64,000 nucleotides of DNA from Marixanthomonas ophiurae (GTDB taxonomy: Bacteria > Bacteroidota > Bacteroidia > Flavobacteriales > Flavobacteriaceae), in NCBI RefSeq assembly GCF_003413745.1, contig NZ_QVID01000001.1, positions 1,674,001 through 1,738,000 of the forward strand, given 5' to 3'. The notes under the pieces were generated by a model. The model was given only the letters and a program-made list of their open reading frames with translations. It had not been told where the DNA came from and did no database searches. Positions 1 through 64,000 of the stretch are shown piece by piece; within the stretch, counting starts at the first letter, position 1; the number at the start of each line of letters is the position of its first letter. The position numbers and the translations under genes are program-made.

Positions 1-233
1 CCTTCAACATGCCAAGGTTTTTCCTTTAATGCTTTACTAACAGTTTTTTGAATGGAGTTAACAATGGCGTTAACTTGTGTATTTGAGGCACCATTGCAGA
101 TGATAAAATAATCGCAAACAGTGTTTTCTAAATCCCTAAGGTCCAGAATTTCAATATCTTTCCCTTTTACATCTTCAATTCCTTTTAATATCTGAGTAAT
201 AAGTTGATCTGTTTCTTGTTCTTTCTTCGACAT
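1..233 (-). CDS. rsfS: Ribosome silencing factor RsfS (partial, C-terminus off the window)
   Basis: The minus-strand frame opens with ATG at 231-233 and reads MSKKEQETDQ..., then DYFIICNGASNTQVNAI and KPWHVEG, which match the conserved core of the RsfS/Iojap family. RsfS binds ribosomal protein uL14 and blocks subunit joining when nutrients are scarce (family knowledge). The gene runs off the left edge, so only about 77 residues are visible. A Bacteroidota -7 element, TAACTTTG on the minus strand at 253-260, lies 20 bases upstream of the start. It is divergent from birA. Confidence 0.9.
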   Translation of the reverse strand, partial: MSKKEQETDQLITQILKGIEDVKGKDIEILDLRDLENTVCDYFIICNGASNTQVNAIVNSIQKTVSKALKEKPWHVE

Positions 234-317
234 TAACCTAATTTAATTTTCGCAAAGTTATTACTTTTTTGTTTCTTGATACCCTAAAAAAAAGGATATA
301 GCAATAATTTATTACAA

Positions 318-1049
318 GTGAAGATAATCAAACTTAATGCCATTGACTCAACTAACACCTACCTTAAAAGTTTAAACAAGGAAGTTACACTGGAAGATGA
401 AGTAATAGTGCACGCAAAAAATCAGCTTGCAGGGAGGGGACAACGAGCGTCTACTTGGCAATCTAATCCGGGTGAAAGCCTTACATTTAGTGTGTTTAAG
501 CGTATTGCCAACCTGCCTGCTGAAAATCAATTTTTATTAGTTATGCTAACAGCTTTGGCGGTAAAAGATGTGTTAAATGAAATAAAAGTTCCAAATGTAA
601 CTATAAAATGGCCAAACGACATCTTGTCACGTTCTAAAAAGCTTTGTGGTGTTTTAACTGAAAATACGCTGCAAAATACAGCTATAACCTCCTGCATTTC
701 AGGGATTGGGTTAAATGTAAATGAAACAAGTTTTGAAAATCTGCCAGCAGCCACTTCCATAAGAATGGCGACTGAAAAAAAAGTTGATATAGATGAAGTG
801 TTTCTTGCGGTTGTTAAAAGTGTGCTCAAAAGATTAAGAAGTATTCCTGTGGCTAATTTTCAGAAGATAAAACAAGAATACGAAGCTTCTCTTTTCAGAA
901 AAAATAAAGTCTCAACTTTTGAACGTCCTTCAGGTTTACGCTTTAATGGCGTTATAACTGGCATTATGGATTCTGGTGCCCTATTAGTGGAACATGAAAG
1001 TGGAGAGTTGGAGTCCTTTCAAATGAAGGAAATTAGATTGTTGTATTAA
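318..1049 (+). CDS. birA: Biotin--[acetyl-CoA-carboxylase] ligase (catalytic domain only)
   Basis: Attaches biotin to the carrier domain of acetyl-CoA carboxylase in the cytoplasm through biotinyl-AMP. The 243-residue protein shows the biotin/ATP loop GRGQRASTW (residues 39-47) and the family motif KWPND (97-101). There is no N-terminal helix-turn-helix, so this is the short, non-regulatory (group I) ligase and not the E. coli-type repressor. The frame begins with GTG at 318; no better in-frame ATG is near, and the STNTYLK motif expected close to the N-terminus supports this start. It is divergent from rsfS, a common arrangement in flavobacteria. Confidence 0.93.
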   Translation: MKIIKLNAIDSTNTYLKSLNKEVTLEDEVIVHAKNQLAGRGQRASTWQSNPGESLTFSVFKRIANLPAENQFLLVMLTALAVKDVLNEIKVPNVTIKWPNDILSRSKKLCGVLTENTLQNTAITSCISGIGLNVNETSFENLPAATSIRMATEKKVDIDEVFLAVVKSVLKRLRSIPVANFQKIKQEYEASLFRKNKVSTFERPSGLRFNGVITGIMDSGALLVEHESGELESFQMKEIRLLY

Positions 1050-1126
1050 AGGCTTGGAGGATTTGTACTGAATGTAAGTCTATTGAATAGAATTTCGGCT
1101 TTAAACCTTTCCGACCCTTCGGGCCG

Positions 1127-1147
1127 CCTTCCCTTAGCAAGGGAAGG
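1127..1147. repeat. Perfect 9-bp hairpin between convergent genes
   Basis: The arms CCTTCCCTT and AAGGGAAGG pair perfectly around the loop AGC. The hairpin is preceded by a GC-rich stretch (1114-1126, CCCTTCGGGCC-like) that stands out from its AT-rich surroundings. It lies between the convergent ends of birA and the SRPBCC gene. It lacks a clear T-run, so it may be an intergenic repeat rather than a terminator. Confidence 0.6.
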
Positions 1148-1176
1148 AAAAGTAAACTTTAATAAATATAGGTCTA

Positions 1177-1569
1177 TTAAAGCTTTTCCATATTGGTGGT
1201 AAGCGTTTCCAGAAATTTTGAAATAGGGCTTTTTATCATCATAGCCATCATACTGTTAAAGTCACCTTCAAATAAAAGCTCGGTTTTTGATGTAGTTTCA
1301 TCAATAGGTTCCACATTGGCGGTTAACGTAAAAGGCAATTTGTCGCTAATAGCACCTAAAACTACTTCGTTGGGCGGGTTCGTTTCTTTTACTTCCAGAG
1401 CAATTTCGGGCATACCTTTAAGAGCAAAAACAAAAGCATTATCCCTGATTACTTCAAATTTACTGATGTTTTCTGGCATTAATTGCTCAAAGTTTTTTAC
1501 ATCACTTAAAAATAGACAAAGTTCTTCGCCTGATTTATTTACGGTTACTTTTTTACTAGTTAAGTTCAT
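1177..1569 (-). CDS. SRPBCC (START-like) family protein
   Basis: A 130-residue cytoplasmic protein with no signal peptide. The pattern of an N-terminal strand (LTSKKVTVNKS), a helix with FLSDVKNFEQLMP and a long C-terminal helix ending NMEKL fits the helix-grip fold of the SRPBCC/polyketide-cyclase-like superfamily. No catalytic residues can be assigned and the ligand is unknown. It lies 25 bases downstream of pyrE on the same strand and is probably co-transcribed with it, an arrangement I recall from other flavobacteria. Confidence 0.75.
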   Translation of the reverse strand: MNLTSKKVTVNKSGEELCLFLSDVKNFEQLMPENISKFEVIRDNAFVFALKGMPEIALEVKETNPPNEVVLGAISDKLPFTLTANVEPIDETTSKTELLFEGDFNSMMAMMIKSPISKFLETLTTNMEKL

Positions 1570-1594
1570 TTGGTAGTATATGCTTGGTTTGTTT

Positions 1595-2245
1595 TTATTT
1601 TAATTGTGGATTCCAATTAGCAGGATCCATGCGCCATGTAGAAAGCAATGTTTTTTCCATGGAAGAAATATAATTGGATTTTTCGGCTTGTTGCAATAAG
1701 TGATTATAATCACTCAACGTATGGAGTTCAATATTATTTTTTTTGAAATTCTCTTCAGAAACGTCAAAACCATATGTAAATATAGCGAGCATTCCTTTTA
1801 CGTTCAAGTTTGCCTCTTTCAAAGCGTTTGCTGCTAATAAACTACTGTTTCCGGTGCTAATAAGGTCTTCAATAATCACCACGTTTTGATTTGCCTCTAC
1901 AAACCCTTCAATTTTATTTTGCCTACCGTGTTTTTTTGTTTCGGGTCTAATATAACAAAAAGGAAGTCCTAAAATGTCGGCCACCAAAGCTCCAATGCCT
2001 ATGGCTCCTGTAGCTACCCCGGCAATGATATCGGGCTTTCCGTAGAGTATCTCTACTTGTTTTGCTAGGTTTTCTTTAAGGTAATTCCTTATGATGGGAT
2101 AGGACAATGTAATACGGTTATCACAATAAATTGGAGATTTCCATCCTGATGCCCACGTAAACGGGTTTTGTGGTTGTAATTTTATTGCATTAATTTGCAA
2201 TAGTAATTCAGCCGTTTTTTGCGCGGTTTCTTTGTTTAAAATCAT
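1595..2245 (-). CDS. pyrE: Orotate phosphoribosyltransferase
   Basis: Converts orotate and PRPP to orotidine 5'-monophosphate in pyrimidine synthesis. The PRPP-binding signature VVIIEDLISTG ends at residue 132 and is followed by NSSLLAANAL. The conserved N-terminal region NPFTWASGWKSPIYCDNR is also present. The open frame extends to 2377, but the family start is MILNKETAQKT with ATG at 2243-2245, giving 216 residues. The longer version would overlap the divergent NUDIX gene. The next pathway enzyme, pyrF, is encoded far away at 55399. Confidence 0.95.
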   Translation of the reverse strand: MILNKETAQKTAELLLQINAIKLQPQNPFTWASGWKSPIYCDNRITLSYPIIRNYLKENLAKQVEILYGKPDIIAGVATGAIGIGALVADILGLPFCYIRPETKKHGRQNKIEGFVEANQNVVIIEDLISTGNSSLLAANALKEANLNVKGMLAIFTYGFDVSEENFKKNNIELHTLSDYNHLLQQAEKSNYISSMEKTLLSTWRMDPANWNPQLK

Positions 2246-2252
2246 ACTGCAA

Positions 2253-2882
2253 ATGTATAAAGTTTTTGTTAAAGATATCCCCATAATTCTTTCAACTGAA
2301 GAAAATATTGGCGAACAATACACTTCCATACCACTTAATCTAGTCAGGTTTAAGAAACTGGTTAAAAAAATAAGCAAAGGTGAATTGCTTTATGTGAATC
2401 TCTACCATAAAAACGAAGAGAAGCTAGAGCGATTTCTTCGGAAAAAACTACCTGTAGTTGAAGCGGCTGGAGGTATGGTTTTTAATGATAAGCAAGAAAT
2501 TCTTTTTATCTACCGTAATAAAAAGTGGGATTTGCCAAAAGGTAAAATTGAAAAGAAAGAAACTCACGAAGAAGCTGCTATGCGGGAAGTAATGGAAGAA
2601 ACTGGAGTGCAAGATCTTGAAATACGAGAATTTTTAATGAAAACCTACCATGTTTTTAAACGGAATGGAAAGTTTAAGTTAAAAGTTACATATTGGTATA
2701 ATATGTATAGTAATTATGAAGGCGAACTTAGACCAGAAGAAAAAGAGGGGATTAAAAAAGCGAAGTGGAAAAACTTCGAAAAATCCCAAAAAGCTTTAAC
2801 TAAAAGCTACGAAAACATTAAATTACTATTTCCGAAGGAATATTTAACCACCCACCCGAACGATCGGGTAACGAAGGTGTGA
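2253..2882 (+). CDS. NUDIX hydrolase
   Basis: A pyrophosphohydrolase of unknown nucleotide substrate. The Nudix box GX5EX7REVXEEXG(V) is intact at residues 97-119 (G97, E103, R111-E112, E115-E116, G118). About 70 residues precede the Nudix fold. I chose ATG at 2253 (MYKVFVKDIP); an upstream in-frame TTG at 2232 would run into the pyrE start. The 5' ends of pyrE and this gene are only 7 bases apart, so each promoter must lie inside the other gene. The 3' end overlaps the convergent M14 peptidase gene by 39 bases. Confidence 0.9.
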   Translation: MYKVFVKDIPIILSTEENIGEQYTSIPLNLVRFKKLVKKISKGELLYVNLYHKNEEKLERFLRKKLPVVEAAGGMVFNDKQEILFIYRNKKWDLPKGKIEKKETHEEAAMREVMEETGVQDLEIREFLMKTYHVFKRNGKFKLKVTYWYNMYSNYEGELRPEEKEGIKKAKWKNFEKSQKALTKSYENIKLLFPKEYLTTHPNDRVTKV

Positions 2883-4592
2883 TGTTTCATAATTAGGCGA
2901 TTGTTTATGTATCCAATCTAACTGTGCATACCAGTTGTTTGCAAAATTAGGGTCGTTTTCTTTTTTAGCTTCAAACTCTTTTTTTACCGCTGGGTTTTCA
3001 TTTAGAAAAACTTCGGCTTTATCCTCCCATACATAGGGTGAAAAACCTTCTTTTTGTTGTAGAATGGCATCGAAAAAATTCCAGTTAAAAAACGAATCAG
3101 TAGCGGTAGGTTCTAAGGTTTCAACTAAGTAGCGTACGCCTTCTTGATTGGTTTTTGCTATATAATCTCCTTTCTTAACTTTAATAGCTTCCGTTTTAGT
3201 TGAGACTTCAGTGTTATAATGTAAATAATGGCCTTCATAAGGTTTTTTTACAGTTTCATAAGATTCAATTTTATATACTTCTGCTGTAATAACTGTATCC
3301 TTTTTTACTTTTTCAAGTTCAATTTTATTTTGTTTCAATAAATCGATTACGTTCCAATAGCCTTGAGGGATAATATAAGATTTTGGAATAGTAACAGATG
3401 CCTTTGGTTTAAAATAATCGTAATAGGTTATTTCTTTTGTATAGGGTTTATTTTGGTCATATTTTAAACGTTTAGAGCCGGTAATTTTACTGTCAATCAT
3501 TTGGTCTTCATACCCTTTAAACTGTCGTGTGGATGTTTTACTGCTATCAATTTTCCATTGTACCGGATACGTAACACCAGCTTTATAGGTCAATTGGTTA
3601 GAATTACGGAGTTGGTGTATTAATTCAGCATCTTTGTCTACGATGTTAATCATACTTTTCATAAGTTCGTAAGTGCCTTCAACCCTATCTTTATAGGGTT
3701 TTAGCATATGGGTCTCTACCATCATACCTAGTGTGTTGAAAAGAGTTGCATATCCAGTGGAATAACGAGGTGAGTCTTTAAATTGTGAAAAGCCACTTTC
3801 TGGTGTCCGGTTAAAAACATTTACATAAGGCGTGATGTCCCACTTTTTCTGTTGAAGAGAATCCTCTAGTTGAGGCATTAATGCATTTTGTGTGTAGGTG
3901 CCTAATTCACCGCCTAATTTATTATGTTGAGTAAACAAATGAGTAAGGGTGTATTGGTAGTCGGCGCCATTACTCACGTGATTGTCTATAAAAACATCTG
4001 GTTTTACAGTACGAAATAGATTGATAAAAGCTTTCGCATTTTTGGTGTCTGCCTTTATAAAGTCGCGATTAAGGTCGTAATTACGGGCATTTCCACGAAA
4101 GCCATATTCCTTAGGACCATTTTGGTTAGTACGGCTGTCGCTATTTCGGTTTAAAGCGCCTCCAATATTATATACGGGTATTGCTGAAATAATAACGTTT
4201 TTTGGAGCCTCTATTTTTCCTTCTGCCAAATCACGGAGCATCAACATTGTGGCGTCAATGCCATCGGGTTCACCCGGATGAATACCATTATTGATAAGAA
4301 TAACAACTTTATCTTTTTGATTTTTAAATTCAGACTCAAAGCTGCGGTTAGGATTAAAGGTTACTAATGTTAAAGGCTCACCAGAGTCAGTTTGCTGCAT
4401 GGTATACATGGCGATGGAAGTATAGTTATCTGCCAGAGTTTGGTAAAATTCCATTACTTGGGTATAGGTACTTGTTTCTGTGCCGTTAGATGTTTCAAAA
4501 ACGGTAGTTGACTCTTTGTCTTTTTTAGTGTTATTTGTATTGCATGAATTCAATGCAATAAATAGAAAACAAATAGATATATACTTTTTCAT
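2844..4592 (-). CDS. M14 family zinc carboxypeptidase, lipoprotein
   Basis: A probable periplasmic or surface metallocarboxypeptidase. The N-terminus has a lipoprotein signal ending in LNSC (Cys17). The zinc motif HPGE is at residues 105-108, NARNYDLNRDF at 168-178 matches the substrate-binding arginine region, the third zinc ligand is probably His205 (DNHVSNG), and VETHM (Glu293) fits the catalytic glutamate. At 582 residues it is much longer than the 300-residue catalytic core. The C-terminal half resembles the extra domain of other Bacteroidota M14 proteins. Substrate is unknown. The 3' end overlaps the NUDIX gene. Confidence 0.88.
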   Translation of the reverse strand: MKKYISICFLFIALNSCNTNNTKKDKESTTVFETSNGTETSTYTQVMEFYQTLADNYTSIAMYTMQQTDSGEPLTLVTFNPNRSFESEFKNQKDKVVILINNGIHPGEPDGIDATMLMLRDLAEGKIEAPKNVIISAIPVYNIGGALNRNSDSRTNQNGPKEYGFRGNARNYDLNRDFIKADTKNAKAFINLFRTVKPDVFIDNHVSNGADYQYTLTHLFTQHNKLGGELGTYTQNALMPQLEDSLQQKKWDITPYVNVFNRTPESGFSQFKDSPRYSTGYATLFNTLGMMVETHMLKPYKDRVEGTYELMKSMINIVDKDAELIHQLRNSNQLTYKAGVTYPVQWKIDSSKTSTRQFKGYEDQMIDSKITGSKRLKYDQNKPYTKEITYYDYFKPKASVTIPKSYIIPQGYWNVIDLLKQNKIELEKVKKDTVITAEVYKIESYETVKKPYEGHYLHYNTEVSTKTEAIKVKKGDYIAKTNQEGVRYLVETLEPTATDSFFNWNFFDAILQQKEGFSPYVWEDKAEVFLNENPAVKKEFEAKKENDPNFANNWYAQLDWIHKQSPNYETSHLRYPIVRVGG

Positions 4593-4698
4593 TTTTGAGT
4601 ATTCTTTTCAACAAATATAGCATGTCCTAGCATTTTTTTCTTTTAGTTTTTTAACATATTAATTGTGATTAAAAGCTTTTTAATTTAAATCACTTTAC

Positions 4699-4706
4699 TA
4701 TATTTG
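4699..4706 (+). promoter_or_regulatory. Putative -7 promoter element (TATATTTG)
   Basis: Matches the Bacteroidota consensus TAnnTTTG and lies 33 bases upstream of the secreted-protein start at 4739. I see no convincing -33 TTTG at the right spacing. Confidence 0.5.
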
Positions 4707-4738
4707 TTAGAAGAATATTAAACTTTAAACTTTTTATT

Positions 4739-5629
4739 ATGAAAAAAATTACTTTATTGGTTGCTGCTTTAGCGGTAACAGCATTTACAACAGCACAAAC
4801 AGTGCTGTCACATTCAACAGATAATACCCTTTTTGAAACTGGTTCTGTTGCATGTGCTAGCGATCCAGATCAGGTGCCACAAACCGGAGATGAAGGGTCA
4901 AGTGATAATATTTTCTATAGATCTTATGTGCCTGCAAATTTTGGTATCTCAGGAGATTTTGAGGTTCAAGGAGCTAACTTCTTTATATCATTTCAAGATG
5001 TTGGAGGAACCGATCCAACTTCTTTTTTTACAGTGAGATTTTATGTTTCTGATGGTGTTTTTCCAAATGGAACTTTAATTGAAATTGCTTCTCAAGATTT
5101 ATCAGCTACCGTAGCAGATCATGGCACCCTTTTTGAAGTTACTCTTGATACCCCAGTATCTGTTTCTGCTGATGCCGAAATAGTTATTGGTGTTGATTTT
5201 CCTGAAGCATTACCTGTTCCAGACAATTATGATATTAGAATAGGTATTAATGGTGCTGGTCAAGATGCTCCAAGTTATCTTACATCTGATGCTTGTGGTA
5301 TTGCAATACCTACACCAGCTGCAGATGTTGGTCCTGGTTTTCCAAATAACAATATTATTTTAGATTTAGTTGGTATGGAAGTGTTAGGAGTTAATGAAGA
5401 GTTACTTTCTCAAGTTTCTGTTTATCCAAATCCTGCAACAGATGTTATTAACTTAAATGTTCCTTCTTCTGTAGAATTACAGAATGTATCAATATTTGAT
5501 GTATTAGGAAAAGAAGTAAAGCGCGCATCTGCTAGCCAAGTTAGCATAGCAGATCTTTCTGCTGGTGTTTACATCCTAAAAGCTGAAACCTCTGCAGGTG
5601 AGTTGACTGAAAAAATCGTTAAGAACTAA
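4739..5629 (+). CDS. Secreted protein with T9SS type A sorting domain
   Basis: A signal peptide (residues 1-19, cleavage near TTAQ) is followed by about 190 residues of beta-rich sequence with no family I recognise, and then a type A sorting domain of about 75 residues. The sorting domain shows VSVYPNPATDVINL, IFDVLGKEV, LSAGVYILK and a basic end KIVKN. Such domains direct export across the outer membrane by the type IX system and are usually removed (family knowledge). Codon use matches the surroundings. It is followed by a strong terminator at 5656, so it is probably monocistronic. It could be an adhesin or a surface structural protein. Confidence 0.85.
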   Translation: MKKITLLVAALAVTAFTTAQTVLSHSTDNTLFETGSVACASDPDQVPQTGDEGSSDNIFYRSYVPANFGISGDFEVQGANFFISFQDVGGTDPTSFFTVRFYVSDGVFPNGTLIEIASQDLSATVADHGTLFEVTLDTPVSVSADAEIVIGVDFPEALPVPDNYDIRIGINGAGQDAPSYLTSDACGIAIPTPAADVGPGFPNNNIILDLVGMEVLGVNEELLSQVSVYPNPATDVINLNVPSSVELQNVSIFDVLGKEVKRASASQVSIADLSAGVYILKAETSAGELTEKIVKN

Positions 5630-5655
5630 GTAAACGTTCTTTACTTTATTATTAT

Positions 5656-5686
5656 AGAGCCTCGCGAAAGCGAGGCTCTTTTTTGT
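5656..5686 (+). terminator. Rho-independent terminator
   Basis: Arms AGAGCCTCG and CGAGGCTCT with loop CGAAAG, followed by TTTTTT. It ends the T9SS-protein transcript. Confidence 0.9.
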
Positions 5687-5689
5687 TTT

Positions 5690-5980
5690 ACGCATGTGTA
5701 GTTATTTTAATTCACACAGTTTTTTTCTTGTTATAAAAATCAGCTATAGTAAGGCAATATTTACGAAGCGTTTTATGCCATGATTACAAGCAAGGTTTTA
5801 TGGTGTATTTGGTATTAAGTCAGATAAAACTTCATATAGCAGAATAACGAGGCTTACTTTATCACTAGAGTATTTGAATTGAATGGGGTGGGAGAGTCTT
5901 TAACTATCTGTCTAAACCAATACAGTTGTCTTTTAAAACTTTTATAAGATAGTTTTTGAATAAACCCTTACTATTAATCA
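5690..5980. other. Intergenic stretch without recognisable genes
   Basis: Within the 417 bases between the T9SS gene and rho I see two terminators at the edges. The middle 290 bases hold no convincing reading frame, RNA fold or repeat. Confidence 0.6.
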
Positions 5981-5983
5981 ATA

Positions 5984-6020
5984 AAAAAACCGGATATACA
6001 TTTGCTTGTATATCCGGTTT
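5984..6020 (-). terminator. Rho-independent terminator of rho
   Basis: A 14-bp perfect stem (AAACCGGATATACA and its complement) with an A-run on the plus strand, that is a T-run on the minus strand. It lies 27 bases beyond the rho stop codon. Confidence 0.9.
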
Positions 6021-6046
6021 CTTATTTAATCTATATTGACTACTAC

Positions 6047-7732
6047 TTAACCATTCATAGAGACCAAAAACTCTTCGTTGTTCTTGGTGTGTTTTACTTT
6101 GTCGTTAATAAACTCCATAGCTTCAACTGGATTCATATCTGCTAAGTATTTGCGCAATACCCACATACGTTGTATCACGTTATCATCGAGCAATAGATCA
6201 TCTCTACGGGTGCTTGAAGATGTAAGGTCGATGGCAGGGAAGATTCTTCGGTTAGATATTTTTCTATCCAATTGAAGTTCCATATTACCAGTTCCTTTAA
6301 ATTCTTCAAAAATAACCTCGTCCATTTTAGATCCAGTTTCGGTAAGCGCTGTAGCAATAATACTCAACGAACCGCCATTTTCAATATTACGGGCAGCACC
6401 AAAGAAACGCTTTGGTTTATGTAATGCATTGGCATCTACACCACCACTTAATATTTTACCACTAGCAGGTTGTACAGTATTATAAGCACGAGCTAAACGT
6501 GTAATAGAATCAAGTAAGATAACGACATCGTGACCACATTCTACCAATCGCTTGGCTTTATCAATAACGATGTTGGCAACCCGAACGTGTTCGGTAGCTT
6601 CTTTATCAAAGGTTGATGCAACTACTTCACCTTGTACGTTACGCTGCATATCGGTAACCTCTTCTGGACGCTCATCAATTAGTAAAATAATTTGATATAC
6701 TTCTGGGTGATTTGCCGCAATACCGTTAGCAATGTCTTTTAATAACATTGTTTTACCAGTCTTAGGCTGTGATACAATCATCCCACGTTGGCCTTTACCA
6801 ATAGGGGAAAACATATCTATTATTCTCGTTGAAATAGTACTTTGTCTCTCGGCAATATTAAATTTTTCCTGCGGGAATAAGGGTGTTAAATGTTCAAAAG
6901 CTACACGGTCTCTTACTACATGAGGATTTAAGCCATTAATTTTTGAAATTTTAATCAATGGGAAATATTTTTCACCTTCTTTTGGAGGGCGTACTTCACC
7001 AAAAACAGTATCGCCTGTTTTTAACCCGAACAAACGGATTTGCGATTGCGATACGTAAATATCATCAGGAGATGATAGGTAGTTGTAATCACTAGAGCGT
7101 AAAAAGCCATAACCGTCTTGCATAATATCAAGAACACCTTCACTCTCTATAATACCGTCAAACTCATAATCTGGTTCTTTATAGCGATTTCTGCTGTCTT
7201 TATTACCGTTATTGCGGTTGTCTTTTTGGTGACTTTTATTATTGGTATTGTCTCTTTTAGACTTCGGATGCTTTTTCTTATTATCTGAAGAGTTGTTACT
7301 GTTCTTCTTGTTATCGTTGTCATTTAAGTTCTTGTTCCGCTTTTCATTGTCATTAGAACTTTTATTCCGCTTATCAGAGTCATTCGAGCTTTTACTGCGT
7401 TTATCAGTATCGTTCGATTTTTTTGGATCATTTTTTGTGTCCTGACTTTTTTTAGCGTTGCGGTTGTCATTGCTTTTGCTTCGCTGCTGTTGCGGTTTGT
7501 TTTGCGATGAAGATCGACTTTTGTCTTTAGGTTCTTCTTTTTTAGAAGTTGTATGGGGCGTATCGCTTTTTGCAATTTCCTTAACTGCACTAGGATTCGC
7601 AGCTTGGTAATCGAGAATTTGGTATACCAAGTCAAGTTTCTTAAAACTACGGTATTTTGGGACGTTCAGTTTTTTTGCTAATTCCTGAAGCTCAGGTAGC
7701 TTTTTTGCTTTTAATTCTGAAATTTCAAACAT
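6047..7732 (-). CDS. rho: Transcription termination factor Rho
   Basis: A hexameric RNA helicase that ends transcription. Domains: N-terminal SAP-like region (1-45); a low-complexity insert of about 130 residues (55-185) rich in K, N, S, D and R, with repeated NDxxKRxKSSND units; a cold-shock RNA-binding domain (195-260); and the RecA-like ATPase with Walker A PKTGKT (323-328), [11 protein letters not shown] and [13 protein letters not shown]. At 561 residues it is longer than the 419-residue E. coli Rho, entirely because of the insert. Such inserts are known in Bacteroidota Rho. It is divergent from DUF4293 and has its own terminator. Confidence 0.98.
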
Positions 7733-7901
7733 TTAAAAATTGTGTGTGTTTAATTATAATAATTGAGTCCTTTGAGAAGGTACTATTATTGAATATTTTT
7801 TTTGAAGATTAAGTAACCGTTATTGAGGTGGTTACGAATAGATACTGCAATGATACAACAATATTTTAAATTTTGCTTGTAATTTTTTTAAAAAGAAACC
7901 C

Positions 7902-7909
7902 TATTTTTG
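7902..7909 (+). promoter_or_regulatory. Putative promoter of the DUF4293 gene
   Basis: TATTTTTG fits the Bacteroidota -7 consensus TAnnTTTG. A TTG at 7877-7879 lies 22 bases upstream, as expected for the -33 element. The start codon follows at 7932. Confidence 0.6.
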
Positions 7910-7931
7910 CCAATAACAGCAAATTAATTAT

Positions 7932-8342
7932 ATGTTACAACGCATGCAGACCGTATATTTGATTATTTCGGCCCTTATAATGGGAGCTTTGTATATGTGG
8001 TTTCCTGTGGTACAGGATGAAGCTGGTGTTATAGTAATTGAGCGAAGCGAACCCTTAGTGTTTGGTTTAATTTTCGGTTCTATCGCTTTAACAATTATTT
8101 CAATTTTGAGTTTTAAAAAACGGCAACGACAGTTTGTCCTTAACCGTTTAAACATCATATTAAACTTTGTATTACTGGGAGTTTTCGTTTACAGGTCGCT
8201 AACCATATCCGGAGAAACATTAGTTTCAGAGAAGGGTATTGGGGTCTTGCTTCCCATCATTTCTATCGTTTTTTTAGTGTTGGCCAATAAGGCCATTAAA
8301 AGGGATGAAGACCTTGTAAAATCAGTGGATCGTTTACGGTAA
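7932..8342 (+). CDS. DUF4293 family integral membrane protein
   Basis: 136 residues beginning MLQRMQTVYLIISALIMGALYMWF, the typical opening of DUF4293, a Bacteroidota-only family. Four membrane segments are visible, near residues 7-25, 41-58, 73-90 and 104-122. Function is unknown. The divergent pairing with rho recurs in flavobacteria as far as I recall. A strong terminator follows. Confidence 0.85.
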   Translation: MLQRMQTVYLIISALIMGALYMWFPVVQDEAGVIVIERSEPLVFGLIFGSIALTIISILSFKKRQRQFVLNRLNIILNFVLLGVFVYRSLTISGETLVSEKGIGVLLPIISIVFLVLANKAIKRDEDLVKSVDRLR

Positions 8343-8371
8343 ACCGTTACATCTTAGTATATTTTAGTGCG

Positions 8372-8407
8372 AACCCCCAAAGGATGCCACCTTTGGGGGT
8401 TTTTTAT
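8372..8407 (+). terminator. Rho-independent terminator
   Basis: Arms AACCCCCAAAGG and CCTTTGGGGGTT around a short loop, followed by a T-run. It ends the DUF4293 transcript. Confidence 0.9.
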
Positions 8408-8415
8408 TTCTGTTT

Positions 8416-8475
8416 TGGTGGTTGAGTGATTTTTTGTAGAACATCGTTCTACAGAAAATCGTATCGAAACCACCA
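8416..8475. repeat. Dispersed palindromic repeat, copy 1
   Basis: A long hairpin. The outer arms TGGTGGTT (8416-8423) and AACCACCA (8468-8475) pair perfectly. The inner arm 8428-8442 pairs with 8446-8460, with one wobble, around the loop ATC. The ends GGTGGYTGAGTG and TATCGAARCYACC are shared with the copy at 18567-18646. Confidence 0.75.
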
Positions 8476-8478
8476 ACT

Positions 8479-8970
8479 TTAGCGCTTAAACTCGATCACC
8501 TCTAAATTTTGAATGTTCCCCTTGTCTACTTCAAACCGTAGCATCGTACGTACGGTGTGAAACCCATGCTTGCCAATGGCACCAGGATTCATATGTAACA
8601 ATCCATTTTTTTTATCAGGCATCACTTTTAGTATATGTGAATGCCCACAAATAAATAATTTTGGGGGATTTTGATATAGCTCTTCTCTCACGCGTTTATC
8701 ATAACGACCAGGATAGCCACCAATATGCGTAATCCATACATCAACCCCTTCACAGGTAAATCGATTGTTCAACGGAAATTCTTTTCTAGCCTTGTCACCG
8801 TCAATGTTTCCGTAAACGGCGCGTAGTGTTTTAATTTGTTGTAAGGTGTCAGTAACTATTAAGTTACCTATATCACCTGCATGCCAAACTTCATCAGCTT
8901 GCTTTGCATATTTTAATATGTCGTTGTCTATATGGCTGTGCGTGTCACTAAGAAGCAGTATTTTTTTCAA
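8479..8970 (-). CDS. YfcE/MJ0936-type metallophosphoesterase
   Basis: A 163-residue cytoplasmic phosphodiesterase of the calcineurin-like fold. The metal-binding motifs are all present: SDTHSH near residue 8, HAGDIGN near 30, YGNID (GN.D) near 54, THIGGYPG near 82 and CGHSH near 108. The family hydrolyses phosphodiesters in vitro and its physiological substrate is usually unknown. It is divergent from truA. Confidence 0.9.
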   Translation of the reverse strand: MKKILLLSDTHSHIDNDILKYAKQADEVWHAGDIGNLIVTDTLQQIKTLRAVYGNIDGDKARKEFPLNNRFTCEGVDVWITHIGGYPGRYDKRVREELYQNPPKLFICGHSHILKVMPDKKNGLLHMNPGAIGKHGFHTVRTMLRFEVDKGNIQNLEVIEFKR

Positions 8971-9069
8971 TCTGTATGGTGTTATTCGGTTCGTACTTCA
9001 AAAATAATATTTCGTAACTAGTACTTTTTATTTCGTTAATTGTACCTCGTATTTCGAACTTGGTTTTCG

Positions 9070-9077
9070 TATTTTTG
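9070..9077 (+). promoter_or_regulatory. Putative -7 element of truA (TATTTTTG)
   Basis: Exact match to TAnnTTTG. It overlaps the first possible GTG start (9077), which argues that translation of truA begins further downstream. The 80 bases upstream are made of degenerate TTCGTA/TACTTCG repeats. Confidence 0.6.
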
Positions 9078-9844
9078 TGTTTTCAAAAATAAATGATTCT
9101 TTGCGATATTTTATCGAAATAGCCTATAACGGTGCTAACTATTTTGGATGGCAAATACAGCCTAATGCCATTACAGTTCAAGAGGTGTTGGAAGGTAAGC
9201 TTTCTATCTTGTTAAAGACCGAAATTAAAGTCACTGGTGCTGGGCGTACCGATGCAGGTGTCCACGCTAAACAATTGTTTGCTCATTTCGATTGTAATGA
9301 AATTACAAATATTTCAGAATTATTATTCAGGTTGAATTCTTTTCTTCCGAAGGATATATCAATTTCAGAAATTTTTGAAGTTAAAAAAGATGCTCATGCA
9401 CGTTTTGATGCTGTAGAACGGGAATATGAATATATGGTTTCCCTAAAAAAAGATCCTTTTGTGGATGGTTTTGCCTATCAAATACATAACAAGCCCGATG
9501 TTGAGTTGATGAACAAAGCTGCAAAAACACTATTGGACCATAACGATTTTCAATGCTTCTCACGAAGTAAAACCGATGTAAAAACGTATTATTGTAATAT
9601 TAAAAAAGCGTTTTGGGAAGAAGAAAACGAACAATTGATTTTTACTATTTCAGCAGATCGTTTTTTACGAAATATGGTTCGTGCCATTGTGGGCACGCTT
9701 TTGGATGTTGGATATCATAAAACGTCTTTAGAGTCATTTCAGAAAATAGTAGAAGATAAGGACAGAGGGAAAGCTGGTGCTTCGGCTCCAGCACACGGAC
9801 TGTATTTAACAAAAGTGACCTACCCTGAAACAATAATAAAATAA
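9077..9844 (+). CDS. truA: tRNA pseudouridine synthase A
   Basis: Isomerises uridines 38-40 of the tRNA anticodon arm. The catalytic aspartate is in GAGRTDAGVHAKQ, and RYFIEIAYNGANYFGWQIQPN is the family opening. The frame opens with GTG at 9077, but that codon lies inside a -7 promoter element. The family start corresponds to the L-R-Y-F-I-E stretch, where a TTG at 9101 could initiate. I keep the full frame but consider 9101 more likely. Fourteen bases separate its stop from the ABC exporter, so the two are probably co-transcribed. Confidence 0.93.
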   Translation: MFSKINDSLRYFIEIAYNGANYFGWQIQPNAITVQEVLEGKLSILLKTEIKVTGAGRTDAGVHAKQLFAHFDCNEITNISELLFRLNSFLPKDISISEIFEVKKDAHARFDAVEREYEYMVSLKKDPFVDGFAYQIHNKPDVELMNKAAKTLLDHNDFQCFSRSKTDVKTYYCNIKKAFWEEENEQLIFTISADRFLRNMVRAIVGTLLDVGYHKTSLESFQKIVEDKDRGKAGASAPAHGLYLTKVTYPETIIK

Positions 9845-9858
9845 AAAAGTAAACCAAA

Positions 9859-11658
9859 ATGTCGGCTAAGTGGAGTCGAAACGCAGGGAATAGTATGGCA
9901 AATTCAGGAAAAGCATTTGATTTTAAACTCTTTAAACGGTTATTGAAATTTACCAATACCTACCGTTTAATATTTTATTCTGTTGCCTTAACAGCAGTAA
10001 TAATGTCGGTACTAGCAATTGTCCGCCCAGAATTGATACAACAGGCGATTGATAACTCGATTGTACCAAAAGATGGCAGTGGTCTACGATTTTATATTTT
10101 ATTAATGCTTGCTGCCTTGGTGTTAGAGGTGTTGTTTCAATTCGCTTTTATATTTTATGCCAATTGGCTGGGACAAAGTGTGGTGCGCGATATGCGGGTG
10201 AAGCTTTTCAATTTAATGATGAGTTTCCGTATGAAATATTTCGATAAGAGTGCCGTGGGGAGATTGACCACAAGGGCTGTAAATGATATTGAAACCATTT
10301 CTAGTATTTTCAGTCAGGGATTGTTTATGATTTTAAGTGATTTGCTTAAAATGTTTGTAATAGGAGGGTTTATGCTTTATAAAAGTTGGAAGCTTGCCTT
10401 GATTGTCTTCGCTATTTTACCATTGATTTTATATGCCACTCGAGTGTTTCAACGAGCAATGAAAGTTGCTTTTGAAGATGTACGAAATCAAGTGGCCGAT
10501 TTAAACTCTTTTGTACAGGAACGCATCACGGGAATGAAAATAGTTCAGATTTTTACACGTGAGGATACCGAGTACAGGCGCTTTAAGCAAATAAACGAAA
10601 AACATAAAAAAGCGTGGATAAAGACCGTTTGGTACAACTCTATCTTTTTTCCAATTGCCGAAATGGCTTCTTCCATTGCTATTGGTCTGATAGTTTGGTA
10701 TGGAGGTCTTAATGCAGCTGGAGGTGGGGCAATTACCTTAGGTATTATAACAGCATTTATTCAATTGGCGCAAATGTTGTTCCGTCCGCTTCGGCAGATT
10801 GCTGATAAATTTAACACGTTGCAAATGGGTATGGTAGCCGCCAACCGAGTGTTTGGTATTTTGGATACCAAATCGCATATTGATGATTCTGGAACAGTAG
10901 AAATGCCACAAAGTAAAGGCCAAATAGAATTTAAAAACGTTCATTTTGGGTATGTTGAAGATGAAGAAGTGATTAAAGGTATTTCTTTTATGGTGAATCC
11001 TGGAGAAACGGTTGCGATTGTTGGGGCAACAGGTGCCGGAAAATCGACTATTATAAATTTATTGAATCGTTTTTATGAAATCCAAGAAGGGGAAATAATA
11101 ATCGATGGCGTAAATACCAAGGAGTATACTTTGGAATCCCTTCGGAAACAAATTGCTGTAGTATTACAAGATGTATTTCTGTTTGCTGACACCATATTAA
11201 ATAACATTACTTTAAACGATCCTTCTATTACTGAAGAAGAGGTGATCGCTGCTGCCAAAGAGATTGGAGTAGATAAATTTATAAAAACGCTACCTAATGA
11301 CTATCATTACAATGTAAAAGAACGTGGTTCGATGCTTTCGTCGGGTCAACGGCAATTAATTGCTTTTCTACGTGCGTATGTTAGTAAACCAGGAGTTTTA
11401 ATTTTAGATGAAGCAACTTCTTCTGTAGATACGTATTCTGAAGAATTAATACAAAATGCCACTGAAAAAATTACTAAGGGACGTACTTCTATTGTAATTG
11501 CTCACCGTTTGGCTACCATTAAAAAAGCTGATAAAATTTTAGTAATGGACGCCGGTAAAATTGTTGAGACCGGAACCCATAAAGAATTGCTCAAGAAAGA
11601 AGATGGGTACTATCGTAATTTATACGAAGTCCAGTTTATGGCAGAAGAAGCAGTATAG
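9859..11658 (+). CDS. ABC exporter, fused membrane and ATPase domains (MsbA-like)
   Basis: A half-transporter that would work as a homodimer exporting a lipid or hydrophobic compound. It has a six-helix type I exporter domain (about residues 25-325) and an ATPase with Walker A GATGAGKST, signature LSSGQRQ, Walker B VLILDEATSS and the H-loop IVIAHRLAT. Length (599 residues) is normal. The first 12 residues (MSAKWSRNAGNS) are encoded by DNA resembling a dispersed GGAGTCGAA repeat. The ATG at 9895 (MANSGKAFDFKLF) is a plausible alternative start. The 3' end overlaps the convergent DUF3667 gene by 49 bases. Confidence 0.92.
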   Translation: MSAKWSRNAGNSMANSGKAFDFKLFKRLLKFTNTYRLIFYSVALTAVIMSVLAIVRPELIQQAIDNSIVPKDGSGLRFYILLMLAALVLEVLFQFAFIFYANWLGQSVVRDMRVKLFNLMMSFRMKYFDKSAVGRLTTRAVNDIETISSIFSQGLFMILSDLLKMFVIGGFMLYKSWKLALIVFAILPLILYATRVFQRAMKVAFEDVRNQVADLNSFVQERITGMKIVQIFTREDTEYRRFKQINEKHKKAWIKTVWYNSIFFPIAEMASSIAIGLIVWYGGLNAAGGGAITLGIITAFIQLAQMLFRPLRQIADKFNTLQMGMVAANRVFGILDTKSHIDDSGTVEMPQSKGQIEFKNVHFGYVEDEEVIKGISFMVNPGETVAIVGATGAGKSTIINLLNRFYEIQEGEIIIDGVNTKEYTLESLRKQIAVVLQDVFLFADTILNNITLNDPSITEEEVIAAAKEIGVDKFIKTLPNDYHYNVKERGSMLSSGQRQLIAFLRAYVSKPGVLILDEATSSVDTYSEELIQNATEKITKGRTSIVIAHRLATIKKADKILVMDAGKIVETGTHKELLKKEDGYYRNLYEVQFMAEEAV

Positions 11659-12461
11659 CTTATTTCTTTCTTTGCCCTTTCAGCTTCTATCAATTCATCT
11701 AAACTACCATTAGCTAACATAATACCCATTATAATTATTGTAAAGATGATATAAAGAGGAATTAAAAGGGCAAAGAAATAGATGAACTTTATTAAAAGCT
11801 GCAACCCTGAAAGCTTAAAAAGTCGCTTCAAAACATAGGCAAAATAGACAATCTGAATTATAAAGGATAACATAGAGATAATTCCGAAGAGAGTCTGGCT
11901 CCAAAATGTCAAGAAAAACAAACCAATACTTATAATAGAGGCTTGCGAATAACAATAGAGGTTTATTATTAAATGCTCAGCATAATTATATTTTCTTTTA
12001 TTAAAAAATACGATCCAAGATAACAAGGCTAATACTGGAACGAATGTGAAGAACATTAAAGTTTGATATTCAAAAACACTTCGGTAAATAGTACGTCCCA
12101 TTTCCATTTGGGCTGCATCGTTGTTTTGAAACAGTAACATTCCGTCTAATGTTTCAGGGAAAAACTTTAGTAAAATGAAGTAGAATAAACTGGATAAAGT
12201 AACTGCAATGGTAAAGTAGCCAAAAGCATGAATATATTTTTTACGAACACCATCAATATAACCACCAATTACTTCTTCTGGTTTTTTAAAGAGATCAACA
12301 AAAGTCCGTACGGGTTTATTGGAGTCAATACTAAAAAAAGCGTAATATATTTCAGATAAAAGAGAGCGAAGGGTCAATCGGTGTGTAATCACTTTAGCAC
12401 CACATTCAGGACAATAATTAGTTTTTGAGGTCAGTAATTCACTACAGTTTTTACAGTTCAT
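11610..12461 (-). CDS. DUF3667 zinc-ribbon membrane protein
   Basis: The N-terminus carries a four-cysteine zinc ribbon (CKNC...CPEC, residues 3-21), followed by the DUF3667 core with IDSNKPVRTFVDLFKKPEEVI and YIDGVRKKYIHAF. Five or six membrane segments fill residues 75-260. The family is abundant in Bacteroidota and its function is unknown. It lies 6 bases downstream of cdaA and is likely co-transcribed with it. The last 16 codons overlap the 3' end of the ABC exporter on the other strand. Confidence 0.85.
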   Translation of the reverse strand: MNCKNCSELLTSKTNYCPECGAKVITHRLTLRSLLSEIYYAFFSIDSNKPVRTFVDLFKKPEEVIGGYIDGVRKKYIHAFGYFTIAVTLSSLFYFILLKFFPETLDGMLLFQNNDAAQMEMGRTIYRSVFEYQTLMFFTFVPVLALLSWIVFFNKRKYNYAEHLIINLYCYSQASIISIGLFFLTFWSQTLFGIISMLSFIIQIVYFAYVLKRLFKLSGLQLLIKFIYFFALLIPLYIIFTIIIMGIMLANGSLDELIEAERAKKEISYTASSAINWTSYKLR

Positions 12462-12467
12462 TTCAAA

Positions 12468-13241
12468 TTACGTTAAGTCATTTTCTAGTTGTTTAGCAAG
12501 ATCATCTATTTCGTTATAGAGTACAAACTCACCATCTTTTAGGTAGGATATTTGTCCGTTTTCTTCTGAAACAACAATACATACTGCATCCGTTTTTTCA
12601 GAAATACCTACTGCGGCACGGTGTCGTAACCCAAATCGGAGTGGAATATTTCGGTCGTTTGATACCGGTAAAATAACCCTTGTGGCTGTAATAGTGTTAT
12701 TCTCAATGATCATGGCTCCATCGTGAAGTGGGCTATTCTTAAAAAAAATACTTTCTATAATGGGTTTGTTTACTTCAATATTCATCTCATCTCCCGTATT
12801 TTTTACAAAATCGAGACTGTTGTTTCGTTGAATAACAATTAGTGCTCCCATGCTTTTACGACTCATCGATTGGCAGGCATTCATAATGGCTGGAATATCA
12901 GTAGTAATTCCAGCTTCTTTAGAAAGCAACCGGAACTGTCTAAAAAATCGTTTCCGAGCATTAAGGTTGGTAGAACCGAGCATTAAAAGAAATTTCCTGA
13001 TTTCCTGTTGAAACACAACAATAAGTGCAAACATTCCAACGCCTAAAAAACCACCCAATATTTTACTTAAGAGCTCCATTTGTAGGAGTTTGGTGACTTC
13101 AGAAATAGCGATGATGATTACAATTCCTATAAAAATATTGATAGCAACCGTCCCTTTTATTAGCCTATACAGGTAATACAGCAAAAATGCTACCAGTAAA
13201 ATATCAATAATGTCTATAATGCGCAGGTCTAAAAATTCCAA
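12468..13241 (-). CDS. cdaA: Diadenylate cyclase CdaA
   Basis: Makes the second messenger cyclic di-AMP from two ATP. Three membrane helices (about residues 8-28, 33-50, 60-80) precede the DAC domain, whose signature motifs DGA (174-176) and RHR (206-208) are intact. Its 257 residues fit the CdaA subfamily. It is in line with folP upstream (41 bases) and DUF3667 downstream (6 bases). In Firmicutes cdaA sits with cdaR and glmM; here it is with folP, which as I recall is the Bacteroidota arrangement. No CdaR is in the window. Confidence 0.94.
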   Translation of the reverse strand: MEFLDLRIIDIIDILLVAFLLYYLYRLIKGTVAINIFIGIVIIIAISEVTKLLQMELLSKILGGFLGVGMFALIVVFQQEIRKFLLMLGSTNLNARKRFFRQFRLLSKEAGITTDIPAIMNACQSMSRKSMGALIVIQRNNSLDFVKNTGDEMNIEVNKPIIESIFFKNSPLHDGAMIIENNTITATRVILPVSNDRNIPLRFGLRHRAAVGISEKTDAVCIVVSEENGQISYLKDGEFVLYNEIDDLAKQLENDLT

Positions 13242-13281
13242 AGGGTGTGCTTTTTATGTCTATTGGTTAAAAGTATAAAAT

Positions 13282-14115
13282 TTATAAGTAGGGAGTAAGC
13301 ATTTCGGTTAACTTAATACATTCCATAGCTTCTTTTACGTCGTGTACCCGCAAAATTGATGTCTCTTTTTGTAAAGCCAGTGTATTTAAAACCGTAGTCC
13401 CATTCAAAGCTTCTTTTGCCGAAATATTTAAAGTTTTATAAATCATTGACTTTCGGGATAATCCGGCTAGAATAGGAACATCTAATTGTTTCAATAAAGT
13501 TAATTTCTGTAATAACTCAAAGCATTGTTCTTTTGTTTTTGCAAATCCAAATCCTGGATCGATGACAATATCGTTAATCCCTGCCTTTCTTGCTTTAGCT
13601 ATTTGTTCAGAAAAAAAACGGATAACTTCTATGGTAACATCATTATAACCCGTTTGCTGTGTCATAGTTTGCGGAGTACCGCGCATATGCATTAATATAT
13701 AGGGTACATGCATTTTTGCAACGGTGGTAAACATGGCTTCATCTAAAGTTCCTCCGCTAATGTCATTTACCATACAAGCACCAGTCTCTACTGCTTTTTT
13801 GGCAACTTGGCTTCTAAAAGTGTCGATTGAAATTAGCGTCTCAGGAAATTCATCTAAAATGCTTTTAATGGCAGGCACAACACGGCTTATTTCTTCTTCT
13901 TCTGAAATATCTATGGCATTCGGCCTAGAACTATATCCGCCCACATCTAAAAAGGTAGCACCTTCGGTAAGCATTTTTTCTGTTTGCTGTAAAATGGAAT
14001 CTTTATGTGTTGTTTTTCCACCGTCGTAAAACGAGTCTGGCGTTACGTTTATAATGCCCATGACCTTTGGTTTGGATAAGTTGATGAGCGTGCCGTTACA
14101 ATTGATTGTGTTCAA
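13282..14115 (-). CDS. folP: Dihydropteroate synthase
   Basis: Condenses p-aminobenzoate with dihydropterin pyrophosphate in folate synthesis; it is the target of sulfonamides. Both family signatures are visible: GIINVTPDSFYDGG near residue 20 and FLDVGGYSSRP near 56. The later conserved stretches VNDISGG, IDPGFGFAKT and GLSRKS are also present. Length 277 is normal. It is divergent from the DUF1599 gene and probably the first gene of the folP-cdaA-DUF3667 unit. Confidence 0.96.
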   Translation of the reverse strand: MNTINCNGTLINLSKPKVMGIINVTPDSFYDGGKTTHKDSILQQTEKMLTEGATFLDVGGYSSRPNAIDISEEEEISRVVPAIKSILDEFPETLISIDTFRSQVAKKAVETGACMVNDISGGTLDEAMFTTVAKMHVPYILMHMRGTPQTMTQQTGYNDVTIEVIRFFSEQIAKARKAGINDIVIDPGFGFAKTKEQCFELLQKLTLLKQLDVPILAGLSRKSMIYKTLNISAKEALNGTTVLNTLALQKETSILRVHDVKEAMECIKLTEMLTPYL

Positions 14116-14167
14116 TTTTCTATTTTGAATTATTTAAGCGAAATTTACGGAAAATCTTAAAAACCCA

Positions 14168-14716
14168 ATGGCTGAAACCCTAAAACAATACGATGCGGTA
14201 ATTACTACTTGTAAAGAGTTGTTTACCAACAAAATGAAAGATTATGGTAGTGCTTGGCGTATTTTACGGTTACCATCCTTAACCGACCAGATATTTATAA
14301 AAGCACAGCGCATTAGAGGCTTACAGCAAAACGCCGAACAAAAAGTGGATGAAGATGAGGTTAGTGAGTTTATCGGAATCATCAATTATTCCATTATGGC
14401 ATTAATACAATTGCAAAAAGGGATTGTAGAACAACCAGACCTTTCTTTGGAAGAAGCCATACAACTTTATGATGAGCAGGTGGCTATTACACGACAACTA
14501 ATGATTAACAAAAACCATGATTATGGCGAAGCGTGGCGCGATATGAGAGTTTCATCATTGACCGATTTAATACTTCAGAAGTTGTTACGGGTAAAACAGA
14601 TTGAAAATAATAAAGGGAAAACATTGGTTTCCGAAGGGATTGACGCCAACTATCAGGATATGATTAACTATTCAATCTTTGCCATGATTCATTTGGAACA
14701 AAAGAATAAAAACTAA
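14168..14716 (+). CDS. DUF1599 domain protein, internally duplicated
   Basis: 182 residues in two related halves. The first half has KDYGSAWRILRLPSLTDQI and the second HDYGEAWRDMRVSSLTDLI, each followed by an IINYSIMA/MINYSIFA stretch. The family is helical and specific to Bacteroidota. It may belong to the all-alpha NTP-pyrophosphohydrolase-like proteins, but I cannot show catalytic residues. It is the first gene of a rightward set and lies 14 bases upstream of the DoxX-fusion gene. Confidence 0.85.
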   Translation: MAETLKQYDAVITTCKELFTNKMKDYGSAWRILRLPSLTDQIFIKAQRIRGLQQNAEQKVDEDEVSEFIGIINYSIMALIQLQKGIVEQPDLSLEEAIQLYDEQVAITRQLMINKNHDYGEAWRDMRVSSLTDLILQKLLRVKQIENNKGKTLVSEGIDANYQDMINYSIFAMIHLEQKNKN

Positions 14717-14730
14717 AAGAAAAAGACATT

Positions 14731-16443
14731 ATGAAAGTACTAGTAGGCATTTCAAGGATATTGGTGGGACTCCTTTTTATCTTCAGCGGTCTTATTAAAT
14801 TGAACGATCCCATAGGGTTTTCATTTAAACTGCAAGATTATTTTGCCCCAGGGGTATTAAACCTAGAGTTCCTTGTTCCGTATGCCTTACTTATTGCTAT
14901 TTTCGTAGTTATTTTTGAAGTATTGTTAGGGGTGACGCTGCTTATAGGCTATTTGCGAAAGTTTACCGTATGGAGCCTTTTGTTAATGATTATTTTCTTT
15001 ACGTTCTTAACCTTTTACTCTGCTTACTATAACAAAGTGACCGATTGTGGTTGCTTTGGGGATGCCATTCCATTAACCCCTTGGGAATCTTTTACGAAAG
15101 ATATTATTCTGCTGGTTCTTATCTTGATTTTATTCTTCGGAAGTAAATATATTAAACCTTTCTTTACTCGAAACATCCGTAGTCTCGTGATATTTGTTTG
15201 CTTTATTGGTTGTTTAGGTGTTACGTATCACGTATTAATGCATTTACCTATACTGGATTTCCGTCCTTATAAAATAGGTGCAAATATTGAAGAGGGGATG
15301 ACCATTCCAGAAGGAGCGCCAAAACCTATTTACGATTATGATTGGAAATTTAATGTTGATGGAGAAGAAAAGATAGTAACCACTAAAGGCGACTATCCAG
15401 AACAAGAAGGAGCGTTTTTAGGAGTAGAGACAACAGAGATCCAAGCAGGTTATGAAGCGCCTATTCACGATTTTACTATCGAACGGGAAGGCAAAAATTA
15501 TTTAGATGAATTTTTACAAGAAGAAAATCTGATAATTGTAGTAGCTTATAACTTAAATAAATCTGAAAAAGATGGATTCTTTCCAGTTCGTGATATTACG
15601 AACGAAGCACTAAAAAAAGGGTATAAGGTAATTGGAATGTCGGCATCTTCTACTGAGCGTACAAATACCTTAACAGAACGCTATAAATTGAACTTTGACT
15701 TTTATTTCTGTGATGAAACTACGTTAAAAACCATTGTTCGAAGCAATCCTGGAGTGTTGCACCTTCAAAAAGGGACTATAAAACAAAAGGTACATTGGAA
15801 CGATCTGGATCAATTACAGCTTCAAGAATTGGAAACGGCAAAACCGGACTTAGACTTCAACCTAAAACAACGTTTAGATAGTATTGCTGTATTAGACCAA
15901 CGCTATCGTAAACTAATGCAAGCTAAAACACCCGAAGAACGAGCAGAAATGGGTGAAGAAATGGGCTTAACCCCTGAAGAATATAACGGTGACCTTTGGT
16001 CTATGCAAACTGTTATTGACAGTAGCAATATGCTTTTTATTGAAAAAGTATTCAAAAACATGGGGTACCCAGGTAAAACACATGTAGGCGAACCTACCAA
16101 TACGGCCGCCTGGTATGTGTTGCAGCATAACCCTGATAAAATACCCGAATATTTACCGCTAATAAAAGAAGCAGGGAAGAAGGGGGAAATACCTTTCCGT
16201 TTGGTGGCGATGATGGAGGATCGTTACTTAATGAACCAAGAGAAACCACAGGTGTACGGTACACAAGGAAGAAGCTATGATGATGAACGCGGTAGCTTTA
16301 TCTGGCCTATTGAAAACCCCGAAACTGTAAACCAACGTCGTACAGAAGCTGGGTTTGACCAAACCATCGAAGAATATGCAAAGTTATTGTTTGGTGACGA
16401 CTTTGAGTACAAAGTAGTAACAATGGAGAACATAAAACAATAA
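14731..16443 (+). CDS. DoxX/MauE-type membrane protein fused to a thioredoxin-like and a DUF6624-like domain
   Basis: Residues 1-165 hold five membrane segments of DoxX/MauE type, including VTDCGCFGD, a paired-cysteine motif typical of these electron-transfer proteins. Residues about 235-375 look like a peroxiredoxin/TlpA-type fold (APIHDFTIEREG) but lack a CxxC. Residues about 385-560 resemble DUF6624 (LDQRYRKL, NTAAWYVLQHNPDK, MEDRYLM, YGTQGRSY). The first two domains are the common Bacteroidota BT_3928-like protein; the C-terminal addition makes it 570 residues. A redox role at the inner membrane is inferred. The stop lies 4 bases before the permease start. Confidence 0.8.
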   Translation: MKVLVGISRILVGLLFIFSGLIKLNDPIGFSFKLQDYFAPGVLNLEFLVPYALLIAIFVVIFEVLLGVTLLIGYLRKFTVWSLLLMIIFFTFLTFYSAYYNKVTDCGCFGDAIPLTPWESFTKDIILLVLILILFFGSKYIKPFFTRNIRSLVIFVCFIGCLGVTYHVLMHLPILDFRPYKIGANIEEGMTIPEGAPKPIYDYDWKFNVDGEEKIVTTKGDYPEQEGAFLGVETTEIQAGYEAPIHDFTIEREGKNYLDEFLQEENLIIVVAYNLNKSEKDGFFPVRDITNEALKKGYKVIGMSASSTERTNTLTERYKLNFDFYFCDETTLKTIVRSNPGVLHLQKGTIKQKVHWNDLDQLQLQELETAKPDLDFNLKQRLDSIAVLDQRYRKLMQAKTPEERAEMGEEMGLTPEEYNGDLWSMQTVIDSSNMLFIEKVFKNMGYPGKTHVGEPTNTAAWYVLQHNPDKIPEYLPLIKEAGKKGEIPFRLVAMMEDRYLMNQEKPQVYGTQGRSYDDERGSFIWPIENPETVNQRRTEAGFDQTIEEYAKLLFGDDFEYKVVTMENIKQ

Positions 16444-16447
16444 GCTG

Positions 16448-17521
16448 GTGACAGGGTACGTATTACAAAAATTAGGATATGCTTTATTAACACTCTTCGG
16501 GGTGGTAACGGTTATCTTCTTTTTGTTTACTATTTTACCCGGCGATCCCGCACGGATGATGTTAGGTCAAAACGAAAGTGCCGAGCAAATTGCCGTGGTG
16601 AAAAAAAAGTATGGTTTCGATAAACCGGTGGGGCTTCAATATTTGTACTACTTAAACGATTTATCTCCATTGTCTTTTCATAGCACAAATAGTGATGATT
16701 ATACATTTTTTTCAGAAGGGAAATATAATGCAGCTTCTTTGTTTACAATAGGAAACACAACTGTTGTTTTAAAAACCCCATACTTACGAGAATCGTTTCA
16801 GAAGAATGGTAAAAAAGTAAGTAAGGTAATAGCAGAAACATTACCCAATACCGTCGTGCTGGCCGTATCAGCTATTATTATTGCTATGGTTTTAGGTGTA
16901 TTCTTAGGCATTATATCCGTACTCTTTAAAGATGGATGGATTGATAAATTAATACAATTAGTAAGTACGTTAGGTATGAGCGTACCGTCGTTTTTTAGTG
17001 CTATTTTGTTTGCTTGGTTGTTTGGGTTTGTATTTCATGAATATACCAATCTGAATATGACTGGGAGTCTATATTATGTCGACGATTTTGGCGAAGGCAA
17101 ACACATACAATGGAAAAACTTGATACTCCCAGCGATTGTATTAGGCATCCGACCATTGGCTGTGGTGTCGCAACTAATGCGTAATTCATTACTAGAAGTG
17201 CTCAATCAAGATTACATTCGCACCGCTAAGGCAAAAGGATTATCTTTTGCAACGATTATTAGAAAACACGCTTTGAAGAATTCTTTAAACCCGGTGGTTA
17301 CAGCTATCTCTGGGTGGTTTGCATCTATGTTGGCAGGAGCGGTGTTTGTAGAATATATTTTTGGCTGGAATGGCTTAGGAAAAGAAATTGTAGATGCCTT
17401 AAACACCTTAGACCTCCCTATCATTATGGGAGCCGTATTAATCATTGCGATTGTTTTTATCGTGATTAATATTTTAGTAGACATTGTGTATGGATGGCTG
17501 GATCCGAAAATTAATATGTAA
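16448..17521 (+). CDS. DppB/OppB-type ABC transporter permease, without partners nearby
   Basis: An inner-membrane permease of the peptide/nickel importer family. It shows GDPARMMLGQN, six membrane segments and the cytoplasmic EAA loop (NSLLEVLNQDYIRTAKAKGLS). The start is GTG at 16448; the preceding gene stops 4 bases earlier. Extra sequence after the first helix (residues 50-120) is longer than in E. coli DppB (357 versus about 340 residues). No second permease, ATPase or binding protein is in the window, so the partners must be encoded elsewhere or the gene is an orphan. Confidence 0.88.
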   Translation: MTGYVLQKLGYALLTLFGVVTVIFFLFTILPGDPARMMLGQNESAEQIAVVKKKYGFDKPVGLQYLYYLNDLSPLSFHSTNSDDYTFFSEGKYNAASLFTIGNTTVVLKTPYLRESFQKNGKKVSKVIAETLPNTVVLAVSAIIIAMVLGVFLGIISVLFKDGWIDKLIQLVSTLGMSVPSFFSAILFAWLFGFVFHEYTNLNMTGSLYYVDDFGEGKHIQWKNLILPAIVLGIRPLAVVSQLMRNSLLEVLNQDYIRTAKAKGLSFATIIRKHALKNSLNPVVTAISGWFASMLAGAVFVEYIFGWNGLGKEIVDALNTLDLPIIMGAVLIIAIVFIVINILVDIVYGWLDPKINM

Positions 17522-17649
17522 TAAACGGTGGCATTTTGCAGTAGTAATTTTCATAATATGTATAGGTGTTTTACATATTAATTGGAAATGTAATTTGAGA
17601 ATAGTATTTTTTAGCTAATGACCAACGGTTCCTGAGCGGAGTCGAAGGA

Positions 17650-17745
17650 CTAACAACTAACAACTAACAACTAACAACTAACAACTAACAACTAACAACT
17701 AACAACTAACAACTAACAACTAACAACTAACAACTAACAACTAAC
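17650..17745. repeat. Heptanucleotide tandem repeat (CTAACAA)13.7 upstream of tpiA
   Basis: Thirteen exact CTAACAA units from 17650 to 17740 plus a partial CTAAC. No interruption or base change is visible. Because 7 is not a multiple of 3, TAA occurs in all three forward frames and TAG in all three reverse frames. The array ends 15 bases before the tpiA start codon. Confidence 0.97.
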
Positions 17746-17760
17746 GAAAAAACCAACCTC

Positions 17761-18513
17761 ATGAGACAAAAAATAGTAGCAGGAAACTGGAAGATGAATA
17801 ATGATATGGCCGAGACTGAGATGTTTTTGGTTCAATTAAAAAAGCAAGTAATTCCCGAGGGAGTTTCGCTAATGATCGCGCCTGCATTTACAAACTTAAA
17901 CCATACATATCAATCTGTAAAGGATCATCCGGTGACGGTGGTAGCTCAAAATATGCACCAGAGTGAGAAGGGGGCTTTCACAGGAGAAGTTTCCGCAGCG
18001 ATGCTTAAAAGCGTGGGGATCAAGACCGTTATTTTAGGACATAGCGAACGCCGTTCTATTTTTAATGAAGATAATGACTTGTTGGCCGAAAAAGTGAATA
18101 CAGCTTTGAAAAATGAGATGACCGTAATTTTTTGTGTTGGAGAAGAGTTGAGTCACCGGGAAACAGACAATCACTTTAAAGTTATTAGCGAACAATTGGA
18201 AGAAGGATTGTTTCACCTTTCCGAAACTAATTGGAAGAATATAATCATTGCTTACGAACCAGTTTGGGCTATTGGAACAGGAGAAACCGCAAGTCCAGAA
18301 CAAGCTCAAGAAATGCACGCCTTCATAAGAAAGACGATTGCAGATGCTTATTCTAATACAATCGCTAAGAACGTTTCTATTTTATATGGCGGAAGTGTAA
18401 AACCTGACAATGCTTCGGAAATATTTAGTCAAGATGATGTGGATGGTGGATTGATAGGTGGCGCTTCGTTGAATGTGGAAAGCTTTATGAAGATTGCAAA
18501 TGCTTTTGAATAG
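17761..18513 (+). CDS. tpiA: Triosephosphate isomerase
   Basis: Interconverts dihydroxyacetone phosphate and glyceraldehyde 3-phosphate in glycolysis. The catalytic lysine is in GNWKMN (residues 8-13), the histidine in LGHSERR, the glutamate in AYEPVWAIGTG, and the phosphate loop is YGGSVKPDN. Length 250 is normal. Its leader is the 96-base heptamer repeat, which leaves only 15 bases (GAAAAAACCAACCTC) between the array and the ATG and no good Shine-Dalgarno sequence. Confidence 0.98.
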   Translation: MRQKIVAGNWKMNNDMAETEMFLVQLKKQVIPEGVSLMIAPAFTNLNHTYQSVKDHPVTVVAQNMHQSEKGAFTGEVSAAMLKSVGIKTVILGHSERRSIFNEDNDLLAEKVNTALKNEMTVIFCVGEELSHRETDNHFKVISEQLEEGLFHLSETNWKNIIIAYEPVWAIGTGETASPEQAQEMHAFIRKTIADAYSNTIAKNVSILYGGSVKPDNASEIFSQDDVDGGLIGGASLNVESFMKIANAFE

Positions 18514-18566
18514 TTGGTAGTTTGTAGTGGATAGTTTTTTACAATTTTAATATAGAAAATTCAGAA

Positions 18567-18646
18567 GGTGGCTGAGTGTTTTTCGTTTTCACTTAAACTA
18601 AACAAACTCAAAAGGGTTGTTGAACGAAAAATATATCGAAGCTACC
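18567..18646. repeat. Dispersed palindromic repeat, copy 2
   Basis: The outer arms GGTGGC (18567-18572) and GCTACC (18641-18646) pair with one wobble, and GTTTTTCGTT (18578-18587) pairs with AACGAAAAAT (18623-18632). It begins GGTGGCTGAGTG and ends TATCGAAGCTACC, like the copy at 8416-8475, but has an unrelated centre. Confidence 0.7.
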
Positions 18647-18674
18647 GAGTAGGTAAGAAACCTAAAACCATATT

Positions 18675-19511
18675 ATGGCTGAAATATATATAGAATACAA
18701 TTTTACAGTAACGCCGGTGCAACCGGGGACGGATATTTTAATTGCTGAACTTGGATATGTTGGCTTTGAGAGTTTTGTGGAAACTGAAACAGGAGTGCTT
18801 GCTTATATACAAAAAGAAGAGTGTCACGAAAACATATTAGATGAGGTGCAGATTCTTTCATCGGAAGCGTTCACGATTGAATATAATAAAAAGGATATAG
18901 CGCAAACCAACTGGAATGCAGAGTGGGAACAAAATTTCAAACCCATTGAGGTAAATGATACTTGTGTGGTGCGAGCGCCCTTTCATGAGAAACGCGGCGT
19001 GCCGTATGAGATTATTATAGAGCCAAAAATGTCATTCGGTACTGGACACCATGAAACTACTTTTATGATGCTTCAGCATATTTTGGAAAACGACTGGAAA
19101 AATAAAACCGTACTTGATATGGGTTGTGGCACAGCTGTATTGGCCATTTTAGCTGAAAAGCGAGGCGCTACTCAATTGGATGCCATTGATATTGATACGT
19201 GGTGTGTAGAAAACTCCCAAGAGAATGTAGACCGGAATGATTGTTCACATATCACAGTTACTTTAGGTGATGCCACTGTACTGCCTAGTGAACCTACTTA
19301 TGACACTATTATTGCTAACATTAATAGAAATATTTTACTGGCCGATATGGCTGCTTACCACTGCTGCCTTAAACCAAATGGCGAACTCTACCTAAGCGGA
19401 TTTTATAAAGAAGACCTGACACTTATACAGAAAAGTTGCAATAAGTTAGGGCTCACTTTCGTTGAAAATAAGGAACGAACTAACTGGATTGCCGCAAAAT
19501 TTGTAAATTAG
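18675..19511 (+). CDS. prmA: Ribosomal protein L11 methyltransferase
   Basis: Trimethylates ribosomal protein uL11. The C-terminal Rossmann domain shows the SAM motif VLDMGCGTAVLAILA, the following acidic stretch AIDIDTWCVENS and the NINRNIL segment that stands for the family NPPY-like motif. AFGTGHHETT, here as SFGTGHHETT, is diagnostic of PrmA. Length 278 is usual for Bacteroidota. It lies between tpiA and clpS and is 8 bases from clpS. Confidence 0.95.
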   Translation: MAEIYIEYNFTVTPVQPGTDILIAELGYVGFESFVETETGVLAYIQKEECHENILDEVQILSSEAFTIEYNKKDIAQTNWNAEWEQNFKPIEVNDTCVVRAPFHEKRGVPYEIIIEPKMSFGTGHHETTFMMLQHILENDWKNKTVLDMGCGTAVLAILAEKRGATQLDAIDIDTWCVENSQENVDRNDCSHITVTLGDATVLPSEPTYDTIIANINRNILLADMAAYHCCLKPNGELYLSGFYKEDLTLIQKSCNKLGLTFVENKERTNWIAAKFVN

Positions 19512-19519
19512 TTGCTGTT

Positions 19520-19795
19520 ATGAGTACCAAAGAGAAATTACAGGAAGACCTGTTAGTTGCCGAACAAGAAGACAAAGAAAACCAGATTGTTTTGTTTAAT
19601 GATGAGGTGAACACCTTTGATCACGTTATCAATATGCTTATTTACGCCTGTGATCACACTCCGGAACAGGCGGAGCAATGTGCTATTATTGTGCACTATA
19701 AAGGGGAATGTACGGTAAAATCTGGAGCCTACCCTGATTTGGAACCCCGTTGCACCAAACTTTTAGAAGCTGGATTGAGCGCTGAGATTCAGTAG
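19520..19795 (+). CDS. clpS: ATP-dependent Clp protease adaptor ClpS
   Basis: Delivers N-degron substrates to ClpAP-type proteases. 91 residues with VLFNDEVNTFDHVINML, CDHTPEQAEQCAIIVHYKGECTVKSG and a C-terminal helix; these contain the residues forming the N-end pocket in the family. It starts 8 bases after the prmA stop and is likely translated from the same message. The cognate ClpA/ClpC is not in the window. Confidence 0.95.
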   Translation: MSTKEKLQEDLLVAEQEDKENQIVLFNDEVNTFDHVINMLIYACDHTPEQAEQCAIIVHYKGECTVKSGAYPDLEPRCTKLLEAGLSAEIQ

Positions 19796-20213
19796 CATAT
19801 TTTCTTTTTTATTACCCTCCGAAATTAGAAATCTTTTCTATTAACAAACCCTCTGCTATTTTAGGCTTTAAAAGTCGTAATTACAAAACTTATGAAGGTA
19901 GTATTGAAAGATTAATATGTTTCCAAACATCTCCCATTTTTTTTAATATATTTTTATGAAAATTAATTATCCTACTAATTTTGTAGGAAAATACAGATAA
20001 AAAATATTTTCTACTTTTTTCTCTTTCAATGAGTTATCTTGCTTTTTTTACTATTCGGTTTTTTTGTAATTTTATTGATATTATGACGATAAAAAACAGG
20101 TTTAGTTGTTAAAATGATAATTTTAACGACTTTGACTTGTTGTTTTGTTAATTATTACATAATTTCACCTCAGGTTAACCTAACAAATTATTCATTAATA
20201 CAAACCATTAACT
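19796..20213. other. AT-rich intergenic stretch
   Basis: About 418 bases with no convincing reading frame or RNA gene. A small hairpin (TCCTAC/GTAGGA, 19970-19988) and T-runs are visible. It must contain the promoter of the M57 protease gene, but I could not place it confidently. Confidence 0.5.
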
Positions 20214-21083
20214 ATGAGAAAATTTAAAATTGGACTTATGGGCATGTTTGCTCTAAGTCTGGTATTCGTATCCTGTTCAAAGGATGAAAACGAAGCCCCA
20301 ACAACAGACAATGCAGATTTAACAGCTGACGTTTCACAAAAGAAAATCCCCAAAAAAGTGAAAGATGCAGTTATTAAACTGAATTTAAACAGTGATTATA
20401 TTAAGTATGATACGTTTCATTTCCCCGATGGAACTACCGAAGAACGTCTATACATTGAAAAAGACTTAGTTCTTACTGAAGACCAGCTTTTTGCTATGGC
20501 CGATGCCGCAGAAGAAGGTGATGGCAGACAGTATAGCACTGATAATTTAGTGAGCCAAGGTCGTACTATTTCTATTATTGGGTTTACCGGTGGTAGTCAG
20601 GCGCTTTCTAGTAAGGAGCAAACGGCTTTACAGTATGCCGTTAATAATTATAATAACCTAAGTGGCGTTTCCATAAGTTTTGATTTATCCTTTGGAACCA
20701 ATTACCAAGATAAGGATATGGTGGTGTATAACAATACCGTTAACAATCCTAGTGGTGCTGGAGGAAGTGCTGGTTTTCCAAGTAATGGATACCCTTATAA
20801 GTTTGTGCAAATATACGGGCTTTCAGGATATAGTACCAATGTGAACGAACACGTAATTACACATGAGATAGGGCACTCTGTTGGTTTCCGCCACACCGAT
20901 TGGTTTAGTCGTCAAAGTTGTGGGCAAAACTCAAATGAAGGTGATGGGGGTGTAGGTGCCAACCATATTGATGGTACACCTACTGGTTATGATCCTACAT
21001 CGATAATGTTGGCTTGCTTTAGTTCCAGCGAAGATGGGGAGTTTAATAATAACGATATAATTGCCTTACAAGAGTTATACTAG
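20214..21083 (+). CDS. M57-type zinc metalloprotease, lipoprotein
   Basis: The lipoprotein signal ends at Cys21 (LVFVSCSKD). The metzincin-like zinc site HEIGHSVGFRH gives ligands His217, His221 and His227 with catalytic Glu218. This HEIGH motif and the arrangement match the M57/protease B family, whose known member is from Myxococcus. The segment between about residue 25 and 115 is probably a propeptide or a spacer. The enzyme is expected in the periplasm or on the outer surface. It has its own terminator and no obvious partner gene. Confidence 0.88.
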   Translation: MRKFKIGLMGMFALSLVFVSCSKDENEAPTTDNADLTADVSQKKIPKKVKDAVIKLNLNSDYIKYDTFHFPDGTTEERLYIEKDLVLTEDQLFAMADAAEEGDGRQYSTDNLVSQGRTISIIGFTGGSQALSSKEQTALQYAVNNYNNLSGVSISFDLSFGTNYQDKDMVVYNNTVNNPSGAGGSAGFPSNGYPYKFVQIYGLSGYSTNVNEHVITHEIGHSVGFRHTDWFSRQSCGQNSNEGDGGVGANHIDGTPTGYDPTSIMLACFSSSEDGEFNNNDIIALQELY

Positions 21084-21107
21084 CTAACTTATTTGACTTA
21101 GTCACGT

Positions 21108-21136
21108 AAAAGCCTGCCCATTTGGGGGGCTTTTAT
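21108..21136 (+). terminator. Probable terminator of the M57 gene
   Basis: Arms AAAAGCCTGCCC and GGGGGGCTTTT, imperfect, followed by TTATTATT. Confidence 0.7.
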
Positions 21137-21189
21137 TATTTGGTACTAGTAAAAGAGAAAGAAAACCCTATTTACAGACTAAGAGAGTT

Positions 21190-22167
21190 TTAAGCTATTT
21201 GTTTTCGGTATTTGTGCAAGTAATCAACTGGAGTCATGTCGGTGATTTTTCTAAAGACATCGCGGAACGCTTTTGAGTCTGAGTAGCCCACCTCATACAT
21301 AACTTCGGTTACGGTTTTTCGCCCTATTTCTAATTCTTTTTTAGCTGCTTCTACTTTTACGCGTTGCATATATTCTACTACGGTGTTGGCGGTTGCTTTT
21401 TTAAAGCGTCGCTCAAAGGTACGACGGCTAATAGCCAGTTGGTTGCATAGTTCGTCAACAGTCATTTTATCTTGATAGTTTTGTTCTATCTGTTCTTGTG
21501 CTTTTAATATGACAGCATCATCATGTCTTTTTTGTCCCGAGAAAATCATAAAAGGAGATTGACTACTTCGGTCAATATCGATCATAAATCCTTTTGCTGC
21601 CATGACCGCTGTATCACGTCCAGCATATTTTTCAATTAAATATAAGATGAGGTTGGTAAACGAATAGGCGCCGCCACTGGTATAAATGCCATCAGCTTCA
21701 GTTAAAATTTTATCGTCCATCAAATTTGCTTGGGGGAATTGTTTCCTGAATTCGTTTGCAAATTGCCAATGGGTAGAACAGCTTTTTCCGTTGAGTAATC
21801 CGGTAGAAGCCAAAAAGAAAGAAGCAACACACAGACTTACTACTTCTGCACCTTGTTTATAGTGCTTAACAATCCAAGGAATAAAATCAGAATTCTCTTT
21901 CAAATTTACCTGAAAATCACCGTGAATAGCGGGGATGATAATAAGGTCGGTTTTTGTTACTTCTTCAATTAATACTTCCGGGTTCACTGTAAAAAGACCA
22001 TGACTTTGGGTAGTTTCTTTCTCAAGGCCCACTAATTGAATGGTGAAAAGAGGTTCTCTTCCAGTTTGCTTATAAAATTCGTTAACCCATGAAAATAGTT
22101 GATGCGTACCGCCAATATTTACAACACTACTATGTCCTTTGGGAACAAGAATGGCTATATGTTTCAT
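21190..22167 (-). CDS. GlxA-family transcriptional regulator (DJ-1/PfpI plus AraC domain)
   Basis: An N-terminal DJ-1/PfpI-like domain (residues 1-190, with VVSLCVASFFLASTGLL including a cysteine at the nucleophile-elbow position) is joined to an AraC-type double helix-turn-helix (LAISRRTFERRFKKAT and EVMYEVGYSDSKAFRDVFRK). The frame can open 16 codons earlier, but MKHIAILVPKG (ATG 22165-22167) matches the family. It is transcribed away from the SRPBCC/VOC set and is a candidate regulator of it. The inducer is unknown. Confidence 0.9.
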   Translation of the reverse strand: MKHIAILVPKGHSSVVNIGGTHQLFSWVNEFYKQTGREPLFTIQLVGLEKETTQSHGLFTVNPEVLIEEVTKTDLIIIPAIHGDFQVNLKENSDFIPWIVKHYKQGAEVVSLCVASFFLASTGLLNGKSCSTHWQFANEFRKQFPQANLMDDKILTEADGIYTSGGAYSFTNLILYLIEKYAGRDTAVMAAKGFMIDIDRSSQSPFMIFSGQKRHDDAVILKAQEQIEQNYQDKMTVDELCNQLAISRRTFERRFKKATANTVVEYMQRVKVEAAKKELEIGRKTVTEVMYEVGYSDSKAFRDVFRKITDMTPVDYLHKYRKQIA

Positions 22168-22319
22168 AATCACTATAGTATTTCCTATCAAATATACTGA
22201 AATCGATTGTCGCAATCAACCCGTTAGATTGACGGAAATGTACTCTTAACATTTGAAAAAACCTTTTTATATTTGGATAACAGTTTTCAAGACAGCATAT
22301 TATATAAGTATATTGAAGT

Positions 22320-22736
22320 ATGAAACCAAAAATGATTTGGGCAAACGTAGGAGTAGAAGACATCGAAAGGACGCAAGAATTTTATCTAGCATTAGGGTTT
22401 AAGCTAAATGGGAATCCTACAAAAGAATTAGTAAGTTTTATATTCAGCGAAACGGGTTTTGTAATTCATTTTTTTGAAAAAAAAAGGTTGCAAGAAAGCA
22501 TAGAAGGGGAACTTACAGATACAACAGCAGGAAATGAAATGATGTTTAGCTTATCCATAGCAAGTAAAAAGGAGTATGATAGTTGGGTAACAGAAATAAA
22601 AAATGCGGGAGGAAAAATTTTCTTCGACTCTAATATAAATAGGAAGAAAATATATGATGAAAATGGATACTACGTTTGTGTATTTGCCGACCCAGACGGA
22701 CACAAATTCAACCTTCTTTTTAATTCGAATACCTAG
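22320..22736 (+). CDS. VOC-family (glyoxalase-like) protein
   Basis: 138 residues with the paired beta-alpha-beta-beta-beta modules of the vicinal-oxygen-chelate fold: VGVEDIERTQEFYLALGFK near the start and VCVFADPDGHKFNLL at the end. Members act as glyoxalases, dioxygenases or resistance proteins; nothing here fixes the substrate. It is the first gene of a five-gene rightward group divergent from the GlxA-type regulator. Confidence 0.85.
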   Translation: MKPKMIWANVGVEDIERTQEFYLALGFKLNGNPTKELVSFIFSETGFVIHFFEKKRLQESIEGELTDTTAGNEMMFSLSIASKKEYDSWVTEIKNAGGKIFFDSNINRKKIYDENGYYVCVFADPDGHKFNLLFNSNT

Positions 22737-22793
22737 ATAAAATATTGTAAGACAGAACCCACAAAGAAGATATTAACTTAAAACAATCAAGCT

Positions 22794-23228
22794 ATGAAAC
22801 GTAAAGAATATACAGTTACCATATCAGCTTCGCAAGAAAAAGTGTGGGAGGTACTATGGAGTGACGAAACTTATCGTAAGTGGACTGCCCCATTTGCAGA
22901 AGGCTCTTATGCTGAAACCGATTGGAAAGAAGGCAGCAAGGTGCTGTTTTTAGGTCCTAACGGAAATGGGATGATTAGTGGCATAAAAACCAGGAATGAA
23001 CCTACATATATGTCAATTGAACACTTAGGGATTATTGTTGACGGAAAAAAAGATACCAGCAGCGAAGAAGTAAAAGATTGGGCGGGAGCCATGGAAAACT
23101 ATACGTTAGAGGAAAAAGATGGAAAAACAAAACTTACTGTTGAGGTAGATATTGCTGAAGCCTATCTCAACAGTTTTGAAAAAGCATTTCCGAAGGCTTT
23201 ACAGATTGTAAAAGAACTTTCTGAATAG
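22794..23228 (+). CDS. SRPBCC/AHSA1-like domain protein
   Basis: 144 residues. It opens KEYTVTISASQEKVWEVLWSD and has the AHSA1-type TYRKWTAPFAEGS and a long C-terminal helix. Like the Aha1 C-terminal domain relatives, it probably binds a hydrophobic ligand, but its role is unknown. It is the second gene of the group; 41 bases separate it from the next VOC gene. Confidence 0.83.
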   Translation: MKRKEYTVTISASQEKVWEVLWSDETYRKWTAPFAEGSYAETDWKEGSKVLFLGPNGNGMISGIKTRNEPTYMSIEHLGIIVDGKKDTSSEEVKDWAGAMENYTLEEKDGKTKLTVEVDIAEAYLNSFEKAFPKALQIVKELSE

Positions 23229-23269
23229 CCTAAAATTTAAAAATTAGTAACCAATAAAATCATACTATT

Positions 23270-23692
23270 ATGAAAGTACATCCGTATTTAAACTTTGACG
23301 GCCAGGCCGAAGAAGCATTCACGTTTTACAAATCTGTTTTTGGCGGGGAGTTTATATCCAATATGAAAATGAGTGAAGCCCCCGAGAGTGATAAACTACC
23401 TAAAGAAATACAAAACAGAACTATGCATATTTCGCTACCAATAGGAAACGATACCATCTTAATGGCATCCGACACCATTGAAGGCATGGGAGCGCCTTTT
23501 AAACAAGGGAATAATGCATACATCTCACTGCATCCCGACAGCAAGGAAGAAGCCGACCGGTTATTTAATGGACTATCTAAAGCTGGAGAAATAGAAATGC
23601 CTATGGAAGATCAGTTTTGGGGCGATTACTTCGGAAGTTGTATCGATAAATTCGGAGTATGCTGGATGGTGAATTACAATAAAGACTTTTAA
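23270..23692 (+). CDS. PhnB-like VOC-family protein
   Basis: 140 residues with the PhnB/3-demethylubiquinone methyltransferase-like pattern: HPYLNFDGQAEEAFTFYKSVFGGEF, ILMASD, and a C-terminal FWGDYFGSCIDKFGVCWMVN. Despite the historical name, this family is not a demonstrated methyltransferase. It is the third gene of the SRPBCC/VOC group and 12 bases upstream of the fourth. Confidence 0.87.
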   Translation: MKVHPYLNFDGQAEEAFTFYKSVFGGEFISNMKMSEAPESDKLPKEIQNRTMHISLPIGNDTILMASDTIEGMGAPFKQGNNAYISLHPDSKEEADRLFNGLSKAGEIEMPMEDQFWGDYFGSCIDKFGVCWMVNYNKDF

Positions 23693-23704
23693 AAACAAAT
23701 CAAC

Positions 23705-24082
23705 ATGTTACAAAAATCAAAAGCTTTTAGCGGTTTTTCCGTAGACGATATCAAAAGGGCAAAAATATTTTATCAAGACACTTTGGGGTTGACTGTTAAG
23801 GACAATCCCATGGGGCTACTCGAGTTGCATATTAAAGGTGGCAATGCCATTTTGGTATACCCAAAACCAAACCATACGCCAGCCACTTTTACCATTCTTA
23901 ACTTTCCGGTATCAGATATTGAAAAAACCGTTGTAGCACTCACAGAAAAGGGTGTTGTATTTGAACAATACAAAGATCTCAACACAGATGAAAAAGGAAT
24001 TTCACATAACGAAGGCCCATTAATCGCTTGGTTTAAGGATCCTGCGGGGAATATACTTTCAGTTATTCAAATAGATAAATAA
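23705..24082 (+). CDS. VOC-family protein
   Basis: 125 residues with [21 protein letters not shown] and [14 protein letters not shown], the two ends of a glyoxalase-like VOC protein. A third VOC gene within 1.8 kb, it differs from the others in sequence, so they are not recent duplicates. Only 6 bases separate it from the next gene. Confidence 0.85.
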
Positions 24083-24088
24083 AAACCG

Positions 24089-24508
24089 ATGGAAAAAGAA
24101 GAACAAATTACCGTACAAACCACAGTACATTCGAATATAGAAGCGGTTTGGAATACTTGGACCGAGCCAAAACACATTGAAAAATGGAATACTCCATCAG
24201 ACGATTGGCATACCCCAAAAGCTGAAAATGATCTTAGGGAAGGTGGTAGGTTTACTTCGAGAATGGAAGCTAAAGATGGTAGTATGGGGTTCGATTTTAG
24301 CGGTGTTTATACCCAAGTGATTCCCCACAATCATATTGCTTATACCTTAGATGATGACAGAAAAGTAACGATCGACTTTAAGAAACAAGATGATACAATT
24401 GCTATAACCGAAACCTTTGAAGCAGAAAATGAAAACTCGATTGACATGCAACGCGATGGTTGGCAAGCAATTTTAGATAATTTTAAAAAATATACTGAAT
24501 CGCTTTAG
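24089..24508 (+). CDS. SRPBCC/AHSA1-like domain protein
   Basis: 139 residues, opening ITVQTTVHSNIEAVWNTWTEPKHIEKWNTPSDDWHTP, typical of AHSA1-like SRPBCC proteins, with a closing DGWQAILDNFKKYTESL helix. It is the last gene of the five-gene group and converges on the DUF808 gene without an obvious terminator between them. Confidence 0.85.
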   Translation: MEKEEQITVQTTVHSNIEAVWNTWTEPKHIEKWNTPSDDWHTPKAENDLREGGRFTSRMEAKDGSMGFDFSGVYTQVIPHNHIAYTLDDDRKVTIDFKKQDDTIAITETFEAENENSIDMQRDGWQAILDNFKKYTESL

Positions 24509-24548
24509 GCTTAAACTATAATTTAGAACTATCAAACCTATAAAGAGA

Positions 24549-25427
24549 TTAACTTTGTTTAATCGATTTCCAGGCTTTTTTTATTCCGATTATAATAAAT
24601 AGTACTACAAACCCAACAACTAAACCCACAACAAATTCGCCAAGTACAGAAGGGAAGCCTTCGACCAAATGATGCACAAAATCAATATTGTGTACAAAAA
24701 GTCCACCTGACACTAAGAGCAGTGCTATCGTACCAATTACGCTTAAACTTTTAATCACTTTTGGTAATGCTGCAATTAAAAACTTTCCAACTTTATCTGA
24801 GAAACTATCTTCTTTCTCATTTAAGTCGATTAGTTTAAGTCCAAACTCATCCATGCGTACCAAAAGGGCGACAATGCCATAGACTCCAACTGTGGCAATT
24901 AATGCAATAATAGAAACCACAATAATTTGCATAGTAAGTGTCTCTTGGGCGACTGTACCCAAAGCGATAATCACAATTTCAATAGAAAGAATAAAATCGG
25001 TTAAGATAGCCGATTTAACCCTTTCTTTTTCTAGACTCATCAACTCTTCTTTTGAAAGGTTTTGCAAGGCCTCTTCTTCGTCGCCGTGGGCATGCGGCAC
25101 CAAAAACTCATATATTTTCTCAGCACCTTCATAAGCCAAGTAAAGTCCTCCGATTAAAAGGATAACTGTAACGGCTACGGGTAAAAAGGCACTCAGTAGA
25201 AAGGCAATGGGAAGAATTATTAACTTATTTAGAAAGGACCCTTTTGTAATGGACCAGAGTACAGGTAATTCCCGAGAAGACATAAACCCAGAGGCTTTTT
25301 CGGCATTTACTGCCAAATCATCTCCTAAAATACCTGCCGTTTTTTTGGCAGCCACTTTACTCATTACAGAAACGTCGTCCATAAGAGCAGCAATATCATC
25401 GAGCAATGCAAAAAATCCTGAAGCCAT
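24549..25427 (-). CDS. DUF808 (YedI-like) inner-membrane protein
   Basis: 292 residues opening MASGFFALLDDIAALMDDV, which is diagnostic of the DUF808/YedI family. About six membrane segments follow (for example 77-100, 140-160, 170-190, 225-245, 262-285). DDLAVNAEKASGF and REL(P)VLW are conserved landmarks. Function is unknown. It appears to stand alone between the VOC group and the metal cluster. Confidence 0.9.
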   Translation of the reverse strand: MASGFFALLDDIAALMDDVSVMSKVAAKKTAGILGDDLAVNAEKASGFMSSRELPVLWSITKGSFLNKLIILPIAFLLSAFLPVAVTVILLIGGLYLAYEGAEKIYEFLVPHAHGDEEEALQNLSKEELMSLEKERVKSAILTDFILSIEIVIIALGTVAQETLTMQIIVVSIIALIATVGVYGIVALLVRMDEFGLKLIDLNEKEDSFSDKVGKFLIAALPKVIKSLSVIGTIALLLVSGGLFVHNIDFVHHLVEGFPSVLGEFVVGLVVGFVVLFIIIGIKKAWKSIKQS

Positions 25428-25558
25428 GGTTTGTTTTTTATAAAAATTGAAAAGTGTAAAAATCGATACAAATTTTTTAAATCTACCAATCTTGCACTAA
25501 AAGTTTATAACTAACCTCGAAAAATGATTTTTTGAGAATTATTTTGAGACTTTTATTA

Positions 25559-27295
25559 CTATTGAATAGAATCAATAACACTACCACACGTCATCATGGC
25601 TTCTCCATAATAAGGATTTCGTATTTCTTCTTCGGTGCTTAACCAAGAAGCTCCTTTGTTACTGTTTGCCATAGGACATTTTTGAATAAAAGCAGTTTTG
25701 GATAACCCTTCTATATTTTTAAATAACGGAATTATGGTTCGATTAAGCATCACAAAGTGGCTGCGTTGGGTTTCTAAATCCTCGTTTTCTGAAATGGTTT
25801 TTAATAATTTTTTACTTTTTGTTATGTGACTTTGTTCCATTGTTCCCAATTTGGTTAAATCGATAGTGTCGATTTTGGCTTTCAGTTCGGAAGCAAATTG
25901 TGAAACCTTTTTAGCATTGCTGTTCACAAAGGCATCTTTCATAGTAAAATAATTAGGTAAAACCTCTTTTAATTGCTGTTGAACCGATTCTGAAAGCTTC
26001 ATATTCATTTCAGTTTCAACTTCATCTTTCATTTCAGCCTTTCCTTGGTTCATCATTGATTTTTTACCTTGCAGTTGGGCGGCTGCGTCAACGGTAAAGG
26101 TACCGTTGGTAACGATTTCATCTCCAGACACTAATCCATCGGTAATGGTGTAATTGTCTCCAGACTTAGCTCCTAAAGTGACTTCGCGCATTTCAAAAAT
26201 AGACTTTTCTGAATCTGTTTTAACATACACCAGCGATCGTTCGCCCGTCCATAATACAGCACTGGATGGCACAGAAATCTGTGAAGCTCCGGAAAGATTA
26301 TCAAGGCCCTTTATGCTACCAGTAACAAACATACCGGGCTTCAATAAATTATCTTTGTTATTTAATGTAGCACGCACCATAACAGTCCGGGTCTGGGTGT
26401 TTAAAACAGGATCGATAAACGATATGGTTGCTGTAAACTTTTTAGTAGGGTAGGCGTTAGTGGTAATGGTAACCTTTTGACCTTTATTGATTTCTGAAAT
26501 CTGATTTTCATAAACATCAAAAGTTGCCCAAACGGTGTTGAGGTTACTCACTCTAAGAATAGGTTGCCCTTGCTTTACATAATCTCCTTCTGCACTTAAA
26601 AGTTCTGAAACAGTACCCGAAACTGTGGCATATAAAGGAAAATTCTCTCGTACAGTACCCGAGGTTTCAATGGCATTGATTTGTTTTTCTGAAAGCTTCC
26701 ACAATTTTAGTTTATTGCGAACAGCTTTATACAAGGCGGGTTGCGATTCTTTAAGTGAAGAAGCTGTAATCAATTCTTGTTGAGCAGCTACCAATTTAGG
26801 GGCGTAAATTGTAGCTAATAATTGCCCTTTAGTAACCTCCTGCCCTTTATAGTTAACGTATAAACGTTCTATACGGCCATCAAAATAACTAGCTTGAATG
26901 GCGTTGGCCTCTTCATTTTCCATTATTTTTCCGGAAAGGCCAACGGTGCCCGCTTCCATGTTCATGGCATTGCCAACAGTAGTGGTTTGAACATTTGCCA
27001 ACGCCATGGCATTTTCGGTCATGGTAAATTGATTGGCTGCCAATCCATCAGATGTGCTTTCGGCAGGGATTAGATCCATCCCGCAAATGGGACAATCTCC
27101 GGGTTCCGGTTGCATAATTTGTGGGTGCATGGAGCAGGTCCACATATCAGCAGCTGTTTCTCCGGAATGATCATGATTTTGACCTTCTGCTGAAACAGCA
27201 TTTTCAGAAGTTTTGCTTGAGCTGCCAAACAAAACATAGCCAAGGGCCAAGCCGCCCACTACTGCTATAAGGATGTATATTATATTTTTTTTCAT
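25559..27295 (-). CDS. Heavy-metal RND efflux periplasmic adaptor (CusB-like)
   Basis: Links the inner-membrane RND pump to the outer-membrane channel and binds metal. After a membrane anchor come a histidine/methionine-rich linker and a heavy-metal-binding domain ([21 protein letters not shown]; about residues 51-80). A membrane-fusion-protein body with hairpin and barrel follows (120-420), then a C-terminal DUF3347 domain (about 450-578, ending NPYYGEAMMTCGSV). The Cys/His/Met-rich modules fit copper or silver. It is the last gene of the leftward metal set, separated from cusA by five genes. Confidence 0.92.
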   Translation of the reverse strand: MKKNIIYILIAVVGGLALGYVLFGSSSKTSENAVSAEGQNHDHSGETAADMWTCSMHPQIMQPEPGDCPICGMDLIPAESTSDGLAANQFTMTENAMALANVQTTTVGNAMNMEAGTVGLSGKIMENEEANAIQASYFDGRIERLYVNYKGQEVTKGQLLATIYAPKLVAAQQELITASSLKESQPALYKAVRNKLKLWKLSEKQINAIETSGTVRENFPLYATVSGTVSELLSAEGDYVKQGQPILRVSNLNTVWATFDVYENQISEINKGQKVTITTNAYPTKKFTATISFIDPVLNTQTRTVMVRATLNNKDNLLKPGMFVTGSIKGLDNLSGASQISVPSSAVLWTGERSLVYVKTDSEKSIFEMREVTLGAKSGDNYTITDGLVSGDEIVTNGTFTVDAAAQLQGKKSMMNQGKAEMKDEVETEMNMKLSESVQQQLKEVLPNYFTMKDAFVNSNAKKVSQFASELKAKIDTIDLTKLGTMEQSHITKSKKLLKTISENEDLETQRSHFVMLNRTIIPLFKNIEGLSKTAFIQKCPMANSNKGASWLSTEEEIRNPYYGEAMMTCGSVIDSIQ

Positions 27296-27314
27296 AACTT
27301 ATAAAATTAAAAGG

Positions 27315-27794
27315 CTATTTATTAGCCTCTAAGCGCTTTATCATCGCTTTCATTTCTTTGATTTCTTTTTCTTGTGCCTTGATAATATCTTCGGCTAATT
27401 TCTTTACTTCTGGATCACTTATTTCAGCTCTATTACTAGTAAGAATTGCTATGGAGTGATGCGGAATCATCGCTTTCATCCAGGCTACATCTTCAATAGG
27501 TTTTTGCGCCCTAACCAAGCCCAATGCGCTTACAAAAAGAATAAAGCTGCCAGCGAGAATCGCTATATTTTTCTTCTTGTTATTATACATGTTTCGCATA
27601 AAAAACCACATAATGACTGCCATAGCAGAAATACCCAAACACGTCATATAAAAACGGGTTAGGCTAAAATACACGTGATCGATTTCATACGTATTTAGGT
27701 ACATAGTGATGTACATAGCGATAAAAGAGAATACGAGCATCAAGATGAAAGTCGTGTACTTGTTCTTTTTTGAATGATCATTTGAATTTTTCAT
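27315..27794 (-). CDS. DUF305 membrane protein of the copper cluster
   Basis: 159 residues with three or four membrane segments and a C-terminal DUF305-type region: AWMKAMIPHHSIAILTSNRAEI, EVKKLAEDIIKAQEKEI. The HH pair in the MIPHH motif is the likely metal site of the family. It lies between copA and the CusB-like gene with gaps of about 20 bases. A role in periplasmic copper handling is inferred from the neighbours. Confidence 0.85.
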   Translation of the reverse strand: MKNSNDHSKKNKYTTFILMLVFSFIAMYITMYLNTYEIDHVYFSLTRFYMTCLGISAMAVIMWFFMRNMYNNKKKNIAILAGSFILFVSALGLVRAQKPIEDVAWMKAMIPHHSIAILTSNRAEISDPEVKKLAEDIIKAQEKEIKEMKAMIKRLEANK

Positions 27795-27816
27795 AGGTAA
27801 TGGTTTTTAAAGTTAG

Positions 27817-30330
27817 TTAATCGATAAAAGCAGATCGCAACCGCAATGAATTAGCAATTACCGAAACCGAACTGAAACTCATCGCCAGCGCCGCAATCAT
27901 AGGCGATAGTAAGATTCCGAATACTGGAAACAAAATGCCTGCCGCAATGGGAATCCCCAAGGTGTTGTATATTAAAGCAAAAAACAGGTTCTGTTTAATG
28001 TTCTTCATAACGGCATCACTTAGGTTTCGTGCTTTTACAATGCCGTGCAGATCGCCTTTTACCAAGGTGATTTCGGCACTTTCTATAGCGACATCGGTAC
28101 CGGTTCCCATGGCAATGCCGACATCACTTTTAGCTAGGGCAGGAGCATCGTTTATTCCATCGCCGGCCATCGCTACTTTTTTACCTTCGTTTTGCAAACG
28201 TTCTACTTCATCCAGTTTATCTTTTGGGAGCATGCCCGCTTTAAAATCGGCCAACTCCAATTCGTCTGCTACGGCTTTTGCAGTGTCGTGGTTATCGCCG
28301 GTAAGCATAATTACGTCTATTCCTTTTTTCTGAAGGGCTTGGATCGCTTTTTTACTGGTTTCTTTTATTTTATCACCAATAACCACATAGCCAACTGCTT
28401 CCCCGTCAATTGCCAGATAGGAAACAGTTTTCCCTTTTTTCTGAAACGATTGTGCTGTTTGTTTCAAGGTCTCGGAAAGGGTAGCATTGGCCGCTTCCAT
28501 CATCTTTTCATTTCCTAAAGCGGTCTTTTTCCCGTTTACGGTGCCTTCCACGCCTTTTCCCGTAACAGAATTAAAGTTTTCAGCTTTTAGAAAATCAACG
28601 CCTTTTTCTTTTCCGTAGGTAACAGTTGCTTCGGCTAAGGGATGTTCACTTAAGTTGTTTAAAGAAACAATGTATTGCAAAACTTCTTCTTCTGAAAAAG
28701 AACCCGATTCTGCTTTTCCTATGTCTGAAACCGTAGGTTTTCCTTCTGTTATGGTACCCGTTTTATCAATAATTAGGGTGTCGATTTTATCCATTTTTTC
28801 TAGGGCTTCGGCATTCTTGATGAGCACGCCATTTTGTGCGCCTTTTCCAACCCCTACCATAACCGACATGGGTGTTGCCAATCCCAATGCACAAGGGCAA
28901 GCAATGATCAATACGGCGATGGCATTTACCAAGGCATACACATAGGCAGGATCAGGACCCCAAACGGCCCAGATAATAAAAGTGAGTATGGATACCAATA
29001 CCACAATGGGTACAAAGTAACCAGAAATGGTATCAGCCAGCTTTTGGATGGGCGCTCGGCTACGACTAGCATCATTTACCATCTTAATAATTTGAGATAG
29101 GAGCGTATCAGCCCCCACCTTTTCAGCTTTCATTAAAAAGGATTGTGTCCCATTAATAGTCCCACTGCTTACTTTATCGCCACTTTGTTTATCAACCGGT
29201 ATAGGTTCTCCAGTAATCATGGATTCATCAACCGAGGTGTTTCCATCTGAAATACTTCCGTCTACTGGGATTTTGTCGCCCGGTTTTACTCTTAGAGTAT
29301 CACCAGTCTGTATTTGTTCTATGGTTATTTCTTCCTCTTGACCCTCTACAATACGAATGGCTTTGTTAGGAGCGAGTTTTAATAATTCTTTTACTGCGCT
29401 GTTGGTTTTACTGTGGGCGCGAGCTTCTAGTACTTGCCCCATTAACACTAAAGTTTGTATAACAGTTGCTGCCTCAAAATACACGTGTACGGTGCCAGAC
29501 TCCGTTTTAAACTGGGCAGGAAAAAAGTCGGGCATCAACATGCCAAAGATACTAAAAAGCCAAGCCACTCCAGCACCAATACCGATTAAGGTAAACATAT
29601 TTAAGTTCCATGTTTTAATACTTCGGTAGGCGCGTTCAAAGAACATCCAAGTAGCATAAAAAACCACGGGAGTGGAAAGGCCAAATTGTATCCAGTTCCA
29701 ATATTTTTGATCTAGAATATCATATAATGGATTCTTCGGAATCATTTCGGACATGGCAATCAAAAATATGGGAAGCGTAAATCCTAAGGCAATCCAAAAT
29801 TTTCCGATCAGTTTTTTATATGTTTTTTCTTCTGCAGAGACATCGGGCTCTTTTGGCACGAGATCCATTCCACAGATAGGGCAGGAGCCAGGTTCATCTT
29901 TTACTACCTCGGGGTGCATGGGGCACGTCCACTCTTCCGAAGAAGATGTTGTGTTTGCTTCGGGTACCAAATCCATTCCGCAAACAGGACAGTCTCCTGG
30001 CTTGTCATACGTTTTGTCACCTTCACAATGCATGGGACAGTAAAACTTAGTTCCTGTTGAAACGGAAACCTCTTTCTTATTAACTTTGCTTTCAGTTTCA
30101 GTTTTCTTTGGTTTTTCCCCTTCCGGATGAATACTGTATGGCCCTCCATCGGCTTCCAACGTTTTTTGAAACGTCTTAATAGAAATGTGTTTTTCCATTT
30201 CGATAGTAGCCTCTGCCTTTTCTAAATCTACCTGTACATTGGTCACTCCAGAGACCTTAGACAAGGTTTGTTCAACGTGTGACCGACATCCGTTACATGT
30301 CATTCCGTGTATGTGATAGGTATGTTTCAT
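27817..30330 (-). CDS. copA: Copper-translocating P-type ATPase
   Basis: Exports Cu(I) from the cytoplasm. Order: an HMA domain with GMTCNGC (Cys12, Cys15); two heavy-metal-binding modules (FYCPMHCEG...CPVCGMD and WTCPMHPEV...CPICGMD); eight membrane helices; the CPC ion site in [11 protein letters not shown]; phosphorylation motif DKTGTITEG; and [10 protein letters not shown]. The frame extends 11 codons further, but ATG 30328-30330 starts the HMA domain and lies 1 base from the upstream permease stop, indicating translational coupling. 837 residues. Confidence 0.96.
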
Positions 30331-30331
30331 A

Positions 30332-31558
30332 TTATTGAATAAAGAATTTAACAAGCAGTCCACCCGCTAACCAAAGGTAGCAAATGAAAGCTGCATATTT
30401 TAAAATGCTCTCGAGCAGTTGGCTTTTGGGGGCCATTTCGCTCATACTGTGATCCACACCTTTCTTTTTAAAAAAGCCTAGATAAACAAGGTATCCTGAA
30501 ATAAGTAGAAAGACGATGTTTAAAAAGAAAGTATAATCTATTTTGAAAAACGCACTATCTTGAATTTTCACTTGGGAAGGATCTGGCAAGATATTAAACA
30601 AATCAAAGCTATAATGCAAGGCAAGCGAAGTGCCTATCAAAGCAGTAAAAAGGAGAAATACTATAAAAAGTGACATTTTCCAGCCATAGTATTTTGCATT
30701 AATACGCAGAACTGGAAACACTACTAAATCACTGAAAATAAAAGCCATTACTCCTGCAAAGCTTACACCCTTACCAAACAGCAATGCAGCTAACGGAATA
30801 TTGCCCATGGATCCAATGAAAGTTAAAAAGGCTGCAACAGGCCCTACAATAATATGTTCTAGGATTTCTAGAAAGGTAAAGTCTGTATTGCCTTGGCCAC
30901 TATTTATAAAAAGTGTCTGGAAAAATGAATCGGGAACAAAAGCTGCGACAATACCAGCAATAGTAAAGCCTACTGTGACATCCTTCCATACCATCTGCCA
31001 TTCCATTTTATACTTTTTGGCGACTTTGGCCCAACTGCTTTCTTTTTGAATTTGTTTTTTCCAATCTTTAGAATCGTCGATTGTCTCGTCATCTTCTTTT
31101 TCAAGATTCTTTCTTGCTTTTTTAATTAAATTTTTAGGATTGATTATTCGTATAAGGATCCAGCAAATTAAAATTAAAAGTATTCCGCCTACATATTCGC
31201 CTACGACAAACTGCCAGCCCAAGAAGATGGAAATAATAATCCCTAGCTCGACAACCAAATTTGTAGAAGCCAATAAAAAAGCGATAGATGAAACGAAGCT
31301 AGCTCCCTTTTTAAAAATACTTTTTGTTGAAGCCAAGGCTGCAAAACTGCATGAGCTGCTAATAAAGCCAAAGAAGGTACCTAGTAATAAACCTTTACCT
31401 TCTTTTTTACCCATAGCTTTTTGCATGCGTTTTTCGGTCACGAAAACCTGTATCATACTGCTAATAATATACCCTAAGATAAATGCCCAAAGCGCCATCC
31501 AGAAAAATCCGGTGGTCGTGTAGGCTGCCTCGCCCCATTGTTTTAGAAAGCTTTCCAT
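30332..31558 (-). CDS. Permease of the DUF318/ArsP-like family
   Basis: 408 residues with eight or more membrane helices and the conserved [33 protein letters not shown] and [32 protein letters not shown] segments of the two-TM permease (UPF0718) family. Some members export trivalent organoarsenicals; others sit in copper clusters with no proven substrate. Coupling to copA favours a metal or thiol-metal substrate here. A -7-like element TATCTTTG (minus strand, 31690-31697) lies upstream, so this gene may start a separate transcript. Confidence 0.85.
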
Positions 31559-31689
31559 GTATACTTATCTATTTTTAAGTTGCGTTATATACGTTAGTAT
31601 TTCCTTTTTGTCTTTTTCAGAAAGTATTGTATCACTATGAAATTAATAAAATTATAAATTAGTTGATTCTCATTTATTTATGGATCTTG

Positions 31690-31697
31690 CAAAGATA
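31690..31697 (-). promoter_or_regulatory. Putative -7 element upstream of the permease-copA genes
   Basis: Minus-strand TATCTTTG followed by CAA. The same TATCTTTGCAA occurs upstream of the HYC_CC_PP gene (37934-37941). A -33 element is not clear. Confidence 0.45.
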
Positions 31698-31739
31698 ATT
31701 TTGATTGTCAGTGGTTTGTTTCATAATTATGGTTATTAT

Positions 31740-32309
31740 CTATACAATTTGGTCTAAAGGGTTTCGAAAATTTTGATCCACAGCTTTGTATTGCGTTAGA
31801 CTCATTCCTGTTTCATTTTTAAACTGTGAACTTAGGTGGTTTACGTTACTGTAATCCAATAATTGACTTATTTGCGTGAAATTTAAATCTCCAACTTGAA
31901 TCAACTCTTTTACCTTTTCTATTTTAACTTTAATAAAATACTTTTCAATTGTTATTTTTTCGGTGTACGAAAAAAGCTTACTTATTTTCGAGTATTCTAG
32001 ATGTAATTTTTTTGATAAATATTCAGATAATTTTTCTTTTAGCTGAAGGGGTAGTTCTTTAAAAAGCGATAGGATTGTTACTTTTACTTTTTCAACTACT
32101 TGTTGATTTATTTTGGTTAGTAATGAAAATCCGTTTCTAGTTAAAATTCTAGTGAGCTTGTCGTTTATGGCTTCTTCTTTCTTTATTTGTAGGGTAACTT
32201 TTCCCAACTCTATTTGGGTTACATTAAATTGAGCGGCTTCTAACTCTTCACGAACGACCTTAATACACCGATCGCAAACCATATTTTTTATATAAAAATC
32301 CTTTTCCAT
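31740..32309 (-). CDS. AraC-type regulator with an HMA-like metal-binding N-terminus
   Basis: 189 residues. Residues 1-70 resemble an HMA domain: FYIKNMVCDRCIKVVREELE places Cys12 and Cys15 exactly where CopA has them. Residues about 75-125 are helical and charged, and residues 130-182 form an AraC-type helix-turn-helix (FTQISQLLDYSNVNHLSSQFKNETGMSLTQY). The DNA-binding part looks shorter than the full double-HTH AraC domain. It starts 1 base after the TolC-like gene stop, inside the metal operon. I infer a copper-responsive regulator; it is not a CueR, CopY or CusR homologue. Confidence 0.8.
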   Translation of the reverse strand: MEKDFYIKNMVCDRCIKVVREELEAAQFNVTQIELGKVTLQIKKEEAINDKLTRILTRNGFSLLTKINQQVVEKVKVTILSLFKELPLQLKEKLSEYLSKKLHLEYSKISKLFSYTEKITIEKYFIKVKIEKVKELIQVGDLNFTQISQLLDYSNVNHLSSQFKNETGMSLTQYKAVDQNFRNPLDQIV

Positions 32310-32310
32310 C

Positions 32311-33552
32311 TTAGTTGGTTAAATAGTTAATGTTTGCAGATTGTACGTAATATTCCTTAATAGCTTCAATTTGTTCGAGTTGGAATTTTAATTGCAACTC
32401 TTGAATGTCCAAAACATCATTAAAATCAATGGTGCCAGTTTCATAATTTTTAATTAAGATTTCTTCTGCATCTTTTGCTTGCTGTAGGTTTTTTTGTTGT
32501 GTGTTATAAGTTATTCGTGCTGTTTCCAATTTGCTTTGCGTGGCTTTTAACGCATTTTCAAGTTTGTTTTGTTGCTCTTCTTTTTGAGCTTTGATTTCCT
32601 GTTGTTTCAGCTTGTTTTGTTTTGAAATGGACTTGTACTTTGAATTAAAGATGGGGATAGATACCGAAACCATAGGCATGACAATGTCTTTTCCGTTATC
32701 GGTAAAATTCATATCGGGTCGTTCGGCAACCGGAATATAATCTAAACCTACTCCTAGATTAGGCTGTAACTCTTTTTGATTCAGTTCTTCTGAAGAAGCG
32801 ACAGACTCATATAATTTATCATATTGTAACAATTCAGGATGAAGATTGAGGTTTCCCACTTCCGAAGTCATTTTTTTTGAAGGAAGAAACAACGAATCTA
32901 CCACAGTAACCGAAGCTTCTTTATTTTTGTTTAAAAGTGTATTAAAGTCACTTTGTTTTGCTATAAAAGCTTGTTGCAACACTTCTTTCTTCTGAAGCAA
33001 TTCGTTTTGTCTTATTTGTAATTTTAATACATCTACCGCCGAGGCATTGGCAACTTCAACCGAAGTTAACGCCAATTCTTCATACGTTTTTAAAAGTTCA
33101 ATGTTTTCATCTAAAATGGTCTGTTTCGCTTGGAGAGCATATAACTGATAATATTTTTCAGAAATAGATAAAGCCAATTTACGTTTTGAAATAGCAAGCT
33201 TCACATAATCAGCTTCAGCCATTGAAGTAGCATATTCCTCTCGTGCTGAAAATGTACCAAACCACGGTATCATCTGCTTAACCGAAAACCGTGCCTTTTG
33301 TGCTCCAGTACGGGTTTCAGGCTCACTAATAAAATATCCGGCACTCACTTCAGTATTCGGAAGTGTATTACTTTCGTTTACTTTTTCTTCAGCAATATTA
33401 TAACGCAATTCCACGGCCTGAATATCAGGGTTGTTTTGCTGCGCTTCTTGAATATAGCTTTCCAAGTCTTGCCCACTGCTTACTTGACTTAGAAAACAAG
33501 CGGCAAGAATCAGGACAAACCTGTTTATTATATCAATTTTTATAGTTTTCAT
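32311..33552 (-). CDS. TolC-family outer-membrane efflux protein (CusC-like)
   Basis: 413 residues with a signal peptide (cleavage near SSGQ) and two long coiled-coil repeats (about residues 130-215 and 290-390) typical of TolC proteins. YIQEAQQNNPDIQAVELRYNIAEEKV is the usual N-terminal helix. No lipobox cysteine is visible at the cleavage site, unlike E. coli CusC. Its start codon overlaps the cusA stop by 4 bases (33549-33552), so translation is coupled. It would complete the tripartite pump with the RND protein and the adaptor. Confidence 0.92.
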   Translation of the reverse strand: MKTIKIDIINRFVLILAACFLSQVSSGQDLESYIQEAQQNNPDIQAVELRYNIAEEKVNESNTLPNTEVSAGYFISEPETRTGAQKARFSVKQMIPWFGTFSAREEYATSMAEADYVKLAISKRKLALSISEKYYQLYALQAKQTILDENIELLKTYEELALTSVEVANASAVDVLKLQIRQNELLQKKEVLQQAFIAKQSDFNTLLNKNKEASVTVVDSLFLPSKKMTSEVGNLNLHPELLQYDKLYESVASSEELNQKELQPNLGVGLDYIPVAERPDMNFTDNGKDIVMPMVSVSIPIFNSKYKSISKQNKLKQQEIKAQKEEQQNKLENALKATQSKLETARITYNTQQKNLQQAKDAEEILIKNYETGTIDFNDVLDIQELQLKFQLEQIEAIKEYYVQSANINYLTN

Positions 33553-36500
33553 TTTAATTTGTTTTTAGGTCTTGATTCATTATTCTCAATCCTTTGCTTC
33601 TTAGAAAGAACTGTTTCCGCTCGCCAACTATATAATACCGGAACTACAAACAGGGTGATTAATGCAATAAGCATCCCACCAAAACTAGGAATCGCCATCG
33701 GGATCATAATATCGCTTCCGCGACCGGTTGAGGTTAAAATGGGTAGTAAAGCAAGAATTGTTGTAGCCGTTGTCATCAAGCAAGGACGAATCCGTTTTTT
33801 TCCAGCTTCAATAACAGAACTTCGAACTTCATCTTTTGTGGCAGGCAGGTTTCTTTTTAAGGTTTGTTTAAGGTACGTAGCCATCACCACGCCATCATCT
33901 GTCGCAATACCAAATAAGGCAATAAACCCAACCCATACGGCGACACTTAAATTAATGGAATGCATTTGGAAGAGGTCTCGTAAGTTTTCTCCGAAAAAAC
34001 CAAAATTTAAAAACCAGTCTTGCCCATACAACCAGATCATAATAAACCCACCGGCGAACGCAACAGCTATTCCGCTAAACACCATAAAAGAAGTAGCTAC
34101 CGATTTAAATTGGAAATACAGGATTAAAAAGATAATTAATATCGCTAACGGAACAACCACAGAAAGTGTTTTTTCAGCCCGCACTTGATTTTCATAGGTA
34201 CCAGTAAATTGATAATTAATCCCTTTTGGGACGGTCAATTCGCCAGCATCTATTTTATCTTGTATCGCTTGTTGTGCAGTTTCTACCACATTTACTTCAG
34301 CAAAACCATCAAGCTTATCGAAAAGCACATAGCCCACTAAAAAGGTGTCTTCACTTTTTATCACCTGTGGCCCTTTTTCGTAGCGGATATCAACTAATTC
34401 TCCTAAAGGAACAGGACTACCCCCTTCAACCGGAACATAGATGTCTTTTAAATCGGCTGGGTTTTCTCGTAACTCCCGAGGATATCGAACACGAACCGAA
34501 TAGCGCTCTCTACCTTCTACAGTTTGCGTTAGCGGCATACCACCAATGGCTACTTGTAAGGTTTGTTGTACCGTTTCAATGGAAATTCCGTACCTAGCTA
34601 ACTTATTTCTGTCAATATCTAATAGCAAATAAGGTTTTCCCACAATGCGGTCGGCAAAAACAGCTTGTTCTTTTACACCTTCCACTTGCTTTAAAATAGT
34701 TTCCAGCTGCATGCCAAAGGCTTCAATTTGTTTTAAATCTTGGCCTTTAACCTTAATACCCATAGGTGCTCGCATCCCAGTTTGTAACATGACCAAACGG
34801 GTTTCTATAGGCTGTAATTTTGGGGCTGAGGTAACACCCGGTAATTTGGTGACTTTTACAATTTCATTCCAAATATCGTCTGGTGCTTGAATTTCAGGAC
34901 GCCAATTTCGGAAGTATTCGCCATCTTCATCTGGAATTAATTGAGGTCTCGATACACTGCTCGTACCTCGCAGTACTCGACCTGACATTGCGTCTTTCTG
35001 GTTTTCGAGTGATTCTGATTGCAAATTAGAATTGTATCGAGAAGACCCTTCGGCTGATTTCATATTACTATTTTCAACCAAACTACCATCTTTCAGCATA
35101 AACAACCCGTCGTCATTCACTTTAAAGCGTTGTGGACTTCCGCTTTCATTCAGCATATATTCCGATTTGTATTGAATGATATTTTCATACATGGAAAGTG
35201 GCGCAGGGTCGAGCGCTGACTCGGTGCGGCCAGCTTTGCCGACTACGGTTTCAACTTCAGGAATACTGGCAACGGCCATATCTAATTGTTGTAACACCCG
35301 TTTGTTTTCTTCTACACCCGCATGGGGTAGGGAAGTGGGCATCAATAGGAAGGAACCTTCATTTAGCGATGGCATAAACTCTTTTCCGGTGTTTTTCATA
35401 ATTAAAAACCCTAGAATAACGATAACGGCAGGGACGGATAAGAACAATGCTTTGTTTTGTAGGCACCAATTTAAAATTCGGGTGTAGTAACGCATAAAAA
35501 TCCAGAATACAGCCAGCAGCCCAAAACAGATAAAGCTTACAAACAATAAATTCATAATCAAACTTCGGTCAAAACCTAATGGGCGCCAATATTCAGCTAA
35601 TAGAAAGACGATCGCTATAGCTGAAATAATAATGTTAATCGTATTGATTCGCTGTTCTCGCAGTACTAATTTGTCAGAAAAACGAGCTGCAACTTTTGGG
35701 TTTTTTAGGAAACCAGTTGCTCCAAAAGCTATAAGGGTGAGTCCTAGCCAATACCCATAAGCGACTGCTACGATTCCCGCGAGCAACAAAAATGAATGTA
35801 AAATATGACTAAAAACAGATCGTATGTTTTTCTTTCTAAAGAGAAACGCAGCAAACGGTGGAATTAAGAACAGGGCTACAATAATAGAAGCCGTAAGTGC
35901 CATGGTCTTTGTGAACGCAAGCGGGCGGAAGAGTTTTCCTTCGGCGCCAATCATCGTAAATACCGGAATAAAACTGATAATAGTAGTTAAAACAGCTGTA
36001 AGGATAGCACCAGAAACTTCAGCAGTTGCATTATACACCACATTGTTTATAGGAAGTTTGTCTTTGTTTTCTTCTAGGTGCCTAATAATATTTTCTGAAA
36101 GAATCACTCCAACATCGACCATGGTACCAATAGCAATGGCAATACCCGAAAGTGCAACAATGTTTGCATCTACATTGAATACTTTCATGGCGATAAAAAC
36201 CATCAATACGGCAACGGGTAATAATCCAGAAATAAGGATGGATGCCCGAAGGTTAAAAACCATAATTACGATGACCAAAATGGTTATCAGAATCTCCAAA
36301 GTCAATGCTTCGTTTAAGGTGCCAAGGGTTTCTTGTATTAATTCGGTTCGATCATAGAAAGGAACAATTGTAAGTTGCGAGGTGCGACCATCGGACAATG
36401 TTTTTGAAGGAAGACCAGTGCTGAGTTCGTTTATTTTGTCTTTAACATTAGTAATTACTTCCATTGGGTTGGCTCCATAGCGAGCGACTACTACACCGCC

Positions 36501-37403
36501 AACTACCTCGGCACCTTCTTTATCTAAAATTCCACGCCGAGTTTCGGGGCCTAGACTAACTTTTGCAATCTCTTTGATGCGAATAGAAGTAAAATCTTTG
36601 GAAGTAATGACCGCATTTTCAATATCATCAATCGATTGAATATATCCTAAGCCTCGTACCAAATATTCAGCTTTATTGATTTCTAATGTTTGGGCACCAA
36701 TATCTTGGTTGCTTTGTTTTACAGCTGATACAACTTGGTCTAAACTAATGTTGTATTGACGCATTAATTCAGGGTTTACATCTATTTGATATTCTTGAAC
36801 GTAGCCACCAATGGAAGCGACTTCAGAAACGTCACTAGCTGAGGAAAGCGCATATTTTACGTAGTAATCCTGAATGCTTCGTAGTTCGTGTAAATCCCAA
36901 CCGCCAGTAACGTTTCCGTCTTTGTCGCGACCTTCTAAGGTGTACCAAAAAATTTGTCCTAATCCTGTGGCATCAGGTCCTAATGATGGATTTACTCCTT
37001 CAGGAAGTAGGCCGGAAGGGAGTGAGTTCAGTTTTTCGAGGATTCTACTTCGGCTCCAGTAAAACTCTACATCTTCTTCAAAAATGATATAGATGCTCGA
37101 TATTCCAAACATAGACGAACTTCGAATGGTTTTTACACCAGGAATTCCAAGTAATGAAGTGGTTAACGGATAGGTTATTTGGTCTTCTATATCCTGTGGT
37201 GATCGGCCTTGCCATTTGGTAAATACAATTTGTTGGTTTTCACCAATATCTGGAATGGCATCAACAGCAACGGGGTCGGTTGGTAAAATACCGGTGTCCC
37301 AATTAAAGGGTGCGGTAACAATACCCCAACCAACAAATAAAACAAGTAACAAGACTGCTACCAGTTTATTTTCTATTAAAAATTTAATGCCTTTATTTAG
37401 CAT
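33549..37403 (-). CDS. cusA: CusA/CzcA-family heavy-metal RND efflux pump
   Basis: 1284 residues, proton-driven inner-membrane transporter. Seen: the first helix (LVAVLLLVLFVGWG), two large periplasmic loops, twelve membrane helices, VDVGVILSENIIRHLEE in TM4 as in the HME-RND subfamily, and GIATDDGVVMATYLKQ near TM10. It is about 240 residues longer than E. coli CusA, with added sequence between TM6 and TM7 (about 530-640) and in the second loop (about 735-840). The latter contains a polar stretch with no counterpart I know. Neighbours indicate copper/silver rather than cobalt/zinc, but the sequence alone does not decide. Confidence 0.93.
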   Translation of the reverse strand: MLNKGIKFLIENKLVAVLLLVLFVGWGIVTAPFNWDTGILPTDPVAVDAIPDIGENQQIVFTKWQGRSPQDIEDQITYPLTTSLLGIPGVKTIRSSSMFGISSIYIIFEEDVEFYWSRSRILEKLNSLPSGLLPEGVNPSLGPDATGLGQIFWYTLEGRDKDGNVTGGWDLHELRSIQDYYVKYALSSASDVSEVASIGGYVQEYQIDVNPELMRQYNISLDQVVSAVKQSNQDIGAQTLEINKAEYLVRGLGYIQSIDDIENAVITSKDFTSIRIKEIAKVSLGPETRRGILDKEGAEVVGGVVVARYGANPMEVITNVKDKINELSTGLPSKTLSDGRTSQLTIVPFYDRTELIQETLGTLNEALTLEILITILVIVIMVFNLRASILISGLLPVAVLMVFIAMKVFNVDANIVALSGIAIAIGTMVDVGVILSENIIRHLEENKDKLPINNVVYNATAEVSGAILTAVLTTIISFIPVFTMIGAEGKLFRPLAFTKTMALTASIIVALFLIPPFAAFLFRKKNIRSVFSHILHSFLLLAGIVAVAYGYWLGLTLIAFGATGFLKNPKVAARFSDKLVLREQRINTINIIISAIAIVFLLAEYWRPLGFDRSLIMNLLFVSFICFGLLAVFWIFMRYYTRILNWCLQNKALFLSVPAVIVILGFLIMKNTGKEFMPSLNEGSFLLMPTSLPHAGVEENKRVLQQLDMAVASIPEVETVVGKAGRTESALDPAPLSMYENIIQYKSEYMLNESGSPQRFKVNDDGLFMLKDGSLVENSNMKSAEGSSRYNSNLQSESLENQKDAMSGRVLRGTSSVSRPQLIPDEDGEYFRNWRPEIQAPDDIWNEIVKVTKLPGVTSAPKLQPIETRLVMLQTGMRAPMGIKVKGQDLKQIEAFGMQLETILKQVEGVKEQAVFADRIVGKPYLLLDIDRNKLARYGISIETVQQTLQVAIGGMPLTQTVEGRERYSVRVRYPRELRENPADLKDIYVPVEGGSPVPLGELVDIRYEKGPQVIKSEDTFLVGYVLFDKLDGFAEVNVVETAQQAIQDKIDAGELTVPKGINYQFTGTYENQVRAEKTLSVVVPLAILIIFLILYFQFKSVATSFMVFSGIAVAFAGGFIMIWLYGQDWFLNFGFFGENLRDLFQMHSINLSVAVWVGFIALFGIATDDGVVMATYLKQTLKRNLPATKDEVRSSVIEAGKKRIRPCLMTTATTILALLPILTSTGRGSDIMIPMAIPSFGGMLIALITLFVVPVLYSWRAETVLSKKQRIENNESRPKNKLK

Positions 37404-37460
37404 ATGCTTTGATAATTAAACAGTTAAAAAAAGATTGCGAGAAGGTCACAAACAAAAGGG

Positions 37461-37490
37461 TTTGCTCTTTAGGTTTTGCTAAAGAGTAAA
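37461..37490 (-). other. Hairpin in the gap between HYC_CC_PP and cusA
   Basis: TTTGCTCTTTAG pairs with CTAAAGAGTAAA around GTTTTG, with a single mismatch. On the minus strand it is followed by CCCTTTTG. It could be a weak terminator or attenuator between the two metal genes. Confidence 0.5.
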
Positions 37491-37508
37491 AGGGCACTGT
37501 TTAAAATA

Positions 37509-37925
37509 TCAAATAAGGAAAGTCTGGTGTAAGACGGAAATATCTTTAGTGAGAACGGGAGGGGAATAATAGTTAAGAGAATCATTACTTTCTTCAACCG
37601 TTTCAAAAAGGTCTATATATGAATAAACAAAAGTAGCTATGAAGGTTTGCTGCTCTAAAGAAAGATTTTCAAAAGAAAGTTTTAGATTATCTTCTCCCTC
37701 TACAATAAGTTGTTTGTCCTTACAGCAAGAATCTTTAGTAATAGTAGAATCGCAATTTATTGGAGAAGTTTGTGACTCCATACCACAAGTTTTCACGTGT
37801 GATGTAAAACTGTAATCTACTAATAGTTCTCCACAATAATGCATGTTCACAGTGAATGACATAGTAGTGAAGAGCACTAAAAATGCCATAGAAACTGCAC
37901 CAAATTTGTGAAATACTTGTTTCAT
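37509..37925 (-). CDS. HYC_CC_PP family protein of the metal cluster
   Basis: 138 residues: a signal peptide (1-26), then the three motifs that name the family: HYC in VNMHYCGELL, CC in KDSCCKDKQ, and PP in YYSPPVL. The family is found beside copper and heavy-metal genes in Bacteroidota and its function is unproven. The cysteines suggest metal binding in the periplasm. The open frame runs on through the tRNA to 38207, but ATG 37923-37925 begins the signal peptide. It is probably the first gene of the leftward metal operon. Confidence 0.87.
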   Translation of the reverse strand: MKQVFHKFGAVSMAFLVLFTTMSFTVNMHYCGELLVDYSFTSHVKTCGMESQTSPINCDSTITKDSCCKDKQLIVEGEDNLKLSFENLSLEQQTFIATFVYSYIDLFETVEESNDSLNYYSPPVLTKDISVLHQTFLI

Positions 37926-37933
37926 ACTAATTG

Positions 37934-37941
37934 CAAAGATA
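37934..37941 (-). promoter_or_regulatory. Putative -7 element of the HYC_CC_PP gene
   Basis: Minus-strand TATCTTTG (TAnnTTTG). It is only 8 bases from the ATG, so the message would be almost leaderless if this is the promoter. Confidence 0.45.
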
Positions 37942-37971
37942 GTAATTTTTGAAATAGAAGAGTATTTATAA

Positions 37972-38000
37972 AAAAAACCACGCTCTTGGGAGCGTGGTTT
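37972..38000 (-). terminator. Terminator of the tRNA-Arg transcript
   Basis: Arms AAACCACGCTC and GAGCGTGGTTT around TTGG, with a T-run on the minus strand. Confidence 0.88.
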
Positions 38001-38010
38001 CTTGAAGTTG

Positions 38011-38084
38011 TGACCTTGCCAGGATTCAAACCTGGAACCTCCTGAGCCGTAATCAGGTGCGCTATTCAGTTGCGCCACAAGGCC
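38011..38084 (-). tRNA. tRNA-Arg (anticodon ACG)
   Basis: On the minus strand the acceptor GGCCTTG pairs with CAAGGTC, with discriminator A. The anticodon stem CCTGA/TCAGG encloses the loop TTACGGC with anticodon ACG, and GGTTTGAATCC forms the T-arm loop. A34 is expected to become inosine, so this tRNA reads CGU, CGC and CGA. CCA is not encoded. 74 bases. Confidence 0.96.
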
Positions 38085-38187
38085 TTTTTGCTTGAAACAA
38101 CATAGAAAAATAAAATTCCATTTGTTTCGGGGTGCAAATATATTTCTTTTTACCTTTATAGACAAAGCACTTTCGTAAAAAATTACA

Positions 38188-38700
38188 ATGGATATAGAAA
38201 AATACATTCGTGAAATACCAGACTTTCCAAAAACGGGAGTAAATTTTAAAGATATAACCCCTTTATTGGCTAGCGCAGATGCTACTTCTTTTTGTTTAAA
38301 ACAATTGCTAGCGTTAACCGAAAATCAAAAAATTGATAAAGTCGTAGGGATTGAATCTCGAGGTTTTTTATTTGGAACCTTGTTGGCAAAAGAATTAGAG
38401 GCTGGTTTTGTTCCTATTCGTAAAGCAGGTAAGTTACCACATGATACGTTAAAACAACCATATGCGTTGGAATACGGGATGGATGCCTTGGAGATTCATG
38501 AAGATGCTATACAAAAAGGAGATAAGGTATTATTGCACGATGATATCTTGGCAACAGGAGGAACTGCTAGAGCAGCTTGTCAATTGATAGAAAAATTAGG
38601 TGGTGAGATTGTGCAATGCAACTTTTTAATTGAGTTGGAATTTTTAAAAGGAGCTAGCAAAATAAAAACGTATGACGTACGATCTTTACTTTGTTATTGA
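38188..38700 (+). CDS. apt: Adenine phosphoribosyltransferase
   Basis: Salvages adenine with PRPP to AMP. 170 residues with the PRPP motif VLLHDDILATGGTA, IESRGFLFG and the family opening IREIPDFPKTGVNFKDITPLL. Length and motifs are normal. It is divergent from the tRNA-Arg gene. Its last 7 bases overlap the end of a small convergent gene on the other strand. Confidence 0.96.
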   Translation: MDIEKYIREIPDFPKTGVNFKDITPLLASADATSFCLKQLLALTENQKIDKVVGIESRGFLFGTLLAKELEAGFVPIRKAGKLPHDTLKQPYALEYGMDALEIHEDAIQKGDKVLLHDDILATGGTARAACQLIEKLGGEIVQCNFLIELEFLKGASKIKTYDVRSLLCY

Positions 38701-38849
38701 TTTATAGCATTTTTGGTAACCCAAAGTTTATACCCAAATAGCGCCAATTGAAACTTGGAAGCTTTAGAAAGATCAACTCCTTTTTTGGTGAAGTTAGGTA
38801 ATATCTTTTTGTTGAGTTTTGCTAGTGCCTTAAAAAACTGCTTTTTCAT
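38694..38849 (-). CDS. Conserved 51-residue flavobacterial small protein
   Basis: The minus-strand frame starts with ATG at 38847-38849 and encodes 51 residues beginning MKKQFFKALAKLNKKILPNF and ending VTKNAINQ. It resembles a short basic protein found widely in Bacteroidota as I recall it, often labelled SsrA-binding protein in databases. At 51 residues it cannot be SmpB, which is about 150 residues, so that label is misleading. It is highly basic with a helical N-terminus and contains KGVDLSKASKFQLALFGY. Function is unknown. It lies downstream of the M56 terminator, so it probably has its own promoter. Confidence 0.75.
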   Translation of the reverse strand: MKKQFFKALAKLNKKILPNFTKKGVDLSKASKFQLALFGYKLWVTKNAINQ

Positions 38850-38862
38850 ATCTATATAAAAG

Positions 38863-38894
38863 TAAAAAAAACCTTCCTGAAATGAGGAAGGTTT
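38863..38894 (-). terminator. Terminator of the BlaI-M56 operon
   Basis: Arms AAACCTTCCT and AGGAAGGTTT with a plus-strand A-run, that is a minus-strand T-run. Confidence 0.88.
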
Positions 38895-38915
38895 AAGAAA
38901 TTTATAAGAGTTGTC

Positions 38916-40748
38916 TTATTGTTTTGTGGTAATTTCAACAACCCCGTTAACCCCTTTTCCGCCATATTTTTTTAGTGCTTTTTTACCTTTTAGCACGTTT
39001 ATTTTTTCAATGGCATCTGGAGATAGTAGTTTTAAAGCTTTTTTAGGAGTTTCTTTTCCATCAACGTAATAAACAGGGTCTTTATTTTTTATATCAGTTT
39101 TGTATTTTACAACCGTCCCTGCTTCGTTAACATAATTTCCGTCTTTATTTATCTGAAAACGGTTTCCGTTAACTTTAAAGTAGCTAGAGTCTTTCATAAC
39201 ATTCATTCGTAGCCTTGCATCAATTTTCATTTCTTTCATCTTTTTTTTCATTACTTCCATACGCTCCTTTTGCACCGTTTCCATTTCTTCTTGACGTTCT
39301 TTCATCTGCTCTTTTACCTTTTCCATTTCCGATTTGCGTTGTGAAATCATTTCATCACGCTGTGCCATCATTTCATCACGCTGTGCCATCATTTTTTGAC
39401 GCTGCATTTTTTGTTCTTCGGTTAGAACAGTCCTCGAACTGATGGCTCCATTTTCTGAAACAGCGAGAACAAAATTATTTATTGGCTGACCACTACTCAC
39501 GCTATAATTATTGTTATTACCCCGTTTATCACTATAAGCAATAGAAATACTAGTAATTTCCCCTTTACTATTAAAGTTTAGGTTGCTATAATTAAAAGTA
39601 GCGTTGTGTTCTTTTTTAAGTCTTTGCTTATATGCTTCTAGCTCTTCAACTGTTGTGTTTTTAGTGATATGTACTTGAAATCCTTTTACTGAATCTTGCT
39701 GAATAGTATTGTTTCTTTTTTCCGAAGAAAGAGAAGGTGTTACATTACTATTGTTTGTTGACTTTACTGAAGCACTCGTTTTATTATCTGGCTTACTTGC
39801 GGTATAGGATATTTGTTGTTTTTTTGAAATGTCCTTTTCATTTTTTTGATTAGTATTAACAACTGAGGATGGTTTAGCCTCTGCGTACTGTACTTTTTTA
39901 TTAACATTAAAACTCCAGAGGAACAAAGCCAATAAAGGCAGGATCGTGGTAAGTTTTAACGCATTTACTTTTTTTGAATTCTTTTTGTTTAACATAACGA
40001 TTCGTTTTTTAGTGAATGATTGATAAAAATTAGTAGTCAACGCTGGAATAGTAGAAGCAGATGAGGCTTTCACCAACGCTATTTGGTATTCTTTTTTTGA
40101 AGAAACCATAGCAACGGTTTCTTGGTCGGCAATGTATTCCAGATTTTCTTTCACACTTTTCTTATAAAACCAAGCAATGGGGTTGACCCATTGAAATTGG
40201 GTTATTAGGTTGGCTACTAAAATATCTATAGAATGCCATTGGTGCGCATGTACTTTTTCATGATTTAATATCATAGCAAGTTCTTCTTCACTGTGTAATG
40301 AAGGATTGTAGACTATATAATTAAAAAACGAAAATGGGAGGATAGTTTCATTTATAGCAATGTATTTGAAACCATTTTTGGTAGTATTGGGATGCTTTTT
40401 TAACAGTAACAGTAGCGAAAAAAGTTGTTTTAAAAACCGAATAAAAAATACAGCTGCAACTATGAAATAGAAAACCCCTGCAATGTACCACCAATCTATT
40501 TGTTGAGGTGTTGTTGCCAAATAAGCTGGAATTTCTTCAGAATATGCTGCTAAGTTTGTTTTGGGAGTGGAAATAGTAACTGTTTTGGTAAATTGAATAA
40601 TAGGAACAACAAAAGAAAGAAGGAGTCCGCTTATTAGAAATAGTCTGTTGGTTGTAAAATGAGTATCACTTTTTAAAAGTACCACATAAACGACATGGAA
40701 TAGCGAAAGGACTATTGCGGCTTTACCTATATATATAAGGATATCCAT
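38916..40748 (-). CDS. M56-family (BlaR1-like) membrane metallopeptidase with a TonB-plug-like tail
   Basis: 610 residues. The N-terminal part has four membrane helices and the zinc motif NHEKVHAHQWHS, the gluzincin site of BlaR1/MecR1-type sensors. A polar region follows, with a methionine-rich coiled coil of repeated AQRDEMM units (about 460-510). The C-terminus (about 545-610: VYYVDGKETPKKALKLL, GVNGVVEITTKQ) resembles a TonB-dependent receptor plug. It starts 1 base after the BlaI-type repressor stop. It would sense an envelope signal and trigger cleavage of the repressor (known for BlaR1; inferred here). Confidence 0.88.
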   Translation of the reverse strand: MDILIYIGKAAIVLSLFHVVYVVLLKSDTHFTTNRLFLISGLLLSFVVPIIQFTKTVTISTPKTNLAAYSEEIPAYLATTPQQIDWWYIAGVFYFIVAAVFFIRFLKQLFSLLLLLKKHPNTTKNGFKYIAINETILPFSFFNYIVYNPSLHSEEELAMILNHEKVHAHQWHSIDILVANLITQFQWVNPIAWFYKKSVKENLEYIADQETVAMVSSKKEYQIALVKASSASTIPALTTNFYQSFTKKRIVMLNKKNSKKVNALKLTTILPLLALFLWSFNVNKKVQYAEAKPSSVVNTNQKNEKDISKKQQISYTASKPDNKTSASVKSTNNSNVTPSLSSEKRNNTIQQDSVKGFQVHITKNTTVEELEAYKQRLKKEHNATFNYSNLNFNSKGEITSISIAYSDKRGNNNNYSVSSGQPINNFVLAVSENGAISSRTVLTEEQKMQRQKMMAQRDEMMAQRDEMISQRKSEMEKVKEQMKERQEEMETVQKERMEVMKKKMKEMKIDARLRMNVMKDSSYFKVNGNRFQINKDGNYVNEAGTVVKYKTDIKNKDPVYYVDGKETPKKALKLLSPDAIEKINVLKGKKALKKYGGKGVNGVVEITTKQ

Positions 40749-40749
40749 A

Positions 40750-41103
40750 TTATTTGTTTTCTATTAACTCTAATATTTCTCGAAGCTCTGTAGCGCTTAT
40801 TTTTTCTTCTTTAGCGAAAAAAGAAACCATGCTCTTATAACTGTTGTTAAAATATTTTTTAGTGGCAAGGTTCATATAGCGTTCGGTGTATTCAACTTTA
40901 CTAATAACAGGGAAGTATTGGTGTGTTTTACCATACGCAGTGTATGATACAAACCCTTTTTCTTCTAGATTTCGAACAATAGTTGATACTGTATTATAAT
41001 GATTTTTTTCAGGCAAGAGGGCTATAATTTCTTTAACAAAGCCTTTTTTCAGCTGCCAGAGCGCTTGCATTATTTCTTCTTCTTTATTTGTAAGTCGTTC
41101 CAT
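40750..41103 (-). CDS. BlaI/MecI/CopY-family repressor
   Basis: 117 residues: a winged helix with LTNKEEEIMQALWQLKKGFVKEI, NTVSTIVRNLEEKGFV and a C-terminal dimerisation helix. The family represses its own operon and is inactivated by proteolysis through the partner M56 sensor encoded next. Two near-identical dyads TAGTTATAWAACTR lie upstream at 41131 and 41151 and are the likely autoregulatory sites. Confidence 0.93.
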   Translation of the reverse strand: MERLTNKEEEIMQALWQLKKGFVKEIIALLPEKNHYNTVSTIVRNLEEKGFVSYTAYGKTHQYFPVISKVEYTERYMNLATKKYFNNSYKSMVSFFAKEEKISATELREILELIENK

Positions 41104-41130
41104 ATAGGGGTAAATGTAAAACTATTAATC

Positions 41131-41164
41131 TAGTTATAAAACTATTTTAGTAGTTATATAACTG
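41131..41164. promoter_or_regulatory. Two candidate BlaI-type operators
   Basis: TAGTTATAAAACTA (41131-41144) and TAGTTATATAACTG (41151-41164) share the dyad TAGTTATAWAACTR. Their starts are 20 bases apart, about two helical turns, and they lie 28-61 bases upstream of the repressor start. A minus-strand -7-like TATATTTT is immediately upstream at 41164-41175. Confidence 0.65.
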
Positions 41165-41332
41165 AAAATATAGTTTATTGTTGTGTTTTCGATACAATTT
41201 TTTAATCCTTTACGATCTTACAAATTCACTCAAACACCCAGATATGAAATTGCACTTCGTAATTTGTATTTCATATTTTGTACTTCGAAAATCGTACTTC
41301 ATTTTAGTATCTTCGCAGTTTAAAATTATTTT

Positions 41333-42292
41333 ATGGGAGTTTCTATACTTTTTGTTTTTCTTGGTTTATTACTATTGGTTGTAGGAGGGGAATTTTTGGT
41401 GCGTTCTTCCGTAGCCTTGTCCTTTAAACTGCGCTTGTCAAAAATGGTAATTGGTTTAACGGTAGTTTCTTTCGCTACGTCGGCCCCAGAATTATTGGTG
41501 AGTATAGAAGCGGCACTTAGTGGTTTTAGCGATATTTCTTTAGGAAACGTAATAGGCTCAAATATTGCTAATATTGGTTTGGTACTTGGTATAACGGCTT
41601 TTATTTCGCCTTTGGCTATAGATAAGGATTTTTATAAATTCAACTGGCCGGTGATGATGTTTCTTTCCATTGCACTTTATTTTTTGTTGAAAAGCGGAAA
41701 TGGATTAAATAGAATGGAAGGAGTTGTATTCCTTATATTATTAGTTTTATATCTGTACCTTTTAATTAATCGAGCTAGAAAACAAAAAAAATCAAAGCCA
41801 GTAGATGATGGAATCGATGATGGGCTTTCTAAAACTTCTAATTTCAAAATAATCATTTGGCTTGTTTTAGGGGGTCTAGGTTTGTGGGGCGGAAGTGAAC
41901 TATTAGTTACAGGTGCTGTGGATATGGCAACGGCATTAGGAGTGACAGAGCGTGTTATTGCTGTAACAATGATCGCTATTGGTACAAGTGTTCCTGAACT
42001 AGCTGCATCGGTAATTGCAGCAATAAAGAAAGAAAAAGCAATTTCATTAGGGAACTTAATAGGTTCAAACATCTTTAATATTGCTTCGGTATTAGGAATC
42101 ACCGCAATTATAAAGCCCATAGCAATACAAAGCCAAGAGGTGTTGACCAATGATATTTTCTGGATGTTAGGTTTTGCAGCAATTTTAATTCCATTAGCAT
42201 TTCTTCCAAAGAAATTTGAAATAGGCAGATTTAAAGGATTGTTTATTCTTGCGTCTTATGTAATATTTATAAGTTTAGCTCTTCTTGAATAA
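41333..42292 (+). CDS. Calcium/sodium antiporter (CaCA family, YrbG-like)
   Basis: 319 residues and about ten membrane helices in two inverted halves. Each half carries the ion-binding repeat: SAPELLVSIEAAL...LGNVIGSNIANIGLVLG and SVPELAASVIAAI...LGNLIGSNIFNIASVLG. It would exchange Ca2+ for Na+ or K+ at the inner membrane. A short cytoplasmic loop (about residues 145-170) separates the halves. It is monocistronic by spacing. The region upstream contains degenerate TACTTCGTA repeats like those before truA. Confidence 0.93.
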   Translation: MGVSILFVFLGLLLLVVGGEFLVRSSVALSFKLRLSKMVIGLTVVSFATSAPELLVSIEAALSGFSDISLGNVIGSNIANIGLVLGITAFISPLAIDKDFYKFNWPVMMFLSIALYFLLKSGNGLNRMEGVVFLILLVLYLYLLINRARKQKKSKPVDDGIDDGLSKTSNFKIIIWLVLGGLGLWGGSELLVTGAVDMATALGVTERVIAVTMIAIGTSVPELAASVIAAIKKEKAISLGNLIGSNIFNIASVLGITAIIKPIAIQSQEVLTNDIFWMLGFAAILIPLAFLPKKFEIGRFKGLFILASYVIFISLALLE

Positions 42293-42416
42293 TTAAAGTT
42301 GCTTAAAATTATATTATTTATATTTTAACCCCTGTAATTTTAGGGGCTATTATTAATAAATAGTCATTTATTAATAAGTTAACATTAAAAATTAGGGGGT
42401 GTAAAAAAAATAAACC

Positions 42417-42424
42417 TATTTTTG
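42417..42424 (+). promoter_or_regulatory. Putative -7 element of glnN (TATTTTTG)
   Basis: Exact TAnnTTTG match 33 bases before the start codon. No clear -33 element is visible. Confidence 0.5.
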
Positions 42425-42456
42425 CTCCATTCTAATTTTAAATAAAGTATATCTGT

Positions 42457-44643
42457 ATGTCAACTTTACGATTTCACGCAATCAAAGAAACCTTTAACAG
42501 AAAACCTGTAGAAGTACAAGAACCTGAACGACGTTCCGCTATCTTCGGAAAAAACGTATTTAATGAGTCGGCCATGCGCCAATACTTAACAAAAACCTCT
42601 TACAATAGTGTAATGGATGCTATTGAAAATGGAAAGAAAATTGAACGTAGTGTAGCAGATCACATTTCAACAGGAATGAAAGAATGGGCCATTTCAAAAG
42701 GAGCAACCCATTATACACACTGGTTTCAGCCTTTAACAGGAGCAACTGCTGAAAAACACGATGCTTTTTTTGAAACTATTGATAATGGTCAGAGTATCGA
42801 GAAGTTTGGTGGTGGACAGTTAGTACAACAAGAGCCAGATGCCTCTAGTTTTCCTCACGGTGGAATAAGAAATACCTTCGAAGCTCGTGGTTACACAGCT
42901 TGGGATCCTACTTCCCCTGCTTTCTTGTATGGAACTACATTATGTATTCCAACTGTGTTTGTTTCATATACTGGAGAAGCGTTAGATTATAAAACACCAT
43001 TATTGCGTGCATTACAAACAGTAGATCAAGCAGCAACCGCTGTAGCAAAATATTTCGATAAAAGTGTAACGAAAGTAAACCCAACTCTTGGATGGGAGCA
43101 AGAATATTTTCTTATTGATAAAGCACTGGCATTATCCCGCCCAGACATTATGCTTTCCGGTAGAACTTTATTAGGACATTCTTCACCAAAAGGACAACAG
43201 TTAGACGACCACTATTTTGGTTCTATACCTATGCGTGTCCTTAATTATATGCGTGATTTGGAAACTGAATGTATGTTATTGGGTATTCCAGTGAAAACAA
43301 GACATAATGAAGTAGCTCCCAATCAATTTGAATTAGCACCAATTTTTGAAGAAACCAATCTCGCCGTAGACCACAACTCCTTATTAATGGACTTAATGGA
43401 CAAAATAGCAGATCGTCATAACTTTAAAGTGTTATTCCATGAAAAGCCATTTGCAGGTGTAAACGGAAGTGGAAAGCACAACAATTGGTCATTGGCTACT
43501 AATACGGGGGTTAATTTATTAGGTCCTGGAAGTACACCAATGAAAAACCTTCAGTTTTTAACCTTTTTCATTAATACTCTTAAAGCTGTCAATGATCACG
43601 AAGAATTGTTAAGGGCTTCAATTGCAGGAGCAAGTAATGATCACCGTTTAGGCGCTAACGAAGCTCCGCCAGCTATAATTTCAGCATTTATTGGTTCACA
43701 ATTGACTGATGTTTTAGATGAATTAGAAAAAGTAACCGACGGAAAACTATCTCCACAAGAAAAAACAGACCTAAAATTAAATGTGGTTGGTAAGATTCCT
43801 GAAATTTTAATGGATAATACAGATAGAAACCGTACTTCTCCTTTTGCCTTTACGGGTAATAAATTTGAGTTTCGTGCTGTAGGTTCTACTGCAAACTGTG
43901 CTAACCCAATGACAGTGCTTAATGCAATCGTAGCAAAACAGTTGATTGACTTTAAGCAAAAAGTTGACAAGCTTATTAAGGACAAGAAAATGAAAAAAGA
44001 CGATGCTATCTTTAATGTATTGAGAGAATATATTAAGGACTCTAAACGCATACGTTTTGAAGGTGATGGCTATGGAGAGGCTTGGGAGAAAGAAGCAAAA
44101 AAACGTGGTCTAAGTAATAATAAAACAACTCCAGAAGCTTTAAAAGCAAGAGTTTCTAAAGAATCTATCGCACTGTTTGAAGAACTTAATATAATGAGTA
44201 AAGTTGAGGTTGAGGCTCGTTATGAAATTGAAATGGAAGAGTATGCAATGCGTATTCAAATTGAAGGAAGAGTTTTAGGCGATATTGCTAGAAATCACAT
44301 AATCCCTACGGCTATTCAGTATCAAAATATATTGATAAGAAACGTTAGGGGGTTAAAGGAAATTTATGGAGACAACTTTAAAAAGTTTGGGGGAGAACAA
44401 TTAAACCTTATCGAAAAGATATCACATCATATTGAAAGTATTAATAAAGGAATCACAGAAATGATAGAGGAACGTAAAAAAGCAAACAAGATTGAAAATG
44501 CTGAAAAACGGGCCAAAGCATACTGTAACAAGGTAAAGCCTTATTTTGATGATATAAGGTATCACTGTGACAAATTAGAGCTTTTAGTAGATGATGAGAT
44601 ATGGCCTTTAACCAAATATAGAGAGTTGTTGTTCACTAAATAG
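42457..44643 (+). CDS. glnN: Glutamine synthetase type III
   Basis: Makes glutamine from glutamate, ammonia and ATP. 728 residues, the length of the GSIII family, against about 450 for GSI. Landmarks: HYTHWFQPLTG near residue 85, LGWEQEYFLID near 215, NQFELAPIFEE near 290, NGSGKHNNWSL near 335, and AGASNDHRLGANEAPPAIIS near 390. The C-terminal 150 residues are helical (ERKKANKIENAEKRAKAY). This is the usual glutamine synthetase of Bacteroidota. No glnB or amt gene is adjacent. Confidence 0.97.
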   Translation: MSTLRFHAIKETFNRKPVEVQEPERRSAIFGKNVFNESAMRQYLTKTSYNSVMDAIENGKKIERSVADHISTGMKEWAISKGATHYTHWFQPLTGATAEKHDAFFETIDNGQSIEKFGGGQLVQQEPDASSFPHGGIRNTFEARGYTAWDPTSPAFLYGTTLCIPTVFVSYTGEALDYKTPLLRALQTVDQAATAVAKYFDKSVTKVNPTLGWEQEYFLIDKALALSRPDIMLSGRTLLGHSSPKGQQLDDHYFGSIPMRVLNYMRDLETECMLLGIPVKTRHNEVAPNQFELAPIFEETNLAVDHNSLLMDLMDKIADRHNFKVLFHEKPFAGVNGSGKHNNWSLATNTGVNLLGPGSTPMKNLQFLTFFINTLKAVNDHEELLRASIAGASNDHRLGANEAPPAIISAFIGSQLTDVLDELEKVTDGKLSPQEKTDLKLNVVGKIPEILMDNTDRNRTSPFAFTGNKFEFRAVGSTANCANPMTVLNAIVAKQLIDFKQKVDKLIKDKKMKKDDAIFNVLREYIKDSKRIRFEGDGYGEAWEKEAKKRGLSNNKTTPEALKARVSKESIALFEELNIMSKVEVEARYEIEMEEYAMRIQIEGRVLGDIARNHIIPTAIQYQNILIRNVRGLKEIYGDNFKKFGGEQLNLIEKISHHIESINKGITEMIEERKKANKIENAEKRAKAYCNKVKPYFDDIRYHCDKLELLVDDEIWPLTKYRELLFTK

Positions 44644-44670
44644 TTTTAACATAATTTTAACATTTGCTTT

Positions 44671-44706
44671 AAAAAGTCGTTTAACGGTAGTTGAACGACT
44701 TTTTTA
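44671..44706 (+). terminator. Terminator of glnN
   Basis: AAAAAGTCGTT and AACGACTTTTT form the stem, followed by TT. Confidence 0.85.
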
Positions 44707-44903
44707 TATGTACGTCCTTTCTTGTTAATTTAATTAATAAGAAAATTCCTACAATTTATTAAAATTTCAAGCTTATACGTGTTAACACTTATTATTGTTT
44801 GTATTTTTTTTTGCAAATTTGGATTGTATTTCAGTGGGATTGAAAACTGAAATATAACTCCTCATTTAAGTCCCTTAATCGCTCAAGACATTATTATTGT
44901 ATG

Positions 44904-44933
44904 TTAATATCTGTTTAGTAGAACAGACATTAA
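44904..44933. promoter_or_regulatory. 30-base palindrome upstream of the curli operon
   Basis: TTAATATCTGTT and AACAGACATTAA are 12-base arms with one mismatch around TAGTAG. It is centred about 137 bases before the csgA-like start and is a possible operator. Confidence 0.55.
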
Positions 44934-44943
44934 TTTAAAAGTG

Positions 44944-44960
44944 ATCAAGTATAACTTGAT
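44944..44960. promoter_or_regulatory. Second palindrome upstream of the curli operon
   Basis: ATCAAGT-ATA-ACTTGAT, perfect 7-base arms, 11 bases after the first palindrome. It is a possible regulator site. Confidence 0.5.
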
Positions 44961-45054
44961 TACATACATAAAGCATCACATTATTTATATAGTAGTATTA
45001 ATGTGTGGATTTTTAAAACCAATATAAATCAATTAGTAACTAAATTTTTAAATT

Positions 45055-46071
45055 ATGAAAAAAGTGTTTTTTTGCGCAATCGCGCTAATGTTAGGAACTG
45101 CAGCTTTCGCTCAGTTTAACCAGAGTTTTGTAAATCAAACTGGTATTTTAAATGGATCTTCTGTAAATCAAGATGGTTTCTTGAACTTTAACTTTACAGA
45201 CCAATTAGGAATTTTAAATGCTTCTAATGTAGAGCAGGATGGAGCTTTAAACTTTTCTGATACAGACCAAATAGGTTTGGCTAACAGTTCAGACGTTGAC
45301 CAAGATGGTCTTGCAAACGGATCTACTGTACTTCAAGTTGGAGCGTTTAATGCTTCTACTGTTACTCAGTTAGGAATTGCAAACGGTTCTTCAGTAACTC
45401 AGTTAGGTATTGCAAACACATCTGATGTTGACCAGACAGGAGCTTTTAACGCATCTGATGTTGATCAGTTAGGAATTGCAAACGACTCTGATGTTGACCA
45501 AATTGGTATTGCAAACGATTCTGATGTTGATCAAACTGGAGCGTTTAACTCTTCTACTGTAGGGCAGTTGGGTATCGGTAACCAATCTGATGTAACTCAA
45601 ACTGGTCTTGGAAACAACTCTACTGTAACTCAAATAGGAATTGCAAACAATTCTGATGTTGACCAAACAGGACTTGGAAATGGATCTAGCGTTCTACAAT
45701 TAGGAATTGGTAACCAATCTGATGTTGATCAAATAGGAGCTTTTAACGGTTCTGCTGTTAATCAATTAGGTATTGCAAATAACTCTACTGTAGGTCAGTT
45801 AGGTATTGCAAATACTTCATTAGTAAACCAAGCTGGAATAGCAAATGGTTCTATAGTTGGACAATTAGGAATTGCTAACGATTCAGAAGTAAACCAATTA
45901 GGATTGGCTAACGGTAGCCTTGTATTACAAGCAGGTGTATTAAACACATCTCTTGTTAACCAAGCTGGTGCTTTAAACGGTAGCATTGTATTACAAAGCG
46001 GGTTAGGACACAACAGTGTTGTTAACCAATTAGGTGTAGCTAATGGATCATTGGTTGTTCAAAGCAACTAA
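45055..46071 (+). CDS. csgA: Curli-type major amyloid subunit (CsgA-like, 28 x 11-residue repeats)
   Basis: 338 residues: signal peptide (1-20), a 9-residue lead, and then exactly 28 contiguous 11-residue repeats ending one residue before the C-terminus. Consensus is G-h-x-N-x-S-x-V-x-Q-x, where h is I, L, A, V or F (for example GIANDSDVDQI). N, S and Q are the inward-facing residues of curlin strands, so each unit should be one strand of a beta-solenoid. After the signal there is no Lys, Arg, Cys, Trp or Tyr; Asp is the main charge. E. coli CsgA has five repeats of about 22 residues. The downstream csgB/E/F/G set supports the assignment. Confidence 0.92.
   Translation: MKKVFFCAIALMLGTAAFAQFNQSFVNQTGILNGSSVNQDGFLNFNFTDQLGILNASNVEQDGALNFSDTDQIGLANSSDVDQDGLANGSTVLQVGAFNASTVTQLGIANGSSVTQLGIANTSDVDQTGAFNASDVDQLGIANDSDVDQIGIANDSDVDQTGAFNSSTVGQLGIGNQSDVTQTGLGNNSTVTQIGIANNSDVDQTGLGNGSSVLQLGIGNQSDVDQIGAFNGSAVNQLGIANNSTVGQLGIANTSLVNQAGIANGSIVGQLGIANDSEVNQLGLANGSLVLQAGVLNTSLVNQAGALNGSIVLQSGLGHNSVVNQLGVANGSLVVQSN
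45142..46065 (+). repeat. 28 tandem 33-bp coding repeats inside csgA
   Basis: The 11-residue units are encoded by diverged 33-base repeats. Some neighbouring copies, such as the units around 45460-45530, are nearly identical, which suggests recent unit duplication. Confidence 0.9.
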
Positions 46072-46111
46072 GATATAGTTTAGTATAAACATATATCTTT
46101 TGAAATATTAA

Positions 46112-46147
46112 AAAGCATGGGGGCATTTTAAAAATGCCCTTATGCTT
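46112..46147 (+). other. Stable hairpin between csgA and csgB
   Basis: AAGCAT...GGGCATTTT pairs with AAAATGCCC...ATGCTT. It is followed by AATTAAAAG, not a T-run. It may protect or end the csgA message while letting some transcripts continue into csgB-G. Confidence 0.65.
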
Positions 46148-46217
46148 AATTAAAAGACAATAAATTCTTATATTTACTTAAAGAATTGTTGTTTTATAAC
46201 AATAAAAAGCAATAGAG

Positions 46218-46745
46218 ATGAAAAATTTAACTAAAATACTGTTTGTACTAGTGTTTTCATTTTTTAGTATTGCTACTGCATTCTCCCAAACTTACTCGAA
46301 GGAAAACCAAAATGCTATTGAAAACCTTCAAAATAAAGCTGTTCAGCTTAACTATATATCTTCCCAACAATCACAAATTAACGCTACAAGGAGTACAGTA
46401 GCAACTGCTAATAATGTATTTGTACAACAAGTCGGAAACTATAACAGAATAGTTTCAAATACAAAATCTGATAGAAGTGATATCAATCTTTTTCAGAATG
46501 GAAACAACAATGATATTTTTTTGAAAATCAATGCCGGTACTATTAATGAAAAAGTAGTGCAAAATGGCAATAACCATAGCTTTATAGATTTTAGCCCTTT
46601 ACGTTCAAATGTTCACGAAGGACAGATTTTACAAACGGGCAATGGTCAAAACTTAAGGTGGTATGGATCTAATTCCCTTTCAGAAAAGCTAAAAGTATCA
46701 ATGAAAGGAAATGGGCAAACCCTTACTATCCGTAATTTTAATTAA
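46218..46745 (+). CDS. csgB: Curlin-repeat protein, probable CsgB-like nucleator
   Basis: 175 residues with a signal peptide (1-23). After a helical, polar N-terminal stretch (25-65) come about five irregular curlin motifs: FVQQVGNYNRI, LFQNGNNNDI, VVQNGNNHSFI, ILQTGNGQNLRW and MKGNGQTLTI. The repeats are longer (about 22-24 residues) and contain Lys, Arg and Trp, in contrast to the uncharged, regular csgA product. That contrast and the gene order fit the surface nucleator that seeds the major subunit, which is an inference. It ends 2 bases before the CsgE-like start. Confidence 0.8.
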   Translation: MKNLTKILFVLVFSFFSIATAFSQTYSKENQNAIENLQNKAVQLNYISSQQSQINATRSTVATANNVFVQQVGNYNRIVSNTKSDRSDINLFQNGNNNDIFLKINAGTINEKVVQNGNNHSFIDFSPLRSNVHEGQILQTGNGQNLRWYGSNSLSEKLKVSMKGNGQTLTIRNFN

Positions 46746-46747
46746 AC

Positions 46748-47533
46748 ATGTTTTGTATAGTGCACACATACAGCATACTAATGCTTATGTTGCTATGTTC
46801 AATAAATGCTTTTTCTCAATTTTATAATAAAGAGGTAGAAGCTAAAATTGAAACAGTGACTAATACAGAGTTTATTGAGATTTCCGGTACTGCTTTAAAT
46901 AAGACCAATGTAGATCAAAGTCTTCGTTATGAGTTGTCTGTTTTCAAAAAAAGTTTGACTAGTAACTCGAAAACTAAGCAAAGTGGCAGGTTTGTTTTAA
47001 AAGCAGGTGAAAAGAAAGATTTGTCTAAAACCACTATAAATGCAAAAGAAAAAGATGAAATAATACTTTTACTTTTAATTTATGATATTCAAGATAACTT
47101 AATAGGTAAAGATCGAATTGTTTTTAACGATAAAAAGCCTGACACTAAAATCATTGCTGAGAAAATAGATATTGAAACAGATAAAGCTGAAAGTGTTGAT
47201 GGTGATGTTAATAGAACCAGTTATGGAATTGAATTAAAAGGAATTGTCGTAGAAGAAACTAAAACCAAACCAGGACGCGATTTTTTTAAAATGTTTTCTT
47301 CAAAATATAATTTTTATAAAATAAATGGAGAAAAAGTAGTCACTGTTAGCGAAGTCTTGGCATTAGGTATTAATACCAAAATAGAAATTGAAGTTGGTGA
47401 TAAAGTGGTTTTGGAGTTTTTTCTTAGCCCCAGAAATGAGTACTTAAAGACCATGGCAGATCAAGCCATAAACGTGGTAAATAGATATTTTATAAATTTA
47501 CGTAACGATAAAGAACAAATAAACAGATATTAA
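46748..47533 (+). CDS. csgE: CsgE-domain secretion factor with an N-terminal CsgC/CsgH-like domain
   Basis: 261 residues. After a signal peptide (1-23) residues about 28-127 resemble the immunoglobulin-like CsgH/CsgC fold: LRYELSVFKKSL, TKQSGRFVLKAGEKKDLS and IILLLLIYD. Residues about 155-255 are CsgE: GIELKGIVVEETKTKPGRDFFKMFSSKYNFY and VGDKVVLEFFLSPRNEYL. CsgE caps the CsgG pore and selects cargo. CsgC/CsgH proteins stop subunits polymerising in the periplasm. Joining the two would put chaperone and gate in one protein. It starts 2 bases after csgB and ends 11 bases before csgF. Confidence 0.85.
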   Translation: MFCIVHTYSILMLMLLCSINAFSQFYNKEVEAKIETVTNTEFIEISGTALNKTNVDQSLRYELSVFKKSLTSNSKTKQSGRFVLKAGEKKDLSKTTINAKEKDEIILLLLIYDIQDNLIGKDRIVFNDKKPDTKIIAEKIDIETDKAESVDGDVNRTSYGIELKGIVVEETKTKPGRDFFKMFSSKYNFYKINGEKVVTVSEVLALGINTKIEIEVGDKVVLEFFLSPRNEYLKTMADQAINVVNRYFINLRNDKEQINRY

Positions 47534-47544
47534 CAACCTAAAAA

Positions 47545-47946
47545 ATGAAAAATTTTATACCCCTTATTATTTTTTTAATAGCAACTGCTTCTTATGGACA
47601 ACAACTTGTTTACAAGCCTGTAAACCCTAATTTTGGTGGAGACCCTTTCAATTACCAAATGTTGTTGAGCTCTGCGGATGCCCAAAACACTTTTAAAGAT
47701 CCATCTTTACAAGAAGATGAACAGTCTGAACTTGATGCATTTAAAGAAAGTTTAAATAGACAATTATTAGATCAGATTTCTAGTCAATTGCTTATTGAGC
47801 AACTTGGTGACGATGTTTTAGCTCCAGGAACCTCAAATTTTGGAAGCTTAGAGTTAGAAGTGTATGAGTCTTCTGAAGGATTAGTAATAAATATATTAGA
47901 TACCAGCAATGGTGATCAAACCCAAATTGTAGTGCCAACAAATTAA
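47545..47946 (+). CDS. csgF: Curli assembly protein CsgF
   Basis: 133 residues with a signal peptide (1-18) followed at once by LVYKPVNPNFGGDPFNYQMLLSSADAQN. This is the CsgF N-terminal segment that, in E. coli, inserts into the CsgG channel and forms a second constriction. The remaining part is helical with a C-terminal beta region (LELEVYESSEGLVINILD). Length matches E. coli CsgF (138). It ends 5 bases before csgG. Confidence 0.92.
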   Translation: MKNFIPLIIFLIATASYGQQLVYKPVNPNFGGDPFNYQMLLSSADAQNTFKDPSLQEDEQSELDAFKESLNRQLLDQISSQLLIEQLGDDVLAPGTSNFGSLELEVYESSEGLVINILDTSNGDQTQIVVPTN

Positions 47947-47951
47947 AGCTT

Positions 47952-49367
47952 ATGATAAAAATCACAAAAAACATATTAATTGGTTGTAGCTTAATGATCT
48001 TAATGAGTTGTGGAGGGTATTTTAATCAACCGGTTGGTCCACAGAAAGCAAGAATAGGCGAAATTAGTTCACAAACCAAAAGACTGGAAGCTTTACCAGA
48101 ACCTGCCGAGCCTATAATTGTTGGGGTATACAATTTTAAAGACCAAACCGGACAGTATAAGTCTATAGAAGCTGGTAGTACATTTAGTACGGCAATAACC
48201 CAAGGCGCTACCACAATCCTTACCAAGGCTTTGGAAGACTCAAAATGGTTTAGGCCAATAGAGCGAGAAAACTTAAGTAATTTACTTAATGAAAGAAATA
48301 TTATTGAAACAACCAGAAAACAATATGCTGACCCTACAAACAAGGCTCCACAACGTTTAAATCCGTTACTGTTTGCAGGTATACTTTTAGAAGGCGGAGT
48401 GGTTTCTTATGATACAAATTTACTTACAGGAGGTGCTGGAGCAAGATATTTTGGAGTAGGCGGGTCAACACAATACCGTCAAGATAGAATTACTGTTTAC
48501 TTAAGAGCTATTTCGACCGGAAGCGGTGAAGTTTTAAAAACTGTATATGTTTCAAAAACTATTTTATCGCAAGCGGTAGACGTCGGTATTTTTAGATATG
48601 TAAACTTTAAAAGATTACTTGAGGCTGAAACGGGTTTCACTAAAAATGAACCCACACAACTTGCTGTACAAGCAGCTATAGAAAAAGCTGTAGAAATGCT
48701 TATTATAGAAGGTGTTCAAGATAAGTTGTGGTCTACCAAAGAAGGAGCAGAAAAAAATAAAGAACTAGTAGAAAGTTACCTTTTAGATAAAGAGTTGGAA
48801 GAGTCTACAGGGTTGTATGAACGTGCTTTTCAAAAAAATAACTATAACCATACTATTAACTTAGCTTTGGGATCAACCTATATAGATGGGGATTTTTCTA
48901 CAGCAGAACCAGATTTCAAATCAGAACTGGGCTATACTTATCATTTTACTCCAATGTTTGGTATTGGAGGTGACTTACAGTTATTTAGGTTGTACTCTTC
49001 ACCCAATAATAGATACTGGTGGTTGTCACAAAATTTAGATTTAAAACTGAGAGTGTTACCACACGATAAACTAACGCCTATTATTTATGGAGGTCCAGGC
49101 TTTATGGTTTTTGTTGATGATTCCCCTTCAAAATTTCTGCAAGAACTTGATTCTTTCTTTAAATTAAAAGCTGGACTTGGATTACAGTACAAATTATCAG
49201 AAAGGCTTTCTTTAGAATTAAATGGAGACTTTAATAAAGTGTTTTCAGACAAGATAGACAACGAGTTTCAAGGTACAAGAGACGATTTTTATTATAATTT
49301 TGGGTTTGGAGTCAATTATAACTTTGGTTTCGGCCAAAAGAAAGTTAAACCAAACAATGCTAAATAA
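47952..49367 (+). CDS. csgG: Curli secretion channel CsgG with a C-terminal outer-membrane barrel domain
   Basis: 471 residues. The lipobox gives Cys20 (MILMSCGGY). Residues about 50-262 are CsgG: VGVYNFKDQTGQYK, TILTKALEDSKWFRPIERENLSNLLNERNI, FAGILLEGGVVSYD and YLRAISTGSGEVLKTVYVSKT. E. coli CsgG (277 residues) ends there. Here a linker leads to about 165 further residues (300-463) of alternating amphipathic strands (LGYTYHFTPMFGIGGDLQLF, FKLKAGLGLQYKLSERLSLE, YYNFGFGVNYNFGFG), which look like an eight-stranded OmpA/OmpW-type barrel. A basic tail, KKVKPNNAK, closes it. Confidence 0.9.
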   Translation: MIKITKNILIGCSLMILMSCGGYFNQPVGPQKARIGEISSQTKRLEALPEPAEPIIVGVYNFKDQTGQYKSIEAGSTFSTAITQGATTILTKALEDSKWFRPIERENLSNLLNERNIIETTRKQYADPTNKAPQRLNPLLFAGILLEGGVVSYDTNLLTGGAGARYFGVGGSTQYRQDRITVYLRAISTGSGEVLKTVYVSKTILSQAVDVGIFRYVNFKRLLEAETGFTKNEPTQLAVQAAIEKAVEMLIIEGVQDKLWSTKEGAEKNKELVESYLLDKELEESTGLYERAFQKNNYNHTINLALGSTYIDGDFSTAEPDFKSELGYTYHFTPMFGIGGDLQLFRLYSSPNNRYWWLSQNLDLKLRVLPHDKLTPIIYGGPGFMVFVDDSPSKFLQELDSFFKLKAGLGLQYKLSERLSLELNGDFNKVFSDKIDNEFQGTRDDFYYNFGFGVNYNFGFGQKKVKPNNAK

Positions 49368-49373
49368 TTTGCT

Positions 49374-50876
49374 ATGAAAGCTAACTATATAAATATAACA
49401 CTATTCGGAATTCTATTTTTGCTCATTTTTTCTTGTAGCGAAGATAAAATTGGTGAAAACCAGACAGGTTCCATAACTGGAAAAGTTGTGGAAGTGGGTA
49501 CAAACACTCCTGTCGAAAATGCAAGGGTTTCATCACAGCCTTTAACGAGCACAATTTTTACAGATGAAACAGGAAAGTTCGTACTTGAAAATGTACCAGT
49601 TGGTGAATACTCAGTAGAAGCACGTAAAGATGGATTTTTAGGTGGTTTTGAACCAGCTAACGTAACTTCTAGTAAACCAGTAAATGTAATCTTTGAACTT
49701 GAACTATCAACAGCCGATAACAAGCCACCCTCTACACCTGTTTTGTTGTCACCTGGAGATGGTGTAACTTTGCAAAGTATAGAGGTTGAATTTGCTTGGG
49801 ACTCTACAGATCCAGATGATGATGATTTAACTTATTCAATAGAATTGCGAAATGATATTGACGAAGAGGTGTTAATGTTTGAAAATATAACAGACACTAC
49901 CTTTGTTTATTCAACATTAACTTTGGGTGCCAAATACTTTTGGCAAGTTACCGTAACAGATGAAATTAATGACCCTGTAAAAAGCCCAGTTCGCTCTTTT
50001 GATGTCATAAACGCACCGGTGGATAATAGATTTCTTTTTGTTAGAAACATAGATGGAAACAATGTAATATTCTCTGCAGATGAAGAAGGAGCAGAATTTC
50101 AGTTGACTTCAAAAGACAAAAATAGTTATAGACCAAGAAGAAATGTAGCAGCAAATAGAATTGCTTATTTACAGACCGACGGGGCAGATGTTGATATTTA
50201 TACAATGGCCCGTGATGGTACCGATAAACAACGTGTAACAAACCTTGTGAGGCCTAAAGGGTTTGACTTAGCCGAAATTAATATTTCTTGGCCACCTACC
50301 AGTGATATGATTTATTTTCCAAGGTTTGATAAGCTCTACAGAATAAACTCAAACGGACAAGGTTTGGACCAAGTATATAAAACCCCAGATGGTTCATTTA
50401 TCTCTGAAGTAGATGTAAGCGAAAACGATGATATTATTGCCCTAAAAACAAATAACATAAATGGATATGATATTTCTATATTTACTATAGATTTTGAAGG
50501 CAATGTGTTGAACAATATTCTTTCAGGAGTTGATGGTGGCGCAAGTGGTCTTAATCTTTCAGTTACCAATCAAATGGTACTTTATTCTTATGATGTTTCT
50601 GGCTATGAAAGCAATAATTATAGACGATTAAACTCTAGAATGTTTGTTTATGATATGGTTGAAGATACAAATACCGATATTTCTGATCAAAAACCAAACG
50701 GCACCAATGACCTAGAGCCAATATTTTCACCAAATGAAGCTGAAGTTATTTTTACAAACACTTCAAATGATGGTATATCGCAAAGAGATATTTATACAGT
50801 AGAAGTAGATCCAGGTGAACAAGGTGTTGAACGCTTATTACTATATGAAAATGCTTTTATGCCCGATTGGGAATAA
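49374..50876 (+). CDS. Curli-operon lipoprotein: carboxypeptidase-like, Ig/FN3-like and beta-propeller domains
   Basis: 500 residues. The lipobox Cys21 (LLIFSCSED) is followed by a carboxypeptidase regulatory-like domain (32-111: TGSITGKVVEVGTNTPVENARV), an Ig/FN3-like domain (about 117-212: PPSTPVLLSPGDG, YFWQVTVTDE) and a WD40/TolB-like beta-propeller (about 218-500) with blade motifs such as DIYTMARDGTDKQRVTN and DIYTVEVDPGEQGVERL. It starts 6 bases after csgG and ends at the operon terminator, so it belongs to the curli operon. No E. coli Csg protein resembles it. A surface role in anchoring or shaping the fibre is inferred. Confidence 0.82.
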   Translation: MKANYINITLFGILFLLIFSCSEDKIGENQTGSITGKVVEVGTNTPVENARVSSQPLTSTIFTDETGKFVLENVPVGEYSVEARKDGFLGGFEPANVTSSKPVNVIFELELSTADNKPPSTPVLLSPGDGVTLQSIEVEFAWDSTDPDDDDLTYSIELRNDIDEEVLMFENITDTTFVYSTLTLGAKYFWQVTVTDEINDPVKSPVRSFDVINAPVDNRFLFVRNIDGNNVIFSADEEGAEFQLTSKDKNSYRPRRNVAANRIAYLQTDGADVDIYTMARDGTDKQRVTNLVRPKGFDLAEINISWPPTSDMIYFPRFDKLYRINSNGQGLDQVYKTPDGSFISEVDVSENDDIIALKTNNINGYDISIFTIDFEGNVLNNILSGVDGGASGLNLSVTNQMVLYSYDVSGYESNNYRRLNSRMFVYDMVEDTNTDISDQKPNGTNDLEPIFSPNEAEVIFTNTSNDGISQRDIYTVEVDPGEQGVERLLLYENAFMPDWE

Positions 50877-50898
50877 TATAATGACTAACCAAAATTAA

Positions 50899-50930
50899 AA
50901 AAGCGTCCTGCATTTCCGGGACGTTTTTTA
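50899..50930 (+). terminator. Terminator of the curli operon
   Basis: GCGTCC and GGACGT arms with a TTTTTT tail. Confidence 0.85.
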
Positions 50931-50935
50931 TTACT

Positions 50936-50943
50936 TATTTTTG
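50936..50943 (+). promoter_or_regulatory. Putative -7 element of purM (TATTTTTG)
   Basis: Exact TAnnTTTG, 19 bases before the purM start and directly after the curli terminator. Confidence 0.55.
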
Positions 50944-50962
50944 CAGTTGAAAATATATTGCT

Positions 50963-52144
50963 ATGAGTGAAGAAGTTTCAAAAAGGTATGCAAAGCGAGG
51001 TGTTTCAGCTTCAAAGGAGGATGTACACAAAGCTATTAAAAATGTGGACAAAGGGTTATTTCCTAGCGCTTTTTGTAAAATTGTTCCAGATTACCTTACA
51101 GGAGATGATGATTACTGTCTGGTTATGCATGCAGATGGAGCCGGAACAAAATCTTCTCTGGCGTATATGTATTGGAAAGAAACCGGAGACGTATCCGTAT
51201 GGAAAGGGATTGCCCAAGACGCATTGATTATGAATGTGGACGATCTTCTTTGCGTGGGTGCCACCGATAATATTATGCTATCTTCTACTATTGGACGAAA
51301 TAAAAATATGATTTCGGGTGATGTGATTTCAGCAATTATTAATGGCACGGAAGAACTTATTTCAGATATTAAAAAACATGGCGTTTCCATCCACTCTACG
51401 GGTGGTGAAACGGCAGATGTTGGTGATTTGGTTCGTACTATTATTGTTGATTCTACGGTAACTGCAAGAATAAAACGCAGTAATGTTATTGACAATGCAA
51501 ATATTAAAGCTGGTGATGTTATTGTTGGTTTGGAATCTTTTGGGCAGGCTACTTATGAAACCGAATATAACGGTGGTATGGGAAGTAATGGATTGACATC
51601 TGCACGACATGATGTGTTCCATAACTATTTAGCAAAAAAATATCCGGAAAGTTTCGATGCTTCCGTTCCTGATGATTTGGTGTATTCTGGCTCAAAAAAA
51701 TTAACCGATCCAATAGCCGAAACCTCTCTTGATGCGGGTAAATTAGTATTATCCCCAACCCGTACATACGCTCCTGTTATTAAAAAAATACTAGCTCAAT
51801 TTACTAATAAGCAAATTCATGGAATGGTACATTGTAGCGGAGGAGCGCAGACTAAAATTCTTCATTTTGTAGAAAATCTTCATATTATAAAAGATAATTT
51901 ATTTGAAGTTCCGCCTTTATTTAAACTCATACAGCAGGAGAGTAAAACGGATTGGAAAGAAATGTACCAAGTTTTTAATATGGGGCACCGTATGGAACTA
52001 TACGTTCCAAAGGAAATAGCTTCAGAAATTATTAAAATTTCTAAGTCTTTTGATATTGATGCACAGATTATTGGGCGCGTAGAAGCTTCAGGTGAAAAGA
52101 AATTGACAATAAACACATCTCAAGGTAGTTTTATCTATAAGTAA
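50963..52144 (+). CDS. purM: Phosphoribosylformylglycinamidine cyclo-ligase (AIR synthase)
   Basis: Closes the imidazole ring in purine synthesis. 393 residues with VMHADGAGTKSSLAYMYW, NVDDLLCVGA and STGGETADVGDLVRT, the ATP and substrate motifs of PurM. It is about 45 residues longer than E. coli PurM, as in other Bacteroidota. It begins after the curli terminator with its own promoter. The DUF3078 gene follows 22 bases downstream. Confidence 0.93.
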   Translation: MSEEVSKRYAKRGVSASKEDVHKAIKNVDKGLFPSAFCKIVPDYLTGDDDYCLVMHADGAGTKSSLAYMYWKETGDVSVWKGIAQDALIMNVDDLLCVGATDNIMLSSTIGRNKNMISGDVISAIINGTEELISDIKKHGVSIHSTGGETADVGDLVRTIIVDSTVTARIKRSNVIDNANIKAGDVIVGLESFGQATYETEYNGGMGSNGLTSARHDVFHNYLAKKYPESFDASVPDDLVYSGSKKLTDPIAETSLDAGKLVLSPTRTYAPVIKKILAQFTNKQIHGMVHCSGGAQTKILHFVENLHIIKDNLFEVPPLFKLIQQESKTDWKEMYQVFNMGHRMELYVPKEIASEIIKISKSFDIDAQIIGRVEASGEKKLTINTSQGSFIYK

Positions 52145-52166
52145 AAACATACTTTATTTTTTTTTG

Positions 52167-53285
52167 ATGATGCGATTTGTGATTGTTTTATTGTTAATGC
52201 TACCTATAATAGGATTGGCACAAGAGGATAGCGAAAGAGGATACGTTTTTATACTTAATACACTCCATGCGGAAAATCCAGTATATTTTCATACTCCAGT
52301 TCCTCAAGAAAAGAAAAGAGATCCCGTTTTAGCTGTTAATAGTTTGCAAAGGAAAAGGCCTGTTTTTTTTCGCGTTCCATTAAAACCTAAACCTATTAAA
52401 AGAAGAAGTGTCTATGGATTCGTGAAACCTACTTTGTGGGGCTCCTATAATAGAATAGGTGTTAATGTTAGTGAAGTAGCTTTTGTTAATTGGAACGCTG
52501 GTGGTGTGAGTTCTGTTTCAGGATTAGTAGAGGTAGATTTAAAGCGAACTTATAAAACCAAAAATACCCGTTGGAAAAACGAGCTTTTGGCCAAGTACGG
52601 TATCAATAAACAAAAAGAATTAGGTTTAAGAAAAACAGAAGACAATATTGAACTGAACAGCTCATTCGGATTTAGAAATGACAGTCTTACCAATCTTTAC
52701 TATACAGCTAAGTTAAGGTTTGCCACTCAATTTTCTAATGGTTATGAGTACCCAGATACCTCAAACGAAATTTCTACAGTATTTTCTCCTGCTTATCTTT
52801 TTTTAGGAGTAGGTACGGAATATGGTGCTAATGACGGTAACTTATCTGTTTATACTTCTCCATTAACAGTAAAATCTACCATAGTTTTAGATCAAGAGTT
52901 GGCAAATAATGGTGCCTTTGGTGTTACGCCAGCAGTTTTAAATGATCAGGGTGAAGTTGTAGAAGAAGGTGATAATCTGCTTACTCAAATGGGTATTTTA
53001 ATCACCAGTGAATATAAAGCTGAAATATTTAAAAATGTTAGCCTCTCAAACAAAGTGACTTTATATACCGATTATTTGGATGATTTTGGTAATATAGATG
53101 TTGATTGGCAAATAGATTTCAACTTCCAAGTAAACCACTTTATAGTGGCTAATCTTGGTTCTCATTTTAAATATGACAATGATATAAAAATGACGGTGGA
53201 GAATGAAGAAGGTGAACTAATTGAGCAAGGTCCTATTGCTCAATGGAAACAGCAATTGGGCATTGGTGTGATAGTTGAGTTATAA
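52167..53285 (+). CDS. DUF3078 outer-membrane-type protein
   Basis: 372 residues with a signal peptide ending near GLAQ. The DUF3078 region is visible: GVNVSEVAFVNWNAGGVSSVSGLVEV, TRWKNELLAKYGINKQKELG, KTEDNIELNSSFGF. The many alternating strands suggest an outer-membrane beta-barrel. Function is unknown. Start: a TTG at 52164 precedes ATG at 52167 and 52170; I take the first ATG. A weak hairpin with T-run follows at 53297-53318. Confidence 0.85.
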   Translation: MMRFVIVLLLMLPIIGLAQEDSERGYVFILNTLHAENPVYFHTPVPQEKKRDPVLAVNSLQRKRPVFFRVPLKPKPIKRRSVYGFVKPTLWGSYNRIGVNVSEVAFVNWNAGGVSSVSGLVEVDLKRTYKTKNTRWKNELLAKYGINKQKELGLRKTEDNIELNSSFGFRNDSLTNLYYTAKLRFATQFSNGYEYPDTSNEISTVFSPAYLFLGVGTEYGANDGNLSVYTSPLTVKSTIVLDQELANNGAFGVTPAVLNDQGEVVEEGDNLLTQMGILITSEYKAEIFKNVSLSNKVTLYTDYLDDFGNIDVDWQIDFNFQVNHFIVANLGSHFKYDNDIKMTVENEEGELIEQGPIAQWKQQLGIGVIVEL

Positions 53286-53296
53286 TTTTGCTTTCA

Positions 53297-53320
53297 TAAA
53301 ACCCTTTTTCAGGTTTTTTC
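53297..53320 (+). terminator. Probable terminator after the DUF3078 gene
   Basis: AAAACC and GGTTTT arms around CTTTTTCA with a TTTTTT end; short stem. Confidence 0.55.
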
Positions 53321-53368
53321 GTACATTTAATAAGTTTAACTAACTTTTTAACTACTAATAACCAAATT

Positions 53369-54103
53369 ATGACTTCTCATTACTTGCCTAGCAAGTACAT
53401 CAAGCTAACTATTGTTGCTGTGATGTTACTTGTGATGAACATCTTTGTTGTTCAATATTTTGAAATTGATAAAAGCCGAATTTTACGCGTAGTTTCAGTA
53501 CTTTCCTTGTTTTTGTTTTTCTTATATTACAAATCTTATTCAGAAAAATTAATTCTTGTTGCTCTTGCTTTGTTTGCAACTAGGGATATTATGATTTTAG
53601 ATTATGAAAATAGTTTGTTTAAAACTATTTCTTTTATGCTAACAATTGCGGCATACTCTTCAATTTTACTACTAACCCTTAAAAAGCTTAAAATCTCAAA
53701 ATCTACTCCAATAATAATATTATTAGTTACCATACTTATTTTATTAAATGTTTTTAATGTGTATTATCTTTCTGATATTATAAAAAGTGGTCTGGACAAC
53801 CAGTTGCAATTCGTTTTGTTTTTTATACAAGGCGGCGTGTTAATATTGTTAGGCTTTGCCGCTTTTATGTATAACGAACGCTTTCAGGGTAAAACGCCAT
53901 TGATATACCTATATATGGTGTTGTGTTTTGTATTATCAGATTGCTTTGGTTTAGGTGCTTATTTTTATGAGGCGCAATTGGCTTATTTTCCCGAACGTGT
54001 TTTCTATCTTTTGGCCATTGTTTTCTTAGTCAATTTCGCACTAAATACAAAAACACAAAAAGAAGAGGGTATTTTACTTACTGAAAAAGAATACATTCTC
54101 TAA
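53369..54103 (+). CDS. Integral membrane protein, possibly YhhN-like
   Basis: 244 residues with about eight closely spaced membrane helices (from residue 10 to 225) and a short charged C-terminus (KTQKEEGILLTEKEYIL). The helix count, the ATRDIMILDYE position after helix 3 and the GLGAYFYEAQLAYFPERVFYLLAI segment recall the YhhN/TMEM86 (lysoplasmalogenase) family, but the match is weak. I would call it an uncharacterised membrane protein. It is monocistronic by spacing. Confidence 0.65.
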   Translation: MTSHYLPSKYIKLTIVAVMLLVMNIFVVQYFEIDKSRILRVVSVLSLFLFFLYYKSYSEKLILVALALFATRDIMILDYENSLFKTISFMLTIAAYSSILLLTLKKLKISKSTPIIILLVTILILLNVFNVYYLSDIIKSGLDNQLQFVLFFIQGGVLILLGFAAFMYNERFQGKTPLIYLYMVLCFVLSDCFGLGAYFYEAQLAYFPERVFYLLAIVFLVNFALNTKTQKEEGILLTEKEYIL

Positions 54104-54205
54104 ACTGTTAATACAATCGATAAAACCGCATACTATTATTGATGTGCTTGTGTAAAAAAATATTTCTTTGATTTCTATACAAAAGAAATATTCTTCAAAT
54201 TATCG

Positions 54206-54213
54206 TAAATTTG
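54206..54213 (+). promoter_or_regulatory. Putative -7 element of prfA (TAAATTTG)
   Basis: Exact TAnnTTTG, 40 bases before the chosen start codon. Confidence 0.5.
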
Positions 54214-54253
54214 TATCCTCTTGCTCCAACAGCAGGTTATTATAAAAAACAAT

Positions 54254-55330
54254 ATGTTAGAGAAACTTCAAATAGTAAAACAACGATTTGATGAGGTAAG
54301 CGACCTTATTATTCAACCAGATATAATTAGTGATCAAAAAAGATATATTCAATTAAATAAGGAATATAAGGACCTTAGGCTGCTAATGGACAAACGTGAA
54401 AGATATCTTACCCTTACCAATCGTATTGAAGAAGCCGAAGAAATTATAAAAGAAAGCAGCGATGATGAAATGATTGAGATGGGGAAAATGCAGCTGGAAG
54501 AAGCTCAAGAGGAGTTGCCAAAATTAGATGACGAAATTAAATTTCTTTTAATTCCTAAGGATCCAGAAGACTCCAAAAATGCGGTTATGGAAATTAGAGC
54601 GGGTACGGGTGGTGATGAAGCAAGTATTTTTGCAGGAGACCTATACCGTATGTACACTAAATATTGCGAGAGCAAAGGCTGGAAAGTAAATACTGTCGAT
54701 TACAGCGAAGGAACTAGTGGTGGTTTCAAAGAAATACAAATGGAAATTGAAGGTGATGATGTTTATGGAATCCTAAAGTTTGAAGCAGGCGTACACCGGG
54801 TACAACGAGTGCCACAAACTGAAACACAAGGTCGAGTACATACCAGTGCTGCAACAGTAATGGTCTTTCCTGAAGCAGAAGAGTTTGATGTGGAAATCGA
54901 TCCTAAGGATGTTCGTATTGATTATTTCTGTTCTTCTGGACCTGGTGGTCAATCTGTAAACACAACTTATTCTGCAGTACGTTTAACACACGAACCAACT
55001 GGTCTAGTAGCGCAATGTCAAGACCAAAAGTCTCAGCATAAAAACAAAGAAAAAGCGTTTAAGGTGCTTCGTTCTAGGTTGTATGATATGGAGTTAGCAA
55101 AGAAACAAGCTGAAGATGCAGCAAAAAGAGGCTCCATGGTTACTAGTGGTGATCGTAGTGCTAAAATTAGAACCTACAATTACTCACAAGGACGTGTGAC
55201 TGATCACCGTATTAATTTAACTTTGTACGATTTAAGTAATATTATTGATGGAGATATTCAGAAAATAATAGACGAACTACAAATGGTGAGCAATACGGAA
55301 AAACTGAAAGAAGCAGGGGAAACCTTTTAG
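54254..55330 (+). CDS. prfA: Peptide chain release factor 1
   Basis: Terminates translation at UAA and UAG. The catalytic GGQ is in [20 protein letters not shown], and the PxT codon-recognition motif of RF1 is present as [16 protein letters not shown] start at ATG 54254 ([15 protein letters not shown]), giving 358 residues; the frame extends upstream to 54221 without family support. The residue after GGQ is Ser, where most bacteria have His, and the preceding residues are GP instead of GA, which I recall in other flavobacteria. pyrF follows 68 bases downstream. Confidence 0.95.
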
Positions 55331-55398
55331 TGAAAATTTTAATTAAATAGATTTAATTTTCTCTCCCTGTAGGAGAGATTCTGAAAGGATACGGGTCA

Positions 55399-56217
55399 AT
55401 GACAACACAGCAATTAGTTTCAGAAATACATAAGAAAAAGTCGTTTTTATGCATTGGTCTGGATGTTGATTTAAATAAAATTCCGAAGCATTTGTTAGAA
55501 GAGGATGATCCTATTTTTTCTTTCAATAAAGCAATTATTGATGCTACCCATCACTTGGCGGTAGCCTATAAGCCCAATACAGCTTTTTATGAAGCCTACG
55601 GAATTAAGGGTTGGAAATCCCTTCAAAAAACAATAGAATATTTAAATAAAAACCATCCCGAAATCTTTACCATTGCCGATGCTAAACGGGGTGATATAGG
55701 TAATACCTCTTCCATGTATGCTCACGCTTTTTTTAATGATTTAGGCTTTGACTCGGTAACGGTTGCTCCGTATATGGGAAAAGATTCAATAGAACCTTTT
55801 TTAGCCTTTGAAGATAAACACACTATTTTATTAGCATTGACTTCCAATGAAGGAGCTTTCGACTTTCAAACAAAGAAAATAGGTGAAGATGAAACATACA
55901 AAACCGTTTTAAAAACTTCAAAAAGCTGGAAAAACTCGGAAAACTTAATGTACGTTGTTGGAGCAACCAAAGCTGAGTATTTTTCAGAAATACGAAAAAT
56001 AGTTCCAGACAGCTTTCTGTTAGTACCAGGAGTCGGTGCACAAGGCGGTAGTTTGGCCGAAGTTTGTAGATATGGGATGAATAAAAATATTGGACTTTTA
56101 ATCAATTCCTCTAGAGGTGTTTTGTATGCTTCAAATAATTTAGATTTTGCTGAAGCTGCTCAAGCTGAAGCTGAAAAGCTACAACTGCAAATGGAAAAGC
56201 TAATGCATGCAGTTTAA
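55399..56217 (+). CDS. pyrF: Orotidine 5'-phosphate decarboxylase
   Basis: Makes UMP, the last step of pyrimidine synthesis. 272 residues with the type 2 active site ADAKRGDIGNTSSMYA (Asp-Lys-Asp triad), FLCIGLDVD, and LLVPGVGAQGG. The 3' end overlaps the next gene by 11 bases. A small hairpin, CTCTCC/GGAGAG (55361-55377), lies in the prfA-pyrF gap and has no T-run. Confidence 0.95.
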   Translation: MTTQQLVSEIHKKKSFLCIGLDVDLNKIPKHLLEEDDPIFSFNKAIIDATHHLAVAYKPNTAFYEAYGIKGWKSLQKTIEYLNKNHPEIFTIADAKRGDIGNTSSMYAHAFFNDLGFDSVTVAPYMGKDSIEPFLAFEDKHTILLALTSNEGAFDFQTKKIGEDETYKTVLKTSKSWKNSENLMYVVGATKAEYFSEIRKIVPDSFLLVPGVGAQGGSLAEVCRYGMNKNIGLLINSSRGVLYASNNLDFAEAAQAEAEKLQLQMEKLMHAV

Positions 56218-56983
56218 AGATCAGCTAGGAAATATCATTTCACTTTCCAAAACTCCTAAAAGGATTGTTTCTTTAGTACCTTCTCAAACTGAATTATTAG
56301 TGGATTTAGGCTTAAAAGAAAATCTAGTAGGAATCACCAAATTTTGTGTACACCCTAAAAATTTAAGAAAAGAAATAAAAGTAGTAGGAGGTACTAAAAG
56401 TTTACACTTTGATAAAGTGAAGGCAGTTAAACCAGACTTAATAATTTGCAATAAAGAAGAAAACACTAAAGAAATGGTAGTTGAACTTCAAAAAATTGCG
56501 CCAGTTTGGGTAAGTGATATTTTTTCTATTGATGATAGTTTAGATATGATAAAACAAATTGGTTTGCTATGCGATGTAGAAGAGGAAGCTTTGTCAATTT
56601 GCTCAAAAATCATTTCTGAAAAAGAAGATTTTTTAAATTTTGTAAAAAATAAACCTACTAAAAAAGTAGCCTATGTCATTTGGAAAAAACCTCTAATGAT
56701 AGCAGGTAAAAATACCTTTATTAATGAATTGTTAGTGCTCAACAATTTTGAAAATAGTTGCGAAGATGAATCCTCACGATACCCAGAAGTGGAAAAAGAC
56801 TTTTTAAAACAAGCTGATGAAATTTTATTGTCAACAGAGCCTTTTCCTTTTAAAGAAAAAGATGCTATAACTTTGAGTAAAGAGCTAGATAAAAAAGTTT
56901 CGATAGTAGATGGGGAGTATTTTAGCTGGTATGGGTCAAGACTTGTAGGCGCCTTTTCATATTTTAAAAGTCTACACTCTTAA
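56207..56983 (+). CDS. BtuF-like metal/cobalamin-binding protein without a signal peptide
   Basis: 258 residues of the helical-backbone (cluster A-II) substrate-binding fold: RIVSLVPSQTELLVDLGLKENLVGIT, HPKNLRKEIKVVGGTKSLHFDKVKAVKPDLIICN. Such proteins normally work in the periplasm, yet this one begins MQFKDQLGNIISLSK with no signal peptide. In frame, a TAA lies two codons upstream (56201-56203), so no longer form exists. The start lies inside pyrF. It may be a cytoplasmic corrinoid or siderophore binder, or be exported by another route. No BtuC or BtuD is near. Confidence 0.82.
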   Translation: MQFKDQLGNIISLSKTPKRIVSLVPSQTELLVDLGLKENLVGITKFCVHPKNLRKEIKVVGGTKSLHFDKVKAVKPDLIICNKEENTKEMVVELQKIAPVWVSDIFSIDDSLDMIKQIGLLCDVEEEALSICSKIISEKEDFLNFVKNKPTKKVAYVIWKKPLMIAGKNTFINELLVLNNFENSCEDESSRYPEVEKDFLKQADEILLSTEPFPFKEKDAITLSKELDKKVSIVDGEYFSWYGSRLVGAFSYFKSLHS

Positions 56984-56985
56984 GT

Positions 56986-57168
56986 TTATTTCTCTGCGTA
57001 TTGATATCGAAGTGATTTTATTTGTTCAAAAACCGCTTCGGCTTTATCATGAATATAATCGCTTTTTTCTTTATCCTTTAATGCGATTTCATAAGATTTT
57101 CGCATTAAATATTTATATCGTTTTTTTAATTTGTCGAGCTTTGTTTCTTTTTTAAACCAATTCATCAT
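56986..57168 (-). CDS. Lacal_2735-type small conserved protein
   Basis: 60 residues, strongly charged and helical: NWFKKETKLDKLKKRYKYLM and DKAEAVFEQIKSLRYQ. It matches the small flavobacterial Lacal_2735 family as I recall it, whose function is unknown. Two successive ATG codons (57166-57168 and 57163-57165) could start it. Two exact 18-base repeats lie 6 bases upstream. It converges on the BtuF-like gene with only 2 bases between the stop codons. Confidence 0.75.
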   Translation of the reverse strand: MMNWFKKETKLDKLKKRYKYLMRKSYEIALKDKEKSDYIHDKAEAVFEQIKSLRYQYAEK

Positions 57169-57174
57169 AACTGC

Positions 57175-57210
57175 TATCTTTCATGTACTACATATCTTTC
57201 ATGTACTACA
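57175..57210 (-). repeat. Two exact 18-base direct repeats in the leader of the Lacal_2735-type gene
   Basis: TATCTTTCATGTACTACA occurs twice back to back (57175-57192, 57193-57210). On the minus strand each copy contains GAAAGATA, so the duplication repeats the ribosome-binding region. A -7 element TACTTTTG (minus, 57209-57216) overlaps the upstream end. Confidence 0.85.
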
Positions 57211-57310
57211 AAAGTAGGTGTGATAATAAAAAAGTGCTGTTAGTGTTAGGTTAATTCTATCACAATTATTTATTGTATAGATAATAAAGGCGTTAAAACC
57301 TTAACAGATG

Positions 57311-58021
57311 TTAATCTTGCAGGGCAAAAACCTGTCTTAACAATGTCGTGGTTCTAGATTGAGCAGAACTCCTGATTTTCTTTTCTTCAACCCCAATCAT
57401 GGTGTAGACACCTTTTAAAGCTTCGTTGGTTACATAGTCAGTAAGGTCTGGGTTTACTTTATTTACAAAGGGTACTGAGTTGTATTTTGTAATGATGTTA
57501 GTCCAAATTCTATCAGCACCGACTTTTGAAAATGAGTTTTTAATTACAGGATTAAATTTAGCATATAATTGAGAATTCGTTCTGTTTTGTAGATAACTAG
57601 TAGCGGCATTGTCTGAACCTAACAGAATGTTTTTTGCATCATTAAAAGTAATTTCTTTTACTGCGTTTACGAAAATTGGTGTAGCCTCTTTAACAGCATC
57701 TTCAGCAGCCCGGTTCATCGCTTTTAGTCCTTCATCGGCTAAGCTTCCTAGTCCGATATCTCGTAAGGTTCGATCCACTTTTTGAAGCTCTTCTGGAAGT
57801 AGAATCTTTACTAATTGGTTTTTGTAAAAACCATTCTCCTTAGTCAACTTAGTAACTTGCTTCTCAATACCAAAGTCTAGTGCTTGTCGTAATCCATTGG
57901 CAATCATAGTGGGGTCTGTACCCACTTGACCAGTAGGCAGGGTGTTGACAACGTTTTGAAGCTCGGCGCAAGAAACCAACATAAATATGGAACAAAACAA
58001 AGCTATTTTCTTATAAAACAT
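57311..58021 (-). CDS. DUF4197 lipoprotein
   Basis: 236 residues. The lipobox gives Cys18 (FMLVSCAEL). DUF4197 landmarks follow: GLRQALDFGIEKQVTKLTKENGFYKN, LLPEELQKVDRTLRDIGLG, AVKEITFNDAKNILLG and YVTNEALKGVYTMIGVEEKKIR. The protein is helical and expected in the periplasm. Function is unknown. The frame continues 15 codons upstream, but ATG 58019-58021 starts the lipoprotein signal. The terminator of the upstream T9SS gene lies just before it. Confidence 0.88.
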   Translation of the reverse strand: MFYKKIALFCSIFMLVSCAELQNVVNTLPTGQVGTDPTMIANGLRQALDFGIEKQVTKLTKENGFYKNQLVKILLPEELQKVDRTLRDIGLGSLADEGLKAMNRAAEDAVKEATPIFVNAVKEITFNDAKNILLGSDNAATSYLQNRTNSQLYAKFNPVIKNSFSKVGADRIWTNIITKYNSVPFVNKVNPDLTDYVTNEALKGVYTMIGVEEKKIRSSAQSRTTTLLRQVFALQD

Positions 58022-58053
58022 AGGAGCGTAATTTAATTTAAGTAAAGATATAA

Positions 58054-58094
58054 AAAAGCCCTTCAATCCTGATATAAATCGGGAGAAGGGCTTC
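58054..58094 (-). terminator. Terminator of the T9SS-protein gene
   Basis: AGCCCTT and AAGGGCT arms with an interrupted inner stem and a minus-strand T-run. Confidence 0.8.
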
Positions 58095-58115
58095 TCTAGG
58101 TAATTAAAATAGAAA

Positions 58116-59036
58116 TTATTTAATTACTTTAACTGTTTTAGAGGCACCATCAATGGTTACTTGCACTAAGTAAGCACCAGAAGAAAGAGCACTCATATCG
58201 ATACTTGGAGAAATAGCATCCGGTTTTGCCGTAAGTACTGTTTTACCAAGAACGTCATATACTGTTACATTGTTTACTGCTGCGGCAGACTCAATGTTCA
58301 ACACATCCTTAACTGGGTTAGGATACACATTAAATGCAGCTTCAGAGAAATCGTTTGTACTCAATACACCAGCTCCAGCAACTATATCATCTATATAAAA
58401 GAGAGTAAATTCACTAGGTGCATAAAAATCGATTGCACCTAAATATGTAAAAGGTGTATTGAAAGCAAATTGTTGGTCTGTAATTACTTCAGTGCCATCA
58501 ATGAACATATCCCATAGTTGATTGTCTATATCATAAACACATCTAACGTTAAACCAAACGTCATGATTGAAAGAAAAAGTACCTCCTGGGTTACCATCTA
58601 CGCTTCCTTCTCCTGGAGCAGCTCCAGCCTCATTAAAGTAAACGTTTCCTCCAAAAAGTGTATTTGGATCTTGTGGTTCAGTAATCCCACTTTGAGCATT
58701 GAAATAACCTTCATTTCCAGTTGGGATATACATATTCCATTGAATTGTGTAAATACCACTGTCAGGTTCACTGTCTATTAAATATAGCATATCTATACCA
58801 GCCGGAGCACCAACTTCATTAATCTCTAAAGATTGAAAACCAGAGGTTGCTTGATCAAATGATACTTGAGCTTCTTCGGCTCCACCTTCTGCACCAGACC
58901 AAGTTCTCCAAGCATCAGATTGTGGTGATATGTCTCCAATGTCATAAGAGTCAAAATCATCTGTTTGTTCAACTTGCGCCATTCCTGTAAAAGCAAACGC
59001 ACACAATGTAAAACCTAATAAGTAAATTTTTTTCAT
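58116..59036 (-). CDS. Secreted protein with T9SS type A sorting domain
   Basis: 306 residues: signal peptide (1-20, TGMAQ), a concanavalin/LamG-like beta-sandwich region (25-220: FDSYDIGDI, DMLYLIDSEPDSGIYTIQWNMYIP, VWFNVRCVYDIDNQLWDMFIDG), and a type A sorting domain (about 232-306: FNVYPNPVKDVLNIES, VYDVLGKTVL, LSSGAYLVQV, KTVKVIK). It is strongly acidic before the sorting domain. A carbohydrate-binding or surface adhesion role is possible. It is separate from the T9SS protein at 4739 and not similar to it outside the sorting domain. Confidence 0.86.
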   Translation of the reverse strand: MKKIYLLGFTLCAFAFTGMAQVEQTDDFDSYDIGDISPQSDAWRTWSGAEGGAEEAQVSFDQATSGFQSLEINEVGAPAGIDMLYLIDSEPDSGIYTIQWNMYIPTGNEGYFNAQSGITEPQDPNTLFGGNVYFNEAGAAPGEGSVDGNPGGTFSFNHDVWFNVRCVYDIDNQLWDMFIDGTEVITDQQFAFNTPFTYLGAIDFYAPSEFTLFYIDDIVAGAGVLSTNDFSEAAFNVYPNPVKDVLNIESAAAVNNVTVYDVLGKTVLTAKPDAISPSIDMSALSSGAYLVQVTIDGASKTVKVIK

Positions 59037-59173
59037 AATGTTTAAATTTTAGTTGTTTAATGTTTGTTATTGATAGTAGCAATATACAAAAATATTATAA
59101 TTATTACTAATTTACTAAAAATTTATTTATTTCTTACTTATCTTATGAAAGCCTTTTATTGTTGGCTTTTTCG

Positions 59174-59181
59174 TAAATTTG
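59174..59181 (+). promoter_or_regulatory. Putative -7 element of icmF (TAAATTTG)
   Basis: Exact TAnnTTTG, 28 bases before the start codon. Confidence 0.5.
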
Positions 59182-59209
59182 TACTTTAAGAAAAACACGA
59201 AAGCTATCT

Positions 59210-62200
59210 ATGAAACAAGCAAAACCTTATATTCCCAAAAATAAAGTACGAATTGTAACCGCTGCCTCACTTTTTGATGGTCATGATGCGGCCATAAATA
59301 TTATGAGGCGTATTATACAGTCTACAGGTGTAGAGGTTATTCACTTAGGGCACGATCGCAGTGTAGAAGAGGTAGTAAATACAGCTATTCAAGAAGATGC
59401 AAATGCAATCGCAATGACTTCTTATCAAGGGGGGCACAATGAGTATTTTAAATATATGTATGATCTGCTCAAGGAAAAAGGTGCAGAGCATATTAAAATT
59501 TTTGGTGGTGGAGGTGGAGTAATTCTTCCTGAAGAAATTGAAGAATTACAAAACTACGGCATTACTCGTATTTATGCGCCAGATGATGGTAGGGAACTTG
59601 GTTTGCAAGGAATGATTAACGATTTAGTTGAAACATCCGACTTTCCTATTGGTGAAAACTTAAATGGAGAAGAAGCAAAGCTTTCAGAAAAAAATGATAA
59701 CGCTATTGCTCGTGTTATTTCAGCAGCTGAAAACTTCCCAGAAGTTGCCAAAAAAACATTAGATTCCATTCATAAAAAGAATGAAAAAAGTACCATTCCT
59801 GTTTTAGGAATCACAGGTACAGGAGGTTCAGGTAAATCGTCGTTAGTTGATGAATTGGTTCGCCGTTTTTTAATTGATTTCCCTGAAAAAACAATAGGAA
59901 TTATTTCAGTAGATCCTTCAAAACGAAAAACAGGTGGGGCGTTGCTAGGCGACCGTATTCGTATGAATGCTATTAATTCACCACGAGTATATATGCGTAG
60001 TTTGGCCACTCGTCAAAGTAACTTAGCGCTTTCCAAACACGTGGCCGAAGCGGTTCAAGTTTTAAAAGCTGCGGAGTATGATCTTATTATTTTAGAAACT
60101 TCGGGTATTGGACAAAGTGATACCGAAATTTTAGATCACAGTGATGTTTCTCTGTATGTAATGACGCCAGAATTTGGCGCTGCAACACAATTGGAGAAAA
60201 TCGATATGTTAGATTTTGCCGATTTGGTGTCCATTAACAAATTTGACAAACGAGGGGCTAAAGATGCACTTCGCGATGTAAAAAAACAGTATATGCGTAA
60301 CCACCAATTGTGGGATACGCCTCAAGATCAACTTCCAGTTTTCGGGACGATAGCTTCTCAGTTTAACGATCCAGGAATGAACAAGCTTTACAAATCCATT
60401 ATGGATGAGATTGCTTCTAAAACAAAAGCCGATTTAAATAGTAAGTATGAAATTTCAGATGAAATGTCTGAAAAGATTTTTGTAATTCCACCGGCACGAA
60501 CACGTTACCTTTCTGAAATATCTGAAAATAACAGAGCTTACGACAAAAAAGCTTCTGAACAAGCTGAAGTAGCTCAAAAACTCTATGGTTTCTTCAAAAC
60601 TATAGAAACCATTTCTGGAGCCACACCTACATTAGATAAATCGGGAATTGATTCTGAAGATTTAACTGTTTCCGAAGAAAATAAAGATTTAGTAAAACTT
60701 TTAGTGGCAGAGTTTGATAAAGAAAAATTGAACTTAGATCCTTATAATTGGGAAGTTATTACCGGTTGGGACGAAAAAGTAAATCGCTATCAAGAACCGG
60801 TTTATAAATTTAAAGTTCGTGATAAAGAAATTAGTATCGATACGCATACCGAGTCATTGTCACATACTCAAATTCCAAAAGTATCTTTGCCTAAATATCA
60901 AGCTTGGGGCGATATATTAAAATGGGTGTTACAAGAAAATGTGCCGGGTGAGTTTCCGTATACCTCAGGTTTATACCCTTTTAAGCGTACAGGAGAAGAC
61001 CCTGCTCGAATGTTCGCCGGAGAAGGTGGGCCAGAGCGTACTAATCGCCGTTTTCACTATGTAAGTATGGGGTTACCCGCTAAGCGCTTGTCAACAGCTT
61101 TTGATAGTGTAACCTTATATGGTAACGATCCCAATCACCGTCCCGATATCTATGGGAAAATTGGTAATGCTGGAGTATCTATTTGTTGTTTGGATGATGC
61201 CAAAAAATTATATTCCGGATTTGATTTAAGTCATAAAATGACATCGGTGAGTATGACAATCAATGGTCCTGCTCCCATGTTACTTGGCTTTTTTATGAAT
61301 GCGGCTATCGATCAAAGTTGTGAAAAATATATTAAGGAGCATGATCTTGAAGATGAAGTAGAAAAGAAAATCGCTAAAATTTACAAAGAAAGCGGAATGG
61401 ACCGCCCAAAGTATAATGGCGAGCTACCTGAAGGAAACGACGGTCTAGGTTTAATGTTATTGGGCGTTACTGGAGATCAAATATTACCACAAGATGTGTA
61501 TCAGAAAATTAAGTATGATACGTTGAAACAAGTTCGAGGAACGGTACAAGCCGATATTTTAAAAGAAGACCAAGCTCAAAATACGTGTATTTTCTCTACG
61601 GAGTTTGCACTTCGTTTAATGGGTGATGTGCAGGAATATTTTATTGAAAAACAAGTTAGAAACTTTTATTCTGTTTCTATTAGTGGTTATCATATTGCCG
61701 AAGCTGGAGCAAATCCTATTACCCAGTTGGCATTTACCTTGGCAAATGGATTTACATACGTAGAATACTATTTAAGTAGAGGAATGGATATTAATAAATT
61801 CGGTCCTAACTTATCCTTCTTTTTTAGTAACGGTATCGATCCTGAATATTCAGTAATTGGTCGTGTGGCTCGTAAAATTTGGTCTAAAGCATTAAAAGAA
61901 AAGTATGGGGCCAATCCACGAGCGCAGATGTTAAAGTATCACATTCAAACATCTGGTCGTTCGCTACATGCACAGGAGATTGACTTTAACGATATTAGAA
62001 CTACGTTACAAGCATTATACGCTATTTACGATAATTGTAATTCATTACACACCAATGCCTATGATGAAGCGATTACAACACCTACGGAAGAAAGCGTACG
62101 TCGGGCGATGGCGATTCAGTTAATTATCAATAAAGAGTTAGGACTGGCTAAAAACGAAAACCCAATTCAAGGCTCATTTATTATTGAAGAGTTGACCGAT

Positions 62201-62635
62201 TTAGTTGAAGCAGCTGTTCTCGAAGAATTCGATAGATTAACTGAACGCGGTGGTGTTTTAGGTGCTATGGAAACCATGTACCAGCGTGGAAAAATACAAG
62301 AAGAGAGCTTGTATTATGAAACGTTAAAACATACAGGCGAATTTCCTATAATTGGTGTAAATACATTCTTAAGTAGTAAAGGTTCACCAACGATTCAGCC
62401 AAAAGAAGTAATTAGAGCGACGGAAGAAGAAAAGCAAGCCCAGATAACTACATTAGAGAAACTTCATAAAACATATGAAGATAGCGCAGAAGAAACATTA
62501 AGTAAAGTGCAAGATGCGGCTATTGAAAACAAAAATATGTTTGAAGAACTCATGGAAGCGACGAAAGTTTGTTCATTAGGGCAAATTACCGAAGCCTTAT
62601 TTGAAGTAGGAGGACAGTATCGTAGGAATATGTAA
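59210..62635 (+). CDS. icmF: Fused isobutyryl-CoA mutase IcmF (B12-dependent)
   Basis: 1141 residues. Order: B12-binding domain (about 10-145, with the DxH motif D23-G24-H25 and [12 protein letters not shown]), a MeaB-like G-protein chaperone (about 165-420, P-loop GTGGSGKS at 203-210, [21 protein letters not shown]), and the mutase barrel (about 520-1141, [35 protein letters not shown]-like end [16 protein letters not shown]). A G-protein between the B12 and substrate domains is characteristic of IcmF and not of methylmalonyl-CoA mutase. It rearranges isobutyryl-CoA and n-butyryl-CoA, possibly isovaleryl-CoA too. Confidence 0.93.
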
Positions 62636-62652
62636 CAGAAATCTTACGAATA

Positions 62653-62690
62653 AAAAAAGCCCGATATGAAAATATCGGGCTTTTTTTTTA
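62653..62690. terminator. Bidirectional terminator after icmF
   Basis: AAAAAAAGCCCGATAT and ATATCGGGCTTTTTTT with loop GAAA; it has T-runs on both strands and serves icmF and the convergent gene. Confidence 0.92.
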
Positions 62691-63083
62691 TAGGGTCAGC
62701 ATCCAAGTGCGTTGTAATTTTCTAAACTTTTTCAATTCGTACCTAAGTAAATTTAAAAACTCTTTCCCATTGCTGTTAGAGTGCTCTAACCGTTCACAAT
62801 TTTTATATAGTAGATTAGTCAATCTTGCTACTGAGGCTGCATGTTTGTGTTTTGCTTCAGAAAAAAGTTGACTTTCTGCCTTTAATATTTCAGGAGCTAA
62901 ATTTGTAGATTGCTGCACAATATCCCCTGTAAAATAGATGTGAGGATCTTCCATTCCATCTTCTTTCAAACTAGCTAAATCGTGTGCTATATATTCTGAA
63001 ACTCTTCGCGATAAAGCAAAAATCTCCTCAGCCTTTTTATAAAGGGCTGTCTGCGGAAATTTATTTGGAAGATGTGTTGCCAT
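62688..63083 (-). CDS. Unrecognised helical protein (131 residues)
   Basis: No signal peptide or membrane segment. The predicted pattern is four or five helices with FPQTALYKKAEEIFALSRRVSEYIAHDL at the start and LLRYELKKFRKLQRTWML at the end. It resembles the four-helix-bundle proteins of the 23S-rRNA-intervening-sequence type only in overall shape. I do not recognise a family with confidence. It converges on icmF and its stop lies at the shared terminator. It is divergent from the Lrp-type regulator. Confidence 0.65.
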   Translation of the reverse strand: MATHLPNKFPQTALYKKAEEIFALSRRVSEYIAHDLASLKEDGMEDPHIYFTGDIVQQSTNLAPEILKAESQLFSEAKHKHAASVARLTNLLYKNCERLEHSNSNGKEFLNLLRYELKKFRKLQRTWMLTL

Positions 63084-63159
63084 TATTAATATTTAAATAT
63101 TGAAACCCAAATTTACTAAGAAAAACGATTAGTTGTCAGTTGAATTTAAGGTGTTTTGT

Positions 63160-63167
63160 TATATTTG
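63160..63167 (+). promoter_or_regulatory. Putative promoter of the Lrp-type gene
   Basis: TATATTTG (TAnnTTTG) with a TTG 24 bases upstream (63133-63135). Confidence 0.55.
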
Positions 63168-63206
63168 GATTAATATTTAATGTATTTTAAAAATAAACTT
63201 TAAAAA

Positions 63207-63644
63207 ATGATTGATGACTTAAATTGGAAGATTTTAAAGCATTTACAAAAAAACGCAAGACTGTCCAGTGCAGAAATAGGAAGACAAATTGGAATGAGCT
63301 CACCAGCAGTTTCTGAACGGATAAAAAAAATGGAGGATGCAGGTGTAATTCATGGATATCATACCGTGGTTTCTCCTTTTGAAGCTGGCTATCAATTAAA
63401 GGCAATTATAACGCTACGTGCCTTTATGGGAAAATTGAAACCATTTCTCGAAAAAGTAAAAACATATGATGAGGTTTTAAATTGTTACCGAATAACTGGT
63501 AATGAAAACATCGTGATGGAAGTAGCTTTAAGAAATCAAAAACACTTAGAGGCCTTCATCGATCAATTGATTGTATATGGCGAAACTAAAACCCAAATTG
63601 TATTATCTCATGTAGTTAAGAATAATGAAATTAAGAAAGCTTAA
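63207..63644 (+). CDS. Lrp/AsnC-family transcriptional regulator
   Basis: 145 residues: an AsnC-type helix-turn-helix (DDLNWKILKHLQKNARLSSAEIGRQIGMSSPAVSERIKKMEDAGVI) and a C-terminal RAM ligand-binding domain (TLRAFMGKLKPFLEKV, CYRITGNENIVMEVAL, KTQIVLSHVV). It probably senses an amino acid and regulates transport or catabolism genes elsewhere. It is divergent from the unknown helical protein and followed by a small membrane protein gene with its own promoter. Confidence 0.93.
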   Translation: MIDDLNWKILKHLQKNARLSSAEIGRQIGMSSPAVSERIKKMEDAGVIHGYHTVVSPFEAGYQLKAIITLRAFMGKLKPFLEKVKTYDEVLNCYRITGNENIVMEVALRNQKHLEAFIDQLIVYGETKTQIVLSHVVKNNEIKKA

Positions 63645-63746
63645 CGTTTCATTTTAATTCAGTTAAAGTTATACCAATTAAGGTATTGTTAATATAAAAG
63701 TGAAGTGGCGTAGTTTAAATTTGTAATGAATCAACTACTACAAATT

Positions 63747-63992
63747 ATGAAAAATTATACACTTCACTTTTTAATACTTACTATTATAACAGCTGTTATT
63801 GGGTTTTCAGGACTTGAATTTATTGGAGGCTCTGTAGTTCGATTTATTTGTTTAATTTCAGGTATTGGGTTACTTATTTCTTGTTTAGATTCAGTGCTTA
63901 TTACTCGAAAAAATAGGAAATTTAAAAAACAAGTTGCACCTAAAAAGGTTAAAAGTGATTCTGGATCAAGAAACTTCAGTAATAACCATTAA
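63747..63992 (+). CDS. Small two-helix membrane protein
   Basis: 81 residues from ATG 63747 (MKNYTLHFLILTI), with two membrane segments (about 4-22 and 30-50) and a basic tail (ITRKNRKFKKQVAPKKVK). The frame opens at ATG 63726, but that codon is only 3 bases after a TAnnTTTG element (63716-63723), so transcription would begin at or after it. I do not recognise a family. Confidence 0.6.
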   Translation: MKNYTLHFLILTIITAVIGFSGLEFIGGSVVRFICLISGIGLLISCLDSVLITRKNRKFKKQVAPKKVKSDSGSRNFSNNH

Positions 63993-64000
63993 TTGAAACT

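Follow-up and report, generated by a model that had tools for sequence, protein, structure and literature searches.

A curli secretion operon of Marixanthomonas ophiurae in which CsgE and CsgG carry extra domains and the sixth gene encodes a lipoprotein

The mechanism of curli export is known mainly from E. coli and Salmonella, and the CsgG pore family is also used in nanopore sequencing. That Bacteroidetes lack csgC and csgD was published in 2012, with CsgD reported absent save in Spirosoma (Dueholm et al., 2012; PMC3521004, text consulted in part), and curli are widespread in Bacteroidota according to a 2025 survey (PMC12822426). Here we describe six genes spanning positions 45055-50876 of the window, the whole stretch of 64,000 nucleotides of Marixanthomonas ophiurae DNA that was analysed. 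Matches to family models and solved structures place the operon securely among the type VIII (curli) secretion genes, and we best read it as a variant typical of its lineage and usual in its bacterial order, not as a new system. A curli operon in which the fused domain, barrel, lipoprotein and hairpin play the roles proposed below is, as a whole, the explanation that we consider reasonably probable; the roles of the added parts (fused domain, barrel and lipoprotein) are inferred.

Gene order, curlin subunits and the csgA-csgB gap

The ORF list of the window confirmed six ORFs, all on the + strand, separated by 146, 2, 11, 5 and 6 bases. This bears out the coordinates and spacing in an earlier note on this DNA, which had described six genes in one orientation with gaps of 2-11 bases from csgB on. 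Curli genes make up five of the six, the second curlin being weak when taken alone. The CsgE, CsgF and CsgG motifs that the note had recognised correspond to Pfam matches (CsgE, PF10627, 2.9e-13; CsgF, PF10614, 2.7e-34; CsgG, PF03783, 8.7e-65), and the absence of CsgD from the cluster also held, with no csgD-like domain at E 1e-5 among the ten neighbour genes scanned.

The first gene, csgA (45055..46071, +), encodes a major curlin of 338 aa matched by the Pfam curlin repeat (Curlin_rpt PF07012, 5.7e-18). Its signal peptide is followed by 27 strict QxGxxN motifs, spaced 11 residues apart in 25 of 26 cases and forming about 14 double repeats. This motif number is above chance: in 1000 shuffles of CsgA the count averaged 0.64 and never exceeded 4. 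Residues 21-338 contain 26 D/E and no K/R. The second gene (46218..46745, +; 175 aa) is csgB-like by position and by its few curlin motifs, from which its product is probably the nucleator. The note had counted two curlin-repeat proteins: the first stands, while the second lacks a Pfam curlin match and reaches only 25.6 bits (9.3e-06) with the NCBIfam CsgA model, far below the curated cut-off of 160. Its strict motifs number two, which shuffles reach as well (mean 0.18, maximum 2); a looser motif gives five, against a shuffle maximum of 4. Across 39 csgB-like proteins, the window's included, strict motifs number 2-5 each.

Between csgA and csgB lies a hairpin with a 16-bp stem and a weak U-tail (46113..46147, +; z -5.75). 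When the first 150 bases of each csgA-csgB gap in related loci were folded, omitting L035, L040 and L075 (gaps > 600 bases), an unbroken stem of at least 8 bp was present in 27/32 gaps; control regions gave 22/32 after the lipoprotein gene, 10/32 before csgA and 5/32 inside csgG. We suggest that the hairpin likely serves as a csgA 3' end or attenuator that would allow csgA to be expressed in excess. It could also be a full terminator.

On a related alternative, which is possible if somewhat short of probable, csgA would be a transcription unit of its own, ended by the hairpin as a full terminator, with the genes from csgB to the lipoprotein under a separate promoter. The 146-base gap that holds the 16-bp stem, a T-run 3' of the stem in several relatives, the similar though lower excess of stems at operon ends and the 4/20 family loci with no csgA match ahead of csgB in the slice are all consistent with this. 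However, the bases after the window's stem, AATTAAAAGA, make a poor terminator tail, the terminator scan called no site at this stem on the + strand, and promoter-like sites are no commoner than in shuffles. Sigma-70-like sites did not exceed those of shuffled sequence, and the Bacteroidota-type promoter pattern TTTG-N17-23-TANNTTTG showed no enrichment and was absent upstream of csgA. Downstream of the operon, the scan placed a terminator-like hairpin with a T-run at 50898..50929 (+), the total of such sites not exceeding that of shuffles.

The order csgB-csgE-csgF-csgG-lipoprotein recurred in 20/20 family loci fetched. We accordingly rejected an operon found in the window genome alone, and the note's rearranged architecture is not supported as something special to this DNA. 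In the wider locus survey, L122, which has a weak CsgF match in a 594-aa frame and no CsgG, was scored as a miss. Alternatively, the locus may be a standard curli operon of which every part is already on record for Bacteroidetes, as the 2012 account of systems without csgC and csgD (PMC3521004) and the 2025 survey showing curli to be common across Bacteroidota (PMC12822426) would suggest, as far as their consulted text goes. We find this rather unlikely, since the literature searched (subscription papers, figures and supplements aside) yielded no description of the fusion of CsgH to CsgE, of the barrel on CsgG or of the lipoprotein. The note's candidate for an undescribed variant system is, in our best reading, not a new system.

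Extra domains on CsgE and CsgG

The extra domains that the note had placed on CsgE and CsgG, and its extra lipoprotein, were all found. The third gene, csgE (46748..47533, +; 261 aa), encodes a CsgC/CsgH-type domain at residues 22-134 (46811..47149, +), recognised by profile and PDB matches, fused to the N-terminus of the CsgE domain proper at residues 163-256 (47234..47515, +). The Pfam CsgE match is confined to the latter residues, and the protein matches a solved CsgE chain at 1.3e-16. Against NF041112, the gene 3 product scored 37.4 bits with a cut-off of 35, a CsgC/CsgH family match, and it remained under the Pfam CsgC cut-off (14.4 against 25 bits). When the domain was excised and scanned alone, 37/39 members matched NCBIfam CsgH at E <= 0.01 (best 3.6e-17) and 20/39 matched NCBIfam CsgC; among 56 full-length CsgE proteins, these models matched 30 and 13. 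The fused domain matched CsgC in the PDB at 2.5e-05 and CsgH at merely 0.27, and the window's copy alone had no Pfam match. As the profiles of the locus survey were made from the same loci, most of their matches arise by construction, and the Pfam and NCBIfam scans are the independent tests. We rejected a simple loss of CsgC on these PDB and NCBIfam profile matches. The note's statement that there is no separate CsgC is therefore correct to the letter and misleading in substance: a CsgC/CsgH-type domain makes up the N-terminal half of gene 3, and the 'missing CsgC' is found joined to CsgE.

The CsgH-CsgE fusion was present in 13/15 CsgF-picked loci within the window's taxonomic order and in 0/33 outside it, which bears out the note's phrase 'rebuilt by fusions' as far as CsgE goes. 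Beyond the order, the CsgE N-terminus can instead carry LysM, which scored over the Pfam cut-off in 7/19 of the CsgE proteins scanned there. In L089, csgH and csgE are separate intact genes; together with stand-alone csgH-like genes elsewhere, this points to two independent modules. L087 was rejected as a clean csgH/csgE split, having no csgE by profile and, by eye, a 47-aa piece resembling the CsgE end, which leaves L089 alone counted as two intact genes.

The fused domain might instead be a CsgC/CsgH-derived spacer or adaptor that determines how high the cap sits, or has some other binding partner, without inhibiting amyloid formation. In keeping with this, the CsgC/CsgH cysteines, whose disulphide tells CsgC-like from CsgH-like proteins, are missing (0 Cys in 35/35 fused domains, while the stand-alone copies in L077 and L082 have 2 Cys each), and LysM takes the same slot in those 7/19 proteins outside the order, suggesting that the slot may serve anchoring. 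CsgC/CsgH are reported to work via a positive patch (PMC4838910, in the part consulted), and positive net charge is not conserved in the fused domain, which is near neutral (median -1, range -10 to 5). We nevertheless consider a spacer unlikely. Over 35 fused proteins, the domain and the CsgE half show equal conservation (mean 0.52 each, against 0.17 in the linker), the CsgH model still recognises 37/39 of these domains, and the window's domain, at net +3, would face a CsgA of -26.

The fourth gene, csgF (47545..47946, +), encodes 133 aa with the NPNFGG stretch common to solved CsgF chains, one of which it matches at 1.1e-11. The fifth, csgG (47952..49367, +; 471 aa), encodes the lipoprotein pore, in which Cys20 is followed by GGYFNQP, without an acidic export signal. 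Its pore domain covers residues 48-263 (48093..48740, +), and the protein matches PDB CsgG at 4.2e-93. An outer-membrane beta-barrel-type domain follows at residues 302-458 (48855..49325, +), where OMP_b-brl (PF13505), for barrels of the OmpA/OprF type, scored 36.3 bits (8.5e-09; cut-off 28.7); its likeness to OprF is weak (0.0087). A long CsgG with a C-terminal extension is present in 63/71 loci examined, and OMP_b-brl matched 44/63 CsgG proteins at E <= 0.01. Structures of CsgG and of the lipoprotein were predicted from alignments of three sequences (window, L023 and L024); the CsgG model (pLDDT 28.6) was unusable and was dropped.

The curli-linked lipoprotein

The sixth gene (49374..50876, +) encodes a lipoprotein of 500 aa that neighbourhood and co-occurrence link to curli. 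Its lipidation Cys21 is followed by Ser-Glu-Asp at +2 to +4 (49434..49445, +), giving the N-terminus CSEDKI, like the surface-lipoprotein export signals of the phylum, for which SDDFE offers a comparison (PMC5080379). Because the lipobox finder misplaced the cysteine in several rows, the window's CsgG included, we used alignment-based counts for full-length copies and CsgG: an acid occurs at +3 in 44/45 and at +4 in 41/45 full-length relatives, and at neither position in any of 63 CsgG. By this export-type N-terminus the lipoprotein is probably surface-exposed. By the approximate lipobox finder, 13 short copies mostly lack a strong acidic signal.

The protein combines beta-sandwich domains with a propeller. 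A carboxypeptidase-regulatory-like domain at residues 33-109 (49470..49700, +; Pfam CarboxypepD_reg, 3.8e-12) is followed by a fibronectin-III-like domain at about residues 113-212 (49710..50009, +), assigned by profile and matched in 21/45 relatives; the window copy itself has no PF00041 match. The remainder, about residues 216-500 (50019..50873, +), is a TolB-like beta-propeller by profile and structure-model match, the likeness extending to the propeller only, as the curated full-length TolB model gave 22.7 bits against 343.15. The structure model is weak (pLDDT 49.5), and its Foldseek match to TolB (2.4e-09, TM 0.35 on query) agrees with the sequence match.

The gene follows csgG in 20/20 family loci fetched. 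Among 100 family genomes, the window's own included, 21 have the lipoprotein (E <= 1e-10), and exactly these 21 have the CsgE fusion protein; the remaining 79 give no lipoprotein match at that level. In addition, all 24 phylum genomes carrying it at full length fall within the 50 that are CsgF-positive. A chance neighbour was rejected on this co-occurrence. At 1e-20, 52 phylum genomes match the lipoprotein, 12 of them without a CsgF match; in several of these 12, frames of 427-462 codons carry its N-terminal half. Parts of the lipoprotein are thus not curli-specific.

Folds such as the regulatory-like, Fn3 and propeller domains often serve in binding. The lipoprotein could be an independent surface binder (of a ligand or the matrix, or for sensing), merely co-expressed and outside the secretion and anchoring machine, and the 13/48 CsgF-picked loci whose sole copy is short and lacks the propeller, like the N-terminal half found in genomes without CsgF, fit such a role; we doubt it, given the full-length copies in the same 21/100 genomes as the fusion protein, the place after csgG in 20/20 family loci and a mean column identity of 45% among relatives.

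Proposed mechanism and comparison with known systems

We propose that CsgA and CsgB would reach the periplasm unfolded via Sec and meet a ninefold CsgG pore capped by CsgE, as in E. coli. Nine fused CsgC-like domains per pore would hang at the entrance and block CsgA nucleation until threading, the chaperone being tethered at the gate rather than freely diffusing. Each CsgG subunit would contribute one extra barrel, and these barrels may surround the pore in the outer membrane, where they would aid insertion or form a docking rim. CsgF would act as it does in E. coli, plugging the outer mouth and marking it. The sixth lipoprotein, once flipped to the outer leaflet, may use its propeller to hold the base of the fibre, CsgB/CsgF or the rim of barrels. 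The csgA-csgB hairpin would keep csgA transcript above those of the machine genes.

More tentatively, and with slightly under even confidence, we suggest a distinct type VIII subtype, with an amyloid chaperone in the ninefold cap, nine satellite barrels around the pore, a surface propeller lipoprotein that lies over the outer mouth and anchors or gates the fibre, and an exchangeable N-terminal slot on CsgE. Because that slot holds a CsgH-type domain in this order and LysM elsewhere in the phylum, the gate may take either a chaperone or a peptidoglycan anchor. That CsgC/H and CsgE are naturally fused suggests that a single step can combine chaperoning with pore gating, and the fusion offers a direct test case for this. 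Both the lipoprotein linked to curli and the barrel on CsgG could be new components of the secretion pore family.

Among known systems, the BtuB3G3 complex offers one comparison: its chain B (8p97), a surface propeller lipoprotein on an outer-membrane transporter, is a weak Foldseek match (rank 50) to a poor lipoprotein model. It serves vitamin B12 uptake instead of secretion, and the likeness lies in fold class only. The CsgA homologue R15.5 of Pontibacter korlensis, another member of the Bacteroidota, resembles the window's CsgA in being very acidic with many repeats; it makes curli-like fibres in vitro and binds ThT poorly, so a ThT result on the window's CsgA could be falsely negative (PMC10192328, which in the part consulted covers the subunit alone). 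With the CsgH/CsgC chaperone family (PMC4838910, likewise in part), the first half of the gene 3 product shares a match to both the CsgH and the CsgC models, but it is fused to CsgE and cysteine-free. The Bacteroidetes systems of Dueholm et al. (2012; PMC3521004) share the absence of csgC and csgD and a large, variable CsgA, whereas the fusion, barrel and lipoprotein go without mention in the consulted text. With E. coli curli (csgBAC/csgDEFG), the operon shares the curlins, CsgE, CsgF and CsgG, by family models and solved Csg chains. It differs in forming one same-strand cluster with no csgD-like domain among its ten neighbours, in fusing its CsgC-like domain to CsgE, in the barrel-type domain on CsgG, in the extra lipoprotein and in a CsgA of about 14 double repeats.

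A complete operon with one clear and one weaker curlin

The six genes at 45055-50876 lie on one strand, as the earlier note had claimed, and are separated by gaps of 146, 2, 11, 5 and 6 bases. A domain scan placed a type III glutamine synthetase gene on one side of them and an AIR-synthase-type gene on the other; further upstream, a BlaR1-type M56 peptidase gene occupies the minus strand (38916-40748). The operon is complete and real. The curlin-repeat, CsgE, CsgF and CsgG family models all matched in it, and solved Csg chains were matched at 4.2e-93 (CsgG), 1.3e-16 (CsgE) and 1.1e-11 (CsgF). The genome holds one CsgG match. The closest named relative found was a locus from a Zunongwangia MAG (L023), a member of Flavobacteriaceae by taxonomy look-up, whose CsgE is 78% identical to that of the window; the host is on this basis probably a flavobacterium.

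Two curlin-repeat proteins had been proposed. CsgA (45055-46071) is a clear one, with 27 strict QxGxxN motifs spaced by 11 residues in 25 of 26 intervals and by 22 in one; no more than 4 motifs arose in any of 1,000 shuffles. By family models the second curlin, taken alone, is weak. Shuffled sequences also attained its count of two strict motifs but never its five looser ones, and each of 39 such proteins, counting that of the window, carries 2-5 strict motifs. After the signal peptide (residues 21-338), CsgA contains 26 acidic residues and no lysine or arginine, and net charge is negative in all 49 CsgA-like proteins compared (the window, relatives' loci L023-L044 and 15 loci of the order). 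Because a very acidic Pontibacter curlin, reported to form curli-like fibres in vitro, binds ThT poorly (PMC10192328), the ThT test of CsgA that the earlier note proposed could fail trivially. One relative's locus, L034, encodes a 1041-aa curlin-like protein among several curlins, with a top motif count of 60 in the locus.

A hairpin between csgA and csgB

The csgA-csgB gap contains a 16-bp hairpin (46113-46147; z -5.75 for the gap). Across 32 loci, z fell below -2 in 29 such gaps and an unbroken stem of at least 8 bp was present in 27. Controls of the same lengths from the same loci gave 22 and 22 after the lipoprotein gene, 6 and 10 before the first csgA, and 1 and 5 inside csgG. Stems of at least 11 bp occurred in 26 gaps, and in 16, 2 and 0 of the respective controls. 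The gap thus resembles a gene end, more so than the operon's own end does. We favor the hairpin being a partial terminator or an RNA end-protector; its being a full terminator ranks below this.

Distribution across Bacteroidota

Among 100 sampled genomes of the family (own included), 21 carry the CsgE fusion, and the same 21 carry the lipoprotein (E 1e-10). A neighborhood survey recovered csgB-csgE-csgF-csgG-lipoprotein in all 20 other family loci, showing that the gene order is not special to this genome; csgA matches directly precede this block in 16 of the 20, and 83 of 84 gaps inside it (window included) span at most 50 bases. Because the fused protein served as the query for these family loci, fused forms are favored among them; loci picked by CsgF are free of that bias. 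CsgF was matched in 50 of 395 sampled genomes of the phylum, 45 of them over the cut-off, yielding 48 loci without the window's own and one doubtful match. In this set the fusion is present in 13 of 15 loci within the order and in 0 of 33 outside it. Over all 71 loci examined (the window, L023-L044 and L075-L122), 36 encode the CsgH-CsgE fusion, and in 63 CsgG is long and includes the barrel region.

Other loci arrange these modules differently. In CsgE of L079, L081, L085, L099, L101, L102 and L108, a peptidoglycan-binding LysM domain sits at the position that the CsgC/CsgH-type domain has in the window; of 19 CsgE scanned from outside the order, LysM passed the Pfam cut-off in 7 and scored under it in another 2. 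csgH-like genes stand alone in L077, L082, L095, L098, L103 and L109, and a locus of the window's family, L089, has separate csgH and csgE genes. In L087 (7479-8209) a csgH-like gene is intact, but the CsgE after it is open from a start codon over a 47-aa piece only. In the seven loci of family group f18 (L115-L121), CsgG is ~300 aa without the barrel region and CsgF is weak; no fusion, CsgE or lipoprotein was found in their slices, although in L120 the barrel model weakly matched (3e-06) a frame of its own, 222 aa long. This group may represent another curli-like type.

Of the 48 CsgF-picked loci, 22 have the lipoprotein at full length and 13 have a short copy without a propeller match. It was not seen in the other 13, namely all seven f18 loci, L122 (a doubtful case), L085, L088, L100, L108 and L112; for L088, L100, L108 and L112, the genome has a match at the edge of the slice or in another place. 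At 1e-20, 52 of 395 genomes had a match. The 24 full-length ones all fall in CsgF-positive genomes and partial matches also occur in 12 genomes without a CsgF match; the full-length lipoprotein is therefore curli-linked and single domains are not. Frames of 427-462 codons resembling its N-terminal half were seen in six genomes without a CsgF match (G208, G254, G258, G293, G309 and G485; best match per genome 1e-36 or better), as relatives in a different context.

Three lineage features and known curli systems

The extra domains and lipoprotein that the earlier note had read from the sequence were all recovered. The sixth gene product (500 aa) has a TolB-like propeller by profile match; a carboxypeptidase-regulatory-like domain is present in 45 of 45 full-length relatives and Fn3 in 21. 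In the window Ser-Glu-Asp directly follows the cysteine, and full-length copies (n=45) have an acidic residue at +3 in 44 and at +4 in 41. Because 10 of 13 short copies have at most one acid between +2 and +6 (by a rough finder), the acidic signal is a trait of the full-length form. Among 63 CsgG, none has an acid at +3 or +4 and two have one within +2 to +6. Acidic signals are reported to direct lipoproteins to the surface in Bacteroidota (SDDDD in B. fragilis, SDDFE in F. johnsoniae; PMC5080379), and this N-terminal contrast inside one operon would fit CsgG lipids facing inward and the sixth lipoprotein facing outward. The C-terminal barrel-type domain of CsgG scores above the Pfam cut-off; its model was matched by 44 of 63 long CsgG (E 0.01 or better), with weak named matches to PorG (26.1 bits, cut-off 130) and OprF (0.0087).

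CsgE is 261 aa long, its CsgE match being limited to residues 163-256, and its N-terminal part exceeds the NCBIfam CsgH cut-off (37.4 vs 35). Scanned alone in 39 members (35 fused, 4 stand-alone), this domain matched CsgH in 37 and CsgC in 20 (E 0.01 or better), and with Pfam CsgC in 12 and CsgH in 3; the window's copy alone gave no Pfam CsgC or CsgH match. Its profile matched CsgC in the PDB at 2.5e-05 and CsgH more weakly (0.27). These matches support well that the domain is homologous to the CsgC/CsgH group.

The fusion, the CsgG barrel and the lipoprotein were not found described in the freely accessible running text of the curli literature searched. The available text of Taylor 2016 (PMC4838910) places CsgH-like sequences in Bacteroidetes too, without the words "fusion" or "fused", and these may be the same domain. 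The variant claim stands for three lineage features, but the operon is a curli variant typical of its order and the system itself is known. Its parts are new against the literature searched and directly testable, within an already known system.

In E. coli, CsgE is reported to cap the CsgG pore as a 9:9 complex and CsgC to inhibit fibre formation at low ratios (PMC5135000). A CsgC-type domain fused to CsgE would place nine such domains at the pore entrance; we infer these nine tethered domains, satellite barrels and a role for the lipoprotein. CsgC and CsgH types are told apart by their cysteines (PMC4838910), whereas all 35 fused copies are cysteine-free and so differ from both in lacking the type-defining residues.
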